A DNA stretch of 64,000 nucleotides from Bradyrhizobium sp. CCBAU 53340. Lineage in GTDB: Bacteria; Pseudomonadota; Alphaproteobacteria; Rhizobiales; Xanthobacteraceae. The stretch lies in NCBI RefSeq assembly GCF_015291645.1, contig NZ_CP030055.1:3534001-3598000 (forward strand), written 5' to 3'. Of this stretch, positions 1 to 64,000 are shown in pieces (the first letter of the stretch is position 1; each line of letters begins with the position of its first letter). The notes beneath the pieces were generated by a model, which was given only the letters and a program-made list of their open reading frames with translations, did no database searches and was not told where the DNA came from. A program made the position numbers and the translations under genes.

Positions 1-512
1 TTGCGCGTCATCATCGCAGCGAAATCGTCCTCGTCGCCTGCGATCGCTTCCGCGATCACGACGGCGGCGTCGTTGGCGGAGCGGGTGACGAGGCCCTTGA
101 TCGCGTCCTCGACGCGGATGGTCTGACCGGCACGCAGGTTGAGCTTGGTCGGATCCTGGTCGGCGGCGTGCTGGGACACCGGCATCTCGGTGTCGAGCTT
201 CATCTTGCCGGACTCAAGACGCTCGAACAGCAGATAGAGCGTCATGATCTTGGTGAGCGAGGCGGGATGGCGCAGCCCGTCGGGGCTGGTCGCCTGAAGC
301 ACTGCGCCGGAATTGCCGTCGACGATGATCGACGCGAATTGCGGGCTGTAGCTCTCGGACGCATCGCTATGCACCCGGTGGTGCGCGTAGTGGCGCCGAT
401 AGCGTCGCGCGTCCGCGGCGTTGGTCGTGAAAATGACGGCTGTGGTGACCGTAAAAAGCCCGAAAACGCCAACCCGCGCCAAGCGCGAGGAAGACCAGTT
501 GCTACGAAGCAT
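1..512 (-). CDS. D-alanyl-D-alanine carboxypeptidase, N-terminal part (runs off the window)
   Basis: Penicillin-binding-protein-type serine peptidase that trims the terminal D-Ala of peptidoglycan stem peptides in the periplasm. About 170 residues are present and the 3' end lies outside the window. A hydrophobic signal segment spans roughly residues 12-30. The catalytic SxxK motif is SLTK at residues 85-88 and the SxN motif is SAN at 145-147, with the spacing usual for the S11 family. The ATG at 512 is preceded by a GGGGACGGGG purine stretch. The mature N-terminus is unusually His/Tyr/Arg-rich (about residues 36-48). Family assignment is firm; which paralogue (DacA, DacC or DacF type) cannot be told from this half. 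Confidence 0.9.
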   Translation of the reverse strand, partial: MLRSNWSSSRLARVGVFGLFTVTTAVIFTTNAADARRYRRHYAHHRVHSDASESYSPQFASIIVDGNSGAVLQATSPDGLRHPASLTKIMTLYLLFERLESGKMKLDTEMPVSQHAADQDPTKLNLRAGQTIRVEDAIKGLVTRSANDAAVVIAEAIAGDEDDFAAMMTR

Positions 513-796
513 GGAACCCCGTCCCCGTTTGTGACTTGATCACCGGCTCGTGAGGCGAAATTGTGCCCTGCGGACCCGGGATCATTACCTGCTCAGGCTG
601 CCCCTTCCGCTGATGCTCACCGCGAGGGACGTTGGGCCTGAGCCGCTGTTCTGGCTAAGGTGATGTTCTCAAACGGCTTTTGACCGTCTGCGGAAGGCGA
701 ACATTTCCAGGGAATCAGGGTAGGGGCCCCCGGTTTCCAAATGCTTAAGGAACCCTTGCGGGAAAGCCCGGGAATCTCGATAACTTGCAGCGATTC
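513..796. other. intergenic stretch, no gene seen
   Basis: Between the divergent carboxypeptidase and phasin genes. The only sizeable frame (minus strand, 617-811) has low-complexity, non-protein-like content and no ribosome binding site. The recognisable content is the phasin promoter at the right edge. Confidence 0.5.
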
Positions 797-846
797 TTGT
801 GCGTCGCACAAAAAATCTTGACATTTTTGTGCATTGCACTAATTAT
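797..846 (+). promoter_or_regulatory. phasin promoter with two PhaR-like TGC-N3-GCA dyads
   Basis: TTGACA (818-823) followed 16-17 bases later by TAATTAT (840-846) forms a good sigma-70 promoter about 60 bases ahead of the phasin ATG. Two dyads bracket the -35 box: TTGTGCGTCGCACAA (797-811) and TTGTGCATTGCAC (827-839). Both contain TGC-N3-GCA, the type of site described for the PHB-responsive repressor PhaR. The second dyad fills the -35/-10 spacer, a classical repression position. The sequence is direct; the PhaR assignment is inferred from the downstream gene. Confidence 0.75.
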
Positions 847-902
847 GAGCAGAGTCAGGGAGCCGGGGCTTCCGGACGAGAGCCAGGGAAAAGGATTCCA
901 AG

Positions 903-1241
903 ATGTTCAAGGTTGAAGACTTTCAGAACTACGGGAAAGAGCATTTCGAGAGCTGCGTTGCTTCCGCGACCTCGGTGCAGCAGGGCCTCCAGGCAATCGC
1001 CAGCGCCTATGGCGACTACACCAAGAAGTCTTTCGAGGACACCAAGTCGTTCGTCGAGAAGCTTTCCGGCGTGAAGTCGCTGGACAAGGCGCTCGAAGCG
1101 CAGACCGACTTTGCGCGCTCCGCCTACGAGACCTTTGTCGCGGAAACGCAGAAGATCGCCGGCCTCTACAGCGACCTCGCCAAGCAGGCGTTCAAGCCGG
1201 TCGAGACCGTCGTGTCGAAGTTCACCCCGGCCGCCCAGTAA
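903..1241 (+). CDS. phasin family protein (PHB granule-associated)
   Basis: Small (112 aa) amphipathic, mostly helical protein of the phasin_2/TIGR01841 type. It coats polyhydroxybutyrate granules and controls their size and number. It lacks cysteine clusters or a signal peptide and has the typical Phe/Ala/Lys-rich pattern with a C-terminal stretch ending in VSKFTPAAQ. The ATG at 903 follows AGGGAAAAGGATTCC. It is monocistronic, with a PhaR-like promoter before it and a strong hairpin terminator after it. Confidence 0.88.
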   Translation: MFKVEDFQNYGKEHFESCVASATSVQQGLQAIASAYGDYTKKSFEDTKSFVEKLSGVKSLDKALEAQTDFARSAYETFVAETQKIAGLYSDLAKQAFKPVETVVSKFTPAAQ

Positions 1242-1267
1242 TTCGTTCGACAAGTTCTGGAATCAGG

Positions 1268-1294
1268 AAAGCCCGGCTGGTTCAGCCGGGCTTT
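1268..1294. terminator. bidirectional intrinsic terminator between phasin and vWA/Tad gene
   Basis: Arms AAAGCCCGGCTG and CAGCCGGGCTTT with a 3-base loop. A T-rich tail on both strands serves the convergent genes ending at 1241 (+) and 1298 (-). Confidence 0.85.
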
Positions 1295-1297
1295 CTC

Positions 1298-2953
1298 TTA
1301 TCTCGCCAGCCGCAGCTTGCTAAGAGCGGTCCCGATCGTGTTGAACGTGGTCACAATCTGGGTCGAGCTGGTGAGCATGTAGAACTTGTCCGGGCTGCTC
1401 GCACAGTATTTCAGGATCGTCGACGTGGGATCGGCGGGCGAACTCGTGTTCACCTGGATCGTGTAGATCGTGTACATCGGTGCGCCGCTGGCGTCCCTGG
1501 CGTTGTGCAGACTGTCGCACAGGACCTGCTGCCTGGCGTCGATCGAGCCGGGGAAGGTGCTGTTGCCGTAAGTGGTTGTCTGGCTGCTCCCGTCGCCGTA
1601 GGCTGGCCAGCGGTTCTCGGTGTTCAGGCCATCGGATAGCAGGATGATGACCCTGTTGTAGGTGGTGCCGCTGGTGGTGCTTTCCGCGGGCGCGTTCAAC
1701 GGAGCGGTCTGCAAGAGCGAGAGCCATCCCCAGGCCAGACCGATCACCTGATTGGTGCCGCCGGTTGGCTGCATTGCGTTGACCGCGGTCTTGAGTGCGC
1801 TCCAATCATAGCTCAGCGGGATGATCGGCTCGAGCTTGGTCGAAGCGCTGCTGCTGCAAAAGGAAGTGGCGTTCTCGTAATATTGCTCCGCCGGGAACAA
1901 GGTGGCGACAGTGCTTGCGTTCGGCGCCGTGGACTGCGCGTCGTAAGGCTGGGTCCGATCCGTAATGCATCCGCTCCACGTCGAGTGGGAATTCGGGATC
2001 CACGTGTGCGTATACGTTGAGCCGGATGCCACGCTGTTATAACAGCCGTTGATCAAATAGTGGTACTTGTACCAGCCACTGCCGTTGGTGCCGGGGCAGA
2101 TCAGCCCTTTATTCGAGCCCGAGTTCGGGATGGTAGTGACCGCCGATGTGCTGCCCGGGCCGTTCACGCAAGTGAAGCCATTGGTTGACATGGTCCACGG
2201 GCAGTTCGAGCCCGGTCCGATGTTCGACCAATTTGAGGGTTTGGACGACACGAGGTCCGGCGCCTCCGCCTCCCAGCTCGTCCAATCGATCCAGCTCTGT
2301 CCGTAGTTGCTGGATCCGACATTCACATCCTTGGCAAACGGGATGACCGAAATATAAACGTCGCCGTTGTTCTTGCTGAGTGCGCTGAGCTGATCGATCA
2401 GGCCGCCAGATCCGGCCACGGCGTTTCTTAGCGCCGTAATCTTGCCGTCCTGGGCCATCGATCCCGTGTTGTCGAGCACCAGCGCCACGCGCATCTTCGC
2501 GTTGCCCCAGGTAGAGGTCGAGGTGGTGTTGAAGCCGAGCGTCGGATAGCCGGCAATCTGCATGAAGTCGGAATTGATGTAACCGGAGCCGTTCAGCAGC
2601 AGGGTGGCTGGCGCACTCGTCGTGGCGGCCGTGTAGGTGGGGGTAATGGTGACACCTTTCGCCTCGGTATCGGCATAGAGGCCCGAGAAGTAGCTCTGCG
2701 CCTTCGTGCTGATGTCCGAGGTCGTGATCGTTCCCGCCGTCAAATCCTTGGACAGCATCAGTGTGGTGGAGTCGAGGGCGGCTTGCATCGCCGAGCGTGC
2801 GCGGGAAGCGCGGGAATAGTCGATAGCGGCGCCGACGAAGCCCAGGACGGGGACGAGCGCGATGGCGAAGATCACGGCAATATTGCCTTGCTCGGCCCCG
2901 GCGAAACGGACGAGCTGTCGTCCAGCGCGGCTGACAGCGAGCGAGCGAAACAT
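1298..2953 (-). CDS. TadG-like pilus assembly protein with von Willebrand factor A domain
   Basis: 551 aa. One N-terminal membrane helix (about residues 25-45, after a TadE-like EQGNIAVIFA start) anchors a large exported domain. A vWA MIDAS motif, DNTGSM, sits at 161-166. The long Ser/Thr/Gly/Asn/Trp-rich central region (about 230-370) contains several cysteines and is typical of an extracytoplasmic adhesion-like module. The architecture (TadE/G-like helix, Flp-type N-terminus, vWA) fits Tad pilus-associated proteins. No other tad gene is adjacent, so this is an orphan copy. It ends at the shared terminator with the phasin. Confidence 0.8.
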   Translation of the reverse strand: MFRSLAVSRAGRQLVRFAGAEQGNIAVIFAIALVPVLGFVGAAIDYSRASRARSAMQAALDSTTLMLSKDLTAGTITTSDISTKAQSYFSGLYADTEAKGVTITPTYTAATTSAPATLLLNGSGYINSDFMQIAGYPTLGFNTTSTSTWGNAKMRVALVLDNTGSMAQDGKITALRNAVAGSGGLIDQLSALSKNNGDVYISVIPFAKDVNVGSSNYGQSWIDWTSWEAEAPDLVSSKPSNWSNIGPGSNCPWTMSTNGFTCVNGPGSTSAVTTIPNSGSNKGLICPGTNGSGWYKYHYLINGCYNSVASGSTYTHTWIPNSHSTWSGCITDRTQPYDAQSTAPNASTVATLFPAEQYYENATSFCSSSASTKLEPIIPLSYDWSALKTAVNAMQPTGGTNQVIGLAWGWLSLLQTAPLNAPAESTTSGTTYNRVIILLSDGLNTENRWPAYGDGSSQTTTYGNSTFPGSIDARQQVLCDSLHNARDASGAPMYTIYTIQVNTSSPADPTSTILKYCASSPDKFYMLTSSTQIVTTFNTIGTALSKLRLAR

Positions 2954-3082
2954 GGCGATCCCCGAGATCTGTGGTTCTGCCCGATTTCACGCCACAACCT
3001 TGAAGGGTGGGTAAATCGAACCGTAGAAAAACGGGAAATCTCGCGCCAAATTACCGCAGTCACCGTCCGCGTCAGGTTCCTG

Positions 3083-3107
3083 GTCAACATGTTCTGAACA
3101 CGTTGAC
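3083..3107. promoter_or_regulatory. 25-bp dyad upstream of the TadG-like gene
   Basis: Arms GTCAACATGTTC and GAACACGTTGAC around one central T (11 of 12 positions pair), with a perfect TGTTC-T-GAACA core. A further GTCAA half-site lies at 3119-3123. It sits 130 bases upstream of the minus-strand gene start at 2953. No regulator is known to me for this exact motif. Confidence 0.5.
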
Positions 3108-3432
3108 GGGAAATTTTTGTCAAATCGGTCCGGATTGATTAACCTTGTCCAAGATCGCCCGGACCGGGAATCGGGACCGCCGCGGCCGTATCGGCTGGAG
3201 CTCGGCACGCTTGCGGCGAGCCGGGGGCAGGGCCATATTCCCAGCAATCGATCCGGACCGGACCGGTTGGAAGCGGCGATCCGACAGGACGGCGCGCCTG
3301 CGCGAGGCTCCCCGTGAGGGGCCGTGTGGTGAGCCGTCATACGCTTCCGTGGGGAATGTGAACGCCTGAGCCATGCCGCAACTGACTTCCAGACTCGACC
3401 TGCCCGCGGCCGCCGCCGCCCACGCTCCCCGG

Positions 3433-3765
3433 ATGAGCAATGACGAGAACCGTTCCGGAGGTCCGGCGGGGCCGAACACGTCCGTCATCACCAAGGTCAA
3501 ACCGAAGACCAAGCGGCCGAACCTCTATCGCGTGCTGATCCTGAACGACGACTACACACCAATGGAATTCGTCGTCCATGTGCTGGAGAAGTTCTTCCAG
3601 AAGGACGTCGAGGCCGCGACCAAGATCATGCTGCATGTCCACCATCACGGCATCGGCGAATGCGGCGTGTTCACCTACGAGATTGCCGAGACGAAGGTGA
3701 CGCAGGTGATGGATTTCGCCCGCAAGCACCAACACCCGCTGCAATGCGTGATGGAAAAGAAGTAG
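3433..3765 (+). CDS. clpS: ATP-dependent Clp protease adaptor ClpS
   Basis: N-recognin adaptor that delivers N-degron substrates to ClpAP. The conserved core begins at about residue 25 ([20 protein letters not shown]) and continues through EKFF, the H-rich MLHVHHHG stretch and [12 protein letters not shown]. Asn-Asp in [11 protein letters not shown] and the HHHG histidines are the substrate-pocket residues known for the family. I chose the ATG at 3433 ([10 protein letters not shown]) because ClpS usually has a short disordered N-terminus. An upstream in-frame ATG at 3373 would add 20 Ala/Pro-rich residues. It lies directly upstream of clpA in the same orientation, the usual pairing. Confidence 0.95.
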
Positions 3766-4075
3766 GGCGCGTCACGGCGGGTACGAGCCGGCCCTGTGCA
3801 TGGCGGATGTGATCGTCGCGTGACGCCTTCGTGTGGTGTGCCGGCGTGATCTCCATCGCCCCCGGCAAAACTACGGAAATCCGTGCCGGCGAGAATCTGT
3901 CTAAGAATTCTGCCCAAATCGGAACGGGTTTTGCATCGAGAATACCGCAGGTGCCGATCTGCCAAGTCGCGGAACCGGTCTTTCGCCGCGATCTTGTATA
4001 ACTATATGTGACAAAGGTTGTTGTTGCCTGACCGGGCGATGGCGATCATGATGGTGGGGGCCATAGAGGACGCGA
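3766..4075. other. clpS-clpA intergenic region, no gene seen
   Basis: About 310 bases with no credible ORF. An AT-rich patch near 3994-4012 (CTTGTATAACTATATGTGAC) could hold a clpA promoter -10 region, but I cannot place a convincing -35 or heat-shock element. Confidence 0.4.
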
Positions 4076-6484
4076 ATGCCGACTTTTTCCCAAAGCCTTG
4101 AACAATCCCTGCATCGTGCGCTGGCGATCGCAAACGAGCGTCATCACCAATACGCGACGCTCGAGCATCTTTTGCTCTCTCTGATTGACGACTCCGATGC
4201 AGCCGCCGTCATGCGCGCCTGTAGCGTCGACCTCGACAAGCTTCGTACGAGCCTCGTCAATTATCTTGAGACCGAATTCGAGAACCTGGTGACGGATGGC
4301 GCCGATGACGCCAAGCCGACCGCCGGTTTCCAGCGCGTGATCCAGCGCGCGGTCATCCATGTGCAGTCGTCAGGTCGCGAAGAGGTGACCGGCGCCAACG
4401 TGCTGATCGCAATCTTCGCCGAGCGCGAGAGCCACGCTGCTTACTTCCTGCAAGAGCAGGACATGACGCGCTATGACGCGGTCAACTACATCAGCCACGG
4501 CATCGCCAAGCGGCCGGGCGTCTCCGAGGCGCGCCCCGTCCGCGGTGTCGACGAGGAAACCGAGACCAAGGGCAACGAGGACGCCAAGAAGAAGGGCGAG
4601 GCGCTCGAGACCTATTGCGTCAACCTCAACAAGAAGGCGCGCGACGGTAAGATCGATCCGGTGATCGGACGCAATTCCGAGATCAATCGGGCGATCCAGG
4701 TGCTGTGCCGTCGCCAGAAGAACAATCCGCTGTTCGTGGGCGAGGCCGGCGTCGGCAAGACCGCGATTGCGGAGGGCCTCGCCAAGCGCATCGTTGACAG
4801 CGAGGTGCCGGAGGTTCTGGCGGCTGCGACCGTGTTCTCGCTCGACATGGGCACGTTGCTCGCGGGCACGCGCTATCGCGGCGACTTCGAGGAGCGCCTG
4901 AAGCAGGTGCTGAAGGAGCTCGAGGCGCATCCCAACGCCATTCTGTTCATCGACGAGATCCACACCGTGATCGGTGCGGGCGCGACGTCGGGCGGGGCGA
5001 TGGATGCCTCCAACCTGCTCAAGCCAGCGCTGGCCTCGGGCACGATCCGCTGCATGGGCTCGACCACCTACAAGGAATATCGCCAGCACTTCGAGAAGGA
5101 CCGCGCGCTGGTGCGGCGCTTCCAGAAGATCGACATCAATGAGCCGACGGTCGAGGACGCCATTGCGATCCTCAAGGGCCTCAAGCCTTATTTCGAGGAC
5201 TACCACCGGCTGAAATACACCAATGAGGCGATCGAGGCTGCGGTGCAGCTCTCCTCGCGCTACATCCACGACCGTAAGCTGCCCGACAAGGCGATCGACG
5301 TGATCGACGAGTCCGGCGCGGCGCAGATGCTGGTTGCCGAGAACAAGCGCAAGAAGACCATCGGCATCAAGGAGATCGAGACCACGATCGCCTCGATGGC
5401 GCGGATTCCGCCGAAGAGCGTGTCGAAGGACGACGCCGAGGTGCTCAAGCATCTCGAGCAAACCCTGAAGCGCACCGTGTTCGGCCAGGACAAGGCCATC
5501 GAGTCGCTCGCCGCCTCGATCAAGCTGGCGCGAGCCGGCCTGCGCGAGCCGGAGAAGCCGATCGGCTGCTATTTGTTCTCGGGCCCGACCGGTGTCGGCA
5601 AGACCGAAGTGGCAAAACAGCTCGCGGCGACGCTCGGCGTCGAGCTCTTGCGCTTCGACATGTCGGAGTACATGGAACGGCACACCGTTTCGCGCCTGAT
5701 CGGCGCGCCTCCCGGCTATGTCGGCTTCGACCAGGGCGGCCTTTTGACCGATGGCGTCGACCAGCACCCGCATTGCGTGGTGCTGCTCGACGAGATCGAG
5801 AAGGCGCACCCCGACCTCTACAACGTGCTGCTCCAGATCATGGATCACGGCCGGCTCACCGATCACAACGGCAAGCAGGTCAACTTCCGCAACGTGATCC
5901 TGATCATGACCACGAACGCAGGCGCGTCGGATCTCGCCAAGCAGGCGTTCGGCTTCACGCGCTCGAAGCGGGAAGGCGACGACCACGAGGCGATCAACCG
6001 GCAATTCGCGCCGGAATTCCGCAACCGTCTCGATGCCATCGTCTCGTTCGGCCATCTCAGCGTCGAGGTGATCGGCACGGTGGTCGAGAAGTTCGTGCTT
6101 CAGCTCGAGGCGCAGCTCGGCGACCGCGACGTCACCATCGAGCTGTCTGAGCCTGCCAAGGCCTGGCTGATCCAGCACGGCTACGACGAACAGATGGGCG
6201 CGCGGCCGATGGCCCGCGTGATCCAGGAGCACATCAAGAAGCCGCTGGCTGATGAGGTGCTGTTCGGCAAGCTCAAGGGCGGCGGTCACGTCCGGGTCGT
6301 CCTGGTCAAGGACGAGGCCGACGAGACCAAGGACAAGATCGGCTTCGAGTTCGTCGAGGGTCCGGTCACGCCGAAGCAGGAAAAACTGCCGGCCCGCAAG
6401 CGTCCGCCTGGCAAGCCCAACAAGCCGGGCGGCCCCGGCGGCTCCAAGGGGCCGACCTCGAAGGGCCCGCTGGTCAAGGCGTGA
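4076..6484 (+). CDS. clpA: ATP-dependent Clp protease ATP-binding subunit ClpA
   Basis: 802 aa AAA+ unfoldase that partners ClpP. The N-terminal Clp repeat domain (about 1-145) docks ClpS. D1 has Walker A GEAGVGKT near residue 222 and Walker [10 protein letters not shown]2 has Walker A GPTGVGKT near 503 and [12 protein letters not shown]. The Ile-Gly-type ClpP-binding loop region lies in D2. The C-terminus carries a Lys/Pro/Gly-rich tail (about residues 765-802) beyond the family's usual end, as often seen in Bradyrhizobium-type ClpA. It is preceded by clpS and followed by a strong terminator. Confidence 0.97.
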
Positions 6485-6502
6485 TCGGCGCATCATGAAA
6501 AG

Positions 6503-6530
6503 AAAAGGCCGGCTGAAGAGCCGGCCTTTT
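6503..6530 (+). terminator. clpA intrinsic terminator
   Basis: Perfect 12-bp stem AAAAGGCCGGCT / AGCCGGCCTTTT with a GAAG tetraloop and a T-rich tail. It is symmetrical, so it can also serve the minus-strand lipoprotein gene ending at 6548. Confidence 0.9.
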
Positions 6531-6547
6531 TGTTTGCCGTGCGTGAC

Positions 6548-7009
6548 CTAAGTCCCGGTGTCGGGCGCGGGCGCTGCCGGCGCTCGCGGCTTCTTCGTTG
6601 CGGGCGGCCGGGCGCGAGGAGGAGGAGCGGACGGCTGCATCGTCACGATGACCGGATTGGGCTTGTGATCGGTTGCCGCGCCCGTTGCGGCATCGACTCC
6701 CATGCCGACGACACCGCCGAGCAAGAGATTGCCCGCAAAGCCGGCGGCGCCCCCGGTCTGGATGTCCCGGCTAAGCGGCACGATTTGCGGCTCATAGCCT
6801 TCCTTCTGGAAGGTGATGGAGATGTCGGCATTCCGCTTGACGACCACAGAGCAGGGCGTCGTGCAGGTGGTCGGAACTTCCATTCCGCTGACGATGGCTT
6901 CAACGCCTGAAGGAGTGGATGAAATGCTGATGTTCTCGGTCGTGCCGCGCGTGACAGACGCGCAGCCGCCCAGCATGACGCTGAGCGCCACAAATCCAAA
7001 TGAACGCAT
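6548..7009 (-). CDS. lipoprotein with PEGA-like domain, function unknown
   Basis: 153 aa. The start chosen is the ATG at 7009 because it gives a short signal with lipobox LGGC (Cys about residue 16) and has AGGGG upstream; a longer frame to 7069 has neither. After the lipid-attachment Cys comes a PEGA-like beta domain (SSTPSGVEAIVSGMEVPTTC, then FQKEGYEPQIVPLSR). A Gly-rich glycine-zipper-like hydrophobic stretch (GAAGFAGNLLLGGVVGMGVD) and a Pro/Ala-rich C-terminus follow. Two Cys in TTCTTPCS could form a disulfide. It is probably anchored in the outer membrane. Specific role unknown. Confidence 0.75.
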   Translation of the reverse strand: MRSFGFVALSVMLGGCASVTRGTTENISISSTPSGVEAIVSGMEVPTTCTTPCSVVVKRNADISITFQKEGYEPQIVPLSRDIQTGGAAGFAGNLLLGGVVGMGVDAATGAATDHKPNPVIVTMQPSAPPPRARPPATKKPRAPAAPAPDTGT

Positions 7010-7136
7010 GAAATGCCCCTTGTCCCCGCCCCAATGAAGCGCAACCGGAACGGGAGGGCAATATGTCAATCGCCCAGATGGTTAAGCTACGCACAGATTG
7101 CGCATGGAGGCAGTGGAGCCCTGGGCTTGGGGCCTG

Positions 7137-8558
7137 TTATTCGCCGCGCAGGCGTTGGTCATCCTGCACGCGGACGTGCTCGGCACCCCGCGCCCCCGCG
7201 GGCGACAGCCGCAACATGCTCAGCATCGCGCCGCAGAGGGCAAAGCCAACGCCGGTGAGCAGCGCGATCCGGGTTCCCTCGACAGGGTAGCGGCCAAGGA
7301 ACAGCGCGACCAGCGCAGCTCCTGTGGTCTGGCCGAGCAGACGTGCCGTGCCCAGCATGCCGCTGGCGCCGCCGGCGCGCTCGCGCGGGGCGGCCGCGAT
7401 CATGGTGCGGTTGTTGGGCGTCTGGAACAGGCCGAAGCCGGCGCCCGCCAATGCCATGCGCCAGACCACGTCGAGCGGCGTCGGATTTGAGGACAGGAAA
7501 GCGAGCGCGGCAAGGCCACAGGCAAACAGCGTCAGCCCGATGCCACCAAGCAGGCCGGCGGGGTAGTGCTCGACCAGGCGGCCGGCGAGGGGAGCCGCGA
7601 ACGCCACCGCGATCGGCCATGGCGTGATCAACAGGCCCATATGCACGGCCGAATAGCCGAACCGGCTCTGCAGGTAGAACGGGATCGCAACGAAGGCCAG
7701 CATCTGGCCGCAGAACGAGGCGATCGAGGTCGCAATCGACAGTCCGAACACCGGGATGCGCAACAGATCGACCGGCAGCAACGGCGATTTCATGTGCGTT
7801 TCGCGGTAGACGAGCAACGCGCCGGCGACGATCGCGATGGCGAATTGCACGAGACAGGTTATCAGCGCCTCACCATGTCCGACGCTGTCGATCGCGGCGA
7901 TGCCGACGCCGAAGGTGATCGCCGACAGCCCCGCGCTCTGCCAGTCGAAGGAGTGGCTCGCTGGAATCGTGTGCGGCAGGCTGCGCAGGCCGAGCGCGAG
8001 CGTGACCGCGCCGAGCGGGACGTTGATGGCAAACAGCCAGGGCCAGCTACCGACCGCAAGGATGCCGGCCGCGAGCGTCGGCCCGACCGCGGCAGAGAAA
8101 GCGACCACGAGCGCATTGAGCCCGATGCCGCGGCCGAGCAGGCTGCGCGGATAGGTGAAGCGGACGAGGGCCGAATTGACGCTCATGATGCCGGCTGCAC
8201 CGAACCCCTGGATGATGCGCGCGATCGTGAGCAGCGGCAGCGTATGCGCCAGCGCGCACAAGGCGGATGCGAGCGTGAACAGCGCGAGCCCGATCAGATA
8301 GACACGGCGATAGCCGACGATCTCGCCGAGCGAGGCCAGCGGCAACAGCGAGATCGTGATCGCGAGCTGATAGCCGTTGACGATCCAGATCGAGAAGGCC
8401 GGGCTCGCGTTCAGGTCGGTTGCGATCGTCGGCAGCGCGACGTTGGCGATGGCGCTGTCGACGACGGCCATGATGATGCCGAGCGCAATGGTCAGCACTG
8501 CCTGGTTGCGCTGAGGCTGCGGCAGGCCGTCGACGTGCTCGATGGTTGTAGACGTCAT
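7137..8558 (-). CDS. MFS multidrug transporter, DHA2 (EmrB/QacA-like) family
   Basis: 473 aa integral membrane protein of about 14 predicted helices. The family motifs visible are the N-terminal IIMAVVDSAIANVALPTIAT (motif D1-like), GYRRVYLIG after helix 2 (motif A) and ARIIQGFGAAGIMSVN (motif B with the conserved Arg). Such proteins export drugs or metabolites by proton antiport. The C-terminus ends in a short polar tail. No adjacent MFP/EmrA partner or regulator is seen, so the substrate cannot be inferred. Confidence 0.88.
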   Translation of the reverse strand: MTSTTIEHVDGLPQPQRNQAVLTIALGIIMAVVDSAIANVALPTIATDLNASPAFSIWIVNGYQLAITISLLPLASLGEIVGYRRVYLIGLALFTLASALCALAHTLPLLTIARIIQGFGAAGIMSVNSALVRFTYPRSLLGRGIGLNALVVAFSAAVGPTLAAGILAVGSWPWLFAINVPLGAVTLALGLRSLPHTIPASHSFDWQSAGLSAITFGVGIAAIDSVGHGEALITCLVQFAIAIVAGALLVYRETHMKSPLLPVDLLRIPVFGLSIATSIASFCGQMLAFVAIPFYLQSRFGYSAVHMGLLITPWPIAVAFAAPLAGRLVEHYPAGLLGGIGLTLFACGLAALAFLSSNPTPLDVVWRMALAGAGFGLFQTPNNRTMIAAAPRERAGGASGMLGTARLLGQTTGAALVALFLGRYPVEGTRIALLTGVGFALCGAMLSMLRLSPAGARGAEHVRVQDDQRLRGE

Positions 8559-8648
8559 CGCGATGCGTGTTCGGTTGAGGCGCGGTTACTGGTCCGCAAC
8601 TTGGTCCGACCCGGGATGGTTCCAGCCAAAGCCGTGGGCATTTCAGCC

Positions 8649-8987
8649 CTATTTCGTCCTCCGCGGCTCCTGAATCGCCCTAAGATAGCTTACCACGGCT
8701 GCGGCGTCGTCTCGGCCGAATCGAGCCGTCGGCATGGCGCGATGAATGCTGCTGTAGCCGTCTTGAAGGCGCTGCATGAAGTCGGGATCGTAGAGTTTGT
8801 TCTCGCCGAGATAACGGAACGGCGGCGCCAGTTCGTTCGGACTCGCGCCCGTCCTGCCGACCGCGTGGCACCGTGCGCACATCCGTTGCAGCATTGCCTC
8901 GGTGTGCCGCTGCTCGAGGTCCAGGGCTTGACTGGCAGTGCTCCACAGAACGCCGATGGCCAGCAGCGTCGGCGCAAACCTGTTCAT
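8649..8987 (-). CDS. small c-type cytochrome
   Basis: 112 aa with an N-terminal signal peptide (MNRFAPTLLAIGVLWSTASQ), so it acts in the periplasm. A single haem-binding CxxCH motif (CARCH, about residues 37-41) follows. A Met candidate for the sixth ligand is in RAMPTARFG, and the C-terminal helix VVSYLRAI is typical of class I cytochromes. It lies 12 bases downstream of a tiny membrane protein gene on the same strand, probably co-transcribed. Electron partner unknown. Confidence 0.85.
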   Translation of the reverse strand: MNRFAPTLLAIGVLWSTASQALDLEQRHTEAMLQRMCARCHAVGRTGASPNELAPPFRYLGENKLYDPDFMQRLQDGYSSIHRAMPTARFGRDDAAAVVSYLRAIQEPRRTK

Positions 8988-8999
8988 CGTGTAATCCCG

Positions 9000-9164
9000 T
9001 CAATCCCAGCGCGAAGTTGCCTTGGCCCAGACGTAGAGTGCAATCAAGGCGATGGTTACCCCTGTGGAGAAGATCAAGATGCGGCGATCCCAATCGATCC
9101 TCTCTCGCTCCGCTCTTCTCAAAGAGAGGGCTGAGAACAGGGCCTTCATGGCAAATCGGCGCAT
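9000..9164 (-). CDS. small single-pass membrane protein, unknown function
   Basis: 54 aa, beginning MRRFAMKALF. A basic, charged segment is followed by one transmembrane helix (ILIFSTGVTIALIALYVWA) and a short end. The ATG at 9164 has GAGG eight bases upstream; the alternative at 9149 has no ribosome site. The gene ends 12 bases before the cytochrome c start, so the pair looks like an operon. An anchor or assembly role for the cytochrome is possible but unproven. Confidence 0.55.
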   Translation of the reverse strand: MRRFAMKALFSALSLRRAERERIDWDRRILIFSTGVTIALIALYVWAKATSRWD

Positions 9165-9251
9165 CGGAAGCCTCGCGATGGTCATAGAATGCCACGACCG
9201 ACGCAAGCAGGCTTGATCCAACTCAAGGACAGATGCGCTGTTGGCTGGCTG

Positions 9252-10208
9252 TCAGTGCCGGAGCTGGTTCTGCCTGTAGTCGCGTGGCGACATCCCGAAA
9301 TGCTCCCGGAAGACGCGGCCGAAATGCGAGACGTCGTTGAAGCCCCAGGCAAAGGCAATTTCGCTGATGTGACGCTGGGCGAGCACGGGCGAGGCGAGGT
9401 CGCGCTTGCACTGGGCAAGACGCTCGGCGAGCACATGACGCTGGAACGAGGTGTCCTCGTCGGCAAGGAGATCGTTGACATAGCGCGATGAGATGCCGAG
9501 CGCAGCGGCCGTCCCCGGCAGCGAGAGGTCGGGATCGGCGAGGCGCGCGCGGATATGCGCCTTGAGCCGGTAGAGCAGGGCAGAGCGATGGGTCGAGGAC
9601 GGCAGCGATGTCTCGCCAAGCCGTTCGCCCAACGCCATGGCCAGCAAGTCGACGGCCTGCTCGGACAGGGCGGCCGCGCTGTTGGGCGCAAGCCGGTCTG
9701 CGCTCTGACAGAGGCGGAAGATGAAATCATAGGCGAGCCGCTCGAGCGGCACATCGGCCCCGAACGTGATCGCTGTGAGCGCCTCGGTATTTCCGAGCCG
9801 CCGCTGCAGCATCTCGCGAGGCACCTTGAAGATGGTCTGAGAGAATGTGTCTCTGAACTTCAGCTCATAGGGGCGCGTAGTGTCGTAGAGCGCGAACTCG
9901 CCTGGGTGGATTACGGTCTCGCGGCCGTCCTGCACCACGCCGCCATCGCCGCGATTGCCGAGCGCGACCAGAACATAATCCTGATCCGAACGCGCGATGC
10001 GCGAGGGCGTGCGGAAGACGTGTTGGCGCTCGGAGCAGACCTCGGAGCAGACGGCTTTGCCGAGCGGGGCCTGGGTGACCGAGCCGTGAAATGCGCTGCC
10101 GAGGTCGGACTTGCAGTCGAGCCCGACGAAGACGTCGCAGACGATGTCCTGCCAGAGGGCGAGCCGCCGGTAGCCGGGGCTGCCGTCTGTCGTGAACTGA
10201 ATTGTCAT
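9252..10208 (-). CDS. AraC family transcriptional regulator (nitrilase cluster)
   Basis: 318 aa. The N-terminal sensor resembles AraC_binding_2 (cupin-like, about residues 10-190) and the C-terminal double helix-turn-helix (about 215-315) ends with the AraC signature ISEIAFAWGFNDVSHFGRVF. The ATG at 10208 follows GGGAGG, which decides against a 66-codon longer frame. It is transcribed away from the nitrilase/aldoxime dehydratase genes with a ~210-bp shared promoter region, the usual layout of a pathway-specific activator. Ligand unknown; an aldoxime or nitrile is plausible. Confidence 0.85.
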   Translation of the reverse strand: MTIQFTTDGSPGYRRLALWQDIVCDVFVGLDCKSDLGSAFHGSVTQAPLGKAVCSEVCSERQHVFRTPSRIARSDQDYVLVALGNRGDGGVVQDGRETVIHPGEFALYDTTRPYELKFRDTFSQTIFKVPREMLQRRLGNTEALTAITFGADVPLERLAYDFIFRLCQSADRLAPNSAAALSEQAVDLLAMALGERLGETSLPSSTHRSALLYRLKAHIRARLADPDLSLPGTAAALGISSRYVNDLLADEDTSFQRHVLAERLAQCKRDLASPVLAQRHISEIAFAWGFNDVSHFGRVFREHFGMSPRDYRQNQLRH

Positions 10209-10417
10209 CGTCAGGCCTCCCTTTCGCATCAGGCAAACCGCACGGTGGCGCAGATCCAGCCTGACCGCAGGCAAGTTCCGTACCGGGCGCAATTCCTTCC
10301 AGTCGAGTTTTCGCCAGTCGAGTTTTTGTTCCGCCGTGGTCGAGCGCGCGGCCGCCCAGCTTGGCCCAATAGACTGCATCGGACGTGGTCTTGGATCAAC
10401 TGGCAAGGGAGGCGGTA

Positions 10418-11434
10418 ATGGGCATCGAACATCCGAAATACAAGGTCGCGGTGGTGCAGGCGGCGCCGGCCTGGCTCGACCTCGACGCCTCGATCGACAA
10501 GTCGGTCGCGCTGATCAGGGAGGCTGCCGAGAAGGGCGCCAAGCTGATCGCGTTTCCGGAGGCATTCATTCCCGGGTACCCCTGGCATATCTGGATGGAC
10601 TCGCCGGCCTGGGCAATCGGCCGCGGCTTCGTGCAGCGCTATTTCGACAATTCGCTATCCTATGACAGCCCGCAGGCCGAGCGGCTGCGCGAAGCCGTGC
10701 GCAAGGCCAAGCTCACCGCCGTGATCGGCCTGTCCGAGCGCGACGGCGGCAGCCTTTACCTGGCGCAATGGCTGATCGGCCCGGATGGCGAGACCATCGC
10801 AAGACGCCGCAAATTGCGGCCGACCCATGCCGAGCGCACCGTCTACGGCGAAGGCGACGGCAGCGACCTCGCCGTGCACGCGAGGCCCGACATCGGTCGC
10901 ATCGGCGCACTGTGCTGCTGGGAGCATCTCCAGCCGCTGTCGAAATACGCCATGTACGCCCAGAACGAGCAGGTGCATGTCGCGGCCTGGCCGAGCTTCT
11001 CGCTGTACGATCCGTTCGCGCCGGCGCTCGGCGCCGAGGTCAACAACGCCGCCTCGCGCGTCTATGCGGTGGAAGGCTCCTGCTTCGTGCTCGCGCCGTG
11101 CGCGACGGTGTCGCAGGCGATGATCGACGAGCTCTGCGATCGGCCGGACAAGAACGCATTGCTGCATGTCGGCGGCGGCTTTGCCGCGATCTACGGCCCC
11201 GACGGCAGCCAGATCGGCGACAAGCTCGCGCCGGACCAGGAGGGGTTATTGATCGCGGAGATCGACCTCGGCGCCATCGGCGTCGCCAAGAACGCGGCCG
11301 ATCCCGCCGGACATTATTCGCGCCCCGACGTCACGCGCCTGCTGCTCAACAAGAAGCCCTACAAGCGCGTCGAGCAGTTCGCGCTGCCAGTCGACACCGT
11401 CGAGCCGGTGGATATCGGCGCGGCTGCGAGCTGA
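10418..11434 (+). CDS. nitrilase (carbon-nitrogen hydrolase)
   Basis: 338 aa cytoplasmic enzyme hydrolysing nitriles to carboxylic acids and ammonia. The Glu-Lys-Cys catalytic set is visible: E48 in FPEAF, K132 in RRKLRPTHAER and C167 in the double-Cys CCWEHLQPL. The RKLRPTHAER and CCWEHLQ blocks mark true nitrilases rather than amidases. The ATG at 10418 has AAGGGAGG upstream. It is followed after 28 bases by an aldoxime dehydratase gene, so its natural substrate is probably the nitrile that enzyme makes. An arylacetonitrile-type preference is suspected from context only. Confidence 0.93.
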   Translation: MGIEHPKYKVAVVQAAPAWLDLDASIDKSVALIREAAEKGAKLIAFPEAFIPGYPWHIWMDSPAWAIGRGFVQRYFDNSLSYDSPQAERLREAVRKAKLTAVIGLSERDGGSLYLAQWLIGPDGETIARRRKLRPTHAERTVYGEGDGSDLAVHARPDIGRIGALCCWEHLQPLSKYAMYAQNEQVHVAAWPSFSLYDPFAPALGAEVNNAASRVYAVEGSCFVLAPCATVSQAMIDELCDRPDKNALLHVGGGFAAIYGPDGSQIGDKLAPDQEGLLIAEIDLGAIGVAKNAADPAGHYSRPDVTRLLLNKKPYKRVEQFALPVDTVEPVDIGAAAS

Positions 11435-11462
11435 TCGCTGCGATCGAGGGGAGGGTACGATC

Positions 11463-12503
11463 ATGGAATCCGCAATTCCCGCGCATCTCGAAATCCAGCG
11501 CACGCGTCACAAGCGCGTGCCCGACGATTATCAGCCGCCATATCCGTCCTTCGTGGCGCGCTACAAGCCCGCGGTCAGCCGCGTCGTGATGGCCTATTTT
11601 GGTCTGCAATATCGTGGAGCGACGCCGGCTGCTGCGACGGAAGCACTTGCTGAAATCGATGGTCTGCTCGCCGGCGAAGGCGGTCCCACGCATTCGGATC
11701 GCGCGCACTATGTCGACCAGGCTGGCCACGCCAACATTGTTTCGGTGGCCTATTGGGACGATATTGCGCGCTTCGATGCCTGGTTCGCGCCGGTGCGCGA
11801 GGTGTGGACCGGAAAGCCGCGCGAGGGGATCGGCACTTTCATCGAGGTGCTGCGTCCCGCCGTGGCGCGGCACGAGACACTGTTCTCCTCGCTCGGCAGG
11901 CCCGAGGGTGTCGCCGTGATCGCGGATGGCATGAGCGGCGAGGTGCAGGAGCACGCCTATTGGGGCGGCATGCGCGATCGCATTCCGCTGTCGCAGACGG
12001 ATCCGATGTCGCCGAGCGGCAATCCCGAGTTGATCCGCGACGGTGCGCGCCTGCGGGTGAAGGCGAATGACAATCTCTGCCTGATCCGATCCGGCCAGGA
12101 CTGGAGCGATACGGAGGCGTCGGAGCGAAAGCTCTATCTCGACGACGTCGAGCCGGTGCTGCGCGAGGGCATGGATTTCCTGCGCGACGAAGGGCTAGCG
12201 ATCGGTTGCTATGCCAACCGCTACATGCAGGTGCTCTCGGCTGACGGCAAGGCGAACGAGAAATCCTACGGCCAGAGCTGGTGGAAGAGTCTCGCTGCAC
12301 TGGAGCGCTGGGCGGAATCGCACCCGACCCACGTCAAGATTTTCGGGGCGGCGATGAAATATCTCTCGACGCTGGGGCCGTCAGCGAAGCTGCGGCTTTA
12401 TCACGAGGTCACGGTGGCGGCTGCCGATGAGCAGTTCTTCGAATATCTGAACTGCCATCCGAAGACGGGAATGCTTGCGGCGGTTGAAACCGTGACTGCT
12501 TAG
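11463..12503 (+). CDS. oxd: aldoxime dehydratase (phenylacetaldoxime dehydratase type)
   Basis: 346 aa haem b lyase that dehydrates aldoximes to nitriles. It is full length for the family and colinear with it from the start (ESAIPAHLEIQRTRHKRVPD). Two conserved histidines near the C-terminus, H290 in SHPTH and H314 in LRLYHEV, match the haem-ligand and acid-base histidines of characterised enzymes in order and context. NCHPKTGML is the conserved end block. Start ATG follows GGGGAGGG. It shares an operon with the nitrilase and its stop overlaps the convergent HAD gene by four bases. Confidence 0.93.
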   Translation: MESAIPAHLEIQRTRHKRVPDDYQPPYPSFVARYKPAVSRVVMAYFGLQYRGATPAAATEALAEIDGLLAGEGGPTHSDRAHYVDQAGHANIVSVAYWDDIARFDAWFAPVREVWTGKPREGIGTFIEVLRPAVARHETLFSSLGRPEGVAVIADGMSGEVQEHAYWGGMRDRIPLSQTDPMSPSGNPELIRDGARLRVKANDNLCLIRSGQDWSDTEASERKLYLDDVEPVLREGMDFLRDEGLAIGCYANRYMQVLSADGKANEKSYGQSWWKSLAALERWAESHPTHVKIFGAAMKYLSTLGPSAKLRLYHEVTVAAADEQFFEYLNCHPKTGMLAAVETVTA

Positions 12504-13138
12504 GCGGCGCAGTGGCCGAGCAGCTCGGGATGCGCGGCGCAGATGTGGTGTGCGCCGGCATCCCTGAGCTCGGCCTCGGTGCCGTAGCCATAAAGGACGC
12601 CGATCGCCGTCATGCCGTTGGTTCGGGCGCCGACCACGTCATGACTGCGGTCGCCGATCATGACGGCGCTGCCCGCATCGACTTTTGCCTCGTCGAGCGC
12701 GTAACGAAGCAGATCCCGCTTGTCGACACGGGTGCCATCGAGCTCGGAGCCGAACACGCGCTCGAAATACGGCTTTAGGCCGAAATGATCGACGATGCGG
12801 GTGGCGTAGACCGCAGGCTTGCTCGTTGCCACGAACATGCGCGTGCCGGTCGCAGCCACCGCCGCCAGTGTGTCGTGGATGCCCGGATAGGGCGTGTTCT
12901 CGAACAGCCCAACCTCGGAAAACCGTTCGCGGTAGAGCAGGAGCGCCTGGTCGGCCAGCGCCTCGGTTCCGGTCAGCGCCTTCAGGCTCGCGTGCAGAGG
13001 CGGCCCGATGCACCAGGTCAATTCATCCTGGGTCGGGACCGCCATACCAAGTTTTTTCAGGGCATACTGGATCGAACCGGTGATCCCGGGCTTTGGATCC
13101 GTCAGCGTGCCGTCGAGATCAAAATAGATTGTCTGCAT
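12500..13138 (-). CDS. HAD family hydrolase, phosphoglycolate phosphatase-like
   Basis: 212 aa haloacid dehalogenase-superfamily phosphatase. Motif I is DLDGT (nucleophile D7, acid D9), motif II VATSKP, motif III Lys in DKRDLL and motif IV GDRSHDVVGA. A small helical cap (about residues 15-80) makes it subfamily IA, like Gph or 5'-nucleotidase-type enzymes. It contains the GPPLHASL block seen in PGP/nucleotidase homologues. Exact substrate not determinable. Its TAA stop lies across the end of the aldoxime dehydratase gene. Confidence 0.85.
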   Translation of the reverse strand: MQTIYFDLDGTLTDPKPGITGSIQYALKKLGMAVPTQDELTWCIGPPLHASLKALTGTEALADQALLLYRERFSEVGLFENTPYPGIHDTLAAVAATGTRMFVATSKPAVYATRIVDHFGLKPYFERVFGSELDGTRVDKRDLLRYALDEAKVDAGSAVMIGDRSHDVVGARTNGMTAIGVLYGYGTEAELRDAGAHHICAAHPELLGHCAA

Positions 13139-13220
13139 CCTGGCCGGGCTCAGCGTTGCTAATTCCGGCCGTTGCTAGTTGCCTTGGGGCCTGAATTCAA
13201 GAGCCGATATTGAGGGCGAC

Positions 13221-14183
13221 ATGGTGTTCGTCGGGGCTCGGAAGCGGATCTGGTGGCTGCTCGCGGCGGCGTTGGTGTGCACGCCGGTGCTTGCTGAGGA
13301 TGCCTCGGTCCCTCCGACGCAGCTTGGCCCCGAGGCGCCGGCAAAACCGACGGGGAACGAGCCTGTGCGCGAGAGCGACACGCGGGAGTCGATCTGCCTG
13401 ATCGTGGAGGCGGCCGCGCGCGATGCCAATCTGCCGCTGGAATTCTTCGCCCGCGTGATCTGGCAGGAGAGCCGATTCCAGGCCGATGCAGTGGGTCCCG
13501 TGACGCGCAGCGGCGAGCAGGCGCAGGGGATTGCGCAGTTCATGCCGGGCACGGCGAGCGAGCGCGGGCTGCTCAATCCGTTCAATCCGGTGCAGGCGTT
13601 GCCGAAGTCGGCCGAGTTCTTGAACGAGCTGCGCAACCAGTTCGGCAATCTTGGCCTTGCGGCGGCCGCCTACAATGCCGGGCCGCGACGGGTGCAGGAA
13701 TGGCTCGCCGGCACCGGCGGCATGCCGGAGCAGACCCGCAACTATGTCTACGCCATCACGGGTACGAGCGTTGACGCTTGGGCCAAAGCCGGCAGCACCG
13801 GCAAGGGGCCGCCGAGCTCGCCGCCGACGAGTTGCCGCGACCTGATGGCGCTGCTTAAGCGCGCGCCGAACCCGTTCGTTGCCGAGCTGGAGCAGCATGT
13901 CGAGCTAGCTGCAGCCAAAATCTGGGGCGTTCAGCTCGCTGCCGGCTTCGACCGCAACAAGGCGCTGGCGATGTACTCCCGCGCCGTCACGCGCCTGAGC
14001 AGCGTGATTGGCGAGCACGATCCCAGCCTATTGAGCTCGGTCGTGCGCAGCCGCGGTTCGCACCCCTTCTACCAGGTCCGCATCGGCGCCGACACGCGAC
14101 CCGAGGCGGACGAACTTTGCAACCGCATCCGGAAGGCTGGCGGCGCCTGCTTCGTCCTGAAGAACCGGGGCGTGAGCGGGTAG
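13221..14183 (+). CDS. lytic murein transglycosylase (SLT domain)
   Basis: 320 aa. A signal peptide (RIWWLLAAALVCTPVLA) directs it to the periplasm. The SLT catalytic block is VIWQESRFQADAVGP, with the catalytic Glu in QES, followed by AQGIAQFMPGTASERGL and AAAYNAGPRRVQEW, all classic for family 1 transglycosylases. The C-terminal part (about 225-320) is a SPOR-like peptidoglycan-binding region (FYQVRIGADTRPEADELCNR). The ATG at 13221 has GAGGG upstream; an earlier TTG at 13179 is less likely. Confidence 0.88.
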   Translation: MVFVGARKRIWWLLAAALVCTPVLAEDASVPPTQLGPEAPAKPTGNEPVRESDTRESICLIVEAAARDANLPLEFFARVIWQESRFQADAVGPVTRSGEQAQGIAQFMPGTASERGLLNPFNPVQALPKSAEFLNELRNQFGNLGLAAAAYNAGPRRVQEWLAGTGGMPEQTRNYVYAITGTSVDAWAKAGSTGKGPPSSPPTSCRDLMALLKRAPNPFVAELEQHVELAAAKIWGVQLAAGFDRNKALAMYSRAVTRLSSVIGEHDPSLLSSVVRSRGSHPFYQVRIGADTRPEADELCNRIRKAGGACFVLKNRGVSG

Positions 14184-14195
14184 CGACTGCCGTGC

Positions 14196-15023
14196 ATGCC
14201 AGCCCCGCCGCATGCTTCCTTGACGTCAGCCTTGGCATTGCCCGTTATGCAGGCCGATTTCTCACCCGGCCAAATTAACACCGTGGCGCTTCCTCCACTC
14301 GATTCCCCGCAATGGCAAAGTCCCTGGCGCGCCTTCACCTGGGGGCTGCGCTCGATCACGCAAACGATCCTCACCCTCGTTCTGTTCGCGACTTATCTCG
14401 GTATCGGCGCGCTCGCCCATGACAGCCATTTCAGCCTGGTCTGGGCGCTGGCCTCGACGCTGTTCGTCTGGGCAGGGCCGGCGCAGATCATTCTGATCAC
14501 CACGCTCGGCTCGGGCGCCACCATCATCCAGTCGGCGATCGCAGTGACCGTCAGCGCCATCAGGCTGTTTCCGATGGTGGTCTCGGTGTTGCCGCTGATG
14601 CGTACGCCGACGACTAAGCGGCGTGAGTTGTTCTTCGCGGCGCATCTCACCGCCGTGACGCTGTGGGTCGAATGCCATCGCTTTCTGCCGCAGGTCCCGC
14701 GCGAGCGGCGGATCGCCTTCGTCAACGGACTTGGCTTCGGTCTGGTCTCGGTGTGTCTCACCGCCAACACGATCGGCTATTTCCTCGCCGCCAATCTGAC
14801 GCAGACGTTTGGAGCTGCGATCCTGCTGCTGACGCCGCTGTCCTTCCTGTTCTCGACCGCACGCAACAGCCGCGAGGTTGCCGACGTGGTCGCGCTCACG
14901 CTGGGGATATTGCTCTATCCGCTGGCGGCGAAGATGAACTCCGGCCTCGACATCCTCGTCAGCGGCGTGGCGGCTGGCACGATTGCCTATGGCGTGCATT
15001 GGTGGCAGGAGGTGCGCGCATGA
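14196..15023 (+). CDS. azlC: AzlC family branched-chain amino acid exporter, large subunit
   Basis: 275 aa membrane protein of the LIV-E (azaleucine resistance) family, with about seven hydrophobic segments. Family features include VWAGPAQIILITTLGSGA and SAIRLFPMVVSVLPLM. It forms an exporter with AzlD, whose ATG overlaps this stop (ATGA). Several start codons are possible: ATG 14196 (used here) or ATG 14247; neither has a clear ribosome site. Substrate specificity is inferred only from family. Confidence 0.8.
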   Translation: MPAPPHASLTSALALPVMQADFSPGQINTVALPPLDSPQWQSPWRAFTWGLRSITQTILTLVLFATYLGIGALAHDSHFSLVWALASTLFVWAGPAQIILITTLGSGATIIQSAIAVTVSAIRLFPMVVSVLPLMRTPTTKRRELFFAAHLTAVTLWVECHRFLPQVPRERRIAFVNGLGFGLVSVCLTANTIGYFLAANLTQTFGAAILLLTPLSFLFSTARNSREVADVVALTLGILLYPLAAKMNSGLDILVSGVAAGTIAYGVHWWQEVRA

Positions 15024-15370
15024 GTGCTGCGCAACTCATCGGCGATTGGCAGGCGCTGGTCGTGCTGTTCGTCGCCGGGGTCGTGCCCAACCAGATCTGG
15101 CGCATGCTGGGACTCTGGTTCGGCGGCGGCATCGATGAGGGCTCGGAGCTGCTGGTTTGGGTGAGGGCGGTCGCGACCGCGATCCTCGCCGGCGTCATCG
15201 CCCAGATCGTGGTCGAGCCGCCCGGTGCGCTCTCCAGCGTGCCGGACGCTCTGCGCTATGGCGCGGTGGCCGCCGGCCTTGTCGTGTTCCTGCTGGCCCG
15301 CCGTTCGATCTTGGCGGGCGTCGTCGCCGGTGAGCTCTTCATGCTGGCCGGCAAGTGGTGGTTGGGCTAA
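15020..15370 (+). CDS. azlD: AzlD family branched-chain amino acid exporter, small subunit
   Basis: 116 aa, four predicted transmembrane helices. It begins MSAAQLIGDW at an ATGA overlap with azlC, so translation is coupled. A GGCAGGAGGTG site lies just upstream. The small hydrophobic AzlD partner (TIGR/Pfam AzlD-like) typically follows azlC, and the C-terminal VVAGELFMLAGKWW fits. Confidence 0.82.
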   Translation: MSAAQLIGDWQALVVLFVAGVVPNQIWRMLGLWFGGGIDEGSELLVWVRAVATAILAGVIAQIVVEPPGALSSVPDALRYGAVAAGLVVFLLARRSILAGVVAGELFMLAGKWWLG

Positions 15371-15402
15371 AACCGCATCCAAACAGCCAAGGAACTGGAA
15401 AT

Positions 15403-15894
15403 ATGGTTCGCGAAAACGAGCTCCGCGAGGGCGAGGTCGCCATCGAGTTGCCGCCGGCGCGGGATGCCGGCCTCGTCTTCATCGGTCGCATCCGCACGCC
15501 CTGGACTTCGCGGCTGGAAACGCCGCGGCAGGGGCGCCAGGACGGTCCGATCTGCCGCCTCGAGATCTTCGAGCCGTTTGTGCAGGCGATCAAGGGCGTC
15601 GACTTCTACAGCAATCTCGAAGTGCTCTACTGGCTCGACCAGTCGCGCCGAGACATCGTGCTGCAAAGCCCCAAGAACAACGAGAAGACCCGCGGCACGT
15701 TTTCGCTGCGCTCGCCGGTGCGGCCCAATCCAATCGGCACCTCGATCGTCAAGCTGGTGGGCATCGAGGGCAACACGATCCTCGTGCGTGGCCTCGACTG
15801 CCTCGACAACACGCCGCTGATCGACATCAAGCCGGATCGTTGCGAGTTCACCCCGCTGGCCGCGCCTCAGGCTGGGGATTTCCAGGCGGAGTGA
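15403..15894 (+). CDS. TsaA/TrmO-like tRNA methyltransferase (t6A37 N6-methylation)
   Basis: 163 aa single-domain beta-barrel protein of the TrmO family. It methylates N6-threonylcarbamoyladenosine at tRNA position 37 using S-adenosylmethionine. Conserved blocks seen: FIGRIRTPW near the start, the central KGVDFYSNLEVLYWLDQSRRD, and the signature RGTFSLRSPVRPNPIGTS followed by DCLDNTPLIDIKPD. The ATG at 15403 follows AAGGAACTGG. It starts 32 bases after azlD in the same direction and may be read through from it. Some members have other targets. Confidence 0.8.
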   Translation: MVRENELREGEVAIELPPARDAGLVFIGRIRTPWTSRLETPRQGRQDGPICRLEIFEPFVQAIKGVDFYSNLEVLYWLDQSRRDIVLQSPKNNEKTRGTFSLRSPVRPNPIGTSIVKLVGIEGNTILVRGLDCLDNTPLIDIKPDRCEFTPLAAPQAGDFQAE

Positions 15895-15907
15895 GGTCTC
15901 TCTACAG

Positions 15908-15993
15908 CGTCATTGTGAGGAGCGAAGCGACGAAGCAATCCAGACTGTCTCCGCGGAAAGAATCTGGATTGCTTCGCTTCGCTCGCAATGACG
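15908..15993. repeat. extragenic palindromic repeat (family 1, copy 1)
   Basis: Imperfect inverted repeat bounded by CGTCATTG and CAATGACG, with inner arms GAAGCAATCCAGA and TCTGGATTGCTTCG around CTCCGCGGA. It lies between convergent genes. A second copy in reverse orientation is at 41556-41678. Confidence 0.8.
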
Positions 15994-16005
15994 ATGTGGA
16001 GGCAG

Positions 16006-16437
16006 CTAGCCCGTCTTCAGCGCCGCGATCAGCTTGGTCGCGTTCTCTTCCAGCACCTTGACGTCTTCCTTGCGGCTCGCGGGCGGCAGCATCGCAACGC
16101 CGTCGTGCCGGGGCATCACGTGCATGTGGAGGTGAAACACCACCTGGCCACCGGCAGGCTCGTTGAACTGCTGCACGGTGATGCCGTCGGCGTTGAACGC
16201 CTTCATCGCGGCGATTGCGATCTTCTTCGCGCCGCGAGCGACGTGGGCGTAGTCGTCCGGCGTGACGTCGAGGATATTGCGGGCAGGGGCCTTCGGGATC
16301 ACCAGCGTGTGGCCGGGCACGCGCGGCATGATGTCGAGGAAGGCGAACACGTGCTCGTCTTCGTAGACCTTGTGGCAGGGCAGCTCGCCGCGCAGGATCT
16401 TTGCGAAGATGTTGTTGGTGTCGTAGGCGGTGGTCAT
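16006..16437 (-). CDS. HIT family protein (nucleotide hydrolase/transferase)
   Basis: 143 aa histidine triad protein. The triad motif HLHMHVMPR carries H102, H104 and H106, with the last two flanking the phosphate site, and the N-terminal block NNIFAKILRGELPCHKVYED is typical of the HinT branch. Such enzymes cleave adenosine phosphoramidates or related nucleotides in the cytoplasm. ATG 16437 has GAGGGAG upstream. It is last in a minus-strand run with RidA, GDPD and acetyltransferase genes, about 50 bases after the acetyltransferase stop. Confidence 0.92.
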   Translation of the reverse strand: MTTAYDTNNIFAKILRGELPCHKVYEDEHVFAFLDIMPRVPGHTLVIPKAPARNILDVTPDDYAHVARGAKKIAIAAMKAFNADGITVQQFNEPAGGQVVFHLHMHVMPRHDGVAMLPPASRKEDVKVLEENATKLIAALKTG

Positions 16438-16487
16438 GGCGGCTCCCTCGGAATTTTGCGCTTACTGTCACCAGCCACAGTCAACCG

Positions 16488-17744
16488 TCAAGGCGCCTCG
16501 TCGATGCCCTTCCGGAACGGTCCGAGCTCGGCAAGCTCCCGGCCGGCCTCCGCAACATAGGCGCGCTCACGCTTGAGGTAGTCGGCGATAGCGCGGCGCA
16601 GGCCGGGATCGGCGATGAAATGGGCGGAATGGGTGGTCCGGGGAAGGTAGCCGCGCGCGATCTTGTGCTCGCCCTGCGCACCGGCTTCGACGTGCGTGAG
16701 AGCATGTTTGATCGCGAAATCGATCGCCTGGTAGTAACAGACCTCGAAATGCAGGAAGGGATGATGCTCGACCGCGCCCCAGTTGCGGCCGAACAGCGTG
16801 TCCGAGCCGATGAAGTTGATCGCGCCTGCGATCCAGCGATGGTTGCGGCGGGCCATCACCAAGAGCACGTCCTCGCGCATGGTCTCGCCGATCAGCGAGA
16901 AGAACTCGCGCGTGAGATACGGCCGGCCCCATTTGCGCGAGCCGGTCTCCATGTAGAACTCGAAGAAGGCGTCCCAGGCGTCCTCGGTGATGTCCTTGCC
17001 GGTGAGCCAGTGAATGGTAATGCCCGCCGCCAGCGCATCACGCCGCTCGCGCTTGATCGATTTGCGGTGGCGCGAGTTCAGCGTCGCCAGGAAATCGTCG
17101 AAGCTCGCAAAGCCTTCGTTGTGCCAGTGGAACTGCTGATCGGTGCGCTGGAGGAAGCCGTGCTGGGCGAGCAGCTTCCACTCCGCCTCGCGCGCGAAGG
17201 TGACGTGCACCGAGGATGCCTTGCTGACGCCGCACAGCGCTACCAGCCCACTCGCCAGCGCTTCGGTGACACGCTCGCGGTCGACGCCGTCGCGGACCAA
17301 CAGCCGCGGCCCCGTTGCAGGCGTGAAGGGAACCGAGACCTGAAGCTTCGGGTAGTAGCGTCCGCCGGCGCGCTCATAGGCGTCGGCCCAGCCGCGGTCG
17401 AAGACGTACTCGCCCTGGCTGTGCGATTTCAGATAGCAGGGCACGACGCCCGCGACGCGGCCATCGATCTTGGCTACCAGATGCCGCGGTCCCCAGCCGG
17501 TGCGGATCGTTGCCGAACCCGATTTCTCAACGGCGGAAAGAAAGGCGTGCGAGACGAACGGGTTATAGGCGGACTTTAACAGGCCGAGGGAATCGCCTGG
17601 AAGCCCGGATGAGGTTCCCAGGCCGTACCCATTGCAGGCCTTTTCATTAAGAGCCCTGCCAGGATTGGCGCAGGCGTCCCAATCCTCCGGCGAGACTTCG
17701 CCAATGGACGGTACCGCCTCCAGAGTGATTTCGGATGATGCCAT
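16488..17744 (-). CDS. GNAT-like N-acyltransferase of the COG3146 / DUF482 family
   Basis: 418 aa. Matches the peptidogalycan biosynthesis/GNAT superfamily by its central block (FDDFLATLNSRHRKSIKRERR) and C-terminal block (YLPRTTHSAHFIADPGLRRAI). The protein is cytoplasmic with no signal peptide. The ATG at 17744 is preferred over a TTG at 17780; neither has a strong ribosome site. It follows the GDPD gene by about 55 bases. Substrate unknown; family members are often linked to cell-envelope or peptide metabolism. Confidence 0.78.
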   Translation of the reverse strand: MASSEITLEAVPSIGEVSPEDWDACANPGRALNEKACNGYGLGTSSGLPGDSLGLLKSAYNPFVSHAFLSAVEKSGSATIRTGWGPRHLVAKIDGRVAGVVPCYLKSHSQGEYVFDRGWADAYERAGGRYYPKLQVSVPFTPATGPRLLVRDGVDRERVTEALASGLVALCGVSKASSVHVTFAREAEWKLLAQHGFLQRTDQQFHWHNEGFASFDDFLATLNSRHRKSIKRERRDALAAGITIHWLTGKDITEDAWDAFFEFYMETGSRKWGRPYLTREFFSLIGETMREDVLLVMARRNHRWIAGAINFIGSDTLFGRNWGAVEHHPFLHFEVCYYQAIDFAIKHALTHVEAGAQGEHKIARGYLPRTTHSAHFIADPGLRRAIADYLKRERAYVAEAGRELAELGPFRKGIDEAP

Positions 17745-17798
17745 TGCACCCAAGATCGTGCATTGCAGCAGCGACTTCAAGGGGCGGGAACTTCAACC

Positions 17799-18545
17799 CT
17801 ACGGCACGAAGCCCTCAAAGATCATCTGGTCGGCATATTGCGCGACCCGCGCCCGCTGCTCCGGTGTGCGGGTGGTCCAGCCGAGCAGGGCGCAGCCGAA
17901 GACGTTGCGGGCGATCCAGGGGGCCGGCGCCGGCAGGTGATCGACCTTGTAGGCGACGAAGTGGGGCTGGGTCCGGAAGCCGTGGCGCAGGTACAGCATG
18001 CCGTCGCGCTGCTCTGGGGTCAGGTGGGCCCAGTATTCGTCCTCATAGCTCCGCTGCGCGACGATGCCGCGCGGCAGGAAGGGCAGCAGCTCGCGGAGCG
18101 CCAGCACCTGGTCGGAATCGAAGGACATCCCGACTGCGTGCCCCTGATAGGACGCCAGCACCTCGGCCATCCGCTTCACCAGCTTGCGGTCGCCGTCGAA
18201 ATGGCTCTTCACCTCGATCACCAGCGGCACGCGGCCGGCGACCATGGCGCAGAGGTCGCCGAGCGACATCATCCGCTCGGGCGTGTCCTTGAACTTGATC
18301 GCCTTCAGCTCTGCCGCGGTCTTTGCGACCACCGGGCCGGCGGCCTCGGTGAGACGGCCGAGGGCATGGTCGTGATGAACCATGGCCTCGCCATCGGCAG
18401 AGAGCTGGATGTCGACCTCGATCGAGAAATTGCCTGCAACAGCGGCCTGCACCGCGCCGGGCATGTTTTCCACGATGCCACGCGAAATGTCATGCAGGCC
18501 GCGATGGGCGACCGGCCGTGCCGTCAGCCAATCCGGAGCACGCAT
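17799..18545 (-). CDS. glycerophosphodiester phosphodiesterase
   Basis: 248 aa cytoplasmic TIM-barrel enzyme (no signal peptide) that splits glycerophosphodiesters into glycerol-3-phosphate and an alcohol. Catalytic His and Arg are in AHRGLHD (about residues 13-19), metal Glu/Asp in FSIEVDIQLSADGE and the second His in VHHDHALGR. Family-typical VPLVIEVKSHFDGD follows. It begins five bases after the RidA stop and precedes the acetyltransferase, indicating an operon. Confidence 0.9.
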   Translation of the reverse strand: MRAPDWLTARPVAHRGLHDISRGIVENMPGAVQAAVAGNFSIEVDIQLSADGEAMVHHDHALGRLTEAAGPVVAKTAAELKAIKFKDTPERMMSLGDLCAMVAGRVPLVIEVKSHFDGDRKLVKRMAEVLASYQGHAVGMSFDSDQVLALRELLPFLPRGIVAQRSYEDEYWAHLTPEQRDGMLYLRHGFRTQPHFVAYKVDHLPAPAPWIARNVFGCALLGWTTRTPEQRARVAQYADQMIFEGFVP

Positions 18546-18550
18546 CAGCG

Positions 18551-19018
18551 TCAGGCGACCTCGAACACGCCTTCGACCTCGACGGCCGCATCCGCGGGCA
18601 GTGAGGCAACGCCGACGGTGGTGCGGGCGTGGCGGCCCTTGTCACCGAAGGCAGCGACCATCAGGTCCGACGCCCCGTTCAGCACCTTCGGTCCGTCCAG
18701 GAAGTCCGGCGCCGAGTTGATGAAGCCGCCGAGGCGTACCACACGCACGACCTTGTCGAGGTCGCCGAGCGCTGCCTTGACCTGGGCCAGCAGGTTGACG
18801 GCACAACCGCGCGCGGCCGCCGCGCCGTCCTCGAGCGAGACGCCGGCGCCCAGCTTGCCCTTGGCGATCAGCTTGCCTGATGGATCGAAGCAGACCTGGC
18901 CGGAGACGAACAGCAGATTGCCGGTACGCACGAAGGGCACGTAATTGGCGACGGGGGTGGGCGCCTCGTGCAGCTTGATGCCCTGTTCCGCCAGTTTCTG
19001 CTCGACCGTGCCCGCCAT
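18551..19018 (-). CDS. RidA family protein (YjgF/YER057c/UK114), first copy
   Basis: 155 aa. RidA-superfamily signature blocks: LLFVSGQVCFDPSGKL, then GGFINSAPDF, and the terminal VGVASLPADAAVEVEGVF. The usual catalytic Arg (imine/enamine deaminase) corresponds to the R in HARTTVGV. This longer, two-part subgroup resembles the RidA/Rid6-7 type more than canonical RidA. Head gene of a minus-strand operon with GDPD. Its activity could be 2-aminoacrylate or other imine hydrolysis. Confidence 0.85.
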   Translation of the reverse strand: MAGTVEQKLAEQGIKLHEAPTPVANYVPFVRTGNLLFVSGQVCFDPSGKLIAKGKLGAGVSLEDGAAAARGCAVNLLAQVKAALGDLDKVVRVVRLGGFINSAPDFLDGPKVLNGASDLMVAAFGDKGRHARTTVGVASLPADAAVEVEGVFEVA

Positions 19019-19274
19019 GTCTCGACCTCGACGTCTGAAAAATTCTCATCCGCTCCGGCACGTCTGGTGACCGCCAGGCGAGCCCTGTTTCGCCCATCAT
19101 GCCGCCACATGCAAGCAAGCCGATAGGACGGTGGGATATCTCGACGGATTGTATTTTCCTGAGGCCGGTCAGGGGGTTCAACGACGAGGCGCAACTTTAC
19201 GTGAAACCGCCGCAGTTGCGACGCAATGGAACGGTCATTAAAGTGTCGAATCTGCGCGGCCCCAGGGAACAGAC

Positions 19275-20120
19275 ATGGTGCACCTTTTCCGGACTTCACT
19301 CGGTGTGATGGCGCTCGCGGCGGCCACTGTCGGCGCCGGTGGTGGTGCGCACGCCGCGAATGGTCCGTTCCTCGCGCACCAGGCGCTCTACGATCTCAGT
19401 CTGGTCAAATCGCGCTCCAATTCCATCAACAGCGCGCGCGGCCGCATCCTCTACAATTTCGCCGGCAGTGCTTGCGAAGGCTATACGTCGGAATTCCGCC
19501 AGGTCTCCGAGCTCGACAGCGGCGAGGGCAAGGTCACGCTCAGCGATCTCCGCTCCAACTCCTGGGAGGACGCCGCGGGGAAAAGCTACCGCTTCAAGAT
19601 CGAGACGCGGATGAACGAGACCGAGGCCGGCCTCGTCGACGGTTCGGCGGAGCGCGATGGCGACCACATCAACGTCAAGCTCAAACTGCCCGCGCCGAAG
19701 AATTTCACCCTCGACGGCAAGATCGTGTTCCCGACCGAGCAGATCCAGCGCATCATTGCAGCCGCCAAGGACGGCAAGTCACTGCTGGAGCTCTCCGTCT
19801 ATGACGGCTCCGACGACGGCCAGAAGGTCTACAACACGCTGACCGTGATCGGCCAGCCGATCCCGGATGACCGCACCGCGACGCCTGATCCGGCGACGTC
19901 GGACGAGCACATGAAATCGCTGAAGCGCTGGCCGGTGACCGTCAGCTATTTCGACCGCGACGTCCAGCAGAAGGAAGGCGAGCAGATGCCGGTCTATGCG
20001 ATGTCGTTCGAGCTCTATGAAAACGGCGTCTCCCGCCGGCTCGTGCTCGACTACAACGATTTCGTCATTTCCGGTGCGATGGGCAAGTTCGACGTCAAGG
20101 ACAGCAAGCCCTGCAATTGA
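19275..20120 (+). CDS. eipB: EipB-like periplasmic cell-envelope integrity protein (DUF1849)
   Basis: 281 aa with a signal peptide (about 1-27, cleavage near AHA-ANG). Resembles Brucella EipB: a beta-spiral protein whose single conserved disulfide joins an early and a near-terminal cysteine. Here those are C67 (in GSACEGY) and C280 (SKPCN), the only two cysteines. The family start FLAHQALYDLSLVKSR and the VSYFD block are recognisable. EipB is needed for envelope integrity in Brucella; the same role here is inference. ATG follows CAGGGAACAG. Confidence 0.85.
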   Translation: MVHLFRTSLGVMALAAATVGAGGGAHAANGPFLAHQALYDLSLVKSRSNSINSARGRILYNFAGSACEGYTSEFRQVSELDSGEGKVTLSDLRSNSWEDAAGKSYRFKIETRMNETEAGLVDGSAERDGDHINVKLKLPAPKNFTLDGKIVFPTEQIQRIIAAAKDGKSLLELSVYDGSDDGQKVYNTLTVIGQPIPDDRTATPDPATSDEHMKSLKRWPVTVSYFDRDVQQKEGEQMPVYAMSFELYENGVSRRLVLDYNDFVISGAMGKFDVKDSKPCN

Positions 20121-20192
20121 AGGGTGAGGCTAGCGCCCGACACAGTCTCCAGCTACGCTCCCGTCCAACCATAAAACTCCGGGAGCCAGCCC

Positions 20193-20594
20193 ATGCCCAA
20201 GCTCGATCATCTCCGTCCCAGCGGCCTGCACCACAATCCCGCTTATTCCCACGTCGTCACCGCCTCCGGCGCGCGCACGATCTACATCTCCGGCCAGGTA
20301 TCGGTGGACGAGGAGGGCCGGATCGTCGGCGAGGGTGATATCGCCGCGCAGACCACGCAGGTGATGCAGAATCTCGGCCATGCGTTGAAGGCGGCCGGCG
20401 CGACTTACGCCAACATCGTCAAGATCACGACCTTCGTCGTCGGCTACAAGCCGGAGCTGCGCCCGATCATCGGCAAGGCTCGCTCCGTCTTCTTCGAAGG
20501 CATGGAGCCGCCGGCTTCGACGCTCATTGGCGTCTCAGCGCTTGCCGCGCCGGAATGGCTGATCGAGATCGAGGCGATCGCGGTCGCGGATTGA
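20193..20594 (+). CDS. RidA family protein, second copy
   Basis: 133 aa enamine/imine deaminase-like protein. Signature blocks TIYISGQVSVDEEGRIVG, ITTFVVGYKPEL and the end PEWLIEIEAIAV. The usual catalytic Arg position is not in the standard spot (PPASTLIGVSALAAPEW has no Arg), so activity is uncertain. GGGAGCC lies upstream of the ATG. It stands alone, between the EipB-like gene and a repeat. Confidence 0.85.
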   Translation: MPKLDHLRPSGLHHNPAYSHVVTASGARTIYISGQVSVDEEGRIVGEGDIAAQTTQVMQNLGHALKAAGATYANIVKITTFVVGYKPELRPIIGKARSVFFEGMEPPASTLIGVSALAAPEWLIEIEAIAVAD

Positions 20595-20621
20595 CTGCGC
20601 CTAATGCGGCGCGCCGCCCTC

Positions 20622-20770
20622 GCCGGGCCGCGCCGGCCCCGCGCTTTCGCAAAAACCTGAAAACAACCCCATGCACAGTAGAAACGCCATCTCGGGATGG
20701 TCTGCTATTTCGTATTTTTAGAATTTTCTTTGACCCGTCGGGCAAAACAGTGGCACTATGGCATCGTGGC
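20622..20770 (+). repeat. ~149-bp intergenic repeat (family 2, copy 1)
   Basis: Runs from GCCGGGCCGCGC through GCGCTTTCGCAAAA, GAAAACAACCCC, CGTATTTTTAGAATTTTCTT to TGGCACTATGGCATCGTGGC. It contains a small CCATC/GATGG hairpin. The second copy, same orientation, is at 23445-23592; the two agree closely along their whole length. Confidence 0.85.
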
Positions 20771-20859
20771 TACCACGGATTGACGAAATCCGCCCGTCCA
20801 CCATAACTTCTCGCGACCGCCATCGATGACTCCGCCGTGAGGAAATAGGGGAGGCCAAC

Positions 20860-22074
20860 GTGAAAATCCTGATGTTCGCGATTCCGGTCTTCATGGCCAC
20901 GATCCTCATCGAGGCGGCGATCGCGTGGCGGATGGGGCGTCGCGGGGTCTACGACGTACCCGACGCCATTACGAGCCTGCACCACGGCGTGCTGAGCCAG
21001 GCCATCGGCGGCTTCGCCAAGCTCATCGACATCGGCCTCTATGTCGCGGTCTACCAGGCCTTCCACCTCGTCGAATGGAGCCGCGACAGCGTCCTGCTCT
21101 GGGTCGCCGCGTTGCTGCTCTACGACTTCTCTCACTATTGGTACCACCGCTTCAGCCACGAGATTCCCGTGCTCTGGGGCAGCCATGTGGTCCATCATTC
21201 GTCGGAATATTTCAATCTTTCGACCGCGTTGCGGCAGCCCGCGACCGCCGCGCTGTTCACCTGGATCTTTCACCTGCCGATGGCCGTGCTGGGCGTTCCA
21301 CCGATCATGTATGTCATCGTCGGTCTCGTCGATCTCCTGTACCAGTATTGGGTCCACACCGAGCTCGTCGGCCGGCTCGGCGCGCTCGACCGCATCCTGG
21401 TCACTCCGTCGAACCATCGCGTGCATCACGGTCAGAACGACTATTGCATCGACAGGAACTACGGCGGGATCTTCGTCCTCTGGGACCGGATGTTCGGCAC
21501 CTTCGTCGACGAGCGCGACGGCGAAAAGATCGCCTACGGAATCCGCAAACCGCTGCGGAGCCTGAACCCGCTCTGGAGCAACCTTCAGGTGTACGCGGAT
21601 CTGATCCGACAGACCCGCGCGGCTCGCGGGCTCGCCGGCAAGTTGGCCGTCTGGTTCGGAAGAATGCAGGCGCCGGAACCTCTGGATCCGTCGGTCGTGC
21701 GTCGTTACGACCCCGAGACGCCGCGGGCGGTCGCCGCCTACGGCGCGGTTCAGTATACGCTCACGATGGTGATGCTTCTGCATTTCCTGTCCGGCTTCGA
21801 AACCTTTCCGGTGCAGGTCTCCGTCACCTATTCCATTGTCATCCTGGTTTCCTGCATGACCATCGGCGGCGTCATGGAAGGACGTCGGATCGCCTTCGCC
21901 GCCGAAACGGCGCGACTGGGCGCGCTCGCGCTGGCCGCGATTGCGCTGCCGGACTGGTTCGGCTTGCCGCTGCCGACGGCGGCCCGCGCCGTCGCGGCAG
22001 CGGGCGCGCTCGCCGCCGGGATCTGGTTGCTCACGCTTCGCCGCGAGCGACGGTCCGCCCCGGCGGCGGCCTGA
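20860..22074 (+). CDS. sterol desaturase / fatty acid hydroxylase superfamily protein
   Basis: 404 aa membrane di-iron oxygenase-like protein. The His motifs needed for the di-iron site are HRFSH, HVVHHSSEYFN and NHRVHHG, spaced as in the superfamily. The pattern resembles alkylglycerol monooxygenase (AGMO)-type members (WDRMFGTFVDE). Transmembrane helices occupy the N-terminal 130 residues and the last 120. The GTG start has GGGGAGG six bases upstream. It shares the cargo between two direct repeats with a divergently placed MFS gene. Substrate unknown; a lipid modification is likely. Confidence 0.85.
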   Translation: MKILMFAIPVFMATILIEAAIAWRMGRRGVYDVPDAITSLHHGVLSQAIGGFAKLIDIGLYVAVYQAFHLVEWSRDSVLLWVAALLLYDFSHYWYHRFSHEIPVLWGSHVVHHSSEYFNLSTALRQPATAALFTWIFHLPMAVLGVPPIMYVIVGLVDLLYQYWVHTELVGRLGALDRILVTPSNHRVHHGQNDYCIDRNYGGIFVLWDRMFGTFVDERDGEKIAYGIRKPLRSLNPLWSNLQVYADLIRQTRAARGLAGKLAVWFGRMQAPEPLDPSVVRRYDPETPRAVAAYGAVQYTLTMVMLLHFLSGFETFPVQVSVTYSIVILVSCMTIGGVMEGRRIAFAAETARLGALALAAIALPDWFGLPLPTAARAVAAAGALAAGIWLLTLRRERRSAPAAA

Positions 22075-22121
22075 CCGATCGGAGGCCGGGACGAAACCCA
22101 GGCGCCGATTGAACGCAGCCC

Positions 22122-23324
22122 TTAAGCCGCGCCTTCCTCGACCGCCGCCGATGCCGACCGGGGCGTGGAAACCAGCGCGGCGAAGGCCCCGAGCAGCGGC
22201 ATGGCGATAAGAAGCGCGACCGCAGCGACGTCGAAGGCGACGCCCGCACCGCCGGCGCGGTGCGCGAAGACGCCCGCGATCGGCGGCAACGCCAGCATGC
22301 CCGCGTAGAACGCGGAGAAGAAGATTCCCATTCCGACCGCGCGCGCCTGGGCGGGAAGCGCCCACGTCGGCAGGCTGGCGAACGTCGCTCCGGATAGGCC
22401 GGCCACCAGCCCCAGTGCTGCGAAGATGAGAACGTCGTGGTCGGACACCGGAACGGCTGCCATCCCGACCGCGGCGAGCAGCAGGGATGCGGCGGCGATC
22501 CAGATGCCGGAGCCTCGCCGGATCGCAAGCGCGCCGCCGACCGGGATAGCCGCGATGGTGACCCACAGCGCGACGCTGACGTGAGAGGCGGCGATCTCGG
22601 CCGTATAGCCCCGCTCGGTGAGAAGCAACGGACCGAAGGCAAACGCATTGGCGAAAGTGGCGTTGGCAGTGCCACCGACGAGGCCTGCAATGGCCACCGC
22701 GGCCGTGACGGTCGCGCCTGGAAAGGCCGCGGACAATGGTGCGCTCGGTCGCGCCTGCTTCGGCAGCGCGAACAACAGGATGAGCGCCATCAGGGTCAGG
22801 ATCACGAGTGCCATCGATGCCCCCATCAGCCCGAACTTGTCCGCTATCGGCGGCAACGCGATCAAGGCCAGCGCTATCCCGCACGGCCACGAGCCGGCGA
22901 GAGCCGCCATCGCAAGGCCGAACTGCCTGCCAGTGAACAGATCAGCGATCATCTTGGTGCCAGCGATGGTAAACACCACCCCGCCCGTGCCAGCGATGAT
23001 TCTGGCCAGCAGGCGCGCGTTCCAGTCGCTCGACAGATCGACGACGGCGCCGGCGAACATCAGCGCTGCGCACAGAAGAAGCGTCGTTCGTTCGCCGAGC
23101 CTTTGGACCATTATTCCCCCAGGAAGCGCGACGAGGACGCTGGGTGCGAGGTAGGCGCCGACCAGGATGCCGAGCCGGGCATAATCGAGGCCCTCCGCGC
23201 GAAGCAGGGGGCCGAGCGCTCCGACGCTTTCGAACTGCATGCCCATGACGCAACGCGCCGTGAAAAGCAGGGCCAGAATTCGCCATTTCGACTCCACAGG
23301 GGCCTCCGCATCCGACGATTGCAT
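22122..23324 (-). CDS. MFS transporter
   Basis: About 400 aa, 12 predicted helices. Major-facilitator features: MQFESVGALGPLLRAEG in helix 1, then GGIMVQRLGERTTLLL (motif A-like) and RIIAGTGGVVFTIAGTKMI. I start it at ATG 23324 (MQSSDAEAPVESK). The reading frame stays open for a further 114 codons through the neighbouring repeat, but that extension is repeat-derived and not protein-like. Convergent with the sterol desaturase-like gene. Substrate unknown. Confidence 0.85.
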   Translation of the reverse strand: MQSSDAEAPVESKWRILALLFTARCVMGMQFESVGALGPLLRAEGLDYARLGILVGAYLAPSVLVALPGGIMVQRLGERTTLLLCAALMFAGAVVDLSSDWNARLLARIIAGTGGVVFTIAGTKMIADLFTGRQFGLAMAALAGSWPCGIALALIALPPIADKFGLMGASMALVILTLMALILLFALPKQARPSAPLSAAFPGATVTAAVAIAGLVGGTANATFANAFAFGPLLLTERGYTAEIAASHVSVALWVTIAAIPVGGALAIRRGSGIWIAAASLLLAAVGMAAVPVSDHDVLIFAALGLVAGLSGATFASLPTWALPAQARAVGMGIFFSAFYAGMLALPPIAGVFAHRAGGAGVAFDVAAVALLIAMPLLGAFAALVSTPRSASAAVEEGAA

Positions 23325-23444
23325 CCGGCCAGTGTTACGTCGAAGCTCCCGCGAAGCAAGCCGCGATGTCGGCTTGATCAGAGGATCCTGAGCTTGCAAT
23401 TCGAAAAACAAGGGGTGAAGCGGGGGAGCCATCGCGCCACCCTT

Positions 23445-23592
23445 GCTGGGCCGCGCCCGCCCTGCGCTTTCGCAAAACTTGAAAACAACCCCGTGCACAG
23501 CAGAAACGCAATCTCGAAATGGCGTGCTAGTTCGTATTTTTAGAATTTTCTTTGGCGCGTCGGGCAGAGCAGTGGCACTATGGCATCGTGGC
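23445..23592 (+). repeat. ~149-bp intergenic repeat (family 2, copy 2)
   Basis: Same orientation as 20622-20770, sharing GCGCTTTCGCAAAA, TGAAAACAACCCC, TTCGTATTTTTAGAATTTTC and GTGGCACTATGGCATCGTGG. Differences are scattered single bases. The rest of the 23325-23710 gap holds no gene. Confidence 0.85.
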
Positions 23593-23710
23593 CATCCGAA
23601 CATAGCAGCGGCAAATCGAGGTCGGCGGCGCGCGCAATGCGTGCGCGACGTCCTGTCTCCGGGCAAGCAGCGTGACGGTTGCCAAGCGGTTTTGAACGAA
23701 AGGAAAAGCC

Positions 23711-24151
23711 ATGTCGCGAGGGCTTCGCATCGGAGAGGTCGCCGGCCGAACGGGCCGCAGCATTCATACCATCCGCTGGTATGAAGCTCAGGGCTTGATC
23801 CCCGGCGTCGTCAGGGACGGCGGCGGCCGGCGCGTCTATAGCGATTTTCACGTCGGCTGGCTGGATCTGATGGAGCGCCTGCGCGGCACCGGCATGTCGG
23901 TCAAGCAGATGCGCGAATATGCGGCGCTTGCGAAACGAGGCGAAGCAGCGCTGACCGAGCGTCACGCGCTGCTCGCAGCTCACCAGCGGCGCGTACAGGA
24001 CAACATCCACCGCTGGTCGCAGGCCTTGGCGCTCATCGAAGCCAAGGTCGAATTCTATGAGGAGTGGATCGTCAGTGGGGAAAGACCCGCGGTGTCGCCG
24101 CATGGGCGCCTCAAGGCCGCGCCGGCCTCATTGGCTGCCGGGCGGCCTTAA
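23711..24151 (+). CDS. MerR family transcriptional regulator
   Basis: 146 aa. N-terminal winged HTH (LRIGEVAGRTGRSIHTIRWYEAQGLI, then GGGRRVYSDFHVGWLD) is canonical MerR. A coiled-coil dimer helix follows (about residues 75-120). There is no C-terminal metal-binding Cys pair, so it senses something other than metals. ATG follows AAAGGAAAAG. It overlaps the convergent NTF2-like gene by 24 bases. A MerR-type promoter lies upstream of that neighbour (24570-24600), which makes it the likely target. Confidence 0.88.
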   Translation: MSRGLRIGEVAGRTGRSIHTIRWYEAQGLIPGVVRDGGGRRVYSDFHVGWLDLMERLRGTGMSVKQMREYAALAKRGEAALTERHALLAAHQRRVQDNIHRWSQALALIEAKVEFYEEWIVSGERPAVSPHGRLKAAPASLAAGRP

Positions 24152-24538
24152 CACCCTCTCGACCAACGCGGTGTCCATGTATTCGGTCAGCTCGCGCAGT
24201 TTTCCGTCGGCCATGCGTATGACGAAGCAGTAGGTGTTGGCGTAGAGCTCGCCGGCAAGCGTCGTTGCATTGCCCCGGCACTCGGCAACGACGTAGTCGC
24301 CTTCTGCAATGATGCGGGACACGGCGAGGCTGGTGGGAGCGGTGAATTGTCGGTGGAGAGGCTTCATCAGGCGCTCTAGCACGTCGGCCTTGCCGACATA
24401 TTCGCCGGACCAGGGCGTCGAGCCGGTGATCCGCCAGACGAAGTCATCTGCCATCGCGGCGATGAAGGGGCCGGGGTCGCGACGTGCGCGCGCATCCATG
24501 ATGTCCTGAATGAGCGCCTTGTTGTCGGTCACTGTCAT
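24128..24538 (-). CDS. nuclear transport factor 2 / SnoaL-like protein
   Basis: 136 aa single cone-shaped NTF2 fold: DIMDARARRDPGPFIAAMADDFVWRITG, then VLERLMKPL and a strand ending MADGKLRELTEYMDTALVERVL. Start ATG 24538 (MTVTDNKALI) has AAGGAGA upstream. Such proteins range from enzymes to binding proteins; no catalytic signature is visible here. Transcription is probably under the convergent MerR protein, because a 19-bp-spacer promoter with a perfect dyad sits just upstream. Confidence 0.82.
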   Translation of the reverse strand: MTVTDNKALIQDIMDARARRDPGPFIAAMADDFVWRITGSTPWSGEYVGKADVLERLMKPLHRQFTAPTSLAVSRIIAEGDYVVAECRGNATTLAGELYANTYCFVIRMADGKLRELTEYMDTALVERVLRPPGSQ

Positions 24539-24569
24539 GGGCTGTCTCCTTGAATCGGGGCCAGCCATC

Positions 24570-24600
24570 TCTCTACAGGCTAGAGCATGCTCTAGATCAA
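24570..24600 (-). promoter_or_regulatory. MerR-type promoter/operator of the NTF2-like gene
   Basis: On the minus strand, -35 TTGATC (24595-24600) and -10 TAGAGA (24570-24575) are 19 bases apart. The overlong spacer carries the perfect palindrome CTAGAGCATGCTCTAG (24580-24595). Overlong spacer plus centred dyad is the hallmark of MerR-activated promoters. Confidence 0.72.
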
Positions 24601-24725
24601 GCCGAATTTAGGACGTGTCGATCGTCTGCATACTAACCGCAACGGTTGGCGTGACCTGCATCATCCTATTCACGCTATTGGCGACACCCCCAACTGTCCC
24701 AAGTTGATTTTAGAGGCGTCCTAAT

Positions 24726-24975
24726 CTTTTGCCCATGCGATTCAATCGCTCAAGGCGCCGTCTCCGACGATGATGTCGCCTCCGTCGCGGGCGCGCTTCT
24801 CCACTTCGGTTAGAAACACAAGGAGCCTATCGCGCTGTTCCCAATTCGCTGCAAGCTCGCAGAGCTTTTCCAGCGTTTGTCGCCGATTTCCCCGAGGCGC
24901 CCGGCCTCGTAGCGCCGCGCTTCTTCCTTCCGATATACTACGCGATCCGGCCAAGGTAACGAGATCTTATGTCCC
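24726..24975 (-). pseudogene. fragment of a small helical hypothetical gene (frameshift and in-frame stop)
   Basis: On the minus strand, a charged helical stretch (VVYRKEEARRYEAGRLGE) in one frame appears to continue in another frame as RQTLEKLCELAANWEQRDRL and FLTEVEKRARDGGDI. A TGA then falls between GDGALSD and IAWAKD before a final TAG. A TGG-to-TGA change and one indel near 24885 would explain it. The right end runs under the AraC gene start. It resembles C-terminal ends of helical hypothetical proteins seen near mobile DNA. The rest of 24601-24968 shows no gene. Confidence 0.35.
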
Positions 24976-25925
24976 AAATCGATTGGCTTAGCCAGCTCCT
25001 GCAACTGATCACCATCACCGGCCAGCTCGAGGTCCGCTGCGCCTACGGTGCGCCGTGGCGTCTTACCTGGGGCCGGGCAGCGGCGAACGAGATCCCTTAC
25101 CACGTCATAGTCAAGGGCCGGGCCATTTTAGAGAATCCGGAGACGAGAACGGCGCGGGAGCTGGTGAGCGGGGATATCGTGCTGCTGCCCCATGGTGCTG
25201 CGCATGTGCTGCACGACGGTAGTGGGCAGACGCCAATCCGTACACACGAAAGCGTAGGCTCTGCCGGATGGATGTTGAGCGAGAACGATGGGCAGGGTGA
25301 GCAACTGGATCTGATGTGTGGGCGATTTTTCATTGCGCCCCCCCATGATCGGCTGATCCGCAACTACATGCCCGTGGAACTGGTCGCGCGGGCTATGAAC
25401 AGCAATGGAGAAGACGAAACCGGCTCCGCTTCCAACCAACTGGCCAGCTTGGTGAGGCTGATGCGAATGGAGTCCGCCTCTGACAGAGCGGGAGGACGTG
25501 CTATTCTCGACGCACTTTCTTCAGCCTTGTTCACCCTGGTATTGCGCTCGGCGAGCGAAGCTGAGAAAGCGCCCGAAGGCCTCTTGGCCCTCGCCGGTCA
25601 TCCGCGACTGGCTCCAGCCCTTGCGGTGATGTTTGCCGATCCAGCGCGGTCTTGGAAACTGCCTGATTTGGCGGAGATGTGCGGCATGTCGCGCGCTACG
25701 TTCATGAGGCACTTTCAAGACAGGCTAGGTTGCTCCGCCCTCGACCTGTTGACCGATCTCCGCATGAGCCTGGCCGCCAACGAGTTGAAAAAACCTGCCA
25801 TCAGCACCGAGGCTGTGGCCGAGACAGTTGGGTATCAATCCGTTTCGGCATTCCGGCGTGTATTTACCGAGAGAATGGGGATGACACCGGGGGAATGGCG
25901 CCGAGTGGCGCACAAGGGTGAGTAG
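24969..25925 (+). CDS. AraC family transcriptional regulator with cupin sensor
   Basis: 318 aa. N-terminal Cupin_6-type ligand domain (about 1-190; VKGRAILENPETRTARELVSGDIVLLPHG...). Two HTH motifs in the C-terminal 100 residues (LPDLAEMCGMSRATFMRHF and TEAVAETVGYQSVSAFRRVF). This branch often responds to quinones or other electrophiles and controls detoxification genes. It lies upstream, in the same direction, of nitroreductase, AhpD-like and azoreductase genes, which are its likely targets. Start ATG has only a weak GAGA upstream. Confidence 0.86.
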   Translation: MSQIDWLSQLLQLITITGQLEVRCAYGAPWRLTWGRAAANEIPYHVIVKGRAILENPETRTARELVSGDIVLLPHGAAHVLHDGSGQTPIRTHESVGSAGWMLSENDGQGEQLDLMCGRFFIAPPHDRLIRNYMPVELVARAMNSNGEDETGSASNQLASLVRLMRMESASDRAGGRAILDALSSALFTLVLRSASEAEKAPEGLLALAGHPRLAPALAVMFADPARSWKLPDLAEMCGMSRATFMRHFQDRLGCSALDLLTDLRMSLAANELKKPAISTEAVAETVGYQSVSAFRRVFTERMGMTPGEWRRVAHKGE

Positions 25926-26054
25926 ACCTACGGCCTGGGTCGGAGGCGCGCCAGTTTGATCCTTTCGCGCATCGTATTGAGCTGATCCAGTCTCGAAGTT
26001 TCCATGGCCAACCGTAAATTGGGCTCCGTCATCACTTGATGAAGGAGCCACGCA

Positions 26055-26798
26055 ATGAACTGCACCACCCCAGTCGCCGCCGATCCCGCAACCAGCGCAA
26101 TCGCTGAGATCTTTCCGCAGGCCAAGACGGGCGGAAATACTCCCCCCTCCCAACCTTCCCATTCGCTCACCCAGCCGATGCCGACGAACGTCGTCATTGA
26201 AACCATTCTGAGCCGCAGTGCCGCCAAGTACTACGACCCCACCGCCACTTTGCGCGACGATCAGATCCGCGAGTTGGTGCGGATCGGCACGTCCGCGCCG
26301 ACATCCTTCCACCTGCAGAACTGGCGGTTCATCGCCGTCCGTACGCCCGAGGCCAAGGCTCGGCTCCATCCGATTGCCTGGAAGCAGCCCGCGATCCTCG
26401 ACGCTGCCGTTACCTTTATCATCATCGGGCAATTGGCCGATGCCAGCACCGTGCCCGATCGTCTGGCGTCTGTCGTGGAAGCCGGAATCATGCCGGCGCA
26501 CCTAGTGCCGGATTGGGAAATCCCTGCGCGCGGACTGTATGACGATCAGCCCCAGCGGCAGCGCGATGAGGCGGTACGCTCCGCGACCTTCGGCGCCGCG
26601 GCGATCATCTATGCGGCTCGCTCTTTGGACTGGGGTTCGACGCCGATGATCGGCTTCGACGCCGAAGCCGTGCACCGCGAGTTCGGTCTGGCCGAAGACG
26701 AAGTGCCGGTCATGCTGCTGACCGTCGGGCCGGAGCGAGCAGGCAACTGGCCGCAGAAGCCCCGCATGCCGGTGGCTGACGTGCTCGACTTTGCATAA
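26055..26798 (+). CDS. nitroreductase family FMN oxidoreductase
   Basis: 247 aa. Nitroreductase fold with FMN-phosphate arginines in RSAAKYYDPTATL, the substrate-side SAPTSFHLQNWRF block and the terminal VMLLTVGPERAGNWPQKPRMP, matching NfsA/NfsB-like proteins. Reduces nitro compounds, quinones or flavins with NAD(P)H. About 40 N-terminal residues precede the fold and are Pro/Thr-rich. ATG has AAGGAG upstream. First gene of a likely three-gene detoxification unit. Confidence 0.87.
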   Translation: MNCTTPVAADPATSAIAEIFPQAKTGGNTPPSQPSHSLTQPMPTNVVIETILSRSAAKYYDPTATLRDDQIRELVRIGTSAPTSFHLQNWRFIAVRTPEAKARLHPIAWKQPAILDAAVTFIIIGQLADASTVPDRLASVVEAGIMPAHLVPDWEIPARGLYDDQPQRQRDEAVRSATFGAAAIIYAARSLDWGSTPMIGFDAEAVHREFGLAEDEVPVMLLTVGPERAGNWPQKPRMPVADVLDFA

Positions 26799-26832
26799 TT
26801 CCAAATCAACTCAAGAATTCATGGAGACTACG

Positions 26833-27378
26833 ATGGCAAGGACTGTTGCTCTGAAGCAAGAACAGGTGCCGGTTGAATCGAAATCGACCCTTGATGCGTT
26901 CACCAAGAACATGGGGTTCACCCCAAATATGATGGCGGCCTTCGCGCAGAGCCCAATCGCATTCAACTCCTGGGCCACCCTGCTCAGCTCCCTGAGCAAA
27001 GCCCTCGACGTAAAGACACGCGACAGTATCGGACTCGCGGTCTCCGAGGTGAATGGTTGCAACTATTGCCTGACGGTTCACAGCTTCACAGCCGAACACA
27101 TGGCGAAGCTATCGGCCGATGACATCATTCTTGCCCGAAAGGGCCATGCCAACGACCCGAAGCGGGACGCCGCCGTCCAGTTCGCACGCAAAGTCATCGA
27201 GACGCGTGGGCAAGTCAGTGATGCCGATCTGAAAGCGGTCCGCGAGGTTGGCTACACCGACGCGAACATCATCGAGATCGTAGCATTGGTGGCCATGTAC
27301 TCGCTGACGAACTTCTTCAACAACGTTTTCGATCACGAGAAGGACTTTCCGGCCGTCGCGCCGGCCGGCTCGATCTGA
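26833..27378 (+). CDS. carboxymuconolactone decarboxylase / AhpD-like peroxidase-type protein
   Basis: 181 aa. AhpD/CMD fold with the redox motif CNYC in EVNGCNYCLTVHSFTAEHM, the His after CxxC being the usual proton relay. This is typical of thiol-peroxidase-like members that reduce organic hydroperoxides. ATG 26833 has GGAG upstream; the earlier ATG 26821 has none. It follows the nitroreductase by 34 bases and precedes an azoreductase. Confidence 0.88.
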   Translation: MARTVALKQEQVPVESKSTLDAFTKNMGFTPNMMAAFAQSPIAFNSWATLLSSLSKALDVKTRDSIGLAVSEVNGCNYCLTVHSFTAEHMAKLSADDIILARKGHANDPKRDAAVQFARKVIETRGQVSDADLKAVREVGYTDANIIEIVALVAMYSLTNFFNNVFDHEKDFPAVAPAGSI

Positions 27379-27422
27379 GCTTGGTCCCGTCGCAATCCCA
27401 CGAAGCAAATGGAATCGATCGC

Positions 27423-28142
27423 ATGAACATCCTCCATATTGATTGCAGTCCGCGTCAGGATTCGCATAGCCGCCGGCTTTCGGCGGCGGTCGTCGAAAAG
27501 CTTCTCGAGGTTGCGCCCGGGGCGAGCATCACTCGGCGCGATTTAGGGACTGAACCCTTGCCTCACGCCGTGGCGGATTACGCGGTCACGCTGTCTTCGC
27601 TGGCCACGTTGGCGGCTCCGCTGAAGGGTGCTCTGGACGTTTCCGAAGCGCTTATTCAGGAAGTCGAGGCGGCCGATGTGATTGTCATCGGAACGCCTAT
27701 GCACAACTTCACCATTCCCTCGGTCCTCAAGGCCTGGATCGATCAAATTCTGCGCGTCGGTCGCACGATGAAGTCGACGCCGTCGGGAAAGGCGGGAATG
27801 CTCCGGGATCGTCCGGTTTTCATCGGCGTCGCTTCCGGTGCCGTCTTTTCCGGCGAGCGAGCCAATCAGCCCGATTTCCTCACGCCGTACCTGACGCTGG
27901 CGCTGAACTCCATTGGGCTGAAGACCCTGCAATTCCTCCCGGTGCAGGCCACCGCGATTCTTGACGGGGACAAGGCCACATCAGCGAGGGACAACGCTCT
28001 TGCCGCCATCGACCTTACGGTCATGGGAGAGCTTCGAGGCGGCCTCGATCGTCCTGCAGTGCTCTCGCGATGCCCTCCTGCTCCGGGGACGGTCGCACCG
28101 GCAGCATTCAAGAGCGCGCCTCTTGGCACGCTCGCATCATAA
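27423..28142 (+). CDS. FMN-dependent NADH:quinone oxidoreductase / azoreductase
   Basis: 239 aa flavodoxin-like enzyme of the AzoR family. FMN-binding CSPRQDSHSRRLS near the N-terminus, and the family signature VIGTPMHNFTIPSVLKAWIDQIL. It reduces quinones and azo dyes by two electrons. A ~35-residue Pro/Ala/Cys-containing tail follows the normal end and is not seen in the second azoreductase at 55961-56569. Context with nitroreductase and AhpD-like genes points to electrophile defence. Confidence 0.88.
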   Translation: MNILHIDCSPRQDSHSRRLSAAVVEKLLEVAPGASITRRDLGTEPLPHAVADYAVTLSSLATLAAPLKGALDVSEALIQEVEAADVIVIGTPMHNFTIPSVLKAWIDQILRVGRTMKSTPSGKAGMLRDRPVFIGVASGAVFSGERANQPDFLTPYLTLALNSIGLKTLQFLPVQATAILDGDKATSARDNALAAIDLTVMGELRGGLDRPAVLSRCPPAPGTVAPAAFKSAPLGTLAS

Positions 28143-28182
28143 CCCTCCGGCCTCTGCCGGGCTATGAACACGAGGTCTTTCG

Positions 28183-28647
28183 ATGATTTTACCTGCCGGT
28201 ACGCTTCCCCAAGTCGGCGACAGGATCACCGACAAATCAGCACCGCCCGATGACAGCGCCGTACGCAAATGGCTCGGACCAGATGCGTTCGAGCATTGGG
28301 CTGAGCTGCGGAACTGGATCGACGAATTCTACCCTGGATTTTTCGCGCCGGACTGGCTCTACGGTGGCAAGAATCGCGGTTGGTCTCTGCGCTACAGGAA
28401 AACCAAGGCGTTCTGCACCTTGGCGCCGGAATACCGAAGGTTTTCGGCTGTCGTGGTGATGGGTGGCGCAGAACGAGAGAAGTTTGAGGAGCGGCGCTAT
28501 GTCTGGCGGCCGCAGTTGGTCAAGCTCTACGATGAAGCCAAAACATACATCGACGGGAAATGGCTGACGGTTGCCATCTCATCGGCAGATGATCTGCATG
28601 ATGTGACGAAGCTTCTGACCATGAAGCGCCCGCCAGATGTATCGTAG
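28183..28647 (+). CDS. DUF3788 family protein
   Basis: 154 aa cytoplasmic protein of unknown function. Recognised by DWLYGGKNRGWSLRYRKTKA, the central YRRFSAVVVMGGAEREKFE and the C-terminal KWLTVAISSADDLHDVTKLL. No catalytic motif is assignable. GAGG lies upstream of the ATG. The gene starts 40 bases after the azoreductase in the same direction and could be co-transcribed. Confidence 0.72.
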   Translation: MILPAGTLPQVGDRITDKSAPPDDSAVRKWLGPDAFEHWAELRNWIDEFYPGFFAPDWLYGGKNRGWSLRYRKTKAFCTLAPEYRRFSAVVVMGGAEREKFEERRYVWRPQLVKLYDEAKTYIDGKWLTVAISSADDLHDVTKLLTMKRPPDVS

Positions 28648-28654
28648 CCTAGGC

Positions 28655-29080
28655 TCAGTTCGGCCCGCTCATGTTTTGCAACAGAGCCATCGCCTCGTCG
28701 GCGCGATCCACGGGCACGAAGAGATGATCGTGATGAAACGCCGACACGGCATTCACGCTGATCCCGGTCGCGGCGAGACGCGCTGTGATTGCTGCCAGAA
28801 AGCCCACCGCATCGAGCGCGGAGTGAACCGTCAGGGTGATCAGGCGCGAGGGAAATGCGTAGCCTAGTCCCGCACGTTCGGCCTCCTCGTGCAGGATCAC
28901 CAGCGTCGTTCCTTCGCGTTCGCGGAACGTCAGCACCGGGCTGATGGTGGCTGGAATGCTCGCGCCCGGCGCGAGCGTGCAAAACACGAAGATGCCGTCC
29001 AGGATTTCCGGCTTCATGTTATTCAGCAGCGCGTCGAGATTGCGTTCGCCTGTCACCATGCAAGCAGCCGCCAAGCGCAT
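28655..29080 (-). CDS. ACT_3 domain protein (amino-acid-binding ACT family)
   Basis: 141 aa with a tandem ACT-like fold. The second half ends in the diagnostic GISVNAVSAFHHDHLFVPVD. ACT domains bind small ligands such as amino acids. No catalytic domain, so a sensor or chaperone role is likely. Two starts are possible (29080 or 29059); neither has a strong ribosome site. Convergent with the DUF3788 gene. Confidence 0.78.
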   Translation of the reverse strand: MRLAAACMVTGERNLDALLNNMKPEILDGIFVFCTLAPGASIPATISPVLTFREREGTTLVILHEEAERAGLGYAFPSRLITLTVHSALDAVGFLAAITARLAATGISVNAVSAFHHDHLFVPVDRADEAMALLQNMSGPN

Positions 29081-29154
29081 GTTGAAGCCGCGACCAACAT
29101 ACCTTTGTATATCTCCTCAAATACTTCTAATAGGCCGAGCCTACGCTGGTACAA

Positions 29155-29182
29155 TTGAGCGACAGCGGGAGATTCTTACAAT
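29155..29182 (+). promoter_or_regulatory. sigma-70-type promoter of the 51-aa ORF
   Basis: TTGAGC (29155-29160), 16-base spacer, TACAAT (29177-29182). Predicted start is about 27 bases before the ATG at 29216. Confidence 0.5.
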
Positions 29183-29215
29183 TTGAGTCCACTCGGGTCA
29201 CTGCGAGGAGCTCAA

Positions 29216-29371
29216 ATGAACGTCGTCATCCAGAAGCTCAACGGCTTGTGGCACCTCATTGTCGGGTCTTGTCAGATCCGGACTCCGTTCCTGGAGACGC
29301 AGGATCGGCAGCTGGTCGTTCAGTATGCGAGGCGCGCCTATCCCGGTGCGCAAATCTTCGAAGGCGACTAA
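29216..29371 (+). CDS. small protein of 51 aa, function unknown
   Basis: Starts MNVVIQKLNGLWHLIVGS at ATG 29216, five bases after GAGGAG, with its own promoter-like sequence upstream. The composition is balanced, with a plausible beta-alpha pattern (QLVVQYARRAYPGAQIFE). It ends 18 bases before the convergent DNA polymerase IV gene. The good initiation signals are the main evidence that it is real; no family recognised. Confidence 0.6.
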   Translation: MNVVIQKLNGLWHLIVGSCQIRTPFLETQDRQLVVQYARRAYPGAQIFEGD

Positions 29372-29388
29372 AGTCGATCGGGAGGCCA

Positions 29389-30678
29389 TCACTCCTGCGC
29401 CTTCTCCGGGCCGTCATAGGCGATACCGCGGATCACGGCGGCGTTGCCGAACTTCTTGCGCAGACTGTCCACCGCGCGCTCGGCATGGGCGGCGCGGCGG
29501 TCGAGCATGTCGGTGTCGTCGGCAGGAGAGCCGTCACGCAGGGCGCTGACACCGGCGCCCATCAGGCGGAAGGCAGTGCCGTCGATTTCCTTGGCCAGCA
29601 TCTCGCGGCAGATCGAGAAAATTTTTGCGGCAAGCTGGGTCGGCGCCGCGATCGACTGCGAGCGGGTGCGCTGGCGGAAGTCGGCGGTCTTCAGCTTCAG
29701 CGTGACGGTCGAGCCGGCAAGCTCGCTGCTCTTGAGCCGCGACGACGTTTTCTCGCACAGCCGCCACAGGATTTTTTCCAGCGAGGCGAAATCGCGGATG
29801 TCGGTTTCGAACGTGGTCTCGCTCGAAATCGTCTTGGCGCCGCGATCGGGCTCGACGCGGCGATCGTCGATGCCGCGCGCGAGCCGCCACAGCCTGCGGC
29901 CGTCGCTGGGAAACTGCCGCATCAGCTCGATCTCGTCGGCCTTTTGCAGATCCGCGATGATGCGGAAGCCGCGCTGCACCAGGCGCTCCTGCGTCGCCGG
30001 CCCGACACCGAAGATGAAGCCGACCGGCTTCTCGGCCAGCATCGTCCGTGCTTCCCCCTGATCGAGCGTGGCGAAACCGCGTGGCTTGTCGAGGTCTGAA
30101 GCGATCTTGGCCAAAAACTTGTTGCAGGAGAGGCCGACCGAGACGGTGATGCCGACGTCGCGCTCGACGTCGCGAGCAAAGCGCGCCAGCACCTTTGCCG
30201 GGATCATGCCGTGCACGCGCTCGGTGCCGGAGAGATCGAGAAAGGCCTCGTCGATCGACAGCGGCTCGACCAGCGGCGTCAGCGCCTGCATCGCCTGCCG
30301 CACCTCGCGGCCGACGCGGACGTATTTCGCCATATCCGGCCGGATCACGGTCGCATGCGGGCAGGCTTCCAACGCCTTGAACATCGGCATCGCCGAGCGC
30401 ACGCCATAAGTGCGCGCGATGTAGCAGGCCGCCGACACCACGCCGCGCTTTCCCCCGCCGATGATGACGGGCTTGTCGGCGATCTCAGGGTTGTCGCGCT
30501 TTTCGACCGTCGCGTAGAAGGCATCGCAGTCGATATGGGCGATGGTGAGCCCCGCGAGCGCAGGGTGGCGGACCAGGCGAGGGGAGCCGCAGGCGGAACA
30601 GCGCCGCACGCCCATATCCAGATCGGCCAGACAATCCCGGCAGAAACAGCGGGGCCCGGCCGTATCAGGGGCGCTCAC
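29389..30678 (-). CDS. dinB: DNA polymerase IV with N-terminal zinc ribbon
   Basis: 429 aa Y-family lesion-bypass polymerase. Catalytic motifs: HIDCDAFYATVE (metal Asp), YSI-like PLSIDEAFLDLSG (metal Asp/Glu), plus the helix-hairpin-helix and little-finger domains. The N-terminal 35 residues add a four-Cys ribbon (CFCRDC...CSACG), seen in several alphaproteobacterial homologues. The ATG lies four bases inside the upstream DUF3572 gene end, so the two are translationally coupled. No GTTC-N7-GTTC LexA box was found upstream. Confidence 0.93.
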   Translation of the reverse strand: MSAPDTAGPRCFCRDCLADLDMGVRRCSACGSPRLVRHPALAGLTIAHIDCDAFYATVEKRDNPEIADKPVIIGGGKRGVVSAACYIARTYGVRSAMPMFKALEACPHATVIRPDMAKYVRVGREVRQAMQALTPLVEPLSIDEAFLDLSGTERVHGMIPAKVLARFARDVERDVGITVSVGLSCNKFLAKIASDLDKPRGFATLDQGEARTMLAEKPVGFIFGVGPATQERLVQRGFRIIADLQKADEIELMRQFPSDGRRLWRLARGIDDRRVEPDRGAKTISSETTFETDIRDFASLEKILWRLCEKTSSRLKSSELAGSTVTLKLKTADFRQRTRSQSIAAPTQLAAKIFSICREMLAKEIDGTAFRLMGAGVSALRDGSPADDTDMLDRRAAHAERAVDSLRKKFGNAAVIRGIAYDGPEKAQE

Positions 30679-30986
30679 GGCACGTCGCGCTCCCAGGTGC
30701 GGTCGCCGAGCGCATCGCCCAGTACCTGCCGCGCTGCAGCAACGTTGGTCGGGTGCAGCTCCGAGGCCTTGGCAAAGGCCTTCACGGTGTCGTCGTCGCG
30801 CAGAACGAAATCGAGCACGCTGAGCAGGAAATTCGGGTCCGAGGCGGCGTTCCGGAGGGTCTCCGGGCCGACTCCGGTCTCGGCCAGGAACAGGCCCAGC
30901 CTCTCAGGGTCGCCCGCAATGAAGGACAGCGCCTGAATCGCAACGATTTCAGCGACTTCGCGGGGGTTGTGAACAGGCTTTTTCAA
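30675..30986 (-). CDS. DUF3572 family protein
   Basis: 103 aa, all-helical. Recognised by AEIVAIQALSFIAGDPERLGLFLAETG and NPNFLLSVLDF-type blocks. Starts with TTG at 30986; no better ATG exists. It overlaps the DNA polymerase IV start by four bases (coupled translation), a linkage that suggests a common DNA-repair setting. Function unknown. Confidence 0.78.
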   Translation of the reverse strand: MKKPVHNPREVAEIVAIQALSFIAGDPERLGLFLAETGVGPETLRNAASDPNFLLSVLDFVLRDDDTVKAFAKASELHPTNVAAARQVLGDALGDRTWERDVP

Positions 30987-31038
30987 GGGGCCGGTTTGCC
31001 TTTCCGTTAACTTTCGGTGTCTACTTTGGAATATGCCC

Positions 31039-31159
31039 GAGTCTTAATGTTGAGTCTCGGCTTTGAGTCTTGCGGCCCCGGACAAGCAACTGGAAACCAC
31101 CGCAGAAAGTGGCCCTCGGGTTTAACGAAACTAGAGCGAATCTGAGGCTAGTTTGAATC
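31039..31159. promoter_or_regulatory. cluster of five GANTC (CcrM) sites upstream of divK
   Basis: GAGTC at 31039, 31052 and 31065 (13-base steps) and GAATC at 31138 and 31155. GANTC is the target of the cell-cycle methylase CcrM in alphaproteobacteria. Five sites lie within 121 bases, between the DUF3572 gene and divK (ATG 31235). No CtrA site (TTAA-N7-TTAA) was found. Confidence 0.6.
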
Positions 31160-31234
31160 CAGTTTTCGAAGCGCCGGAAAGCGGCCTCTGAGGCGTCACA
31201 TGCATCGGTCATTGCGACCAAACAGGAGGGCGGG

Positions 31235-31600
31235 ATGGCTAAGACCGTCCTGATCGTGGAAGACAACGAGCTCAACATGAAGCTCTTCCGCGACCTGTTG
31301 GAGGCGCACGGCTACCAGACATCGGGCACCAGCAACGGCTACGAGGCACTCGACCTCGTGCGCAAGATGCGGCCCGATCTCGTGCTGATGGATATCCAAT
31401 TGCCGCAGGTCTCGGGGCTGGAGGTGACGCGCTGGATCAAGGACGATCCGGAACTGCGCGCCATTCCCGTCGTCGCGGTCACGGCCTTCGCGATGAAGGG
31501 CGACGAAGAGCGCATCCGCGAGGGCGGCTGCGAAGCCTATTTGTCCAAGCCGATCTCGGTCGGCAAGTTCATCGAGACGGTCCGGCGTTTTATCGGATAG
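31235..31600 (+). CDS. divK: single-domain response regulator DivK
   Basis: 121 aa receiver-only protein. Acid pocket EDNE at residues 9-12, phosphoacceptor D53 in LVLMDIQLP, switch T/S in AVTAFAMKG and the conserved Lys in YLSKPISV. In Caulobacter and Brucella DivK controls the DivL-CckA-CtrA pathway through DivJ/PleC. AGGAGGG lies upstream. Located 14 bases before pleD, as in many relatives, so the pair is an operon. Confidence 0.93.
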
Positions 31601-31614
31601 GAAGTGAGTTCAAA

Positions 31615-32988
31615 GTGTCCGCGCGAATCCTTGTCGTCGATGACGTTCCTGCCAACGTCAAGCTGCTAGAGGCCCGTCTCTCCGCCGAGTATTTCGACGT
31701 GATGACCGCCTCGAACGGCACCGAGGCGCTGGCGCTGGCCCGCCGCGCCGAATGCGACATCGTTCTGCTCGACGTCATGATGCCCGACATGGACGGCTTC
31801 GAGGTCTGCCGCCGCCTGAAGACCGATCCAGCCACCCACCACATTCCCGTCGTGATGGTCACGGCGCTCGACAGCCCCGCCGACCGCAACCGCGGGCTGG
31901 AAGCCGGCGCCGACGACTTTCTCACCAAACCCGTCTCCGACGTCGTGCTGATCGCGCGCGTGCGCTCACTGACGCGGCTGAAGATGATGACCGATGAGCT
32001 GCGCATGCGCGCCATCACCTCGCTCGAGATCGGCATGCAGGCGCCGGAGCGGAGCGCAGTGGCCGATACGGGCAAGGGCGGCCGCATCCTCCTGGTCGAC
32101 GACCGCGAGTCCTCCTACGAGCGGCTGGCGACGATCCTTGCCGCCGAGCACACCATCGACGTCGAGCCCAATCCGACCGAGGCGCTGTTCCATGCCGCCG
32201 AAGGCAATTACGATCTCTTGATCGTCTCGCTCGATCTGAACAATTTCGATGGCCTGCGGCTCTGCAGCCAGGCGCGCTCGCTGGAGCGCACACGCCATGT
32301 GCCGATCCTGGCGATTGCGGAAGCGGAAAACTCCACGCGGCTGCTGCGCGGTCTCGAGATCGGCGTCAACGACTATCTACTGCGCCCGATCGATAAGACC
32401 GAGCTGCTCGCGCGCGCGCGCACCCAGATCCGCCGCCGTCGTTACACAGATCATTTGCGCGACAACGTGCAGAACTCGATCGAGATGGCGATCACCGATG
32501 CGCTCACCGGCCTGCACAATCGCCGCTACATGGAGAGCCATCTGGCAACGCTCGCCGAGCAGGCCTCGACCCGCGGCAAGCCGCTCGCGCTGATGATCCT
32601 CGACATCGACTATTTCAAGTCGATCAACGACAATTACGGCCACGACGCCGGCGACGACGTCTTGCGCGAATTCGCGGTGCGCGTGCGCAAGTCGATCCGC
32701 GGCATCGATCTCGCCTGCCGCTATGGCGGCGAGGAGTTCGTGATCGTCATGCCGGAAACCGATCTGCACGTCGCCGGCATGGTTGCCGAGCGTCTGCGCC
32801 GCTCGATTGCGGGCGAGCCTTTTGCGGTCCACAAGGGCACCAAGCGCATCGAGGTCACGATCTCGATCGGGCTCACCACGCTGGAGCAGAAGGGCGAGGC
32901 GGTCGCCGACGTCCTCAAGCGCGCCGACACGGCGCTCTATCGCGCCAAGCACGACGGGCGCAATCGCGTGGTGTCACAGGCGGCGTGA
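31615..32988 (+). CDS. pleD: PleD-type diguanylate cyclase response regulator
   Basis: 457 aa. Receiver 1 (about 1-120) has acceptor D53 in LLDVMMPDMDG. Receiver 2 (about 155-275) has Ser instead of Asp at the acceptor position (IVSLDLNNFDG), as in the adaptor domain of Caulobacter PleD. The GGDEF domain has the active site GGEEF at 371-375 and an allosteric inhibitory RxxD site RGID at 362-365. Makes c-di-GMP and links to polar development. GTG start follows GGAAGTGAG. Second gene of the divK-pleD operon. Confidence 0.94.
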   Translation: MSARILVVDDVPANVKLLEARLSAEYFDVMTASNGTEALALARRAECDIVLLDVMMPDMDGFEVCRRLKTDPATHHIPVVMVTALDSPADRNRGLEAGADDFLTKPVSDVVLIARVRSLTRLKMMTDELRMRAITSLEIGMQAPERSAVADTGKGGRILLVDDRESSYERLATILAAEHTIDVEPNPTEALFHAAEGNYDLLIVSLDLNNFDGLRLCSQARSLERTRHVPILAIAEAENSTRLLRGLEIGVNDYLLRPIDKTELLARARTQIRRRRYTDHLRDNVQNSIEMAITDALTGLHNRRYMESHLATLAEQASTRGKPLALMILDIDYFKSINDNYGHDAGDDVLREFAVRVRKSIRGIDLACRYGGEEFVIVMPETDLHVAGMVAERLRRSIAGEPFAVHKGTKRIEVTISIGLTTLEQKGEAVADVLKRADTALYRAKHDGRNRVVSQAA

Positions 32989-33083
32989 GATCGGGGCCGA
33001 GACAAAAGCGCGACAACAACTCCCTGCACATTGTCGAGAGAGTTGACTCCATCTCCCGCTCGAGGGCGGACCCTTCGCTTCTC

Positions 33084-33281
33084 TCAGGGATTCTGCGTCA
33101 CACCCCTCGGATCCGGGTGCTGCGGTCCGGGCTCCTGACGCGGGTCTCCATTCCTGTCGGTGTCAATCGACGGAACAATGTCGGGGGCGGTAACAGTGTC
33201 GCCAAAAAGCGCAACGTATTCTGAAAGCGGCATATAGCCAGCTTCGACCAATGCGCGTGCAGTCGTGCGATCCATGGGCAT
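33084..33281 (-). CDS. small acidic C-terminal-tailed protein, unknown function
   Basis: 65 aa, beginning MPMDRTTARALVEAGYMPLSEYVALFGD. The N-terminal half looks like a compact helix pair and the C-terminal half is Pro/Asp/Gln-rich and probably disordered. ATG 33281 has GGAGG six bases upstream. I recall similar small proteins in Bradyrhizobium but cannot verify that. No function assigned. Confidence 0.6.
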   Translation of the reverse strand: MPMDRTTARALVEAGYMPLSEYVALFGDTVTAPDIVPSIDTDRNGDPRQEPGPQHPDPRGVTQNP

Positions 33282-33355
33282 TGCGATCCTCCAGCCGATA
33301 GCCTCAATGCTAGCCTCGCTCGGGTAAATGCGACGTTAGGTCGATGCGCAACTGC

Positions 33356-33398
33356 TGCGTTGCGTTGCGGTTAATGCGTTGCGTTTAATGCGTGGCGC
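33356..33398. repeat. short direct repeat
   Basis: Overlapping units TGCGTTGCGGTTAATGCG and TTGCGTTTAATGCG, a GTTAATGCG/TTTAATGCG repeat in the gap between the 65-aa ORF and the TetR gene. No function apparent. Confidence 0.45.
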
Positions 33399-33472
33399 AG
33401 GGCGGTGATCACACTCCCCAGCGGTACGTGAATGCAGCAGATTGACCGACGAGGGAGCCCGGAAGGCGCCTT

Positions 33473-34060
33473 CTAGGCTTGCTTCACCGGCTTTTCACCA
33501 TGCCTTACTTTGACGCCTGCATTCCGCAGCAGCACCTTCGCCGCCTCCTTCGCCGCACGCGCCATCGCGGGGTCATCACGCACCAAGTCTTGCGCGATTG
33601 AGCCGTCGACCAACAGCACAAGCTGTGTGGCGAGCGCATCGGCGTCCGTAACGCCAAGCTCGGTCAGCCGGTCACGAAACCAGACGCGGCGACTTTCCTT
33701 GAAGGCGATGGCGATCTTCTTGACGGCGCGGTCGGTGGGCCCGAGCTCGGCCACCGCATTCACGAACGGGCAGCCGCGAAAATCCTTCGCGGCAAAGCGC
33801 CGCTCGAGCGAATCGAAGGTGGCGAGAATCTGCTCGGCCGGCGGCTTGTCGGAGGGGCGGGCGTGGACGAAGCGGCGCTCCAGATAGGCCGCGATCAGCG
33901 CGTCCTTGGAGGGGAAGTGGTTGTAGAGCGTGCGCTTGGAGATGCCGATCTCGGCCGCAATGGTGTCGACGCCGATGGCACGAATGCCTTGCAGATAGAA
34001 CAGTCTGTCGGCGGTCTGAAGGATCCGTTCCTTCATGTCGGATTTTTCGGCGGACGGCAT
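33473..34060 (-). CDS. TetR family transcriptional regulator
   Basis: 195 aa repressor. HTH in the first 50 residues (RILQTADRLFYLQGIRAIGV, then GISKRTLYNHFPSKDALIAAYL). C-terminal ligand pocket about residues 60-190. Divergent from an MFS transporter. Two identical operators (ACACAGACCTGTGT and its reverse) occupy the intergenic region, one ending a single base before this gene's ATG. No Shine-Dalgarno is visible, so that operator occupies the usual ribosome-binding position. Autoregulation and repression of the transporter are likely. Confidence 0.88.
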   Translation of the reverse strand: MPSAEKSDMKERILQTADRLFYLQGIRAIGVDTIAAEIGISKRTLYNHFPSKDALIAAYLERRFVHARPSDKPPAEQILATFDSLERRFAAKDFRGCPFVNAVAELGPTDRAVKKIAIAFKESRRVWFRDRLTELGVTDADALATQLVLLVDGSIAQDLVRDDPAMARAAKEAAKVLLRNAGVKVRHGEKPVKQA

Positions 34061-34061
34061 A

Positions 34062-34075
34062 ACACAGACCTGTGT
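34062..34075. promoter_or_regulatory. TetR operator 1, abutting the tetR start codon
   Basis: ACACAGACCTGTGT, a near-perfect palindrome, one base upstream of the minus-strand ATG at 34060. Identical (reverse complement) to operator 2. Confidence 0.7.
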
Positions 34076-34085
34076 AACAAGCGCC

Positions 34086-34114
34086 TTGACAGCGCCCGCT
34101 ACCTATAGACTAAT
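34086..34114 (+). promoter_or_regulatory. promoter of the MFS gene
   Basis: TTGACA (34086-34091), 17-base spacer, ACTAAT (34109-34114). Operator 2 begins two bases after the -10 box, so repressor binding would block transcription start. Confidence 0.6.
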
Positions 34115-34115
34115 T

Positions 34116-34129
34116 ACACAGGTCTGTGT
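34116..34129. promoter_or_regulatory. TetR operator 2
   Basis: ACACAGGTCTGTGT, 54 bases centre-to-centre from operator 1, immediately downstream of the MFS promoter -10 box. Confidence 0.7.
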
Positions 34130-34192
34130 AACCAAAATCAACGCGAATTGCAGATGCCGGCGCGCGTGCCGCGCCCATGAGGGAGAACAACA

Positions 34193-35431
34193 ATGCCCTT
34201 GTTGCAGGTCCTGCGCCCGGCACTGCCGATCCTGATCGGCGCCTCGATCATGCTGACGCTGAGCATGGGGCTGCGACAATCGCTCGGCATCTTCATGCAG
34301 CCGCTGACACACGACATCCACCTCTCGGTGTCGGACTTCACGCTGGCGCTGGCGGTGCAGAACCTCGCCTGGGGTTTTCTTCAGCCGCTCGCCGGCGCCA
34401 TGACGGTGCGCTTCGGCTTCCGCCCCATCATGATCGTCGGCGCGTTGATGTACATCGTCGGCCTCATCCTGATGGCGACGGCGAACGGGCTCGTCAGCAC
34501 CATGATCGGTGCCGGCGTCCTGATCGGCACCTCGCTCGCCTGCACAGCGGCCGCGATCGCGATGTCGGTGGCGGCACGCGCCGTGCCCGCGACGGTGCGC
34601 TCCACCGTGCTCGGCATCGTCTCGGGCGCCGGCTCGCTCGGTGCGCTACTCTCGGCGCCGATCGGGCAGATGCTCAACGAGGGCTTTGGCTGGCGCATCG
34701 GGCTTGCCGGCTTCGTCGTCATGTCGGTGCTGATGATTCCCGCCGCATGGTATGCCGGCCGCGTCGACGCGATCCCGCTGCCGAAGCCGGCCGCCGACGA
34801 CATCGGCGATGCCACGGCCGCATCCGTGACGAAGGCGGCGTTCGGCAATGCCTCCTTCGTGGTGATGACCTGCGCTTATCTCGTCTGCGGCATGCAGCTC
34901 GTCTTCCTCACCACGCATCTGCCGTCGTACCTCGCGATCTGCGGCCTCGATCCGATGCTGAGCGCGCAGACGCTCGGCATGATCGGCGGCTTCAACGTGC
35001 TGGGCTCGCTGTTCTTCGGCTGGGCCGGCCAGCGCTGGAACAAGCTGGCGCTGCTGGGGACGATCTACATCCTGCGCTCGCTGGCGCTCGCCTGGTACTT
35101 CATGCTGCCGGCGACGCCGTTCTCGACGCTGCTGTTCGGCGCCATCATGGGCTTCCTCTGGATGGGCGTCGGGCCGCTGGTCGCAGGCGCGGTCGCCGAG
35201 ATGTTCGGCCTGCGCTGGCAGGCCATGATCCAGGGCCTCGCCTTCATGAGCCACCAGATCGGCAGCTTCCTCGGCGCCTATGGCGGAGGGCTGATCTACG
35301 ACGCACTCGGCTCCTACAGCATGGCCTGGCGCATCGGTGTCGCGCTGGGATTGGCCGGCGGCATCGTGCAGGTGGCGTTCGCGCTGATCCGGCCGGCGCG
35401 GCCGTCGGCGCCGATGCTGCGGACGGCGTAG
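34193..35431 (+). CDS. MFS transporter controlled by TetR
   Basis: 412 aa, 12 predicted helices. Features: LTLSMGLRQSLGIFMQPL in helix 1, MTVRFGFRPIMIVGALMYIVG (motif A-like) and TSLACTAAAIAMSVAARAVP. Resembles monocarboxylate/OFA-type and multidrug MFS exporters. It is transcribed away from a TetR repressor with two operators between them, so it is probably an inducible exporter of the repressor's ligand. Substrate unknown. Confidence 0.86.
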   Translation: MPLLQVLRPALPILIGASIMLTLSMGLRQSLGIFMQPLTHDIHLSVSDFTLALAVQNLAWGFLQPLAGAMTVRFGFRPIMIVGALMYIVGLILMATANGLVSTMIGAGVLIGTSLACTAAAIAMSVAARAVPATVRSTVLGIVSGAGSLGALLSAPIGQMLNEGFGWRIGLAGFVVMSVLMIPAAWYAGRVDAIPLPKPAADDIGDATAASVTKAAFGNASFVVMTCAYLVCGMQLVFLTTHLPSYLAICGLDPMLSAQTLGMIGGFNVLGSLFFGWAGQRWNKLALLGTIYILRSLALAWYFMLPATPFSTLLFGAIMGFLWMGVGPLVAGAVAEMFGLRWQAMIQGLAFMSHQIGSFLGAYGGGLIYDALGSYSMAWRIGVALGLAGGIVQVAFALIRPARPSAPMLRTA

Positions 35432-35556
35432 GCATTGTCAGTCGCTGCTCATTCGTTGGGCGATGCGCACCTGCGTGAAGCAGCGCGTGGCGCGGTTGCC
35501 GCAAGGCAGCAAGCTGGAATCGAAGCGCATTCAGCAGCTTGAATGAATCGCGTCGA

Positions 35557-35572
35557 TGGTGCGATTCTTGCA
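35557..35572 (+). promoter_or_regulatory. candidate sigma-54 promoter upstream of amtB
   Basis: TGG-TGCGATTC-TTGCA fits the -24/-12 sigma-54 consensus (TGGCAC-N5-TTGCA) with exact spacing and only two mismatches. It lies ~285 bases ahead of the amtB ATG. The rest of the 35432-35856 gap holds no convincing gene. Confidence 0.5.
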
Positions 35573-35806
35573 TATCCTTTCACCAAGAATTGGAACCGCG
35601 TCTGACGCTTTCCGATCTGGCGACAAGGGAAAGGCTGATAAGCCATGAGGCTGGTCGATGCCAGTCTCCAGCCATCGACGCTCGACGACCTCATCGCGCC
35701 GAGCCGCGATCATTTTGCCCCGAAAATCCGAGCTGATCACGCTGGCGCTGTCGCTCCGGCGCGAATGATCGTCGCTGCGGTTCCACTCAAACAATGCCCA
35801 GAAGGC

Positions 35807-35840
35807 ATCTCTTGCGACTGATCTCTTGAGACTGATCTCT
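35807..35840. repeat. 14-bp tandem repeat in the amtB leader
   Basis: Units ATCTCTTGCGACTG and ATCTCTTGAGACTG followed by a partial ATCTCT, ending 16 bases before the amtB start. Could affect leader structure; no known motif. Confidence 0.45.
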
Positions 35841-35856
35841 AAGACTTGGGAGGACG

Positions 35857-37251
35857 ATGATGCAATCAAGAACATCCACGCGCCAAAGGCTCGTGACACT
35901 GGTGGTCGCGCTGTTGGGAATTGCGCTTCTCTACCTCGCCCTCGGCGAGGTCGCGCTCGCCGAGGATGCGGCCCCGCCCGCCTGCGGCGGCAAGATCCTC
36001 GAGAAGTGCACGCCCAATTCCGGCGACACCGCCTGGATGCTCACCTCCGTTGCGCTGGTGCTGATGATGACGGTTCCGGGGCTCGGGCTGTTCTATGGCG
36101 GCATGGTGCGCAAGAAGAACGTCGGCGACACCGTGATGACGAGCTTTGCGGTGACCTGCCTCGTCACCATCCTGTTCGCGCTCCTGACCTACAGCCTGGC
36201 CTTCCGCGCCGGCACGCCGTTTATCGGTGGGCTGGATCGCATGTTCCTGAAGGACATCCTCAGCGACATCGGCAAGGGCGGTATCGGCAATCCCAATCCG
36301 CTCGCGGCGACCATCCCCGAGAGCGTCTATGTCTGCTTCCAGATGACCTTTGCGATCATCACGCCGGCGTTGATCGCAGGTGCGTTCGCCGAGCGGATGA
36401 AATTCTCCGCGATGCTCTGGTTCATTGGCCTCTGGGCGATCTTCGTCTATGCGCCGATCGCCCATTGGGTGTGGGGCCCTGACGGCATCTTCTCCTCCGG
36501 CAATGACGCCGCCTGGGTCAAGGTGCTCGATTTCGCCGGCGGGACCGTGGTGCATATCAATGCCGGCGTGGCAGGCCTGATGTGCGCCATCATGCTCGGC
36601 AAGCGCAAGGAGACGGGACCCGCCCACAACATGGTGCTGACCTTCATCGGCGCCTCGCTGCTCTGGGTCGGCTGGTTCGGCTTCAACGCGGGCTCCGCGG
36701 TGACGGCAGGCATGCAGGCCGGCATGGCGATGTTGGTGACGCAGATCGCAACGGCGGTCGCCGGCTTCACGTGGATGCTGGTGGAGTGGTCGCTCAAGGG
36801 CAAGCCGACGGTTGTCGGCATTTGCTCGGGCGCGGTCGCAGGCCTCGTCGCCATCACGCCGGCGTCGGGCTTCGTGAGCCCGGTGGGCGCCTTCGTGATC
36901 GGCATCGCGGCCGGTGTCCTCTGCTACTGGGGATGCACCGGGCTCAAGGCCATCTTCAGCTATGACGATGCGCTCGATTGCTTCGGCGTCCACGCCCTCG
37001 GCGGCATCGTCGGCGCACTGCTCACCGGCGTCTTCGCCGTCGAGCAATATGGCGGCACCGCGGGCGCGCTGGAGGGAAATCCCGGCCAGTTCATCAACCA
37101 GTGTATCGGCGTTGCGACGGTCTTTGTCTACGACGCCGTCGTCAGCCTGATCATCCTCTATGTGGTCAAGCTGTTCGTCGGGTTGCGGGTATCGGAGGAT
37201 ATGGAGCGCGACGGTCTCGACCTCGCACTGCATGGCGAGGTCGTGCACTAG
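35857..37251 (+). CDS. amtB: ammonium transporter AmtB
   Basis: 464 aa. Signal peptide or extra N-terminal helix (about 14-36), a Cys-containing periplasmic loop (PPACGGKILEKC), then eleven helices. Family landmarks: GLGLFYGGMVRKKN, the pore histidines in the VHINAGVAGL block and in DCFGVHALGG. Transports ammonium/ammonia. Usually paired with glnK, but no PII gene is adjacent here. A sigma-54-like site upstream suggests NtrC control. GGGAGG lies three bases before ATG 35857 or six before ATG 35860. Confidence 0.93.
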   Translation: MMQSRTSTRQRLVTLVVALLGIALLYLALGEVALAEDAAPPACGGKILEKCTPNSGDTAWMLTSVALVLMMTVPGLGLFYGGMVRKKNVGDTVMTSFAVTCLVTILFALLTYSLAFRAGTPFIGGLDRMFLKDILSDIGKGGIGNPNPLAATIPESVYVCFQMTFAIITPALIAGAFAERMKFSAMLWFIGLWAIFVYAPIAHWVWGPDGIFSSGNDAAWVKVLDFAGGTVVHINAGVAGLMCAIMLGKRKETGPAHNMVLTFIGASLLWVGWFGFNAGSAVTAGMQAGMAMLVTQIATAVAGFTWMLVEWSLKGKPTVVGICSGAVAGLVAITPASGFVSPVGAFVIGIAAGVLCYWGCTGLKAIFSYDDALDCFGVHALGGIVGALLTGVFAVEQYGGTAGALEGNPGQFINQCIGVATVFVYDAVVSLIILYVVKLFVGLRVSEDMERDGLDLALHGEVVH

Positions 37252-37323
37252 GAGTGCGCGACGGCAATGTAGAACCATCCGGCCATCCGCGTGATCAGCA
37301 GATGCGCCGGCACGGGAGAAGGC

Positions 37324-37665
37324 ATGATGACCGAAATTTTTGCGCAAGGTGACCTGCTGATCGAGCGGGTGTCCGATGTGGCGCCATCGGGAACGCTCGT
37401 CCAAACCGGTGTGCCGCTGGTCCTGCTGGAGGGCGAGGCCACCGGACATTGTCATGCGATCCGCGAGGGCGCGACGCTGTTCCGCGACGACGATCTGGCA
37501 CGCGACATTCCGGCCGGGCTCTATCTTGGGCATCTCCAGATCGCCGCAGCTTATGCGCGGGTGACGCACGAGGAACATGCGCCGCTGACGCTGCCGCGCG
37601 GGACCTATCGCGTGCGTCGTCAGCGCGAGCTGGGGCCGCGGGATGCGCGCGTCCTCGCCGACTGA
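37324..37665 (+). CDS. small His-rich partner of the DUF6745 protein, unknown function
   Basis: 113 aa, cytoplasmic. Conserved-looking blocks: QGDLLIERV start, EGEATGHCHAI (about residues 38-48), HEEHAPLTLPRGTYRVRRQRE (about 82-102). The paired HxH and HEEH motifs look like a metal site in a small beta fold. ATG 37324 or 37327, with GGGAGAAGG upstream. Overlaps the DUF6745 gene by 23 bases, so they are coupled. I recall the same pair in other phyla, but function is undescribed. Confidence 0.7.
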   Translation: MMTEIFAQGDLLIERVSDVAPSGTLVQTGVPLVLLEGEATGHCHAIREGATLFRDDDLARDIPAGLYLGHLQIAAAYARVTHEEHAPLTLPRGTYRVRRQRELGPRDARVLAD

Positions 37666-38761
37666 GCAGGCGCTGTCTGCGGGGCAGACGGCGGCGTTGG
37701 GCGATTACCGTGCGCGGTGGAGAGCCATCGGACGCGCGACGGCGCCTGCCGATCGCGATGCCGCGGAGGAGGGCGCGCGGCTTGCCTATCAGGCCGCAGA
37801 ACTAGAGCCGCCGGCCCGTATCGTCTGGTGCGACGGGCCGCTGGCACTGGCCGGCCGGAGGTCGCGCGACGACGGCCGCAATGTCCGCGTTCGTCTCGTC
37901 GATCGTCTTCGCCGGCGTATTGCGTCGCTGGTCAAGGCGCGCTTACACCGGAAGCTGCTGGCCGCGGTCGACAGAGCGGTCGATCCCACTGATCCGCTGA
38001 TCAGGGCGTCGACCGAGACGGTGATACGGAACGTGCCGGAGCATAATCTGTCGGTGCTGGGGCAGCTGCGCCGGACCGGCTTGTCGTTGTCAGGCGTGCT
38101 AGAGGCGTTCACCGCCCCACGGCGCTTTGCGAGCTGCGTGGCGGGGCCCCACGATCTGTCGTGGCTTGGCGCTTACGATTATCTCCGCGAGGTCTTTGGT
38201 TTGCATGCGGAGACGGAGCCCTTGCGCGGCCTGATGCGGCTCGCGACGAGCGTGGGCTGGCTGCTGCCGCACGAGCACAGCTGCTGGCTCACGGAGCGAC
38301 CGAACCTGTTGAGCGGCGATGCGCGCGACCGGCTACATCACGCCAGCGGGCCGGCGCTGCGTTATCCCGACGGCTGGTCGATTTGGGCCTGGCGCGGGGT
38401 GGAGGTGCCCCGCTGGATTATCGAGCAGCAGGACCGGATCACGCTCGCCGCGATCGACGAGCAGATCGACGTCCAGGTCCGCCGCTGCATGATCGAGATC
38501 ATGACGCCGGAACGTTACGTCGCCCTTGGCGGCGCGACCCGGGTGGCCGAGGACGAGACCGGAATCCTGTGGCGCCGCAACTGGCTCGCTGCGGACGCCT
38601 GGGCCGCCGTGGAGGTCGTCAACGCCACACCCGAGCCGGACGGCACGCGCAGGCATTTCTTCCTCCAGGTGCCGGCCAATCTGCGCACGGCGCGCGAAGC
38701 GGTCGCGTGGACCTACGGCATGAGGGCGGAGGCCTACGCACACCTCGTGCTGAGGACGTAA
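37643..38761 (+). CDS. DUF6745 domain protein
   Basis: 372 aa cytoplasmic protein, no signal or membrane segment. The C-terminal half carries the domain: LHHASGPALRYPDGWSIWAW, then GVEVPRWI, then a stretch MTPERYVALGGATRVAEDETG, WRRNW, and the end REAVAWTYGM. Conserved Asp, Arg and Trp residues dominate. Upstream region (1-200) is helical. Function unknown; coupled to the small His-rich gene before it. Confidence 0.75.
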   Translation: MRASSPTEQALSAGQTAALGDYRARWRAIGRATAPADRDAAEEGARLAYQAAELEPPARIVWCDGPLALAGRRSRDDGRNVRVRLVDRLRRRIASLVKARLHRKLLAAVDRAVDPTDPLIRASTETVIRNVPEHNLSVLGQLRRTGLSLSGVLEAFTAPRRFASCVAGPHDLSWLGAYDYLREVFGLHAETEPLRGLMRLATSVGWLLPHEHSCWLTERPNLLSGDARDRLHHASGPALRYPDGWSIWAWRGVEVPRWIIEQQDRITLAAIDEQIDVQVRRCMIEIMTPERYVALGGATRVAEDETGILWRRNWLAADAWAAVEVVNATPEPDGTRRHFFLQVPANLRTAREAVAWTYGMRAEAYAHLVLRT

Positions 38762-38775
38762 CGCATGCCTGGTCG

Positions 38776-39306
38776 CTAGCTGCGGTAGTAGCGCCACATT
38801 CGCAGGAAGGTACGATGGATCATGTCCGGCGGCTGATCGAACGGCTCGACATTGATCCGTACCATGTTGGTGTGGCTCATCCGCCAGGGCAGGCGCATCA
38901 GCCAGCGCCAGGATGGCTGCTTGCGCCAGTCGGCCACGAGCGCGCTGGTGAGCGGTGCGTTCAGCACGATCTGGAGTTCATGCACCGTCATGGCGCGCTC
39001 GGCGATCTCGACGAGGTCGATGCGCTCGATGGCGCGCCACCGGATCAGGCCGAAGGCCTGGATGAAGATGCCGTATTGGTTCGCGCCGATCGTGGGCCGG
39101 CCGGTCTCGAGCAGCGGAATGTTGTAGTAGGTGAACCCGGCCGCGAGTGCCGCGAGCGCAAGCCAGTAGAGCGCGCCGGTGAGAAGCGCAGCCGTGCAGA
39201 AGATCGCGGCCAGCGCCGCCGTGACGTAGACCGGGAAATAAGTATCGTCGCGGCCATAAGCGACCGAATAGCCACCGACATGTCCCTCGTCCAAGGCTGC
39301 GATCAT
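38776..39306 (-). CDS. membrane protein with C-terminal PH-like domain, unknown
   Basis: 176 aa beginning MIAALDEGHVGGYSVAYGRD (or MVVASTS from 39327). Two adjacent helices (VYVTAALAAIFCTAALLTG, LYWLALAALAAGFTYY), then a cytoplasmic beta-rich part (YGIFIQAFGLIRWRAIERIDLVEI) like small PH-type domains. No ribosome site is obvious at either start. It ends 15 bases after the DUF6745 gene's end, convergent. Function unknown. Confidence 0.65.
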   Translation of the reverse strand: MIAALDEGHVGGYSVAYGRDDTYFPVYVTAALAAIFCTAALLTGALYWLALAALAAGFTYYNIPLLETGRPTIGANQYGIFIQAFGLIRWRAIERIDLVEIAERAMTVHELQIVLNAPLTSALVADWRKQPSWRWLMRLPWRMSHTNMVRINVEPFDQPPDMIHRTFLRMWRYYRS

Positions 39307-39335
39307 GGACGTGGAGGCTACGACCATTGGCCGCA

Positions 39336-39363
39336 AATAAAAACGGGGTCGCGAGGGCCCCGT
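39336..39363 (-). terminator. terminator of the TPR gene
   Basis: On the minus strand, ACGGGG ... CCCCGT stem followed by TTTTTATTT, 57 bases after the TPR stop. Confidence 0.7.
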
Positions 39364-39419
39364 AAGACAGCATTGGTCGATCTTGCTTGATCTCGACGAC
39401 TTGGCCGCCTGCGCGCCAA

Positions 39420-41276
39420 TCAGGCGGGCAAGAGGGACGACTGATCCTGCCTTGCGCGCCACGCCGCGACCAGATGCTCCAGTTCGCGGCGAACCTCGTC
39501 CACGACGCCGGCCCAGTCGCCGCGCTTCGTTTGCCGGAACAGCCGCATCGACCGGTACCACGGGCTGTCGTCGCGCTCGAGCAACCAGCGCCAGTCCGGA
39601 TTGAACGGTACCAGCGTCCAGACGGGCGCTCGAAGCGCGCCGGCGAGATGAGCGACGCTGGTGTCGACCGAGATCACCAGATCGAGGCAGGAGATCAGCG
39701 CCGCTGTTTCGCTGAAATCGGTGAGGTGTTCGGTCAGGTCGACGATGTCGGGACGCTCGCTCAGGAAAGCCCGGTCGTGGTCGCGAACGCCTTTTTGCAA
39801 GGAGACAAACTGAACGTCGCAGTCCAGCAGCGGCGTGAGCGTGCGCAAGGCCAGCGATCGATTGTGATCGTTCTTGTGGTCCGGATTGCCCGCCCAGACC
39901 AGGCCGACGCGGAACCGATTGCGGCGACCAAGCCGGTCTTGAAGTCGGTCTTGCCACGCTTGCACGCGCGCTGGCGAAGGCGGAGGCAAATAGCCTTGCG
40001 CGAACGGGATGGTGTCGAGCCGTGTGCCGAAGGCGAGTGGCAGGGTGCCCAGAGGGCAGTGCAGATCGAACATCGGTGGAGACGATCGGCCGATACATGC
40101 GGTGACCCCGGCGATGCCGGCCAGAAGCTGCTGGATCGGGGGCTCGACCTCCAGGATGACGCGCGCGCCGAGCGCGGCCACCATCGGCACATAGCGGGCG
40201 AACTGGATCGCATCGCCCAGTCCCTCATCGGAGTAGAGCAGGATGGTCTTGCCCGCGATCGGCTGGTCGCCACGCCAAAGCGGCTTTGAAAAGCCGCGAT
40301 CGACCAGGCCAACGGAGGGGAGTCGCCAGCGTGCTTCGCGTGCGAGCCAGCCGCGCTCGAAGTCGCCGGTCAGCAGCTGGAGCGTCGCCAGATAAAACAG
40401 CGTCTGCGCATCGTCAGGGGCCGCCGCGAGCGATCTTTGCAGGGTCGCGAGCGCTTCATCCAGCAATTGCAGATGCAGCAGGACCACGGCCTTGTTGTTA
40501 AGCACCGCATGGAAATCGGGTCGAAGGCTAAGGGCCCGGTCGAAACAGGCAAAGGCCTGCTCCAGCCGATCAGATCGCCAGTGCAGCAGGCCGAGATTGT
40601 TGTGCGTCTCCGCAAGGCTCGGATCCAGTGCGATCGACCTCTCGTAGTCGGCCTCAGCTTCGTCGAAGCGGTTCAGTGCTGACAGGCAGACGGCGCGCAT
40701 CTGATACAGCGCTGCGGAATTCGGATTGAGTTTTTCCGCGACGTCGAAGCATTCCACGGCCTCTGCATGCCGGCCGAGCTCGAGCAGCAGCATGCCGCCA
40801 TTATGCGCGGCCTCCCAATATCGCGGATTGAGCTTCAGGGCCTGCTGCAGATGCTGCGCAGCCTCGTCCTTGTGCCCGAGCTGCCAAAGCAGATTGCCGA
40901 CGTGATTCCACAGGCCCGGATCGTCAGGCTTGAGGCTCAGGGCCTGGCTGTAATGTTGGCGTGCGTCCTCACCGCGGCCCTGTCGCTCCAGCACCGTGGC
41001 GAGGCTGAGCAGATATTCGGCCTTCGGTGCCTGCCGGATCGCGCGGCCGATCCATTCCACGGCGGCGTCAGGCTGCTGCGCGTGAAAACAGAGGACGCCG
41101 AGCAGGTGCAGAGCATCCGGGTGCTGTTCGTCCAGTGTCAGCGCCTGCTGGCAGCACAGCTCGGCCTCGGCAATCCGCCCAGACTGAAAATGCACAAAGC
41201 CGGCCTGGCACAGCGCCGCCGGCGTGACCTTTCCGGATTGTTTGGCCGCCGCGGCCCGGCGCTCTCTGCGATTCAT
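39420..41276 (-). CDS. TPR repeat protein with glycosyltransferase-like C-terminus
   Basis: 618 aa. The N-terminal ~330 residues are about nine tetratricopeptide repeats (for example HYSQALSLKPDDPGLWNHVG and SLAETHNNLGLLHWRSD). The C-terminal 280 residues resemble the glycosyltransferase-like/heptosyltransferase fold (ILLYSDEGLGDAIQFARYVP, RVGLVWAGNPDHKND, DLVISVDTSVAHLAGAL). Such proteins probably act on surface polysaccharide or protein O-glycosylation. No signal peptide. Similar proteins are numerous in Bradyrhizobium. Confidence 0.85.
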   Translation of the reverse strand: MNRRERRAAAAKQSGKVTPAALCQAGFVHFQSGRIAEAELCCQQALTLDEQHPDALHLLGVLCFHAQQPDAAVEWIGRAIRQAPKAEYLLSLATVLERQGRGEDARQHYSQALSLKPDDPGLWNHVGNLLWQLGHKDEAAQHLQQALKLNPRYWEAAHNGGMLLLELGRHAEAVECFDVAEKLNPNSAALYQMRAVCLSALNRFDEAEADYERSIALDPSLAETHNNLGLLHWRSDRLEQAFACFDRALSLRPDFHAVLNNKAVVLLHLQLLDEALATLQRSLAAAPDDAQTLFYLATLQLLTGDFERGWLAREARWRLPSVGLVDRGFSKPLWRGDQPIAGKTILLYSDEGLGDAIQFARYVPMVAALGARVILEVEPPIQQLLAGIAGVTACIGRSSPPMFDLHCPLGTLPLAFGTRLDTIPFAQGYLPPPSPARVQAWQDRLQDRLGRRNRFRVGLVWAGNPDHKNDHNRSLALRTLTPLLDCDVQFVSLQKGVRDHDRAFLSERPDIVDLTEHLTDFSETAALISCLDLVISVDTSVAHLAGALRAPVWTLVPFNPDWRWLLERDDSPWYRSMRLFRQTKRGDWAGVVDEVRRELEHLVAAWRARQDQSSLLPA

Positions 41277-41389
41277 GGATGGTTGGAAGAAGATTCTGAA
41301 GCAGCCTCGCGATTGCAGGCTGCGAGACTCTTCTTCCTAACCACGCCAGGATTTCGCGAGGCTGGCGGCTCGTGGCCATGACACGGCTC

Positions 41390-41446
41390 TCGTGCCCCGG
41401 ACGCAGCGCAGCGCCTCTTCGGCGGTGCGCTGCTGAGCCGGGGCCC
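41390..41446. repeat. extragenic dyad (family 3, element a)
   Basis: GTGCCCCGGACGCAGCGCAG ... CTGCTGAGCCGGGGCCC, arms CCCCGG/CCGGGG with GCGCAGC/GCTGC-type inner pairing. Part of a 470-base repeat-filled gap (41277-41750) with no gene. Confidence 0.6.
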
Positions 41447-41476
41447 ATGGCTCAACAGCGTGCCGTGTCGCTCTCT

Positions 41477-41527
41477 GGGTCCCGGCTCTGCGGCGCACCG
41501 CTACGCGCTGCACCGCGTCCGGGACAC
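41477..41527. repeat. extragenic dyad (family 3, element b)
   Basis: GGTCCCGGCTCTGCGGCGCA ... GCGTCCGGGAC, outer arms GTCCCGG/CCGGGAC. Directly beside element a and sharing CGGACGCAGCG-type words in opposite order. Confidence 0.6.
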
Positions 41528-41555
41528 GTGAGGGCCAGTGCTGTGACCCACGCTG

Positions 41556-41678
41556 CGTCATTGCAAGCCACCGGGTCCGCGCGAATCGCGGCCCGATGAC
41601 AGGCTCCGCGATGCAATCCAGAATCCCTCCGCGGCGGCAGTCTGGATTGCTTCGTCGCAAAGGCTCCTCGCAATGACG
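41556..41678. repeat. extragenic palindromic repeat (family 1, copy 2)
   Basis: Reverse-complement copy of the 15908-15993 element: bounded by CGTCATTGC and CAATGACG with inner arms GCAATCCAGA and TCTGGATTGCTTCG; one flank is longer. Confidence 0.75.
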
Positions 41679-41702
41679 GGGAGAGAGGCGGAGACACAAA
41701 CG

Positions 41703-41726
41703 AAAACGGGGCCCGAAAGGGCCCCG
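41703..41726 (-). terminator. rpmG intrinsic terminator
   Basis: CGGGGCCC / GGGCCCCG perfect 8-bp stem, 4-base loop, T-run on the minus strand, 25 bases after the rpmG stop. Confidence 0.88.
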
Positions 41727-41750
41727 CAAAACTCATCGCTATCGCCGATC

Positions 41751-41918
41751 TTACTTGATCTTGGCTTCCTTGAACTCGACGTGCTTGCGCGCGACCGGGT
41801 CGTACTTCTTCTTGACCAGCTTGTCGGTCATGGTGCGCGAATTCTTCTTGGCGACGTAGTAGAAGCCGGTGTCGGCCGAGGACACGAGCTTGACCTTGAT
41901 GGTGACCGCTTTGGCCAT
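41751..41918 (-). CDS. rpmG: 50S ribosomal protein L33
   Basis: 55 aa, [20 protein letters not shown], then [20 protein letters not shown] to KEAKIK. Full-length alphaproteobacterial L33 of the Cys-free type: no zinc-ribbon cysteines, unlike the C+ paralogue. Structural protein of the large subunit E-site region. TGAGG lies upstream of the ATG and a strong terminator follows. It is last in the order pyrB-pyrC-plsY-dprA-topA-rnr-DUF983-nudix-rpmG on the minus strand. Confidence 0.97.
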
Positions 41919-42042
41919 GTTCTGAACCTCAGAAAATTGGGGAATCTGGAGCCGGCCAAACGGCCCGCGTTGGCCGGCAACCTAGCCAGAAACCGGGGGA
42001 AGTCAAGGATTTAGGGCCGCAAAACCACTCAAATCGGGCCCA

Positions 42043-43368
42043 TCAGGCCTCGAAGAAGCGGTTTTTCGGCCGGGGAAGGCCCAGATTCTCCCTCAAAGTG
42101 GCCCCTTCATACTTTTTCCGGAAAATCCCCCGCTTCTGAAGCTCGGGGACCACCTTGTCGACGAAATCGTCGAGGCCGGCGGGCAGGAACGGGAACATGA
42201 TGTTGAATCCATCCGAACCGCGGCCGACCAGCCATTCCTCCATCTGGTCGGCGATGGTTTTGGCGGTGCCGACGAAGGACAGCCCGCCATAGCCGCCGAC
42301 TCGCTGAGCGAGCTGGCGCACGGTGAGCTTGTCGCGTTTGGCGAGATCGACCATGCGCTGGCGGCCGCTCTTGCTGGCGTTGGTTTCGGGGATCTCAGGC
42401 AATTGCCCGTCCGGATCGAAGCCGGAGGCGTCGGTGCCGAGGATGACGGAGAGCGAGGCGATGGCGCTGTCGTAATGCACGCGACTGTCGAGCAAAGCGC
42501 GCTTCTCCCTGGCTTCATCGACGCTGTCGCCGACCACGACGAAGGCGCCGGGGAGGATCTTGAGATGTTCGGGATCGCGACCGACCTTCTCCATGCGGCC
42601 CTTGATGTCGGCATAGAGCTTCTGTCCGTCGGCGAGGCTGCCGCCGCCGGTGAAGACCGCTTCCGCGGTTTCCGCCGCGAGCTGCTTGCCGTCCTCGGAG
42701 GCGCCGGCCTGCACGATCACGGGCCAGCCCTGCACCGGGCGGGCGATGTTGAGAGGCCCGCGCACCTTGAGATATTTGCCGACATGGTCGAGCGTGTGCA
42801 TCTTCTGGGGATCGAAGAACAGGCCACTCTCGACGTCCCGCACGAAGGCATCATCCGCGAAGGAATCCCACAAGCCGGTGACGACGTCGTAGAACTCGCG
42901 GGCGCGCTTGTAGCGCTCGGCGTGCTCCATGTGTTCGTCGAGGCCGAAATTCAGCGCCGCGTCGGGGTTCGAGGTGGTGACGATGTTCCAGCCGGCGCGT
43001 CCGCCGCTGAGATGGTCGAGCGAGGCGAAGCGGCGGGCGACGTGATAGGGCTCGTCGAAGGTGGTCGATCCCGTCGCGATCAGGCCGATCCGCTCGGTGA
43101 CAGCCGAGAGCGCCGAGAGCAGCGTGAACGGCTCGAACGAGGTCACGGTGTGGCTGCGCTTCAGCGCGTTCACAGGCATGTTCAGCACGGCAAGGTGATC
43201 GGCCATGAAGAAGGCATCGAACTTGCCGGCCTCGAGCTTCTGGATCAGCTGCTTGATGTGCGCGAAGTTGAAATTGGCGTCGGGCCAGGCCCCGGGATAG
43301 CGCCAGGCGCCGGTGTGGATGCTGATCGGGCGCATGAACGCGCCAAGCTTGAGTTGCCGTTGTGCCAT
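42043..43368 (-). CDS. FMN-dependent monooxygenase, NtaA/SnaA/DszA branch of the LLM class
   Basis: 441 aa two-component flavin monooxygenase. Signature blocks: LGAFMRPISIHTGAWRYPGA, DAFFMADHLAVL, RIGLIATGSTTFDEPYHVAR, FASLDHLSGGRAGWNIVTT and the end IMFPFLPAGLDDFVDKVVPEL. Uses reduced FMN from a separate reductase to oxidise sulfur or nitrogen compounds. ATG 43368 (MAQRQLKLGAF) follows GGGGCG; the longer frame to 43467 is not supported. No reductase gene adjacent. Confidence 0.88.
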   Translation of the reverse strand: MAQRQLKLGAFMRPISIHTGAWRYPGAWPDANFNFAHIKQLIQKLEAGKFDAFFMADHLAVLNMPVNALKRSHTVTSFEPFTLLSALSAVTERIGLIATGSTTFDEPYHVARRFASLDHLSGGRAGWNIVTTSNPDAALNFGLDEHMEHAERYKRAREFYDVVTGLWDSFADDAFVRDVESGLFFDPQKMHTLDHVGKYLKVRGPLNIARPVQGWPVIVQAGASEDGKQLAAETAEAVFTGGGSLADGQKLYADIKGRMEKVGRDPEHLKILPGAFVVVGDSVDEAREKRALLDSRVHYDSAIASLSVILGTDASGFDPDGQLPEIPETNASKSGRQRMVDLAKRDKLTVRQLAQRVGGYGGLSFVGTAKTIADQMEEWLVGRGSDGFNIMFPFLPAGLDDFVDKVVPELQKRGIFRKKYEGATLRENLGLPRPKNRFFEA

Positions 43369-43553
43369 CGCCCCGTATCCGTTCTGGGTGTCGTTCGCAA
43401 AGACATAGGGACTCGGCGGAACTCTGCCATTGGGAGGGCCGGGAAGAATTTTTCGTTTTTCGATCAACTCTCAGCACGTTCGCGTCATTCCCGGGCGCCG
43501 CGAAGCTGCGCGTCCGGAATTCATCAAGCCTCAGACGCTCACAGCGAGCGGGG

Positions 43554-44891
43554 CTACTGCCCCCGTGCCCTTTGATCGAAGGCGCTCAGCACGGCGAGGG
43601 TCATCGCGGTGACGCCGGTCTGGATGGTCGGTTTCGGCACCGGGGCGAATTGCGGCGAGTGGTTGCCGGGAAGCGGCGGGCCGCTGCCGTTACGCGCGGC
43701 GGCGACGCGCTCGGGCTCATAGACGCCGATGTTGAAGAACATCGAAGGCACGCCGGCGCTGACATATTCCGAATAGTCCTCGCTGGTCGTGTTTGCTGGG
43801 GTGACGTTGAACTTGTCGCCGAAGGCCGCTTTCAGCACCCGCTCGGCCGGGCCGACCACAGCGGCATCGTTGACCACCGCCTTGGTACCCTCGTCGAGAT
43901 GGATTTCGGGCGCCGGCGCATCCGCCATCGCCGCCACCGCTTTCGCCGTCCGCTCGATCCCGGCCAGCATCTTGGCGCGCACCTGCGGCTTGAAGCTGCG
44001 GATCGTGCCAATCACCCTGGCCTCGTCGGGAATGATGTTGCCGGCAGTGCCGGCGTGGATCGCGCCGATGGTGACAAGGCCGAATTCGGTCGGGTCCTTC
44101 TCGCGGCTGATCACGCTCTGCACGTCGACGACGAAGCGGGATGCCATCATCACCGGATCGATGGTCGCCTGCGGTATCGCGCCATGGCCGCCGCGGCCGA
44201 GAAATCGGATGAAGAGACTGTCGACATTCGATGATCCGACCCCGACCCGATAGGTCACGGAGCCGTAGGCTCCACTGCCGTCGTGCAAGGCAAAACCCGC
44301 GTCGGGTTTCGGAAAGCGGGTGAACAGACCGTCGTCGATCATCGCCTTTGCGCCCGTGACCTCTTCCTCGGCGGGTTGCGCGATGAACATCAACGTACCG
44401 TGCCACTGCTCCTTGATGCCGACCAAAGTCTTCGCCGTACCGACCCAGCTCGCCATGTGGATGTCATGGCCGCAGCTATGGGCGACAAATGTCTCGCGGC
44501 CCTGCCAGATCTGCTTGTCACGGCTGGCATAGGGCAGGCCGGTCTTCTCCTCCATCGGCAGCGCATCGAGCTCGGTGCGGACCATGATGGTGGGACCGTC
44601 GCCGTTCCTAAAGATGGCAACGAGGCCGGTCGTGCCGACATGCTCGGTGACTTCGAAACCAATCGCACGCATCTCGGCGGCGAGTTTCGCCGCGGTCTTC
44701 TTTTCCTGGTAGGCAACCTCGGGATGGGCGTGGATGTCCTTGTAGAGCGCGTCGAGCTTCGGATATTCGCTCGCGAAGGAGGTCTCGATCGTCTGCTTCA
44801 GCTTGGCGACGTCGAGCTCCGCATGGGCAGGCGGCGAGAGCAGGGCGCACAACGCCATGGAAGCGAGCAGAGGCCTAACGAACCGCGTCAT
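43554..44891 (-). CDS. periplasmic M20 family amidohydrolase
   Basis: 445 aa with signal peptide (MTRFVRPLLASMALCALLSP PAHA). M20D metallopeptidase motifs: HAHPEVAYQEKKTAAKLA, TELDALPMEEKTGLPYAS, the metal-binding HSCGHDIHM (Cys-Gly-His-Asp) and the Glu pair in PAEEEVTGAKAMI. Similar to hippurate hydrolase/IAA-amino acid hydrolases. An export signal is unusual for the family, suggesting periplasmic amino acid conjugate cleavage. Its ATG overlaps the stop of the NUDIX remnant. Confidence 0.87.
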   Translation of the reverse strand: MTRFVRPLLASMALCALLSPPAHAELDVAKLKQTIETSFASEYPKLDALYKDIHAHPEVAYQEKKTAAKLAAEMRAIGFEVTEHVGTTGLVAIFRNGDGPTIMVRTELDALPMEEKTGLPYASRDKQIWQGRETFVAHSCGHDIHMASWVGTAKTLVGIKEQWHGTLMFIAQPAEEEVTGAKAMIDDGLFTRFPKPDAGFALHDGSGAYGSVTYRVGVGSSNVDSLFIRFLGRGGHGAIPQATIDPVMMASRFVVDVQSVISREKDPTEFGLVTIGAIHAGTAGNIIPDEARVIGTIRSFKPQVRAKMLAGIERTAKAVAAMADAPAPEIHLDEGTKAVVNDAAVVGPAERVLKAAFGDKFNVTPANTTSEDYSEYVSAGVPSMFFNIGVYEPERVAAARNGSGPPLPGNHSPQFAPVPKPTIQTGVTAMTLAVLSAFDQRARGQ

Positions 44892-44989
44892 CCAATCCTC
44901 CAGTCGTTCAATCCCATTGCTTCACCTACCACATCTCGTCGCTTCTCGCCGCCATAGAAATGGAAGAACGGCACCGGCGCATCGTGGCG
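44888..44989 (-). pseudogene. 3' remnant of a second NUDIX gene
   Basis: Minus-strand codons read RHDAPVPFFHFYGGEKRRD, then VVGEAMGLNDWRIG and stop. This copies the C-terminus RHDAPVPFFHFYGGK of the intact NUDIX gene at 45660-46409. 40 of the 42 aligned bases (44948-44989 vs 45687-45728) match. The stop overlaps the M20 start (ATGA). No upstream NUDIX body exists. Confidence 0.7.
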
Positions 44990-45057
44990 TTGCTTCGAAC
45001 CAATCCGCCTCTCGCGCCGACCAAGCCAAGACCTTCGTTTTCCGAGGAGACTTTTTC

Positions 45058-45609
45058 ATGACTGGCGCAATGACCGTGGACGGCTGCATCGTCCGGATCG
45101 ACCGCCCGATGCCCTGGTTCGGCCGGCTGCTGTCGCTGCCGCTGCTGGCGGCGAGCGCCTATCTGCTTTGGAACGTCGCGCTCGGCCTGCGTCAGGATTT
45201 CTCCGGCTTCGGCCGGCTTGCCGATGATCTCGTGCCGGTGCTGGTGTTTTCGGGCCTCGGGCTGCTCATCGGCATTCCCGGCGTGATCCTGCTGACATTT
45301 CGCTATTTCGTCGTGCTCAACGAGACGCTGCGCCAGATCGTCATCACCAGGCAGTTCGGGCCGCTGAACATCCGCAAGCAGCGCGATCTTGCCGACTATC
45401 ACTTCATCAGCATCACGGATGACTATGATCCCGAGCTGACGACCTACGACGTCAATCTCTGCGGCAATAAGGGCACCGAGCCGATCACGCTGCAGAGCTT
45501 CACGAAGCGCGAGGACGCGGATAAGCTTGCCAGCGAGATCGGCCGTGTCCTCAAGCTGCCGGCGCGCGACTATGTCGGCACCGAGCCGGATAGCGATGAC
45601 GCACGGTAG
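45058..45609 (+). CDS. membrane protein of unknown function
   Basis: 183 aa. Two helices (LLSLPLLAASAYLLWNVALG; VLVFSGLGLLIGIPGVILLT) followed by a soluble beta-rich domain (VVLNETLRQIVITRQFGPLN, DLADYHFISITDDYDPELTT). Start ATG 45058 has GAGGAG upstream; longer frames are antisense artefacts. It lies between the NUDIX remnant and the intact NUDIX gene on the opposite strand. Family not recognised. Confidence 0.65.
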   Translation: MTGAMTVDGCIVRIDRPMPWFGRLLSLPLLAASAYLLWNVALGLRQDFSGFGRLADDLVPVLVFSGLGLLIGIPGVILLTFRYFVVLNETLRQIVITRQFGPLNIRKQRDLADYHFISITDDYDPELTTYDVNLCGNKGTEPITLQSFTKREDADKLASEIGRVLKLPARDYVGTEPDSDDAR

Positions 45610-45659
45610 AACATGCGATTGACCGGCCGGGTTCACCTCTCTCTACGCGAGAGGTAAGG

Positions 45660-46409
45660 TCAGCTCAAAATATCCTTCTGCATCTTGCCGCCGTAGAAAT
45701 GGAAGAACGGCACCGGCGCGTCGTGGCGCAGCGGGCCGGTGGCAAGACGCGTATCGAGCTCGTTCAGGACATTCCGCGTCATGGGATGCAGATCGGCGAG
45801 CGGCTTTGAGCCGAGCTCGACCCAGACCAGTTCGACCAGCTCCGCATCGGCATGGATCACGCCCTCGACATGGTGGGTGATCGCGGATGCATCGGCGGTG
45901 AAGAAGCGGGTGTCGAACCTTTTGACGCGGCCGGGCGGGGTGATCGCGCGCGCGATCAGGAACAGGCTGGAGGGATCGGGCAGGAGCCCTGCATCGGCGA
46001 ATGGCTTCCAGGGGCCTTCGAGCCTTGCCTTGCCGTCCACCTTGCGACCGAGGCAGAGGCCGGTTTCCTCGCAGGCTTCACGGATTGCGGCAATCGCCAG
46101 CGACTTGGCGCGCGAGGCCGGCGTCTTCGGGCTGCCCTTGGCGAGATTGGCCTCGAGCTCCGCGGTAATCGGGGCCGCGACGGGCACGCGATAGTCGTTC
46201 TTGTCGACGCGGCCGCCGGGGAAGACGAACTTGCCGGGCATGAACACCACCTTATCATGGCGCTTGCCGACCAGAACCTTCGGAGTGCTGCCGCTGCGAT
46301 CGACCAGGATCAGCGTCGCCGCATCCTTGGGGCGGAAATAGGGATGGTTGTCGGCTTCCTTCTCCTCGTGGACCTTGGCCTTCTCCACTGCTTGCGCAAT
46401 ATCCGTCAT
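45660..46409 (-). CDS. NUDIX hydrolase
   Basis: 249 aa. Nudix box visible as FPGGRVDKN ... REACEETG with about 40 residues inserted between the two halves, a feature of NUDT8/NUDT19-like members (CoA or nucleoside diphosphate derivatives). Starts MTDIAQAVEKAK. The C-terminus RHDAPVPFFHFYGGKMQKDI is duplicated as a remnant 700 bases downstream. Follows the DUF983 gene by ~30 bases; part of the conserved topA-rnr neighbourhood. Confidence 0.88.
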   Translation of the reverse strand: MTDIAQAVEKAKVHEEKEADNHPYFRPKDAATLILVDRSGSTPKVLVGKRHDKVVFMPGKFVFPGGRVDKNDYRVPVAAPITAELEANLAKGSPKTPASRAKSLAIAAIREACEETGLCLGRKVDGKARLEGPWKPFADAGLLPDPSSLFLIARAITPPGRVKRFDTRFFTADASAITHHVEGVIHADAELVELVWVELGSKPLADLHPMTRNVLNELDTRLATGPLRHDAPVPFFHFYGGKMQKDILS

Positions 46410-46441
46410 GTCCTCACCCGAACCGTTCTTGCTTATTTTGC

Positions 46442-46882
46442 TTACACGGGCGGAATACCATCCGGCGGGTTCTCGTCAAACCCGTGCATGCGCAGAGCCC
46501 ATTGCAAGCCGACCACAGCTCCTTTCACCGGCTGCAACAGGGCGAGCGAGGCAAAGAAGGTGAAGGGCAGGTAGGCCACAAAGCTGAGCCAGACCGGGGT
46601 GGTGTAGTTGGTCTCGATCCACAGGATCGACGGCACCACGATGTGGCCGACGATGACGATCACGAGATAGGCGGGCAGATCGTCGGCGCGGTGCGGCGTG
46701 AAGTCGAGACCGCAAGCCGAGCAATTGTCCGCAGTCTTCAGGAACGCGCGAAACAGCTTTCCCTGGCCGCAGCGCGGGCAGCGGCCGCGAAAGCCGCGCT
46801 TCATCGCCGCCCAGAGGTCGCGCTTCTCGACGAGGCCGGTCTCGCGCGTCCAGATCTTTGGGGCTGTGCTCATCGTCACCAT
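46442..46882 (-). CDS. DUF983 family membrane protein
   Basis: 146 aa. N-terminal zinc-ribbon-like CPRCGQGKLF ... CSACGLDF (four Cys) followed by two transmembrane helices (AYLVIVIVGHIVVPSILWI, LSFVAYLPFTFFASLALL). Typical DUF983 architecture of alphaproteobacteria, often next to rnr. The ATG overlaps the rnr stop (46882) or lies at 46873. Function unknown; possibly membrane or quality control. Confidence 0.85.
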   Translation of the reverse strand: MVTMSTAPKIWTRETGLVEKRDLWAAMKRGFRGRCPRCGQGKLFRAFLKTADNCSACGLDFTPHRADDLPAYLVIVIVGHIVVPSILWIETNYTTPVWLSFVAYLPFTFFASLALLQPVKGAVVGLQWALRMHGFDENPPDGIPPV

Positions 46883-49224
46883 GCCTTGCCCTTCTTGCCC
46901 TTACTCTTGCCCTTGCCTTTGCCCTTCGCCTTGCCGGATTTTGGCTTCGGCGGCTTGCGTTTTTTATCCGGACTGCGGCCCGGATGCGCTTTGAACGAGG
47001 GGCGGCGTTGTTGACCGGGACGCCTGCGATCGCGCGGGCTCGTCTCGCTGGAGGACGACAGCAGCTCGAAGCGCAACGCGCCTGCGACAGGGGCGGCTTC
47101 AATCAAGCGGACATCGACGACGTCGCCGAGCTGGTACATGGTGCCGCTGCGCGTGCCGATCAGCGCGTGTCGGCTCTCGTCATAGTTGAAATATTCCGTG
47201 CCGAGGGATCGGATCGGGATCAATCCGTCGGCGCCGGTCTCGCTGAGCTTCACGAACAGGCCGGCACGGGTGACGCCGGAGACGCGGCCCTGGAAGCTGG
47301 CGCCGATGCGGTCGGCGAGGTGATGGGCGATCAGCCGGTCGACGGTCTCGCGCTCGGCCTTCATCGCGCGCCGCTCGGTCAGCGAAATATGCGCGGCGAC
47401 TTCGCTTAAGGTTTCCGGCGTCTCGCTGTCGGGCAGGGCGCCTTCGCCCAGGTCCAACGCACGGACCAGCGCGCGGTGTACGACGAGGTCGGCATAGCGG
47501 CGGATCGGCGAGGTGAAATGCGCGTAGCGGCGCAGGTTCAGGCCGAAATGACCGTAATTGTCCGATGAGTATTCGGCTTGTGCCTGAGCGCGCAGCACGA
47601 CCTCGCTCACCAGCGGGTAGTAGTCGTGGCCTTCGAGCTGAGCCAGCACGCGGTTGAAGAGGGTGGGGCGCAATGCGCCACCCTTCGCGAACGGAACGTC
47701 GAGCGTCTCCAGGAATTCGGAGAGCGCGTGGACCTTCTCTAGCGTCGGCTCGTCATGCACGCGGTAGATCAGCGGGAGCGATTTCTTCTCCAGCATCTCG
47801 GCCGCCGCGACGTTGGCGAGGATCATGAATTCCTCGATCAGCTTGTGCGCATCGAGACGCTCCGGCACGACGACGCGGTCGACGGTGCCGTCGCTCTTCA
47901 GGAGGATCTTGCGCTCGGGCAGATCGAGATTGAGCGGATCGCGCTCGTCGCGAGCGCGCTTGACGCAAGTGTAAGCGGCCCAGAGCGGTTTCAGGATCGG
48001 ATCGAGCAGGGGGCCGGTGGTGTCATCGGTACGCCCGTCGATTGCGGCCTGCGCCTGCGCGTAGCTCAGCTTGGCGGCCGAGCGCATCAGGATGCGGTGA
48101 AAGCTGTGCGACTTCTTGCGGCCGTCAGGTGCAATGACCATCCGCACCGCGAGCGCGCCGCGCGGCTCGCCCGGCACCAGCGAGCAGAGATTGTCGGAGA
48201 TGCGCTCGGGCAGCATCGGCACGACGCGGTCGGGGAAATAGACCGAATTGCCGCGGTCGAGCGCATCGCGGTCGAGCGCAGTGCCCGGCCGCACGTAGAA
48301 ACTCACGTCGGCAATGGCGACGTCGACGATGAAGCCGCCCTTGTTGTTCGGATCAGGGTCGGCCTGCGCATGCACCGCGTCGTCATGATCCTTGGCATCG
48401 GGTGGATCGATGGTGACGAGCGGAACGTCGCGCCAGTCCTCGCGTCCCTTCAGATTAGCCGGCTCGGCGGCTTCCGCCTCGCGCTCGGCGTAGGAGGAGA
48501 ACTGCATGGGGATGTCGTGGGCGTAGATCGCGATCAGGCTGATCGCCTTCTCCGACTTGACCGAGCCGAGCTTCTCCTTGACCCGCCCTGAGGCCAGCCC
48601 AAAGCTGCGGGTGCGGACGATGTCGACGCTGACGAGGTCGCCGTCCTGCGCGCCCTTCGTGTTATCAGCCGCGATATTCAGTTCGCGGTCCGCCATCTTC
48701 TTGTCGACGGGGATGAGGCGTCCGCCGCCTTCGGGGAGCGCGCGGAAGACGCCGAGGATGCGGCTCTTGGCCTTGTCGAACACCTTGATGACGCGGCCGC
48801 GATAGGCCGGGCCTTCGTCCTCGCTTGTGCGCTCGATCCGCAGCAGCGCGCGGTCGCCGACGCCGGCGGCGGTGCCGGGCTTGGGCCGGCGCGGCATTTC
48901 GACGAGGATCTTGGGCGGCTCGCCATTCTCGACCTCGTCCCATTCGGTGGGGGAGGCGATCAGCTCGCCGTCGCGGTCGCGGCCTGTGATGTCGGCGACC
49001 AGCGTCGGCGGCAGGCTGTCCGGCTCGGAGACCGTGTGGCGTTTTTTCTTGATGGTGCCGTCGTCGGCGAGCTCGCGCAAGATGCGCTTGAGCTCGATGC
49101 GATCGGCGTTCTTCAGGCCGAACTCGCGCGCGATGTCGCGGATTCCGACCTTTCCGGGATGTGCCTTGATGAAGGCGACGATGGCTTGCCTGTCGGGAAA
49201 GCCACGGTCATTCTTGCGTTTCAC
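46876..49224 (-). CDS. rnr: ribonuclease R
   Basis: 782 aa 3'-5' exoribonuclease. N-terminal winged-helix domain (1-75), cold-shock domains (about 90-250), RNB catalytic domain with the acidic cluster IDPPDAKDHDDAVHA (about 275-290), S1 domain near the C-terminus (RVSGVTRAGLFVKLSETGADG), then a Lys/Gly-rich tail. Degrades structured RNA and takes part in rRNA and tmRNA maturation. GTG start with GAGG upstream, seven bases after topA stop: an operon with topA. Confidence 0.96.
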   Translation of the reverse strand: MKRKNDRGFPDRQAIVAFIKAHPGKVGIRDIAREFGLKNADRIELKRILRELADDGTIKKKRHTVSEPDSLPPTLVADITGRDRDGELIASPTEWDEVENGEPPKILVEMPRRPKPGTAAGVGDRALLRIERTSEDEGPAYRGRVIKVFDKAKSRILGVFRALPEGGGRLIPVDKKMADRELNIAADNTKGAQDGDLVSVDIVRTRSFGLASGRVKEKLGSVKSEKAISLIAIYAHDIPMQFSSYAEREAEAAEPANLKGREDWRDVPLVTIDPPDAKDHDDAVHAQADPDPNNKGGFIVDVAIADVSFYVRPGTALDRDALDRGNSVYFPDRVVPMLPERISDNLCSLVPGEPRGALAVRMVIAPDGRKKSHSFHRILMRSAAKLSYAQAQAAIDGRTDDTTGPLLDPILKPLWAAYTCVKRARDERDPLNLDLPERKILLKSDGTVDRVVVPERLDAHKLIEEFMILANVAAAEMLEKKSLPLIYRVHDEPTLEKVHALSEFLETLDVPFAKGGALRPTLFNRVLAQLEGHDYYPLVSEVVLRAQAQAEYSSDNYGHFGLNLRRYAHFTSPIRRYADLVVHRALVRALDLGEGALPDSETPETLSEVAAHISLTERRAMKAERETVDRLIAHHLADRIGASFQGRVSGVTRAGLFVKLSETGADGLIPIRSLGTEYFNYDESRHALIGTRSGTMYQLGDVVDVRLIEAAPVAGALRFELLSSSSETSPRDRRRPGQQRRPSFKAHPGRSPDKKRKPPKPKSGKAKGKGKGKSKGKKGKAW

Positions 49225-49231
49225 TTAACCT

Positions 49232-52000
49232 CTAATTGGTGCCGGCACTCTTCTTGGCCGGAGCTTTGGCTGCGCCACCCGACTTGGTCGCCGACGGCTT
49301 TGTGGCAGAAGTCTTGGCCGTCGACGCCACGCCAGCGCGCGCCTTGCTGGTGGATTCAGTTTTGGTTTTGGCCGCGGCTTTCTTCGCGGCCGGTTTCTTC
49401 GGCTTCGGCGCGGTGTCGTCACCGTCCGCAGCCTTTTCTGCAGTCTTCTTGGCCTTGGTCGGCTTCGCGGCCTTCTTGGCTTTCGCCTTGCCGCCGCCCT
49501 TGGCCGCACGCTCGTCGATCAGCGCGATCGCCTGGGCCAGCGTCACCGTGTCCTTTTCGAACTCGGCCGGAATGGTCGCATTGACGCCGCCTGCGGTGAC
49601 ATAGGCACCGTAGCGGCCGCTCTTCACCGTGACGGTGCCGAGGGTCGGGTGATCGCCCAGCGCCTTGCCGGGATCGGCGCCGAAGCGCCGGCTCGGGCCC
49701 TTGGCGACCTTCTCCGCAATCAGCGTCACGGCGCGGTTGAGGCCGATGTCGAAGACTTCGTCGCCGGCCTCCAGGCTGGCATAGGTCTTCTCATGCTTCA
49801 CGAACGGCCCGAAGCGACCAAGGCCGGCCGTAATCGGCTGGCCGGTCTCCGGATGCTTGCCGATCTCACGCGGCAACGACAACAGCTTGAGCGCAAGTTC
49901 GAGCTCGATATCGCTGGGTGAGGTGCCCTTGGGGATACCTGCGCGCTTCGGCTTCTCGCCTTCCTCGTAATCCTTCTGCTCGCCGAGCTGGATGTAGGGG
50001 CCAAAGCGGCCGGCCTTGACCCAGACATCGCGACCCGTCTCAGGGTCCTGGCCGAGCGAACGGTCGGCGGTGCTCTCACCGTCGGCGGCGAGCTGACGGG
50101 TGTAACGGCATTCCGGATAGTTCGAACAGCCGACAAAGGCACCGAACTTGCCGGCCTTCAGATTGAGCCGGCCGGTGCCGCAACTCGGGCACTGCCTGAT
50201 GTCGCCGCCGTCCGCGCGCGGCGGATAGATGTGCTGGCCCAGCATCTCGTCGAGCACGTCGAGCACCTGGGCGACACGCAGATCCTTGATCTCGTCGACT
50301 GCGCCGATGAAGCCGGTCCAGAAATCCTTCAGCACCTGCTGCCAGGAAATCTCGTTGTTGGAGATGCGGTCGAGCTGCTCCTCCAGATTGGCGGTGAAGT
50401 CATACTCGACGTAGCGGTTGAAGAAGCTTTCGAGGAACGCGACCACGACGCGGCCCTTGTCCTCGCCGTGCAGGCGCTTCTTCTCGAGCTTGACGTAGCC
50501 GCGGTCCTTCAGCACCTGGAGGATCGAGGCATAGGTCGAGGGCCGGCCGATGCCGAGCTCCTCCATGCGCTTGACCAGCGAGGCCTCCGAGAAGCGCGGC
50601 GGCGGCTCGGTGAAGTGCTGGGTGACGGCGAGCGACTGACGCTTGATCGCCTCGCCCTGGCTCATCGCGGGCAGGCGGCGGGAGTCCTCGTCCTCCTCGT
50701 CGTCGCGACCTTCCTGATAGAGCGTCAGGAAGCCGTCGAACTTGACGACCTGGCCGGTGGCGCGCAGCTCCAGCGTGCGACCGCCGGCCTTCGCCGTGAT
50801 GTCGACGGTGGTGCGCTCGAGCTCGGCGGATTCCATCTGGCTCGCGATGGTGCGCTTCCAGATCAACTCATAGAGCTTGGCCTGATCGGCATCGAGCCTG
50901 CGGCTCATGCTGTCGGGGCGGCGGGAGAGATCGGTCGGGCGGATCGCTTCGTGCGCTTCCTGGGCGTTCTTGGCCTTGGCCTGGTACTGGCGCGGGGCAT
51001 CCGGCACATAGGCGTTGCCGTAATCCTCGCCGATCACCTTGCGTGCCTGGGTGATCGCCTCGGGGGCAATCTGCACGCCGTCGGTACGCATATAAGTAAT
51101 GAGTCCGGTGGTCTCGCCGCCGATGTCGATGCCTTCATAAAGGCGCTGGGCGATGCGCATGGTGTGCGCCGGCGCAAAGCCGTATTTGCGGCTGGCTTCC
51201 TGCTGCAAGGTCGAGGTGGTGAAGGGCGCCTGCGGATTGCGGCGCGCCGGCTTGGCATCGACCGCCGTGACGGCATAGGTCGCGAGTTCCAGTGCCTTCT
51301 TGAAGTCCTCGGCTTCAGCGCCGGTGCCGATGTCGAGGCGCTGGATCTTCTTGCCGTCGGCGCCGACGAGGCGGGCCTCAAAGGCATCGCCGCGCGGGGT
51401 GAGCAGGGTCGCGATCAAGGACCAATATTCGCGCGGCACGAACTTCTCGATCTCGAGCTCGCGGTCGCAGACGAGGCGCAACGCCACCGACTGCACACGG
51501 CCGGCCGAGCGGGCGCCCGGCAGCTTGCGCCACAGCACGGGGGAGAGGGTGAAGCCGACCAGATAGTCCAGCGCGCGGCGCGCCATGTAAGCGTCGACCA
51601 GCGCACCGTCGATCTCGCGCGGATGCTTCATCGCGTCCGTGACGGCCTGCTTGGTGATGGCGTTGAACACCACGCGCTCGATCTTCTGATCTTTCAGCGC
51701 GCGCTTCTCCTTCATCACCTCCAGCACGTGCCAGGAGATGGCCTCGCCCTCGCGATCAGGGTCGGTCGCCAGAATCAGGCGGTCGGCACCCTTCAGGGAC
51801 CTGGCAATATCGTTGAGCCGGCCGGCCGCCTTGGGGTCGACCTCCCAGATCATCTTGAAATTGCTCTCGGGATCGACGGAACCGTTCTTTGCGGGAAGGT
51901 CGCGGACATGGCCAAACGAGGCCAGAACCTCATAGGACGAGCCCAAATATTTGTTGATCGTCTTGGCTTTCGCCGGCGACTCCACAATGACGATATTCAT
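49232..52000 (-). CDS. topA: DNA topoisomerase I
   Basis: 922 aa type IA topoisomerase relaxing negative supercoils. TOPRIM at the start (MNIVIVESPAKAKTINKYLG; DPDREGE at 81-87). Active Tyr303 in GLITYMRTDG. A four-Cys zinc finger CPSCG ... CSNYPEC follows, then several topoisomerase repeats. The last ~90 residues are a Lys/Ala-rich, histone H1-like tail common in Bradyrhizobium-type TopA. Start ATG at 52000. First gene of the topA-rnr-DUF983-nudix unit. Confidence 0.96.
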   Translation of the reverse strand: MNIVIVESPAKAKTINKYLGSSYEVLASFGHVRDLPAKNGSVDPESNFKMIWEVDPKAAGRLNDIARSLKGADRLILATDPDREGEAISWHVLEVMKEKRALKDQKIERVVFNAITKQAVTDAMKHPREIDGALVDAYMARRALDYLVGFTLSPVLWRKLPGARSAGRVQSVALRLVCDRELEIEKFVPREYWSLIATLLTPRGDAFEARLVGADGKKIQRLDIGTGAEAEDFKKALELATYAVTAVDAKPARRNPQAPFTTSTLQQEASRKYGFAPAHTMRIAQRLYEGIDIGGETTGLITYMRTDGVQIAPEAITQARKVIGEDYGNAYVPDAPRQYQAKAKNAQEAHEAIRPTDLSRRPDSMSRRLDADQAKLYELIWKRTIASQMESAELERTTVDITAKAGGRTLELRATGQVVKFDGFLTLYQEGRDDEEDEDSRRLPAMSQGEAIKRQSLAVTQHFTEPPPRFSEASLVKRMEELGIGRPSTYASILQVLKDRGYVKLEKKRLHGEDKGRVVVAFLESFFNRYVEYDFTANLEEQLDRISNNEISWQQVLKDFWTGFIGAVDEIKDLRVAQVLDVLDEMLGQHIYPPRADGGDIRQCPSCGTGRLNLKAGKFGAFVGCSNYPECRYTRQLAADGESTADRSLGQDPETGRDVWVKAGRFGPYIQLGEQKDYEEGEKPKRAGIPKGTSPSDIELELALKLLSLPREIGKHPETGQPITAGLGRFGPFVKHEKTYASLEAGDEVFDIGLNRAVTLIAEKVAKGPSRRFGADPGKALGDHPTLGTVTVKSGRYGAYVTAGGVNATIPAEFEKDTVTLAQAIALIDERAAKGGGKAKAKKAAKPTKAKKTAEKAADGDDTAPKPKKPAAKKAAAKTKTESTSKARAGVASTAKTSATKPSATKSGGAAKAPAKKSAGTN

Positions 52001-52217
52001 GTAGTTCCAGTAACTTACGGGAAAATCTCGGGCCGAGATCGATCAGATTCGGGTCGGCCGTTTCGCCCCGAACATGGGTGGTGAGGCGGTCCCTGTCAAA
52101 TCGAAGGGTGTTGAAAGCCCCGGGAATGGGAAAAGTTTCATATCGAGAAAGTTGTAAATTACAACCTTGGAGTTGCGGCCGCTATGGGCGTAATGTTCCT
52201 GCGGGGCATGGATTCGG

Positions 52218-52466
52218 GTGGGGCCGGTGGCAAAGCCAGGAAAGAAACGGGCGCGCGCCGCATCAGGCGTGCGGGGAGGCTCGCGCAACGAAGAACCGGA
52301 AGAGGGCGGCGCCGACGAAGCCGTGGCCTTCATCGCCGAGCAGGCGGCTGCCTTGCGCAGACTCGCCGAGCGCCACAAGCTCGACGTGCTGCATCATCTC
52401 CTGGGCATGACCAAGCTCGAGGCCGACGAGCATCTGCGGCTGCGGAGCAAGCGCAAGCTGTCGTGA
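52218..52466 (+). CDS. small hypothetical helical protein
   Basis: 82 aa from a GTG (52218, or GTG 52227). N-terminal basic region, then one amphipathic helix pair: AVAFIAEQAAALRRLAERHKLDVLHHLLGMTKLEADEHLR. This pattern (helix plus HKLDVLxxLLxMxxLEA) recurs in small Rhizobiales proteins of unknown function. It lies in the topA/cyclase gap on the opposite strand. Confidence 0.55.
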   Translation: MGPVAKPGKKRARAASGVRGGSRNEEPEEGGADEAVAFIAEQAAALRRLAERHKLDVLHHLLGMTKLEADEHLRLRSKRKLS

Positions 52467-52546
52467 GATGGGAGGTAGATGCGAGGCCGCGATTGACGGA
52501 GCAGGGGCGCGGTCACCACTGTCCCATGAGCGCTCGAAAGGCGAGC

Positions 52547-53992
52547 TTACCTGTCCGTCACGCGAAAGACGCGCGCGGCTCCTTCCACGCCCCGAAGCGG
52601 TGCGTCGAACGCAACAACGCTGTGACCGGCGAGAATCTGGCTTACCCCCGGTGCAGAATATAGCGCTTCTGACAGGCAAATTTCGCCAGCGCCGGCCAGC
52701 GCCTGGACACGCGCTGCAACATTCACCGTCTGCCCGAAATAGTCGAGGTTCTCGTTCAAGGTGACCGCGATCGATGGTCCGCAATGGGCGCCTATCTTGA
52801 GGATGATACTGGGATCGCCGTGCTCGGCATTGTAGCGCTCGATGTCCGCCAAAATATGCAGAGCGGCCGAGGCTGCATCGGACGGACGGGAGAATACGGC
52901 CATCACGGCATCGCCGATCGTTTTGACGATCGCGCCCGAATGCTGCTGGACAGTCGCGCCGAGCAGAGCAAAGTGCTCGCGCACCAGCGCGTAGGCATTG
53001 AGGTCGCCAAGCCGCTCGTACATAGCGGTCGATCCCTTGAGGTCCGTAAACAGCAAGGTTACCTGCCTGATGCCGAGGCCTTCCTTCTCGTCGACACGCT
53101 CGGACCGGAACAGTCGTCGGAAGGTCTGTCGGGCAAGCAGCATGCCGCCTGACAGATAGGGGTCAAAGTCGAGCGCTGGCTTGACCGTTTGCGCCAGGAT
53201 CTCCGGCGGCCAGTTGATCAGAAGCAGCGAGCCGCGTGTGGACGAGCAATTCTCTACCTCAACCACCGCCGGCCCGGGCGGCACGGCCGATGCCAGCGGA
53301 GAAAAACGGCGCCCATCGTATGTCACGGGCAAGCGCGTCGGAGACGCCGCGGGGGCGCCGGTTACATTCACTGCGAAGCTGGCCTGCGTCTGCACATTGA
53401 CGCCGGCGAGTGCTCCGGGCGCGAGTTCGACCTTAAGCGTCGTGGTCGAGCCTGGGGGCAAGAACGCCATGCCACGCGCGAGACCGCGGAGAACATCAAG
53501 GAAGCGCGTCGGCTGTCCGGGCAGGCGCCCATCGGCGAGAAAGCGGGCCTTCCAGTGGAAGTCTTCGACTGAAAGCTGATCGAGATCGTGGAACTGAAGC
53601 CTTCGAAGCTGTGGAGATACCGTGAAAGTCACTTCGATGAAATCATCGAGGTCGGTATCGCCGCTGACGTCGCACAGACCGCAGACATAGTGCGTTTTCA
53701 AGGTTCGCAAGGCGCCAAAACTGTCGAGTACCATGCCGGATTGGGGGCAGACGACATCCCAACTCATGTCGAACAGACCGCTGCGTGCTGCATGGAGAAA
53801 CAGGTCGATGCTCTCTGCTTCACTGATGGCGCGGTCGCGTGCAAATCCGAGGGGATTGACCCGGTAGAGAGAGAGGTCGTCGCCGCCCCTGATCAGGCCT
53901 TCGAATTTGGAGATGACGCGCGGGCTCCAAGATCGGGCTTGCTCGACCTCGGTCATCTTGCTTTCGAGGAGCCGTTCTTGAACGTGATGCAT
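52547..53992 (-). CDS. class III adenylate/guanylate cyclase with DUF5939 N-terminus
   Basis: About 480 aa. N-terminal ~270 residues match the DUF5939-type sensor (long beta-rich regions, CPQSGMVLDSFGALRTLKTHY with paired Cys). The C-terminal cyclase domain has metal Asp in LLFTDLKGSTAM and IVKTIGDAVMAVF (Lys and Asp), and transition-state Asn/Arg in GQTVNVAARV, so it is predicted active; the Lys and Asp of DYFGQ suggest ATP. No membrane helices in the chosen form. Start 53992 follows GGGTGGGAAG; 53956 is an alternative. Confidence 0.84.
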   Translation of the reverse strand: MHHVQERLLESKMTEVEQARSWSPRVISKFEGLIRGGDDLSLYRVNPLGFARDRAISEAESIDLFLHAARSGLFDMSWDVVCPQSGMVLDSFGALRTLKTHYVCGLCDVSGDTDLDDFIEVTFTVSPQLRRLQFHDLDQLSVEDFHWKARFLADGRLPGQPTRFLDVLRGLARGMAFLPPGSTTTLKVELAPGALAGVNVQTQASFAVNVTGAPAASPTRLPVTYDGRRFSPLASAVPPGPAVVEVENCSSTRGSLLLINWPPEILAQTVKPALDFDPYLSGGMLLARQTFRRLFRSERVDEKEGLGIRQVTLLFTDLKGSTAMYERLGDLNAYALVREHFALLGATVQQHSGAIVKTIGDAVMAVFSRPSDAASAALHILADIERYNAEHGDPSIILKIGAHCGPSIAVTLNENLDYFGQTVNVAARVQALAGAGEICLSEALYSAPGVSQILAGHSVVAFDAPLRGVEGAARVFRVTDR

Positions 53993-54178
53993 CTTCCCAC
54001 CCAGGTCATCGACGAGGTTGAACGGGACGTCATGCGTCAGCACAAATGGCAGCTGCTTGCAGCAGTCCAAGAATAGCACAAAACCCGCGAGACAAAGGCA
54101 TGCTTGGAGGCAAGTGAGGAGCGCCACGACCTCGGGCGTGCTCTTACCCCAACGACCAAGGGCCGAGCGCGCACGCAG

Positions 54179-54649
54179 CTACCCCGCCGACCGCCGCCGC
54201 GGCGCCGGCCGCGGCTTCAGCATGGTGTCCGCGGCGGTGAGCAGCCGCCCGTCCTCGGCGTGCAGTTCGAGCTTCTTCACCGGGCGGCCTTTTGCGCGAT
54301 CGACCAGCATGGTCGCGATTTCCTCGGGGCGATCGTCGAACTCTTCGCTCCATTGCCGGAGTGCCACGAGGATCGGGAAGAGGCCGCGGCCCTTCGGTGT
54401 CAGCACATATTCCTGGTAGATGCTGCCGTCGGAGGCGGGGGCCGTTTCCAGAATGCCGTGATCGACCATCGATCGCAGTCGCGCGGACAGGATGTTCTTG
54501 GCCATGCCGAGCTTGTTCTGAAATTCGCCGAAGCGGCGCAGGCCGAACAGCGCCTCGCGGATGATCAGCAGCGACCACCAGTCGCCGATCGCTTCCAGCG
54601 ATCGCGCGATCGGGCAGGCATCGCCCTCAAAGCTCGTTCGTTTCACCAT
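54179..54649 (-). CDS. HxlR family transcriptional regulator
   Basis: 156 aa winged-helix regulator. Blocks: CPIARSLEAIGDWWSLLIIR with the N-terminal Cys at about residue 12, FGEFQNKLGMAKNILSARLR, LTPKGRGLFPILVALRQW. Divergent from an SDR gene; a long inverted repeat fills the promoter gap. The Cys could be redox- or electrophile-responsive. C-terminal tail of ~30 residues is Arg/Pro-rich. Confidence 0.88.
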   Translation of the reverse strand: MVKRTSFEGDACPIARSLEAIGDWWSLLIIREALFGLRRFGEFQNKLGMAKNILSARLRSMVDHGILETAPASDGSIYQEYVLTPKGRGLFPILVALRQWSEEFDDRPEEIATMLVDRAKGRPVKKLELHAEDGRLLTAADTMLKPRPAPRRRSAG

Positions 54650-54701
54650 CGTTTCTCGTCCAGTCGCGTTCGCACGGTTTCGCCGCCGATCACGCTGATG
54701 T

Positions 54702-54761
54702 GTGGTTGCATAATAAAACCATATGGCCTAGATGGCAATCATAGTTTCATTATGCAACCAC
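54702..54761. promoter_or_regulatory. long inverted repeat between hxlR-type gene and SDR gene
   Basis: Arms GTGGTTGCATAAT (54702-54714) and ATTATGCAACCAC (54749-54761), perfect over 13 bases; with their inward extension 19 of 21 positions pair, over an 18-base spacer. Each arm contains CATAAT, a potential -10 box. The likely HxlR operator for both divergent genes. Confidence 0.7.
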
Positions 54762-54772
54762 TGGAGACGAAT

Positions 54773-55546
54773 GTGAGGCTGAAGAACAAGACGGCACTGA
54801 TAACCGGCGGCAACAGCGGCATCGGACTTGCGACGGCAAAGCTGTTCGTGGCGGAAGGCGCCAGGGTGATCATCACCGGGCGCAACAGGGAGACGCTCGA
54901 GGCAGCCGCGAAGGAACTCGGCCCGAACGCGCTCGCCGTTGCGGCCGATGCCACCGACATTTCGGCGACCGAAGCTGCGATCAGGCAGGGCGCCGAAAAA
55001 TTCGGCAAGCTCGACATCGTCTTCGCCAATGCCGGCATCCCCGGCAACACGCCGCTCGGCTCGGCAACGCGCGAGGTGTTCGAGAAAGTCATCAGCACCA
55101 ATCTCACCGGCGTGTTCTTCACGGTGCAATCGGCGCTGCCGTATCTCAACGAGAATGCTTCGATCATCCTCAACGGCTCGGTGATTTCAGTGCTTGGCGT
55201 CCCCGGCTATTCCGCCTATGGCGCGGCCAAGGCCGGCGTGCGCGCAATGGCGCGGATCATGGCTTCGGAACTGTCGCCACGCGGCATCCGCGTCAACGTG
55301 GTCGCGCCCGGTGCGATCCGCACGCCGATCTGGGGCGCCGCGATCGCAACGCCCGAAGCGGAGAGGGTGTTCGAGAAGCGGATCGGGCTGATGACGCCGC
55401 TCGGGCGCCTTGGTGAACCGGATCACATTGCCAGGACAGTGCTGTTCCTTGCCTCGGACGATGCCGCACACATTCAGGGACAGGAGATCTTCGTCGACGG
55501 CGGCGCAGTTGCGTCACCCGCCGGCGCGCCCATCTACCGAGGCTGA
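54773..55546 (+). CDS. short-chain dehydrogenase/reductase
   Basis: 257 aa NAD(P)-dependent oxidoreductase. Rossmann TGGNSGIGLATA near the start, NAG motif (FANAGIP), catalytic Ser in NGSVISV and the YxxxK pair YSAYGAAKAG. GTG start at 54773 has GGAGA upstream; an ATG 21 bases earlier lacks a ribosome site. Substrate unknown; probably an electrophile or quinone response enzyme under the HxlR regulator. Confidence 0.9.
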   Translation: MRLKNKTALITGGNSGIGLATAKLFVAEGARVIITGRNRETLEAAAKELGPNALAVAADATDISATEAAIRQGAEKFGKLDIVFANAGIPGNTPLGSATREVFEKVISTNLTGVFFTVQSALPYLNENASIILNGSVISVLGVPGYSAYGAAKAGVRAMARIMASELSPRGIRVNVVAPGAIRTPIWGAAIATPEAERVFEKRIGLMTPLGRLGEPDHIARTVLFLASDDAAHIQGQEIFVDGGAVASPAGAPIYRG

Positions 55547-55717
55547 TCAAATCAGTTTCAATTTGAATCGGTCGGCGCCCCGAAAATGGTTGCGCCGGCT
55601 GGTTCCCGCGTCTTGCGAGATGTATTTTCTGAAGCTTGCGTGACGCGTTGAACCTTTGCGTGCGCTGCCAAGACTTTTCTACGGGCGAAGGGGCATCGGC
55701 CCATTGAGGAACCCGTT

Positions 55718-55903
55718 ATGGCGAAAGCAGCACATATTTATCCGCCGATTTCAGCACCGCGTATTTACACCGAACGTTCCGCAGTTCCCGTCAAGCAGCG
55801 CTCCGATATGTCGGAATTCATCGGGGTCGCCATCTTCTCCGGTGTCGGCCTGCTCGTGTCGCTCATTGCCGTGATCCTGGGCGTGCAGGGCACCTGGTTT
55901 TAG
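55718..55903 (+). CDS. small single-pass membrane protein
   Basis: 61 aa, MAKAAHIYPPISAPRIYTER then one helix SEFIGVAIFSGVGLLVSLIAVILGVQ ending GTWF. GAGGAACC lies upstream of the ATG. The basic/Tyr-rich N-terminus faces the cytoplasm by the positive-inside rule. Small, well-formed and with good initiation signals; function unknown. Confidence 0.6.
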   Translation: MAKAAHIYPPISAPRIYTERSAVPVKQRSDMSEFIGVAIFSGVGLLVSLIAVILGVQGTWF

Positions 55904-55917
55904 CTTTGTCGATCTTT

Positions 55918-55946
55918 CAGCCGCCGCCGGGGTCCGGCAGCGGCTG
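55918..55946. terminator. strong hairpin between convergent genes, no T-run
   Basis: CAGCCGC and GCCGG paired with CCGGC and GCGGCTG around GGT. It lies between the 61-aa gene and the azoreductase; likely a transcription barrier or processing hairpin. Confidence 0.5.
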
Positions 55947-55960
55947 TCGTCGGCGCAGCC

Positions 55961-56569
55961 TTACGCCGCGCGCAAAGAGGTGGCCGCCTGGAGCGCGCCG
56001 GCTAGCGCTTTCTCGCGATGGTCAGGGCCAACCTGGATTCCGTCAGCGACGATGAATTCAGGGTTCGTGATGCCCATGAACGCGAACACGCCGCGCAGAT
56101 AGCTTTCGAGATGTTCGAGTGAGGCGGCCGGCGTGCCCGGACCGTAGTAACCGCCGCGCGAGATCGCCACGATCACGCGCTTGCCGCCGGCAAGGCCCTG
56201 CGGGCCATCGGCGCCATATTTGAAGGTCTTGCCCGCCACCAGCACGCGATCGATCCAGGCCTTGAGCTGGCTTGGAATCGTGAAATTGTACATGGGCGCG
56301 CCGATCACGACGATTTCGGCCGCGAGGAACTCGTCCAGCACGGCGGCGCTCGCCGCGAGATCGGGTCCGAGTTCCGCCGGCGCTGGCGCGCCCTGGGCGG
56401 CCGCGAGATGCGATCCGGAGAGATGCGCGAGCGGAGTCTGGGTCAGGTCGCGGTAGACGAGGTCGAGCGAGGGCGAGGCCTGCTTGAGCCGGTCGACGAC
56501 GGCGGCAGACACCTGCCTGGAGACGGAGTGGGGGCCGAGGACGCTGGAGTCGATATGGAGGAGTTTCAT
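55961..56569 (-). CDS. azoR: FMN-dependent NADH-azoreductase / quinone reductase
   Basis: 202 aa, standard AzoR length. N-terminal [20 protein letters not shown], signature [20 protein letters not shown], later [20 protein letters not shown]. Two-electron quinone/azo reduction with NADH. Divergent from an HxlR regulator (56653-57063), the typical control pairing. Paralogue of the enzyme at 27423-28142, which lies in another stress cluster. Confidence 0.93.
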
Positions 56570-56652
56570 TGGGGTCACCCATGGTATAGATTTGTAACCC
56601 GCACTACATGAGTGACTGTCGAAATCCCCGCAAGAACGCACTTTTTTGAGCC

Positions 56653-57063
56653 ATGGGCACATCTTTGACACCTGAACACATCCATTTTCCTGCCGAACGG
56701 AGGCCGGATCCCAACCATTCCGACTGCCGCAACGTCGCCTCGATCCTCGCGCGCGTCGGGGACAAATGGAGCGTGTTCGTCATCATGATGCTGAGCGACG
56801 GGCCAAAGCGCTTCAATGAGCTCAAGCGCATGATCAACGGTATCTCGCAGCGGATGCTGACCTTGACGCTGCGCGGGCTGGAGCGCGACGGCCTCGTCAC
56901 ACGCACGATCTTCCCGACCATTCCGCCGCGCGTCGATTACGAGCTGACAGACCTCGGCCGCGGATTGCAGCAGCCGGTGAAGGCACTCGGCGAGTGGGCG
57001 ATGGCGCACCAGGACCAGATCGCGGTGGCGCGCACGCGGTTTGACGAGCGGAATGGCGGCTAG
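56653..57063 (+). CDS. HxlR family transcriptional regulator (azoreductase partner)
   Basis: 136 aa. N-terminal Cys ([20 protein letters not shown]; Cys about residue 25), recognition helix [20 protein letters not shown] and C-terminal [20 protein letters not shown]. Divergent from azoR with an 83-base gap. Members of this family often sense quinones by Cys modification. The partner gene being a quinone/azo reductase supports such a role. Confidence 0.9.
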
Positions 57064-58178
57064 AGCAGCGACACCAGTCCGCCGCCATGGCGCTCGAGCC
57101 TTCCGGCAAGCTCGAGCTCAAGCAGCACCATGCGCACGATCGCGGGTGAGGCGCCGGACATCCGCACGAGATCGTCGATCGAGATGGGGGCGGGGCCGAG
57201 CAGGTTCGTGATCTGGTCGCGGTCGTGTCCTTGTGGATCACTCTCGAACGGCTCGCTATCGGGCTCGCTCGCAGGACTCATCAACGGCCGCTCCATGATC
57301 GGCTGAACCGCGTTGATGATGTCGGCAGCTTCCGGGACGAGCGTTGCACCCTGCTTGATCAGATCGTTGGTGCCGGCGGCGCGCGGATCGAGCGGCGAGC
57401 CCGGGACTGCGAACACCTCGCGGCCCTGCTCGGCCGCCATGCGCGCGGTGATCAGCGAGCCCGACCGATGCGCCGCTTCCACCACGACCACGCCGAGCGA
57501 CGCGCCCGAGATCAGGCGGTTGCGGCGGGGGAAGTCGCGGGCGCGCGGCTCATGGCCGAGCGGCATTTCGGAGATCGCCGCGCCCTGGTGATCGAGGATC
57601 GCGGCGAGCAGGTCGCCATGTTCGGGCGGATAGATGCAGTCATGCCCGCCCGCGAGCACGGCAATCGTGCCGCTTTCGATGCTGGTCCGATGCGCAGCCT
57701 GATCGACACCACGAGCCAGGCCCGAGATGATGATGAAGCCGGCTTCGCCGAGCTCGCGCGCGAGCTGGCCGGCGAATTTCAAGCCCGCGCCGGAAGCGTT
57801 GCGCGAGCCGACGATCGCGATCATCGGCCGCATCAGCGTTGCGACGTCGCCGCGCACGGCGAGCAGCGGCGGCGCGTCGTCGAGTGTCGCGAGCCGCGCC
57901 GGATATCCGTTCTCGCCCGGTGCGAGCCAGGCGATACCGAACTTGCGGCTCGCGGCGAGCTCGGCTTTCGCTTCATCGACACTGCAGATGCGCCCCGACC
58001 GTGACGCGCCGCCGCGGCGCGCCAGATCGGGCAAACGCTCTAATGCAGCGCGCGCCGTGCCGAAGTGTTCGACCAGTGACCGGAAGGTGCGCGGCCCGAC
58101 ATTGTCGGAGCGGATCAGCCGCAGGCGGTCGATCCGCTCTTGCTCGGTCAGCTCGGTGCTCGGATTGATGGCGTCCAC
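57060..58178 (-). CDS. dprA: DNA-processing protein DprA
   Basis: 372 aa. Binds single-stranded DNA and loads RecA during natural transformation. Rossmann-like core with [32 protein letters not shown] and the conserved [17 protein letters not shown]. Winged-helix end (about 310-372). GTG 58178 has AAGGAGA upstream, preferred over ATG 58202 or 58235. Lies between plsY and topA in the conserved order, with insertions on both sides. Confidence 0.92.
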
Positions 58179-58292
58179 GGCGTCTCCTTGTGGAGGCAGC
58201 ATGGAACAACCTGAGGGCGTGAGCAAGCGTGGCATGCGCTTGCGCGACCCTGTCGCAATGCTAAAAGCGATGCCAATAAGAAGGGTGTTGCC

Positions 58293-59537
58293 ATGATCTC
58301 ACTTGCCGACCTCCAGCGCCGCATTGAAGCGGGCGAGCTTTCGCCCGATGCCGCGATCGCCCAGTCGCTCGCGGCGATCGAGGCGAGGGAGAAGGACGTC
58401 CACGCGTTCGTCCGCTACGACAAATCGGCGAAGGCGCAAGGCTCGGGGCCGCTGCGCGGCATCGCGGTCGGCATCAAGGACATCATCGACACCGCCGACA
58501 TGCCGACCGAGATGGGCTCGGAGATCTATCGCGGCTGGCAGCCGCGCAGCGATGCGCCCGTGGTGATGATGCTGAAGCGGGCGGGTGCCACCATCATCGG
58601 CAAGACCACCACGACCGCTTTCGCCTCGCGCGATCCGACGGCGACGCTCAATCCGCACAATCTGGGTCACTCGCCTGGAGGTTCGTCCTCGGGCTCGGCG
58701 GCGGCCGTCGGCGCCGGCATGATCCCGCTGGCGCTGGGCACGCAGACCGGCGGTTCGGTGATCCGGCCCGCCGCCTATTGCGGTGCGGCTGCGATCAAGC
58801 CGTCGTTCCGCATGCTGCCGACGGTCGGCGTGAAATGCTATTCGTGGGCGCTCGACACGGTCGGCCTGTTCGGATCGCGCGCGGAAGATCTCGCGCGTGG
58901 ACTTCTGGGAATGACCGGCCGCACCGAATTCGCAGGCATTACGCCGGCGAAGTCGCCGCGCATCGGCGTGGTCAGGCAGGAGTTTGCCGAGGCCGTTGAG
59001 CCGGCGGCGGAAGAGGGTTTGCTGGCCGCGATCAAGGCGGCCGAGAAGGCCGGGGCCAGCGTGCAGATCATCGATCTGCCCGAAGCGGTCAAGGAAGCCT
59101 GGCGCATCCATCCCATCATCCAGGATTTCGAGGCGCATCGGGCGCTCGCCTGGGAGTTCGATCAGCGTCACGACGAGATCGCGCCGCTGCTCCGCGCCAG
59201 CCTCGATGAGACGGTCGGACTGACGCCGAAGGAATATGACGATGCCCGCCGGATTGCCCGCCGCGGCCGTCGTGAGCTCGGCGAGCTGTTCGAGGGTTTC
59301 GACGTGCTGCTGACCTATTCGGCGCCCGGCACCGCGCCGGCCAAGGAGCTCGCCTCGACCGGCTCGCCCCGCTACAACCGGCTGTGGACGCTGATGGGCA
59401 ATCCATGCGTCAACGTGCCGGTGATGAAGGTCGGGGGTCTTCCTGTTGGCGTGCAGGTGATCGCGCGCTTCGGCAATGATCCGGGCGCGCTGGCCGCGGC
59501 GTGGTTCCTGGAGAATGCGCTGGCGAAATCAGGCTAG
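58293..59537 (+). CDS. amidase (amidase signature family)
   Basis: 414 aa hydrolase with the Ser-Ser-Lys triad: K62 in [10 protein letters not shown], cis-Ser in [11 protein letters not shown] (131-133) and nucleophile S155 in [11 protein letters not shown]. Cleaves carboxamides to acids and ammonia; could be a GatA-like or aryl-amide enzyme, but the short C-terminus and lack of gatC/gatB favour a stand-alone amidase. No ribosome site is strong; AGAAGG lies nearby. Ends overlapping the convergent patatin gene. Confidence 0.9.
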
Positions 59538-60704
59538 GGCGGGCTCGGCCGCGGGCAGGGTGCGTTGGGTCGCAATGCTATTTGCGCCGAGCCAGCGCTC
59601 GGCGGCCGCGCGGCCGCTCCGGTGCAGCAGGCGGATGAAGCCGCGACCAAGATCGGTCGATGAACGCTGCGCAAGTCCGTCAACGGAGTCTTCGGCCGCG
59701 ATCCTGGAAAGCCGGAGCGTCGGCGCTGCATGCGGTTGCGCCCATTCGATCGCCGCGATCTCGGCCTTGAGCGCGGCATTGGCGGCGATCTGGTCGAGGC
59801 GGCGGTCGATCGCGGCGAGCGTGATCGGCACGTAGCTGTCGCGGGCCGGCGTGACCTGGACCAGCAGAAGATCGGCAGTCGTCGATTCCCGTGCGAGCTT
59901 GATCAGTGGCGGATTGCCGCCAAAGCCGCCGTCCCAATAGGCCTCGCCGTCGATCTCGACGGCGCAGTGCACCAGCGGCGGGCAGGTCGAGGCCAGCGCG
60001 ACGTCGGCGGTAACAGCGTCATTGCGGAAGATCTGCTGCTGCCCGTCGCGGATCCGCGTCGCTGCGATGAGGAGTTTTGGACATTTGGGATCGCGCAAGA
60101 CCTCGAAATTGATGTCGCGCGCCAGCGCCTGGCGGAGCGGATCGAGATCAAACGGATCGAACTGGCCGGAGCGCAGCGTCGGGCCGAACGCGACGGAGCT
60201 TCCCGCCGGCGAGAAGCCGCCGATCAGCATCAGCGAGCGGAACGAAGCCTCGTGCATCAGCCGGACCCAGAACCGGTTCAGCCGGCTGCGTGCGCCTTCG
60301 CGGCCGCCTTCGGCAAAGCCGCCGGCGACCAGCAATGCATTGATGGCGCCGGCGCTGGCGCCGCTGATGGTGTCGAATTCGATGGACGGCTGTTCCAGCA
60401 GCCGCTCCAGCACGCCCCAGGTAAAGGCGGCAAAGCTGCCGCCGCCCTGTAGCGCCAGCGACAATTTTCGCGGCGGCCATTGATTGGGGCGAGTCTGTTC
60501 GATGGACGCGGCCGGCATTACGACCGGCGCAGGCGCTTGCACAATGGGAGCAGGTGGCGGCGCTGGCGGCAAAACAGGAACGGGCTTGGGCGCAGCAGGC
60601 GGCGAGGGCGCTTCCGACCAGATATTGGTGGCGAGGAGCAGGCGGCTTGCCGCAGTGCCCTGCGAGCCACCGTCATCATGCGTGCCGTCAATCTTCTCGC
60701 TCAT
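59529..60704 (-). CDS. patatin-like phospholipase
   Basis: 391 aa serine acylhydrolase. Oxyanion-hole LALQGGGSFAAFTWG, nucleophile GASAG (GISGASAGAINALL-like) and catalytic Asp in DGGFGGNPP. A Pro/Ala-rich linker (PSPPAAPKPVPVLPPAPPPA) occupies residues ~33-70 before the domain. No signal peptide. Often influences membrane lipid turnover. ATG 60704 has weak upstream signals. Convergent with the amidase gene. Confidence 0.88.
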   Translation of the reverse strand: MSEKIDGTHDDGGSQGTAASRLLLATNIWSEAPSPPAAPKPVPVLPPAPPPAPIVQAPAPVVMPAASIEQTRPNQWPPRKLSLALQGGGSFAAFTWGVLERLLEQPSIEFDTISGASAGAINALLVAGGFAEGGREGARSRLNRFWVRLMHEASFRSLMLIGGFSPAGSSVAFGPTLRSGQFDPFDLDPLRQALARDINFEVLRDPKCPKLLIAATRIRDGQQQIFRNDAVTADVALASTCPPLVHCAVEIDGEAYWDGGFGGNPPLIKLARESTTADLLLVQVTPARDSYVPITLAAIDRRLDQIAANAALKAEIAAIEWAQPHAAPTLRLSRIAAEDSVDGLAQRSSTDLGRGFIRLLHRSGRAAAERWLGANSIATQRTLPAAEPALA

Positions 60705-60873
60705 TCTGAGCAACCGCGTAACGCCATGTCCACTGTCAGGATGACAGGCATGGAACCTGACCGCCACTAGCTCCTGCGAGTCGGGTGAAAGTTGCGAACA
60801 GGATTTGGCATATAATGCGGAAGCCCTGCGGCGGTATCCGTACTTTTTTCGGTCTCGGATTCGAAAGCGCGAC

Positions 60874-61470
60874 TTAAGCCTTCTCGCCGATGCGGCCTTC
60901 TTTCCCCGATTGCAGCCGCTTGATGTTCTCGCGATGCATGTAGAACAGCAGCAGCGTCAGCACGACCGACAGCGAGGCCAGCGCGAGGTGGCCGAACCAC
61001 CACAGGAACAGCGGCGCGACGAAGGCCGCCACCAGCGCCGAAAGCGAGGAGTAGCGGGTGGTGAAGGCGGTCGCGAGCCAGATCAGGCAGAACACCAGCG
61101 CCGCCGGCCAGAACAGGCCGAGCAGGATGCCGATATAGACGGCGACGCCCTTGCCGCCTTTGAACTTCAGCCAGACCGGGAAGAGATGGCCGAGGAAGGC
61201 GCCGAGCCCCGCCAGCATCGCGGCATTGGGGCCGGCGATGTAGCCTGAGACCACCACCGCCGCGGTGCCCTTGAGCGCGTCGAGCAGCAGAGTTGCCGCG
61301 GCGAGGCCCTTGCGGCCGGTGCGCAGCACGTTGGTGGCGCCGATATTGCCGGAGCCGATCGAGCGCAGGTCCTGCGTGCCGGCGAGCCTGGTCAGGATCA
61401 GCCCGAACGGAATCGAGCCGAAGAGGTAGCCGATGATGAAGGCCACCGGCAGGAATGCATCAAACCCCAT
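60874..61470 (-). CDS. plsY: acyl-phosphate:glycerol-3-phosphate acyltransferase PlsY
   Basis: 198 aa, five-helix membrane enzyme making lysophosphatidic acid from acyl-phosphate. Motifs [35 protein letters not shown] and [19 protein letters not shown] are intact. ATG 61470 has GGAGAG upstream. It starts 36 bases after the end of the pyrC-like gene and belongs to the pyrB-pyrC-plsY-dprA order. Confidence 0.95.
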
Positions 61471-61505
61471 GGCGGTCTCTCCATGGCTGACATAACCAGC
61501 GCCCA

Positions 61506-62813
61506 TTAGACATGCTCATAAACCGTTCGTCCGCCGACGATGGTCCTGATGGCGCGGCCTGTAAAGCGGGCTTCGTCGAACGGGGTGTTCTTGCAGGGTG
61601 ATTTGAGGTCGGCGGGATCGACCACCCAGGGAACATCGGGGTCGATCACGATGACGTCGGCCGGTGCGCCGTTGCGCAGGGTTCCGCCCGGCAGGCCAAG
61701 CAGCTCGGCCGGCCGGGTCGACATCGCCCGGATCAGCGTCTTGAGGCTGAGCTCGTCATTGTGGACCAGCCGCAGGCCCGCCGGCAGCATGGTCTCGAGC
61801 CCGATTGCGCCGGGAGCCGCTTCCGCGAAAGGCAGGCGCTTGACCTCGACGTCCTGCGGATTGTGGTCGGACATGATGACGTCGACGAGGCCGGAGGCGA
61901 CGGCCGCGACCATCGCGCGGCGATCGTCTTCGGTGCGCAGCGGCGGCGACACCTTCAGGAAGGAGCGGTAGGGGCCGATGTCGTTCTCGTTCAGCGCCAG
62001 ATGATTGATCGAGACCGAGGAGCTGACGGCAAGCCCGGCATCGCGGGCGCGCTTCAGGATCTCGAGCGACTCCATGCAGGACAGCGCGGCGGCGTGATAG
62101 CGGCCGCCGGTGAGCGCGACGAGACGCATGTCGCGTTCGAGGATCACGGCCTCGGCCGCCGTCGGGATGCCCATCAGGCCGAGGCGCGAGGCGAACTCGC
62201 CCTCGTTCATCACGCCTTCGCCGACCAGATCAGGATCCTCGGTGTGGTGCACGATCAGCGCGTCGAAGTCGCGGGCGTAGGTCAAGGCGCGGCGCATCAC
62301 CTGCGAATTGGTGACGCTGCGGTCGCCGTCGCTGAAGGCGACGGCACCTGCGGCCTTGAGCAGGCCGAACTCGGTCATCTCCTCGCCGCGCATGCCCTTG
62401 GTGAGTGCCGCCATCGGCTGGATGTTGACGATCGCGGTGTCGCGGGCGCGGCGCATCACGAAATCGACGGTCGCCGAATTGTCGATGACGGGCGCGGTGT
62501 CGGGCTGGCAGATGATCGTGGTGATGCCGCCGGTCGCCGCCGCCTGGCTGGCGCTCGCAAAGGTCTCGCGATGGCTGAAGCCGGGCTCGCCGACAAAGGC
62601 GCGCATGTCGATCAGGCCGGGCGCGACAATCTTGCCGGAGCAATTGACGACGTCGGTGCCTTCGGGGACGCCGGCCGCGCCAATGCCGCGGCGGGTCTCG
62701 CGGATGATGCCGTCGGCAATCAGGACGTCGCCGGGACCGTCGAAATCCCTGGAGGGATCGACGACGCGGGCGTTGGCGAGCAGGATCGGGCGGCGGTCGG
62801 TCAGCATGGGCAT
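61506..62813 (-). CDS. dihydroorotase-like protein lacking catalytic HxH (PyrX-like)
   Basis: 435 aa, amidohydrolase superfamily, colinear with type I dihydroorotase. The metal-binding segment DxHxHxREPG reads [10 protein letters not shown] (about 69-78): both His and the substrate Arg are gone. The CHVST His is replaced by ALSCMES. DHNPQD keeps one Asp. So catalysis is improbable. In Pseudomonas an inactive homologue encoded next to pyrB is needed for aspartate transcarbamoylase assembly; the same role is likely here. Starts at a TGATG overlap with pyrB. Confidence 0.85.
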
Positions 62814-63760
62814 CACGCGTTCGGCAGGTTACGGGCGAGCGCTTCCAGCACCGCCATGCGCACGGCAACCCCCATCTCCACCTGTTCGCGGATCAGGGAC
62901 TGCGCGCCATCGGCAACCGCGGTGTCGATCTCGACGCCGCGGTTCATGGGGCCGGGATGCATCACCAGCGCATCGGGCTTGGCGTAGCCTAGCTTCTTCT
63001 GGTCGAGCCCGAAATAGTGGAAGTACTCCGACGTCGACGGCACGAAGGAGCCGTTCATGCGCTCGCGCTGCAGCCGCAGCATCATCACGATGTCGGCGCC
63101 GTTCAGCCCCTCGCGCATGTCGCGCGCGACCTCGACGCCCATTCGCTCGATGCCGGGCGGCAGCAGCGTGGAGGGGCCGACGACGCGAACGCGGGCGCCC
63201 ATGGTGTTGAGCAGGATGATGTTGGAGCGGGCGACGCGCGAATGCAGCACGTCGCCGCAGATCGCCACCACGAGGCCCTCGATCCGGCCCTTGTTGCGAC
63301 GGATGGTGAGTGCATCCAGCAGCGCCTGGGTCGGATGCTCGTGCGCGCCGTCGCCGGCATTGATCACGGAACCGTCGACCTTGCGTGCCAGCAGTTCCAC
63401 CGCGCCGGAGGCGTGATGGCGCACCACCAGGATATCAGGGTGCATGGCGTTCAGCGTCATCGCGGTGTCGACCAGCGTCTCGCCCTTCTTGATGGACGAG
63501 GAGGACACCGACATGTTCATGACGTCGGCGCCTAAGCGCTTGCCCGCGAGCTCGAACGAGGACTGGGTCCGGGTAGACGCCTCGAAGAAGAGGTTTACTT
63601 GCGTCCGTCCACGCAGGACGGTGCGCTTCTTGTCAACCTGGCGGTTGAGCTCGACATATTCTTCGGACAGGTCGAGCAGGCCGGTAATGTCGGCCGCGGA
63701 AAGGCCCTCGATGCCCAGCAAATGCCGGTGGCCGAGGACGAAGGTCGATTTCGATGTCAT
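62813..63760 (-). CDS. pyrB: aspartate carbamoyltransferase catalytic chain
   Basis: 315 aa. Carbamoyl-phosphate site STRTQSSFE (residues 62-70), aspartate site [14 protein letters not shown], and [13 protein letters not shown] near the C-terminus. First committed step of pyrimidine synthesis. ATG 63760 has a poor ribosome site. The stop is shared with the start of the dihydroorotase-like gene. Likely forms a dodecamer with that protein. Confidence 0.95.
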
Positions 63761-63865
63761 TAAAGCGAGAGCTATAGGCGCGGATGGCGGGGGGAGCAAG
63801 GGCCAATGCCGGGGCGGGGAGTTATCCCCTGATCTGTCTTAATGCGGCCGTGGCGTGACCTCTCG

Positions 63866-63995
63866 GTCATGCCCGGACTTGTCCCGCCTGCGCAGCCGAA
63901 GCCGCCTCGGCGAGGCGAAGGCCCGGGCATCCGCGATCTTCGTTCGCATTTGACGTAAAAGGGCCGCGGATGGCCGGGACAAGCCCGGCCATGAC
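63866..63995. repeat. large inverted repeat at the window end (family 4)
   Basis: Outer arms GTCATGCCCGGACTTGTCCCG and CCGGGACAAGCCCGGCCATGAC separated by a GC-rich middle. Typical of the Bradyrhizobium/Rhodopseudomonas dispersed repeat type. The rest of 63761-64000 has no gene. Confidence 0.65.
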
Positions 63996-64000
63996 GACTG

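Follow-up and report, generated by a model that had tools for sequence, protein, structure and literature searches.

A small His-rich protein gene coupled to DUF6745 in Bradyrhizobium, plasmids and phages, and the exchangeable middle of the DUF6745 protein

Two overlapping genes near an ammonium-transporter gene of Bradyrhizobium sp. CCBAU 53340 raise the question of whether they belong together and, if so, what a product of such a pair might do. The genes lie in the window, the stretch of 64,000 nucleotides analysed here (G000:C1:3534001-3598000), which is part of a genome of 8.7 Mb. A sequence-only reading of this DNA had described a 113-residue protein with GHxHA and HEEHA motifs whose gene overlaps that of a 372-residue DUF6745 protein by 23 nt, and both the coordinates of the open reading frames and the PF20530 match bear this description out (Table 1). 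The larger protein belongs to PF20530 (E 1.8e-51, 174.8 bits, curated cut-off 27), it is the only PF20530 place in the genome, and its start at 37643 is supported by an N-terminal consensus common to 120 close homologues among the matches listed. It also matches phrog_31813 (E 1e-5), while residues 4-112 of the small protein match positions 10-124 of the 124 positions of phrog_27831 (E 1.2e-10). The window pair therefore matches all three of these library entries, but each of them is listed without a function, and all are silent on the pairing and on the middle region of the larger protein. No Pfam, PADLOC or NCBIfam family scored over its cut-off for the small protein, and the PADLOC profiles returned no family for either member of the pair. 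The closest named homologues are from Bradyrhizobium.

Table 1. Features of the two-gene locus and its immediate neighbours (positions in the window)
Feature	Position	Strand	Remarks
Ammonium transporter gene (amtB)	35857..37251	+	Upstream neighbour; left side of insertion site
Small partner gene	37324..37665	+	113 aa (112 from second Met); ATG 37324, second ATG 37327, stop TGA 37663-37665
GHCHA motif, His pair 1	37444..37458	+	In small partner gene
HEEHA motif, His pair 2	37567..37581	+	In small partner gene
C-terminal Asp codon of small gene	37660..37662	+	Last residue Asp in all full-length homologues counted
DUF6745 gene	37643..38761	+	372 aa; ATG 37643, stop ending 38761
Overlap of the two genes, 23 nt	37643..37665	+	
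Conserved N-terminal part of DUF6745, about residues 1-70	37643..37852	+	From family alignments; matching part of L031 modelled at 89-98
Variable middle of DUF6745, about residues 71-170	37853..38152	+	High positional entropy; without tandem repeat in the window copy
PF20530 DUF6745 domain, residues 165-366	38135..38740	+	Profile match
Convergent 176-aa gene	38776..39306	-	Downstream neighbour; right side of insertion site

The window pair occupies a stable chromosomal site beside the ammonium-transporter gene, at which no defence island or prophage was identified. In 15 of the 19 pair loci of the genus that were tested the pair lies between the transporter gene and the convergent 176-aa gene; among the remaining four, only the transporter falls within the available stretch in L003, L183 and L186, and neither flanking gene is found in L193 (L091 and L195 were outside this test). 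The 176-aa gene has a match in 8 of the 41 genomes searched. In three genomes of the genus that lack DUF6745 (G004, G010 and G024) the site is empty, with the transporter gene and the 176-aa gene about 0.2-0.4 kb apart and neither gene of the pair between them; this comparison consists of these three genomes, the distant matches to the 176-aa gene in G036 and G044 lying outside it. Since the empty sites contain neither gene, the two genes are present or absent together. Two of the pairs found in the genus look decayed: in L192 the small gene continues into the DUF6745 frame through a frameshift and the DUF6745 gene is interrupted by an internal stop, and in L194 the DUF6745 gene is split over two frames. 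The genome G017 contains, about 7 kb from an intact pair, a truncated second DUF6745 gene without a partner and beside a fragment of the 176-aa gene (L005, G017:C1:1934923-1938453), and a full 176-aa gene is found elsewhere in the same genome (L283). The L005 locus is a partial duplication and rearrangement of the pair locus.

The association extends well beyond this site. DUF6745 occurs in 21 of 265 genomes of the genus, that of the window included, and all 21 have the small gene adjacent to it. Among 246 genomes of Actinomycetota it was found at eight places in seven genomes, seven with the partner and the eighth at a contig end, and of 398 genomes sampled from the phylum to which the window belongs three contain PF20530, one of them the window genome. 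Starting from the small gene gave the same picture, with an adjoining DUF6745 reading frame in 10/10 plasmid loci and in 78/80 actinobacterial loci, the other two of which end within about 600 nt; these 80 are the best of at least 563 confirmed small-gene places on the scanned genome contigs and, being those closest to a single Nonomuraea sequence, are not independent of one another. DUF6745 genes without a partner were seen as L004/L007 in G043, as the partial copy L005, as plasmid copies L018 and L019, and as L092 (three further plasmid records with DUF6745, H6, H7 and H9, lie outside this comparison).

The pair is also carried by viruses, a distribution that the sequence-only reading had missed. 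Comparison of the final 250 nt of the small gene reduced 145 viral loci to 125 unique ones, and in 97 of these a DUF6745 gene stood beside the small gene, always on the same strand (56 of 70 in the first viral scan alone). Of the 28 misses, 25 have an end of the available DNA within 1 kb on one side; the other three are L020, L071 and L281, and the last of these has only a broken small reading frame, as one of three viral loci (L242, L279 and L281) in which this frame is short or broken. By the position of the domain, which we preferred as the basis for counting, the small gene comes first in 68 of the 97 pairs and DUF6745 in 29; counting by the start of the reading frame instead gives 66 and 31. 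The two genes are close in 94 of the 97, meaning either that the gap in the DUF6745-first order has no room for a gene of more than about 300 nt or that the DUF6745 domain begins no more than 1.6 kb from the stop of the small gene; gaps above 300 nt in the DUF6745-first order occur in L056, L076 and L080. In three annotated phages the surroundings of the pair contain polymerase, exonuclease, SSB, ERF or replication-initiator genes, and in a prophage of M. abscessus it corresponds to genes 37 and 38. The expectation that the two genes form a coupled unit recurring across phyla has therefore held: the small gene adjoins most of the DUF6745 genes tested in the genus, in Actinomycetota, on plasmids and in viruses, and at one chromosomal site presence and absence are joint.

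A database search with the small protein yielded 641 homologues at E<=1e-3 among 666 candidates, of which 120 are listed, and this marks its gene as more than a chance reading frame. The conservation of its histidines, whose clusters had looked metal-binding to the sequence-only reading, was confirmed in an alignment of 65 homologues, in which (numbering from the second Met) H41 is present in 62 with N in the other three, H43 in 65, H81 in 64 and H84 in 65. In the Skermanella copy (L014) the first His of GHxH is missing as well. Binding of a metal by these four residues is consistent with their near invariance, which makes them candidate ligands. Viral small proteins are only 27-40% identical to the window protein, yet they keep the QGD motif, GHxH, the second His pair, the GxYxVxRQRE motif and the terminal Asp. 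This Asp, which the sequence-only reading had not noticed, is the last residue in all 160 loci compared (70 viral, 80 actinobacterial and 10 plasmid) and in all 120 listed homologues. In the enlarged viral set, of which those 70 are a part, it ends the protein in 122 of the 125 loci, and the reading frame of each of the other three is short or frame-shifted. The last residue of the DUF6745 protein is Thr in 127 of 144 loci, and in 120/120 close homologues among the matches listed. For the small protein the structure model shows a largely beta fold (pLDDT 82.4, pTM 0.76), with the last eight residues below 50, and no match in the PDB was found, by fold or by sequence. A tail that is conserved but unstructured in the model suggests that it may dock on the partner. 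In L091, L193 and L006 the small partner is longer because of an insert that separates the two His pairs, and it is paired there with a distinct type of DUF6745; two such types are present in the genus of the window.

The DUF6745 protein itself has an architecture that, to judge from the library entries, is new here, namely an exchangeable middle between conserved ends. Among the 120 close homologues of the window clade (among the matches listed) the mean positional entropy is about 1.6 bits for residues 91-170 and about 0.6 bits for residues 201-360, these means being averages over blocks in a protein whose extreme ends are also variable. The model of a viral member used as proxy (L031) has the conserved N-terminal part and the PF20530 domain at about 90 or more, the last residues excepted. 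What lies between differs from one member to the next. In Methylobacterium and Deinococcus members, L015 included, the middle consists of LRR-like repeats, which were also recognized by eye in viral L041. Other members have a tandem array in this place: an array of some kind was found in 40 of the 76 DUF6745 genes of a first mixed set, and an in-frame array (minimum length 90 nt, period a multiple of three) in 68 of the 97 of the enlarged viral set. In the window copy no tandem array was found. Array-bearing copies in its genus are L091 and L193, and an actinobacterial genome with such a copy is L203, most actinobacterial copies having no array or a short one. The sequence-only reading had passed over this middle region as well. 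In another genome of the genus a 9-bp unit is repeated in tandem about 43 times (L195:351-735) just beyond a divergent DUF6745/small-gene pair. Many of the viral stretches in which DUF6745 was missed (for example L028, L033, L043, L235 and L266) end 300-800 nt past the small gene, approximately where an array would start, so that assemblies may break at the repeats and pairs of the array type may be under-counted.

The composition of the arrays was analysed in those of period 12 and at least 96 nt as reported by TRF, giving 57 arrays and 1675 units, each scored for differences from the consensus of its own array. There were 1684 nonsynonymous and 58 synonymous differences, where random changes would naively be expected to give about 433 synonymous ones; 44 of the 57 arrays have no synonymous difference at all, and in 23 the variation is confined to two of the 12 nucleotides. 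A first set of 37 arrays, which took in the LRR-type gene L041 and an array of the 9-nt type (L025), had given 1155 and 23. These counts do not amount to a formal test of selection, because homogenisation by duplication of units also lowers synonymous variation; however, that the same two positions stay diverse across many different arrays calls for selection or for targeted change. The framework residues are V, L or T together with Q, S or A, and the variable codons specify mostly W/R/G/E and A/D/G. In most arrays the unit types follow one another almost at random, but neighbouring units are correlated in 10 of 38, with a lag-1 z above 2 and values of up to 8. Close relatives can differ in their arrays: the copy of Nocardia farcinica (L017) and that of an IMG/VR contig (L048) are 99.7% identical in the final 600 nt of the gene and have 38 and 15 units, and L213 and L214 have different arrays with a 3' part that is 94% identical. 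As a counterexample, L064 and L067 have identical 3' parts and the same array stretch where both cover it.

The only experimentally studied tetrapeptide-array protein found in our literature search is gp54 of mycobacteriophage Tweety (Che8 gp57, PMC gp51), which has 48 units of 12 bp whose first two codons are invariant and last two variable, a pattern that its authors read as selection for variation (PMC2884959). We recomputed this pattern and found it to be of the same kind as in the DUF6745 arrays. The likeness covers the 12-bp units, the two invariant and two variable codons, the differences in unit number and content among close relatives, and the conserved ends around the array. Reviews report that Tweety gp54 mutants in which the number of units has risen or fallen escape the defences of the Phrann or MichelleMyBell prophages (PMC9262239, PMC8549241). 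In contrast to gp54, the window copy of DUF6745 has no array, and the 12-nt arrays are found in 57 viral DUF6745 genes. Sequence comparison with HMMs of three parts of DUF6745 and of the small protein gave no significant score for gp54, and none of its neighbours gp50, gp53, gp55 and gp56 resembles the small partner. Because gp54 shares no detectable domain with the pair, the functional analogy is one of array alone, and the likeness is one of kind and not of family. Variable region 2 of bbp36 in Bordetella phages BPP-1/BMP-1 (L206:32776-33705) is likewise an in-frame tandem array of variable number in a phage gene, but bbp36 is a DUF7666 protein with units of octapeptide type and no DUF6745 match, and bbp35, bbp37 and bbp38 show no resemblance to the small partner; array-bearing phage genes thus exist in several families.

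We propose, with a probability of about 0.4, that the pair forms a single recognition or adaptor complex with an exchangeable DUF6745 middle and that it plays a role in conflict when carried by phages. Each gene would encode one half of the complex. The middle of DUF6745 would be the surface that reads the target, and the small protein would be a constant partner, possibly stabilised by a metal, with its C-terminal tail docked on the DUF6745 domain, which is conserved. When carried by phages, the complex may act in phage-host or phage-phage conflict and could be tuned by the content and length of the array, as has been reported for Tweety gp54, while cellular lineages would mostly have kept forms that are array-less or LRR-like, often beside the STM4011-STM4015 genes considered below. 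The parts of this proposal are not equally secure: gene linkage, the conserved residues and the composition of the arrays were observed, whereas the complex, metal binding and the function are inferred. That the two genes are a coupled unit with an exchangeable binding region is, in our judgement, likely; the role in conflict, for which we argue by analogy, has the best support among the guesses for phages, but it is tentative and may well be wrong. A more specific version would make the arrays a combinatorial recognition code, in which each helical unit of four residues presents, on an invariant framework, two variable residues (mostly W/R/G/E, then A/D/G), some 10-76 units make up a reader, and the content is rewritten rapidly by recombination and point change; the small His protein would be the constant partner of every reader and the window copy a fixed, array-less chromosomal descendant. 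This version is speculative and we would not expect it to be right in full. Should the arrays indeed be readers with a unit code, phages and bacteria would possess a new class of binding protein that diversifies. An orphan domain is tied to Tweety gp54 by the pairing, by the invariant Asp at the C-terminus and by the diversifying middle, and a widespread pair without an assigned function, with its small gene at the 563 or more places counted above, becomes testable.

The arrays could be explained without any recognition if a helical tetrapeptide stretch served as a spacer or ruler, setting how far apart the two conserved ends of DUF6745 stand within a complex for phage replication or recombination, so that its sequence would be of little importance. 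The L031 array is modelled as long helices, at a low model confidence of 50-70, the pair is found among replication and recombination genes in the three annotated phages, and a review proposes that the juxtaposition of the ends of Tweety gp54 is what matters (PMC9262239). However, a pure ruler predicts neither differences that almost exclusively change amino acids, often at two fixed positions, nor the replacement of the array by LRR-like repeats, and we regard this explanation as quite unlikely. A code read from the nucleic acid, as a noncontiguous RNA or DNA code to which the protein meaning is secondary, is suggested by VIPR, whose small units are carried mostly by viruses, have tandem repeats that combine invariant with hypervariable positions, and use a GGY/NN tandem code (PMC13142463). 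The framework of the DUF6745 arrays is invariant down to the third codon positions, and in many arrays the two variable nucleotides flank GGG. VIPR differs in combining noncoding vrRNA repeats of 5 nt with a RAMP protein; the noncoding YNNGG pentanucleotide repeats by which it is recognized are absent from the DUF6745 arrays, which are coding and mostly of 12 nt. A single reading frame and a similar pattern of residues (Q/S/A, V/L/T, mostly W/R/G/E, mostly A/D/G) are maintained across different codon frameworks, and in other members the middle is occupied by LRR-like repeats of protein, all of which leaves a nucleic-acid code highly improbable. A small gene that overlaps a larger one, a patchy distribution and carriage by phages and plasmids are features that would also be expected if the small protein kept DUF6745 in check, as in a toxin-antitoxin-like or defence pair, but PADLOC, Pfam and NCBIfam yielded no match to a toxin or antitoxin family, the order of the genes is reversed in 29 of 97 viral pairs and no catalytic signature was recognised, so that we give this explanation little credence, if somewhat more than the nucleic-acid code.

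The proposal of a recognition or adaptor complex must also be weighed against the genomic neighbours of the pair, another feature not seen in the earlier reading. The STM4011-STM4015 cluster (NCBIfam NF038074-NF038076 and NF006067) encodes two radical-SAM proteins, a sulfatase-like hydrolase, a weakly ATP-grasp-like protein and an LRR protein; its gene and family names have few mentions in the literature in a search by name. These are separate genes of other families, but they adjoin the pair in many cellular loci, with at least three of them in the flanks of 76 of the 80 actinobacterial loci and with cluster genes beside 7 of the 10 plasmid loci; they neighbour the pair on 3 of 4 Deinococcus plasmids and in Methylobacterium. 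The cluster proteins of L015 were scanned and match their families, the ATP-grasp match being below the Pfam cut-off. The pair might accordingly be an accessory of a modification pathway, serving the cluster as, for example, a carrier and a substrate of which the invariant C-terminal Asp is modified, and the position of this Asp as the exact last residue would suit such a role. Against this, none of the 70 viral loci has cluster genes in flanks of up to 6 kb, the window genome has STM4013 and STM4012, the two of the five families that were searched, only below the cut-off, and the 80 actinobacterial loci are not independent. We consider a modification accessory unlikely, though less so than a ruler. 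In the loci examined the STM4011-STM4015 cluster also gains two constant companions. On plasmid pDFI2 of Deinococcus ficus (L010:7375-11486) other genes take the place of the STM4011-STM4015 genes after the pair, encoding a VWA-domain protein, a DUF350 protein and a protein of the glutathionylspermidine synthase family.
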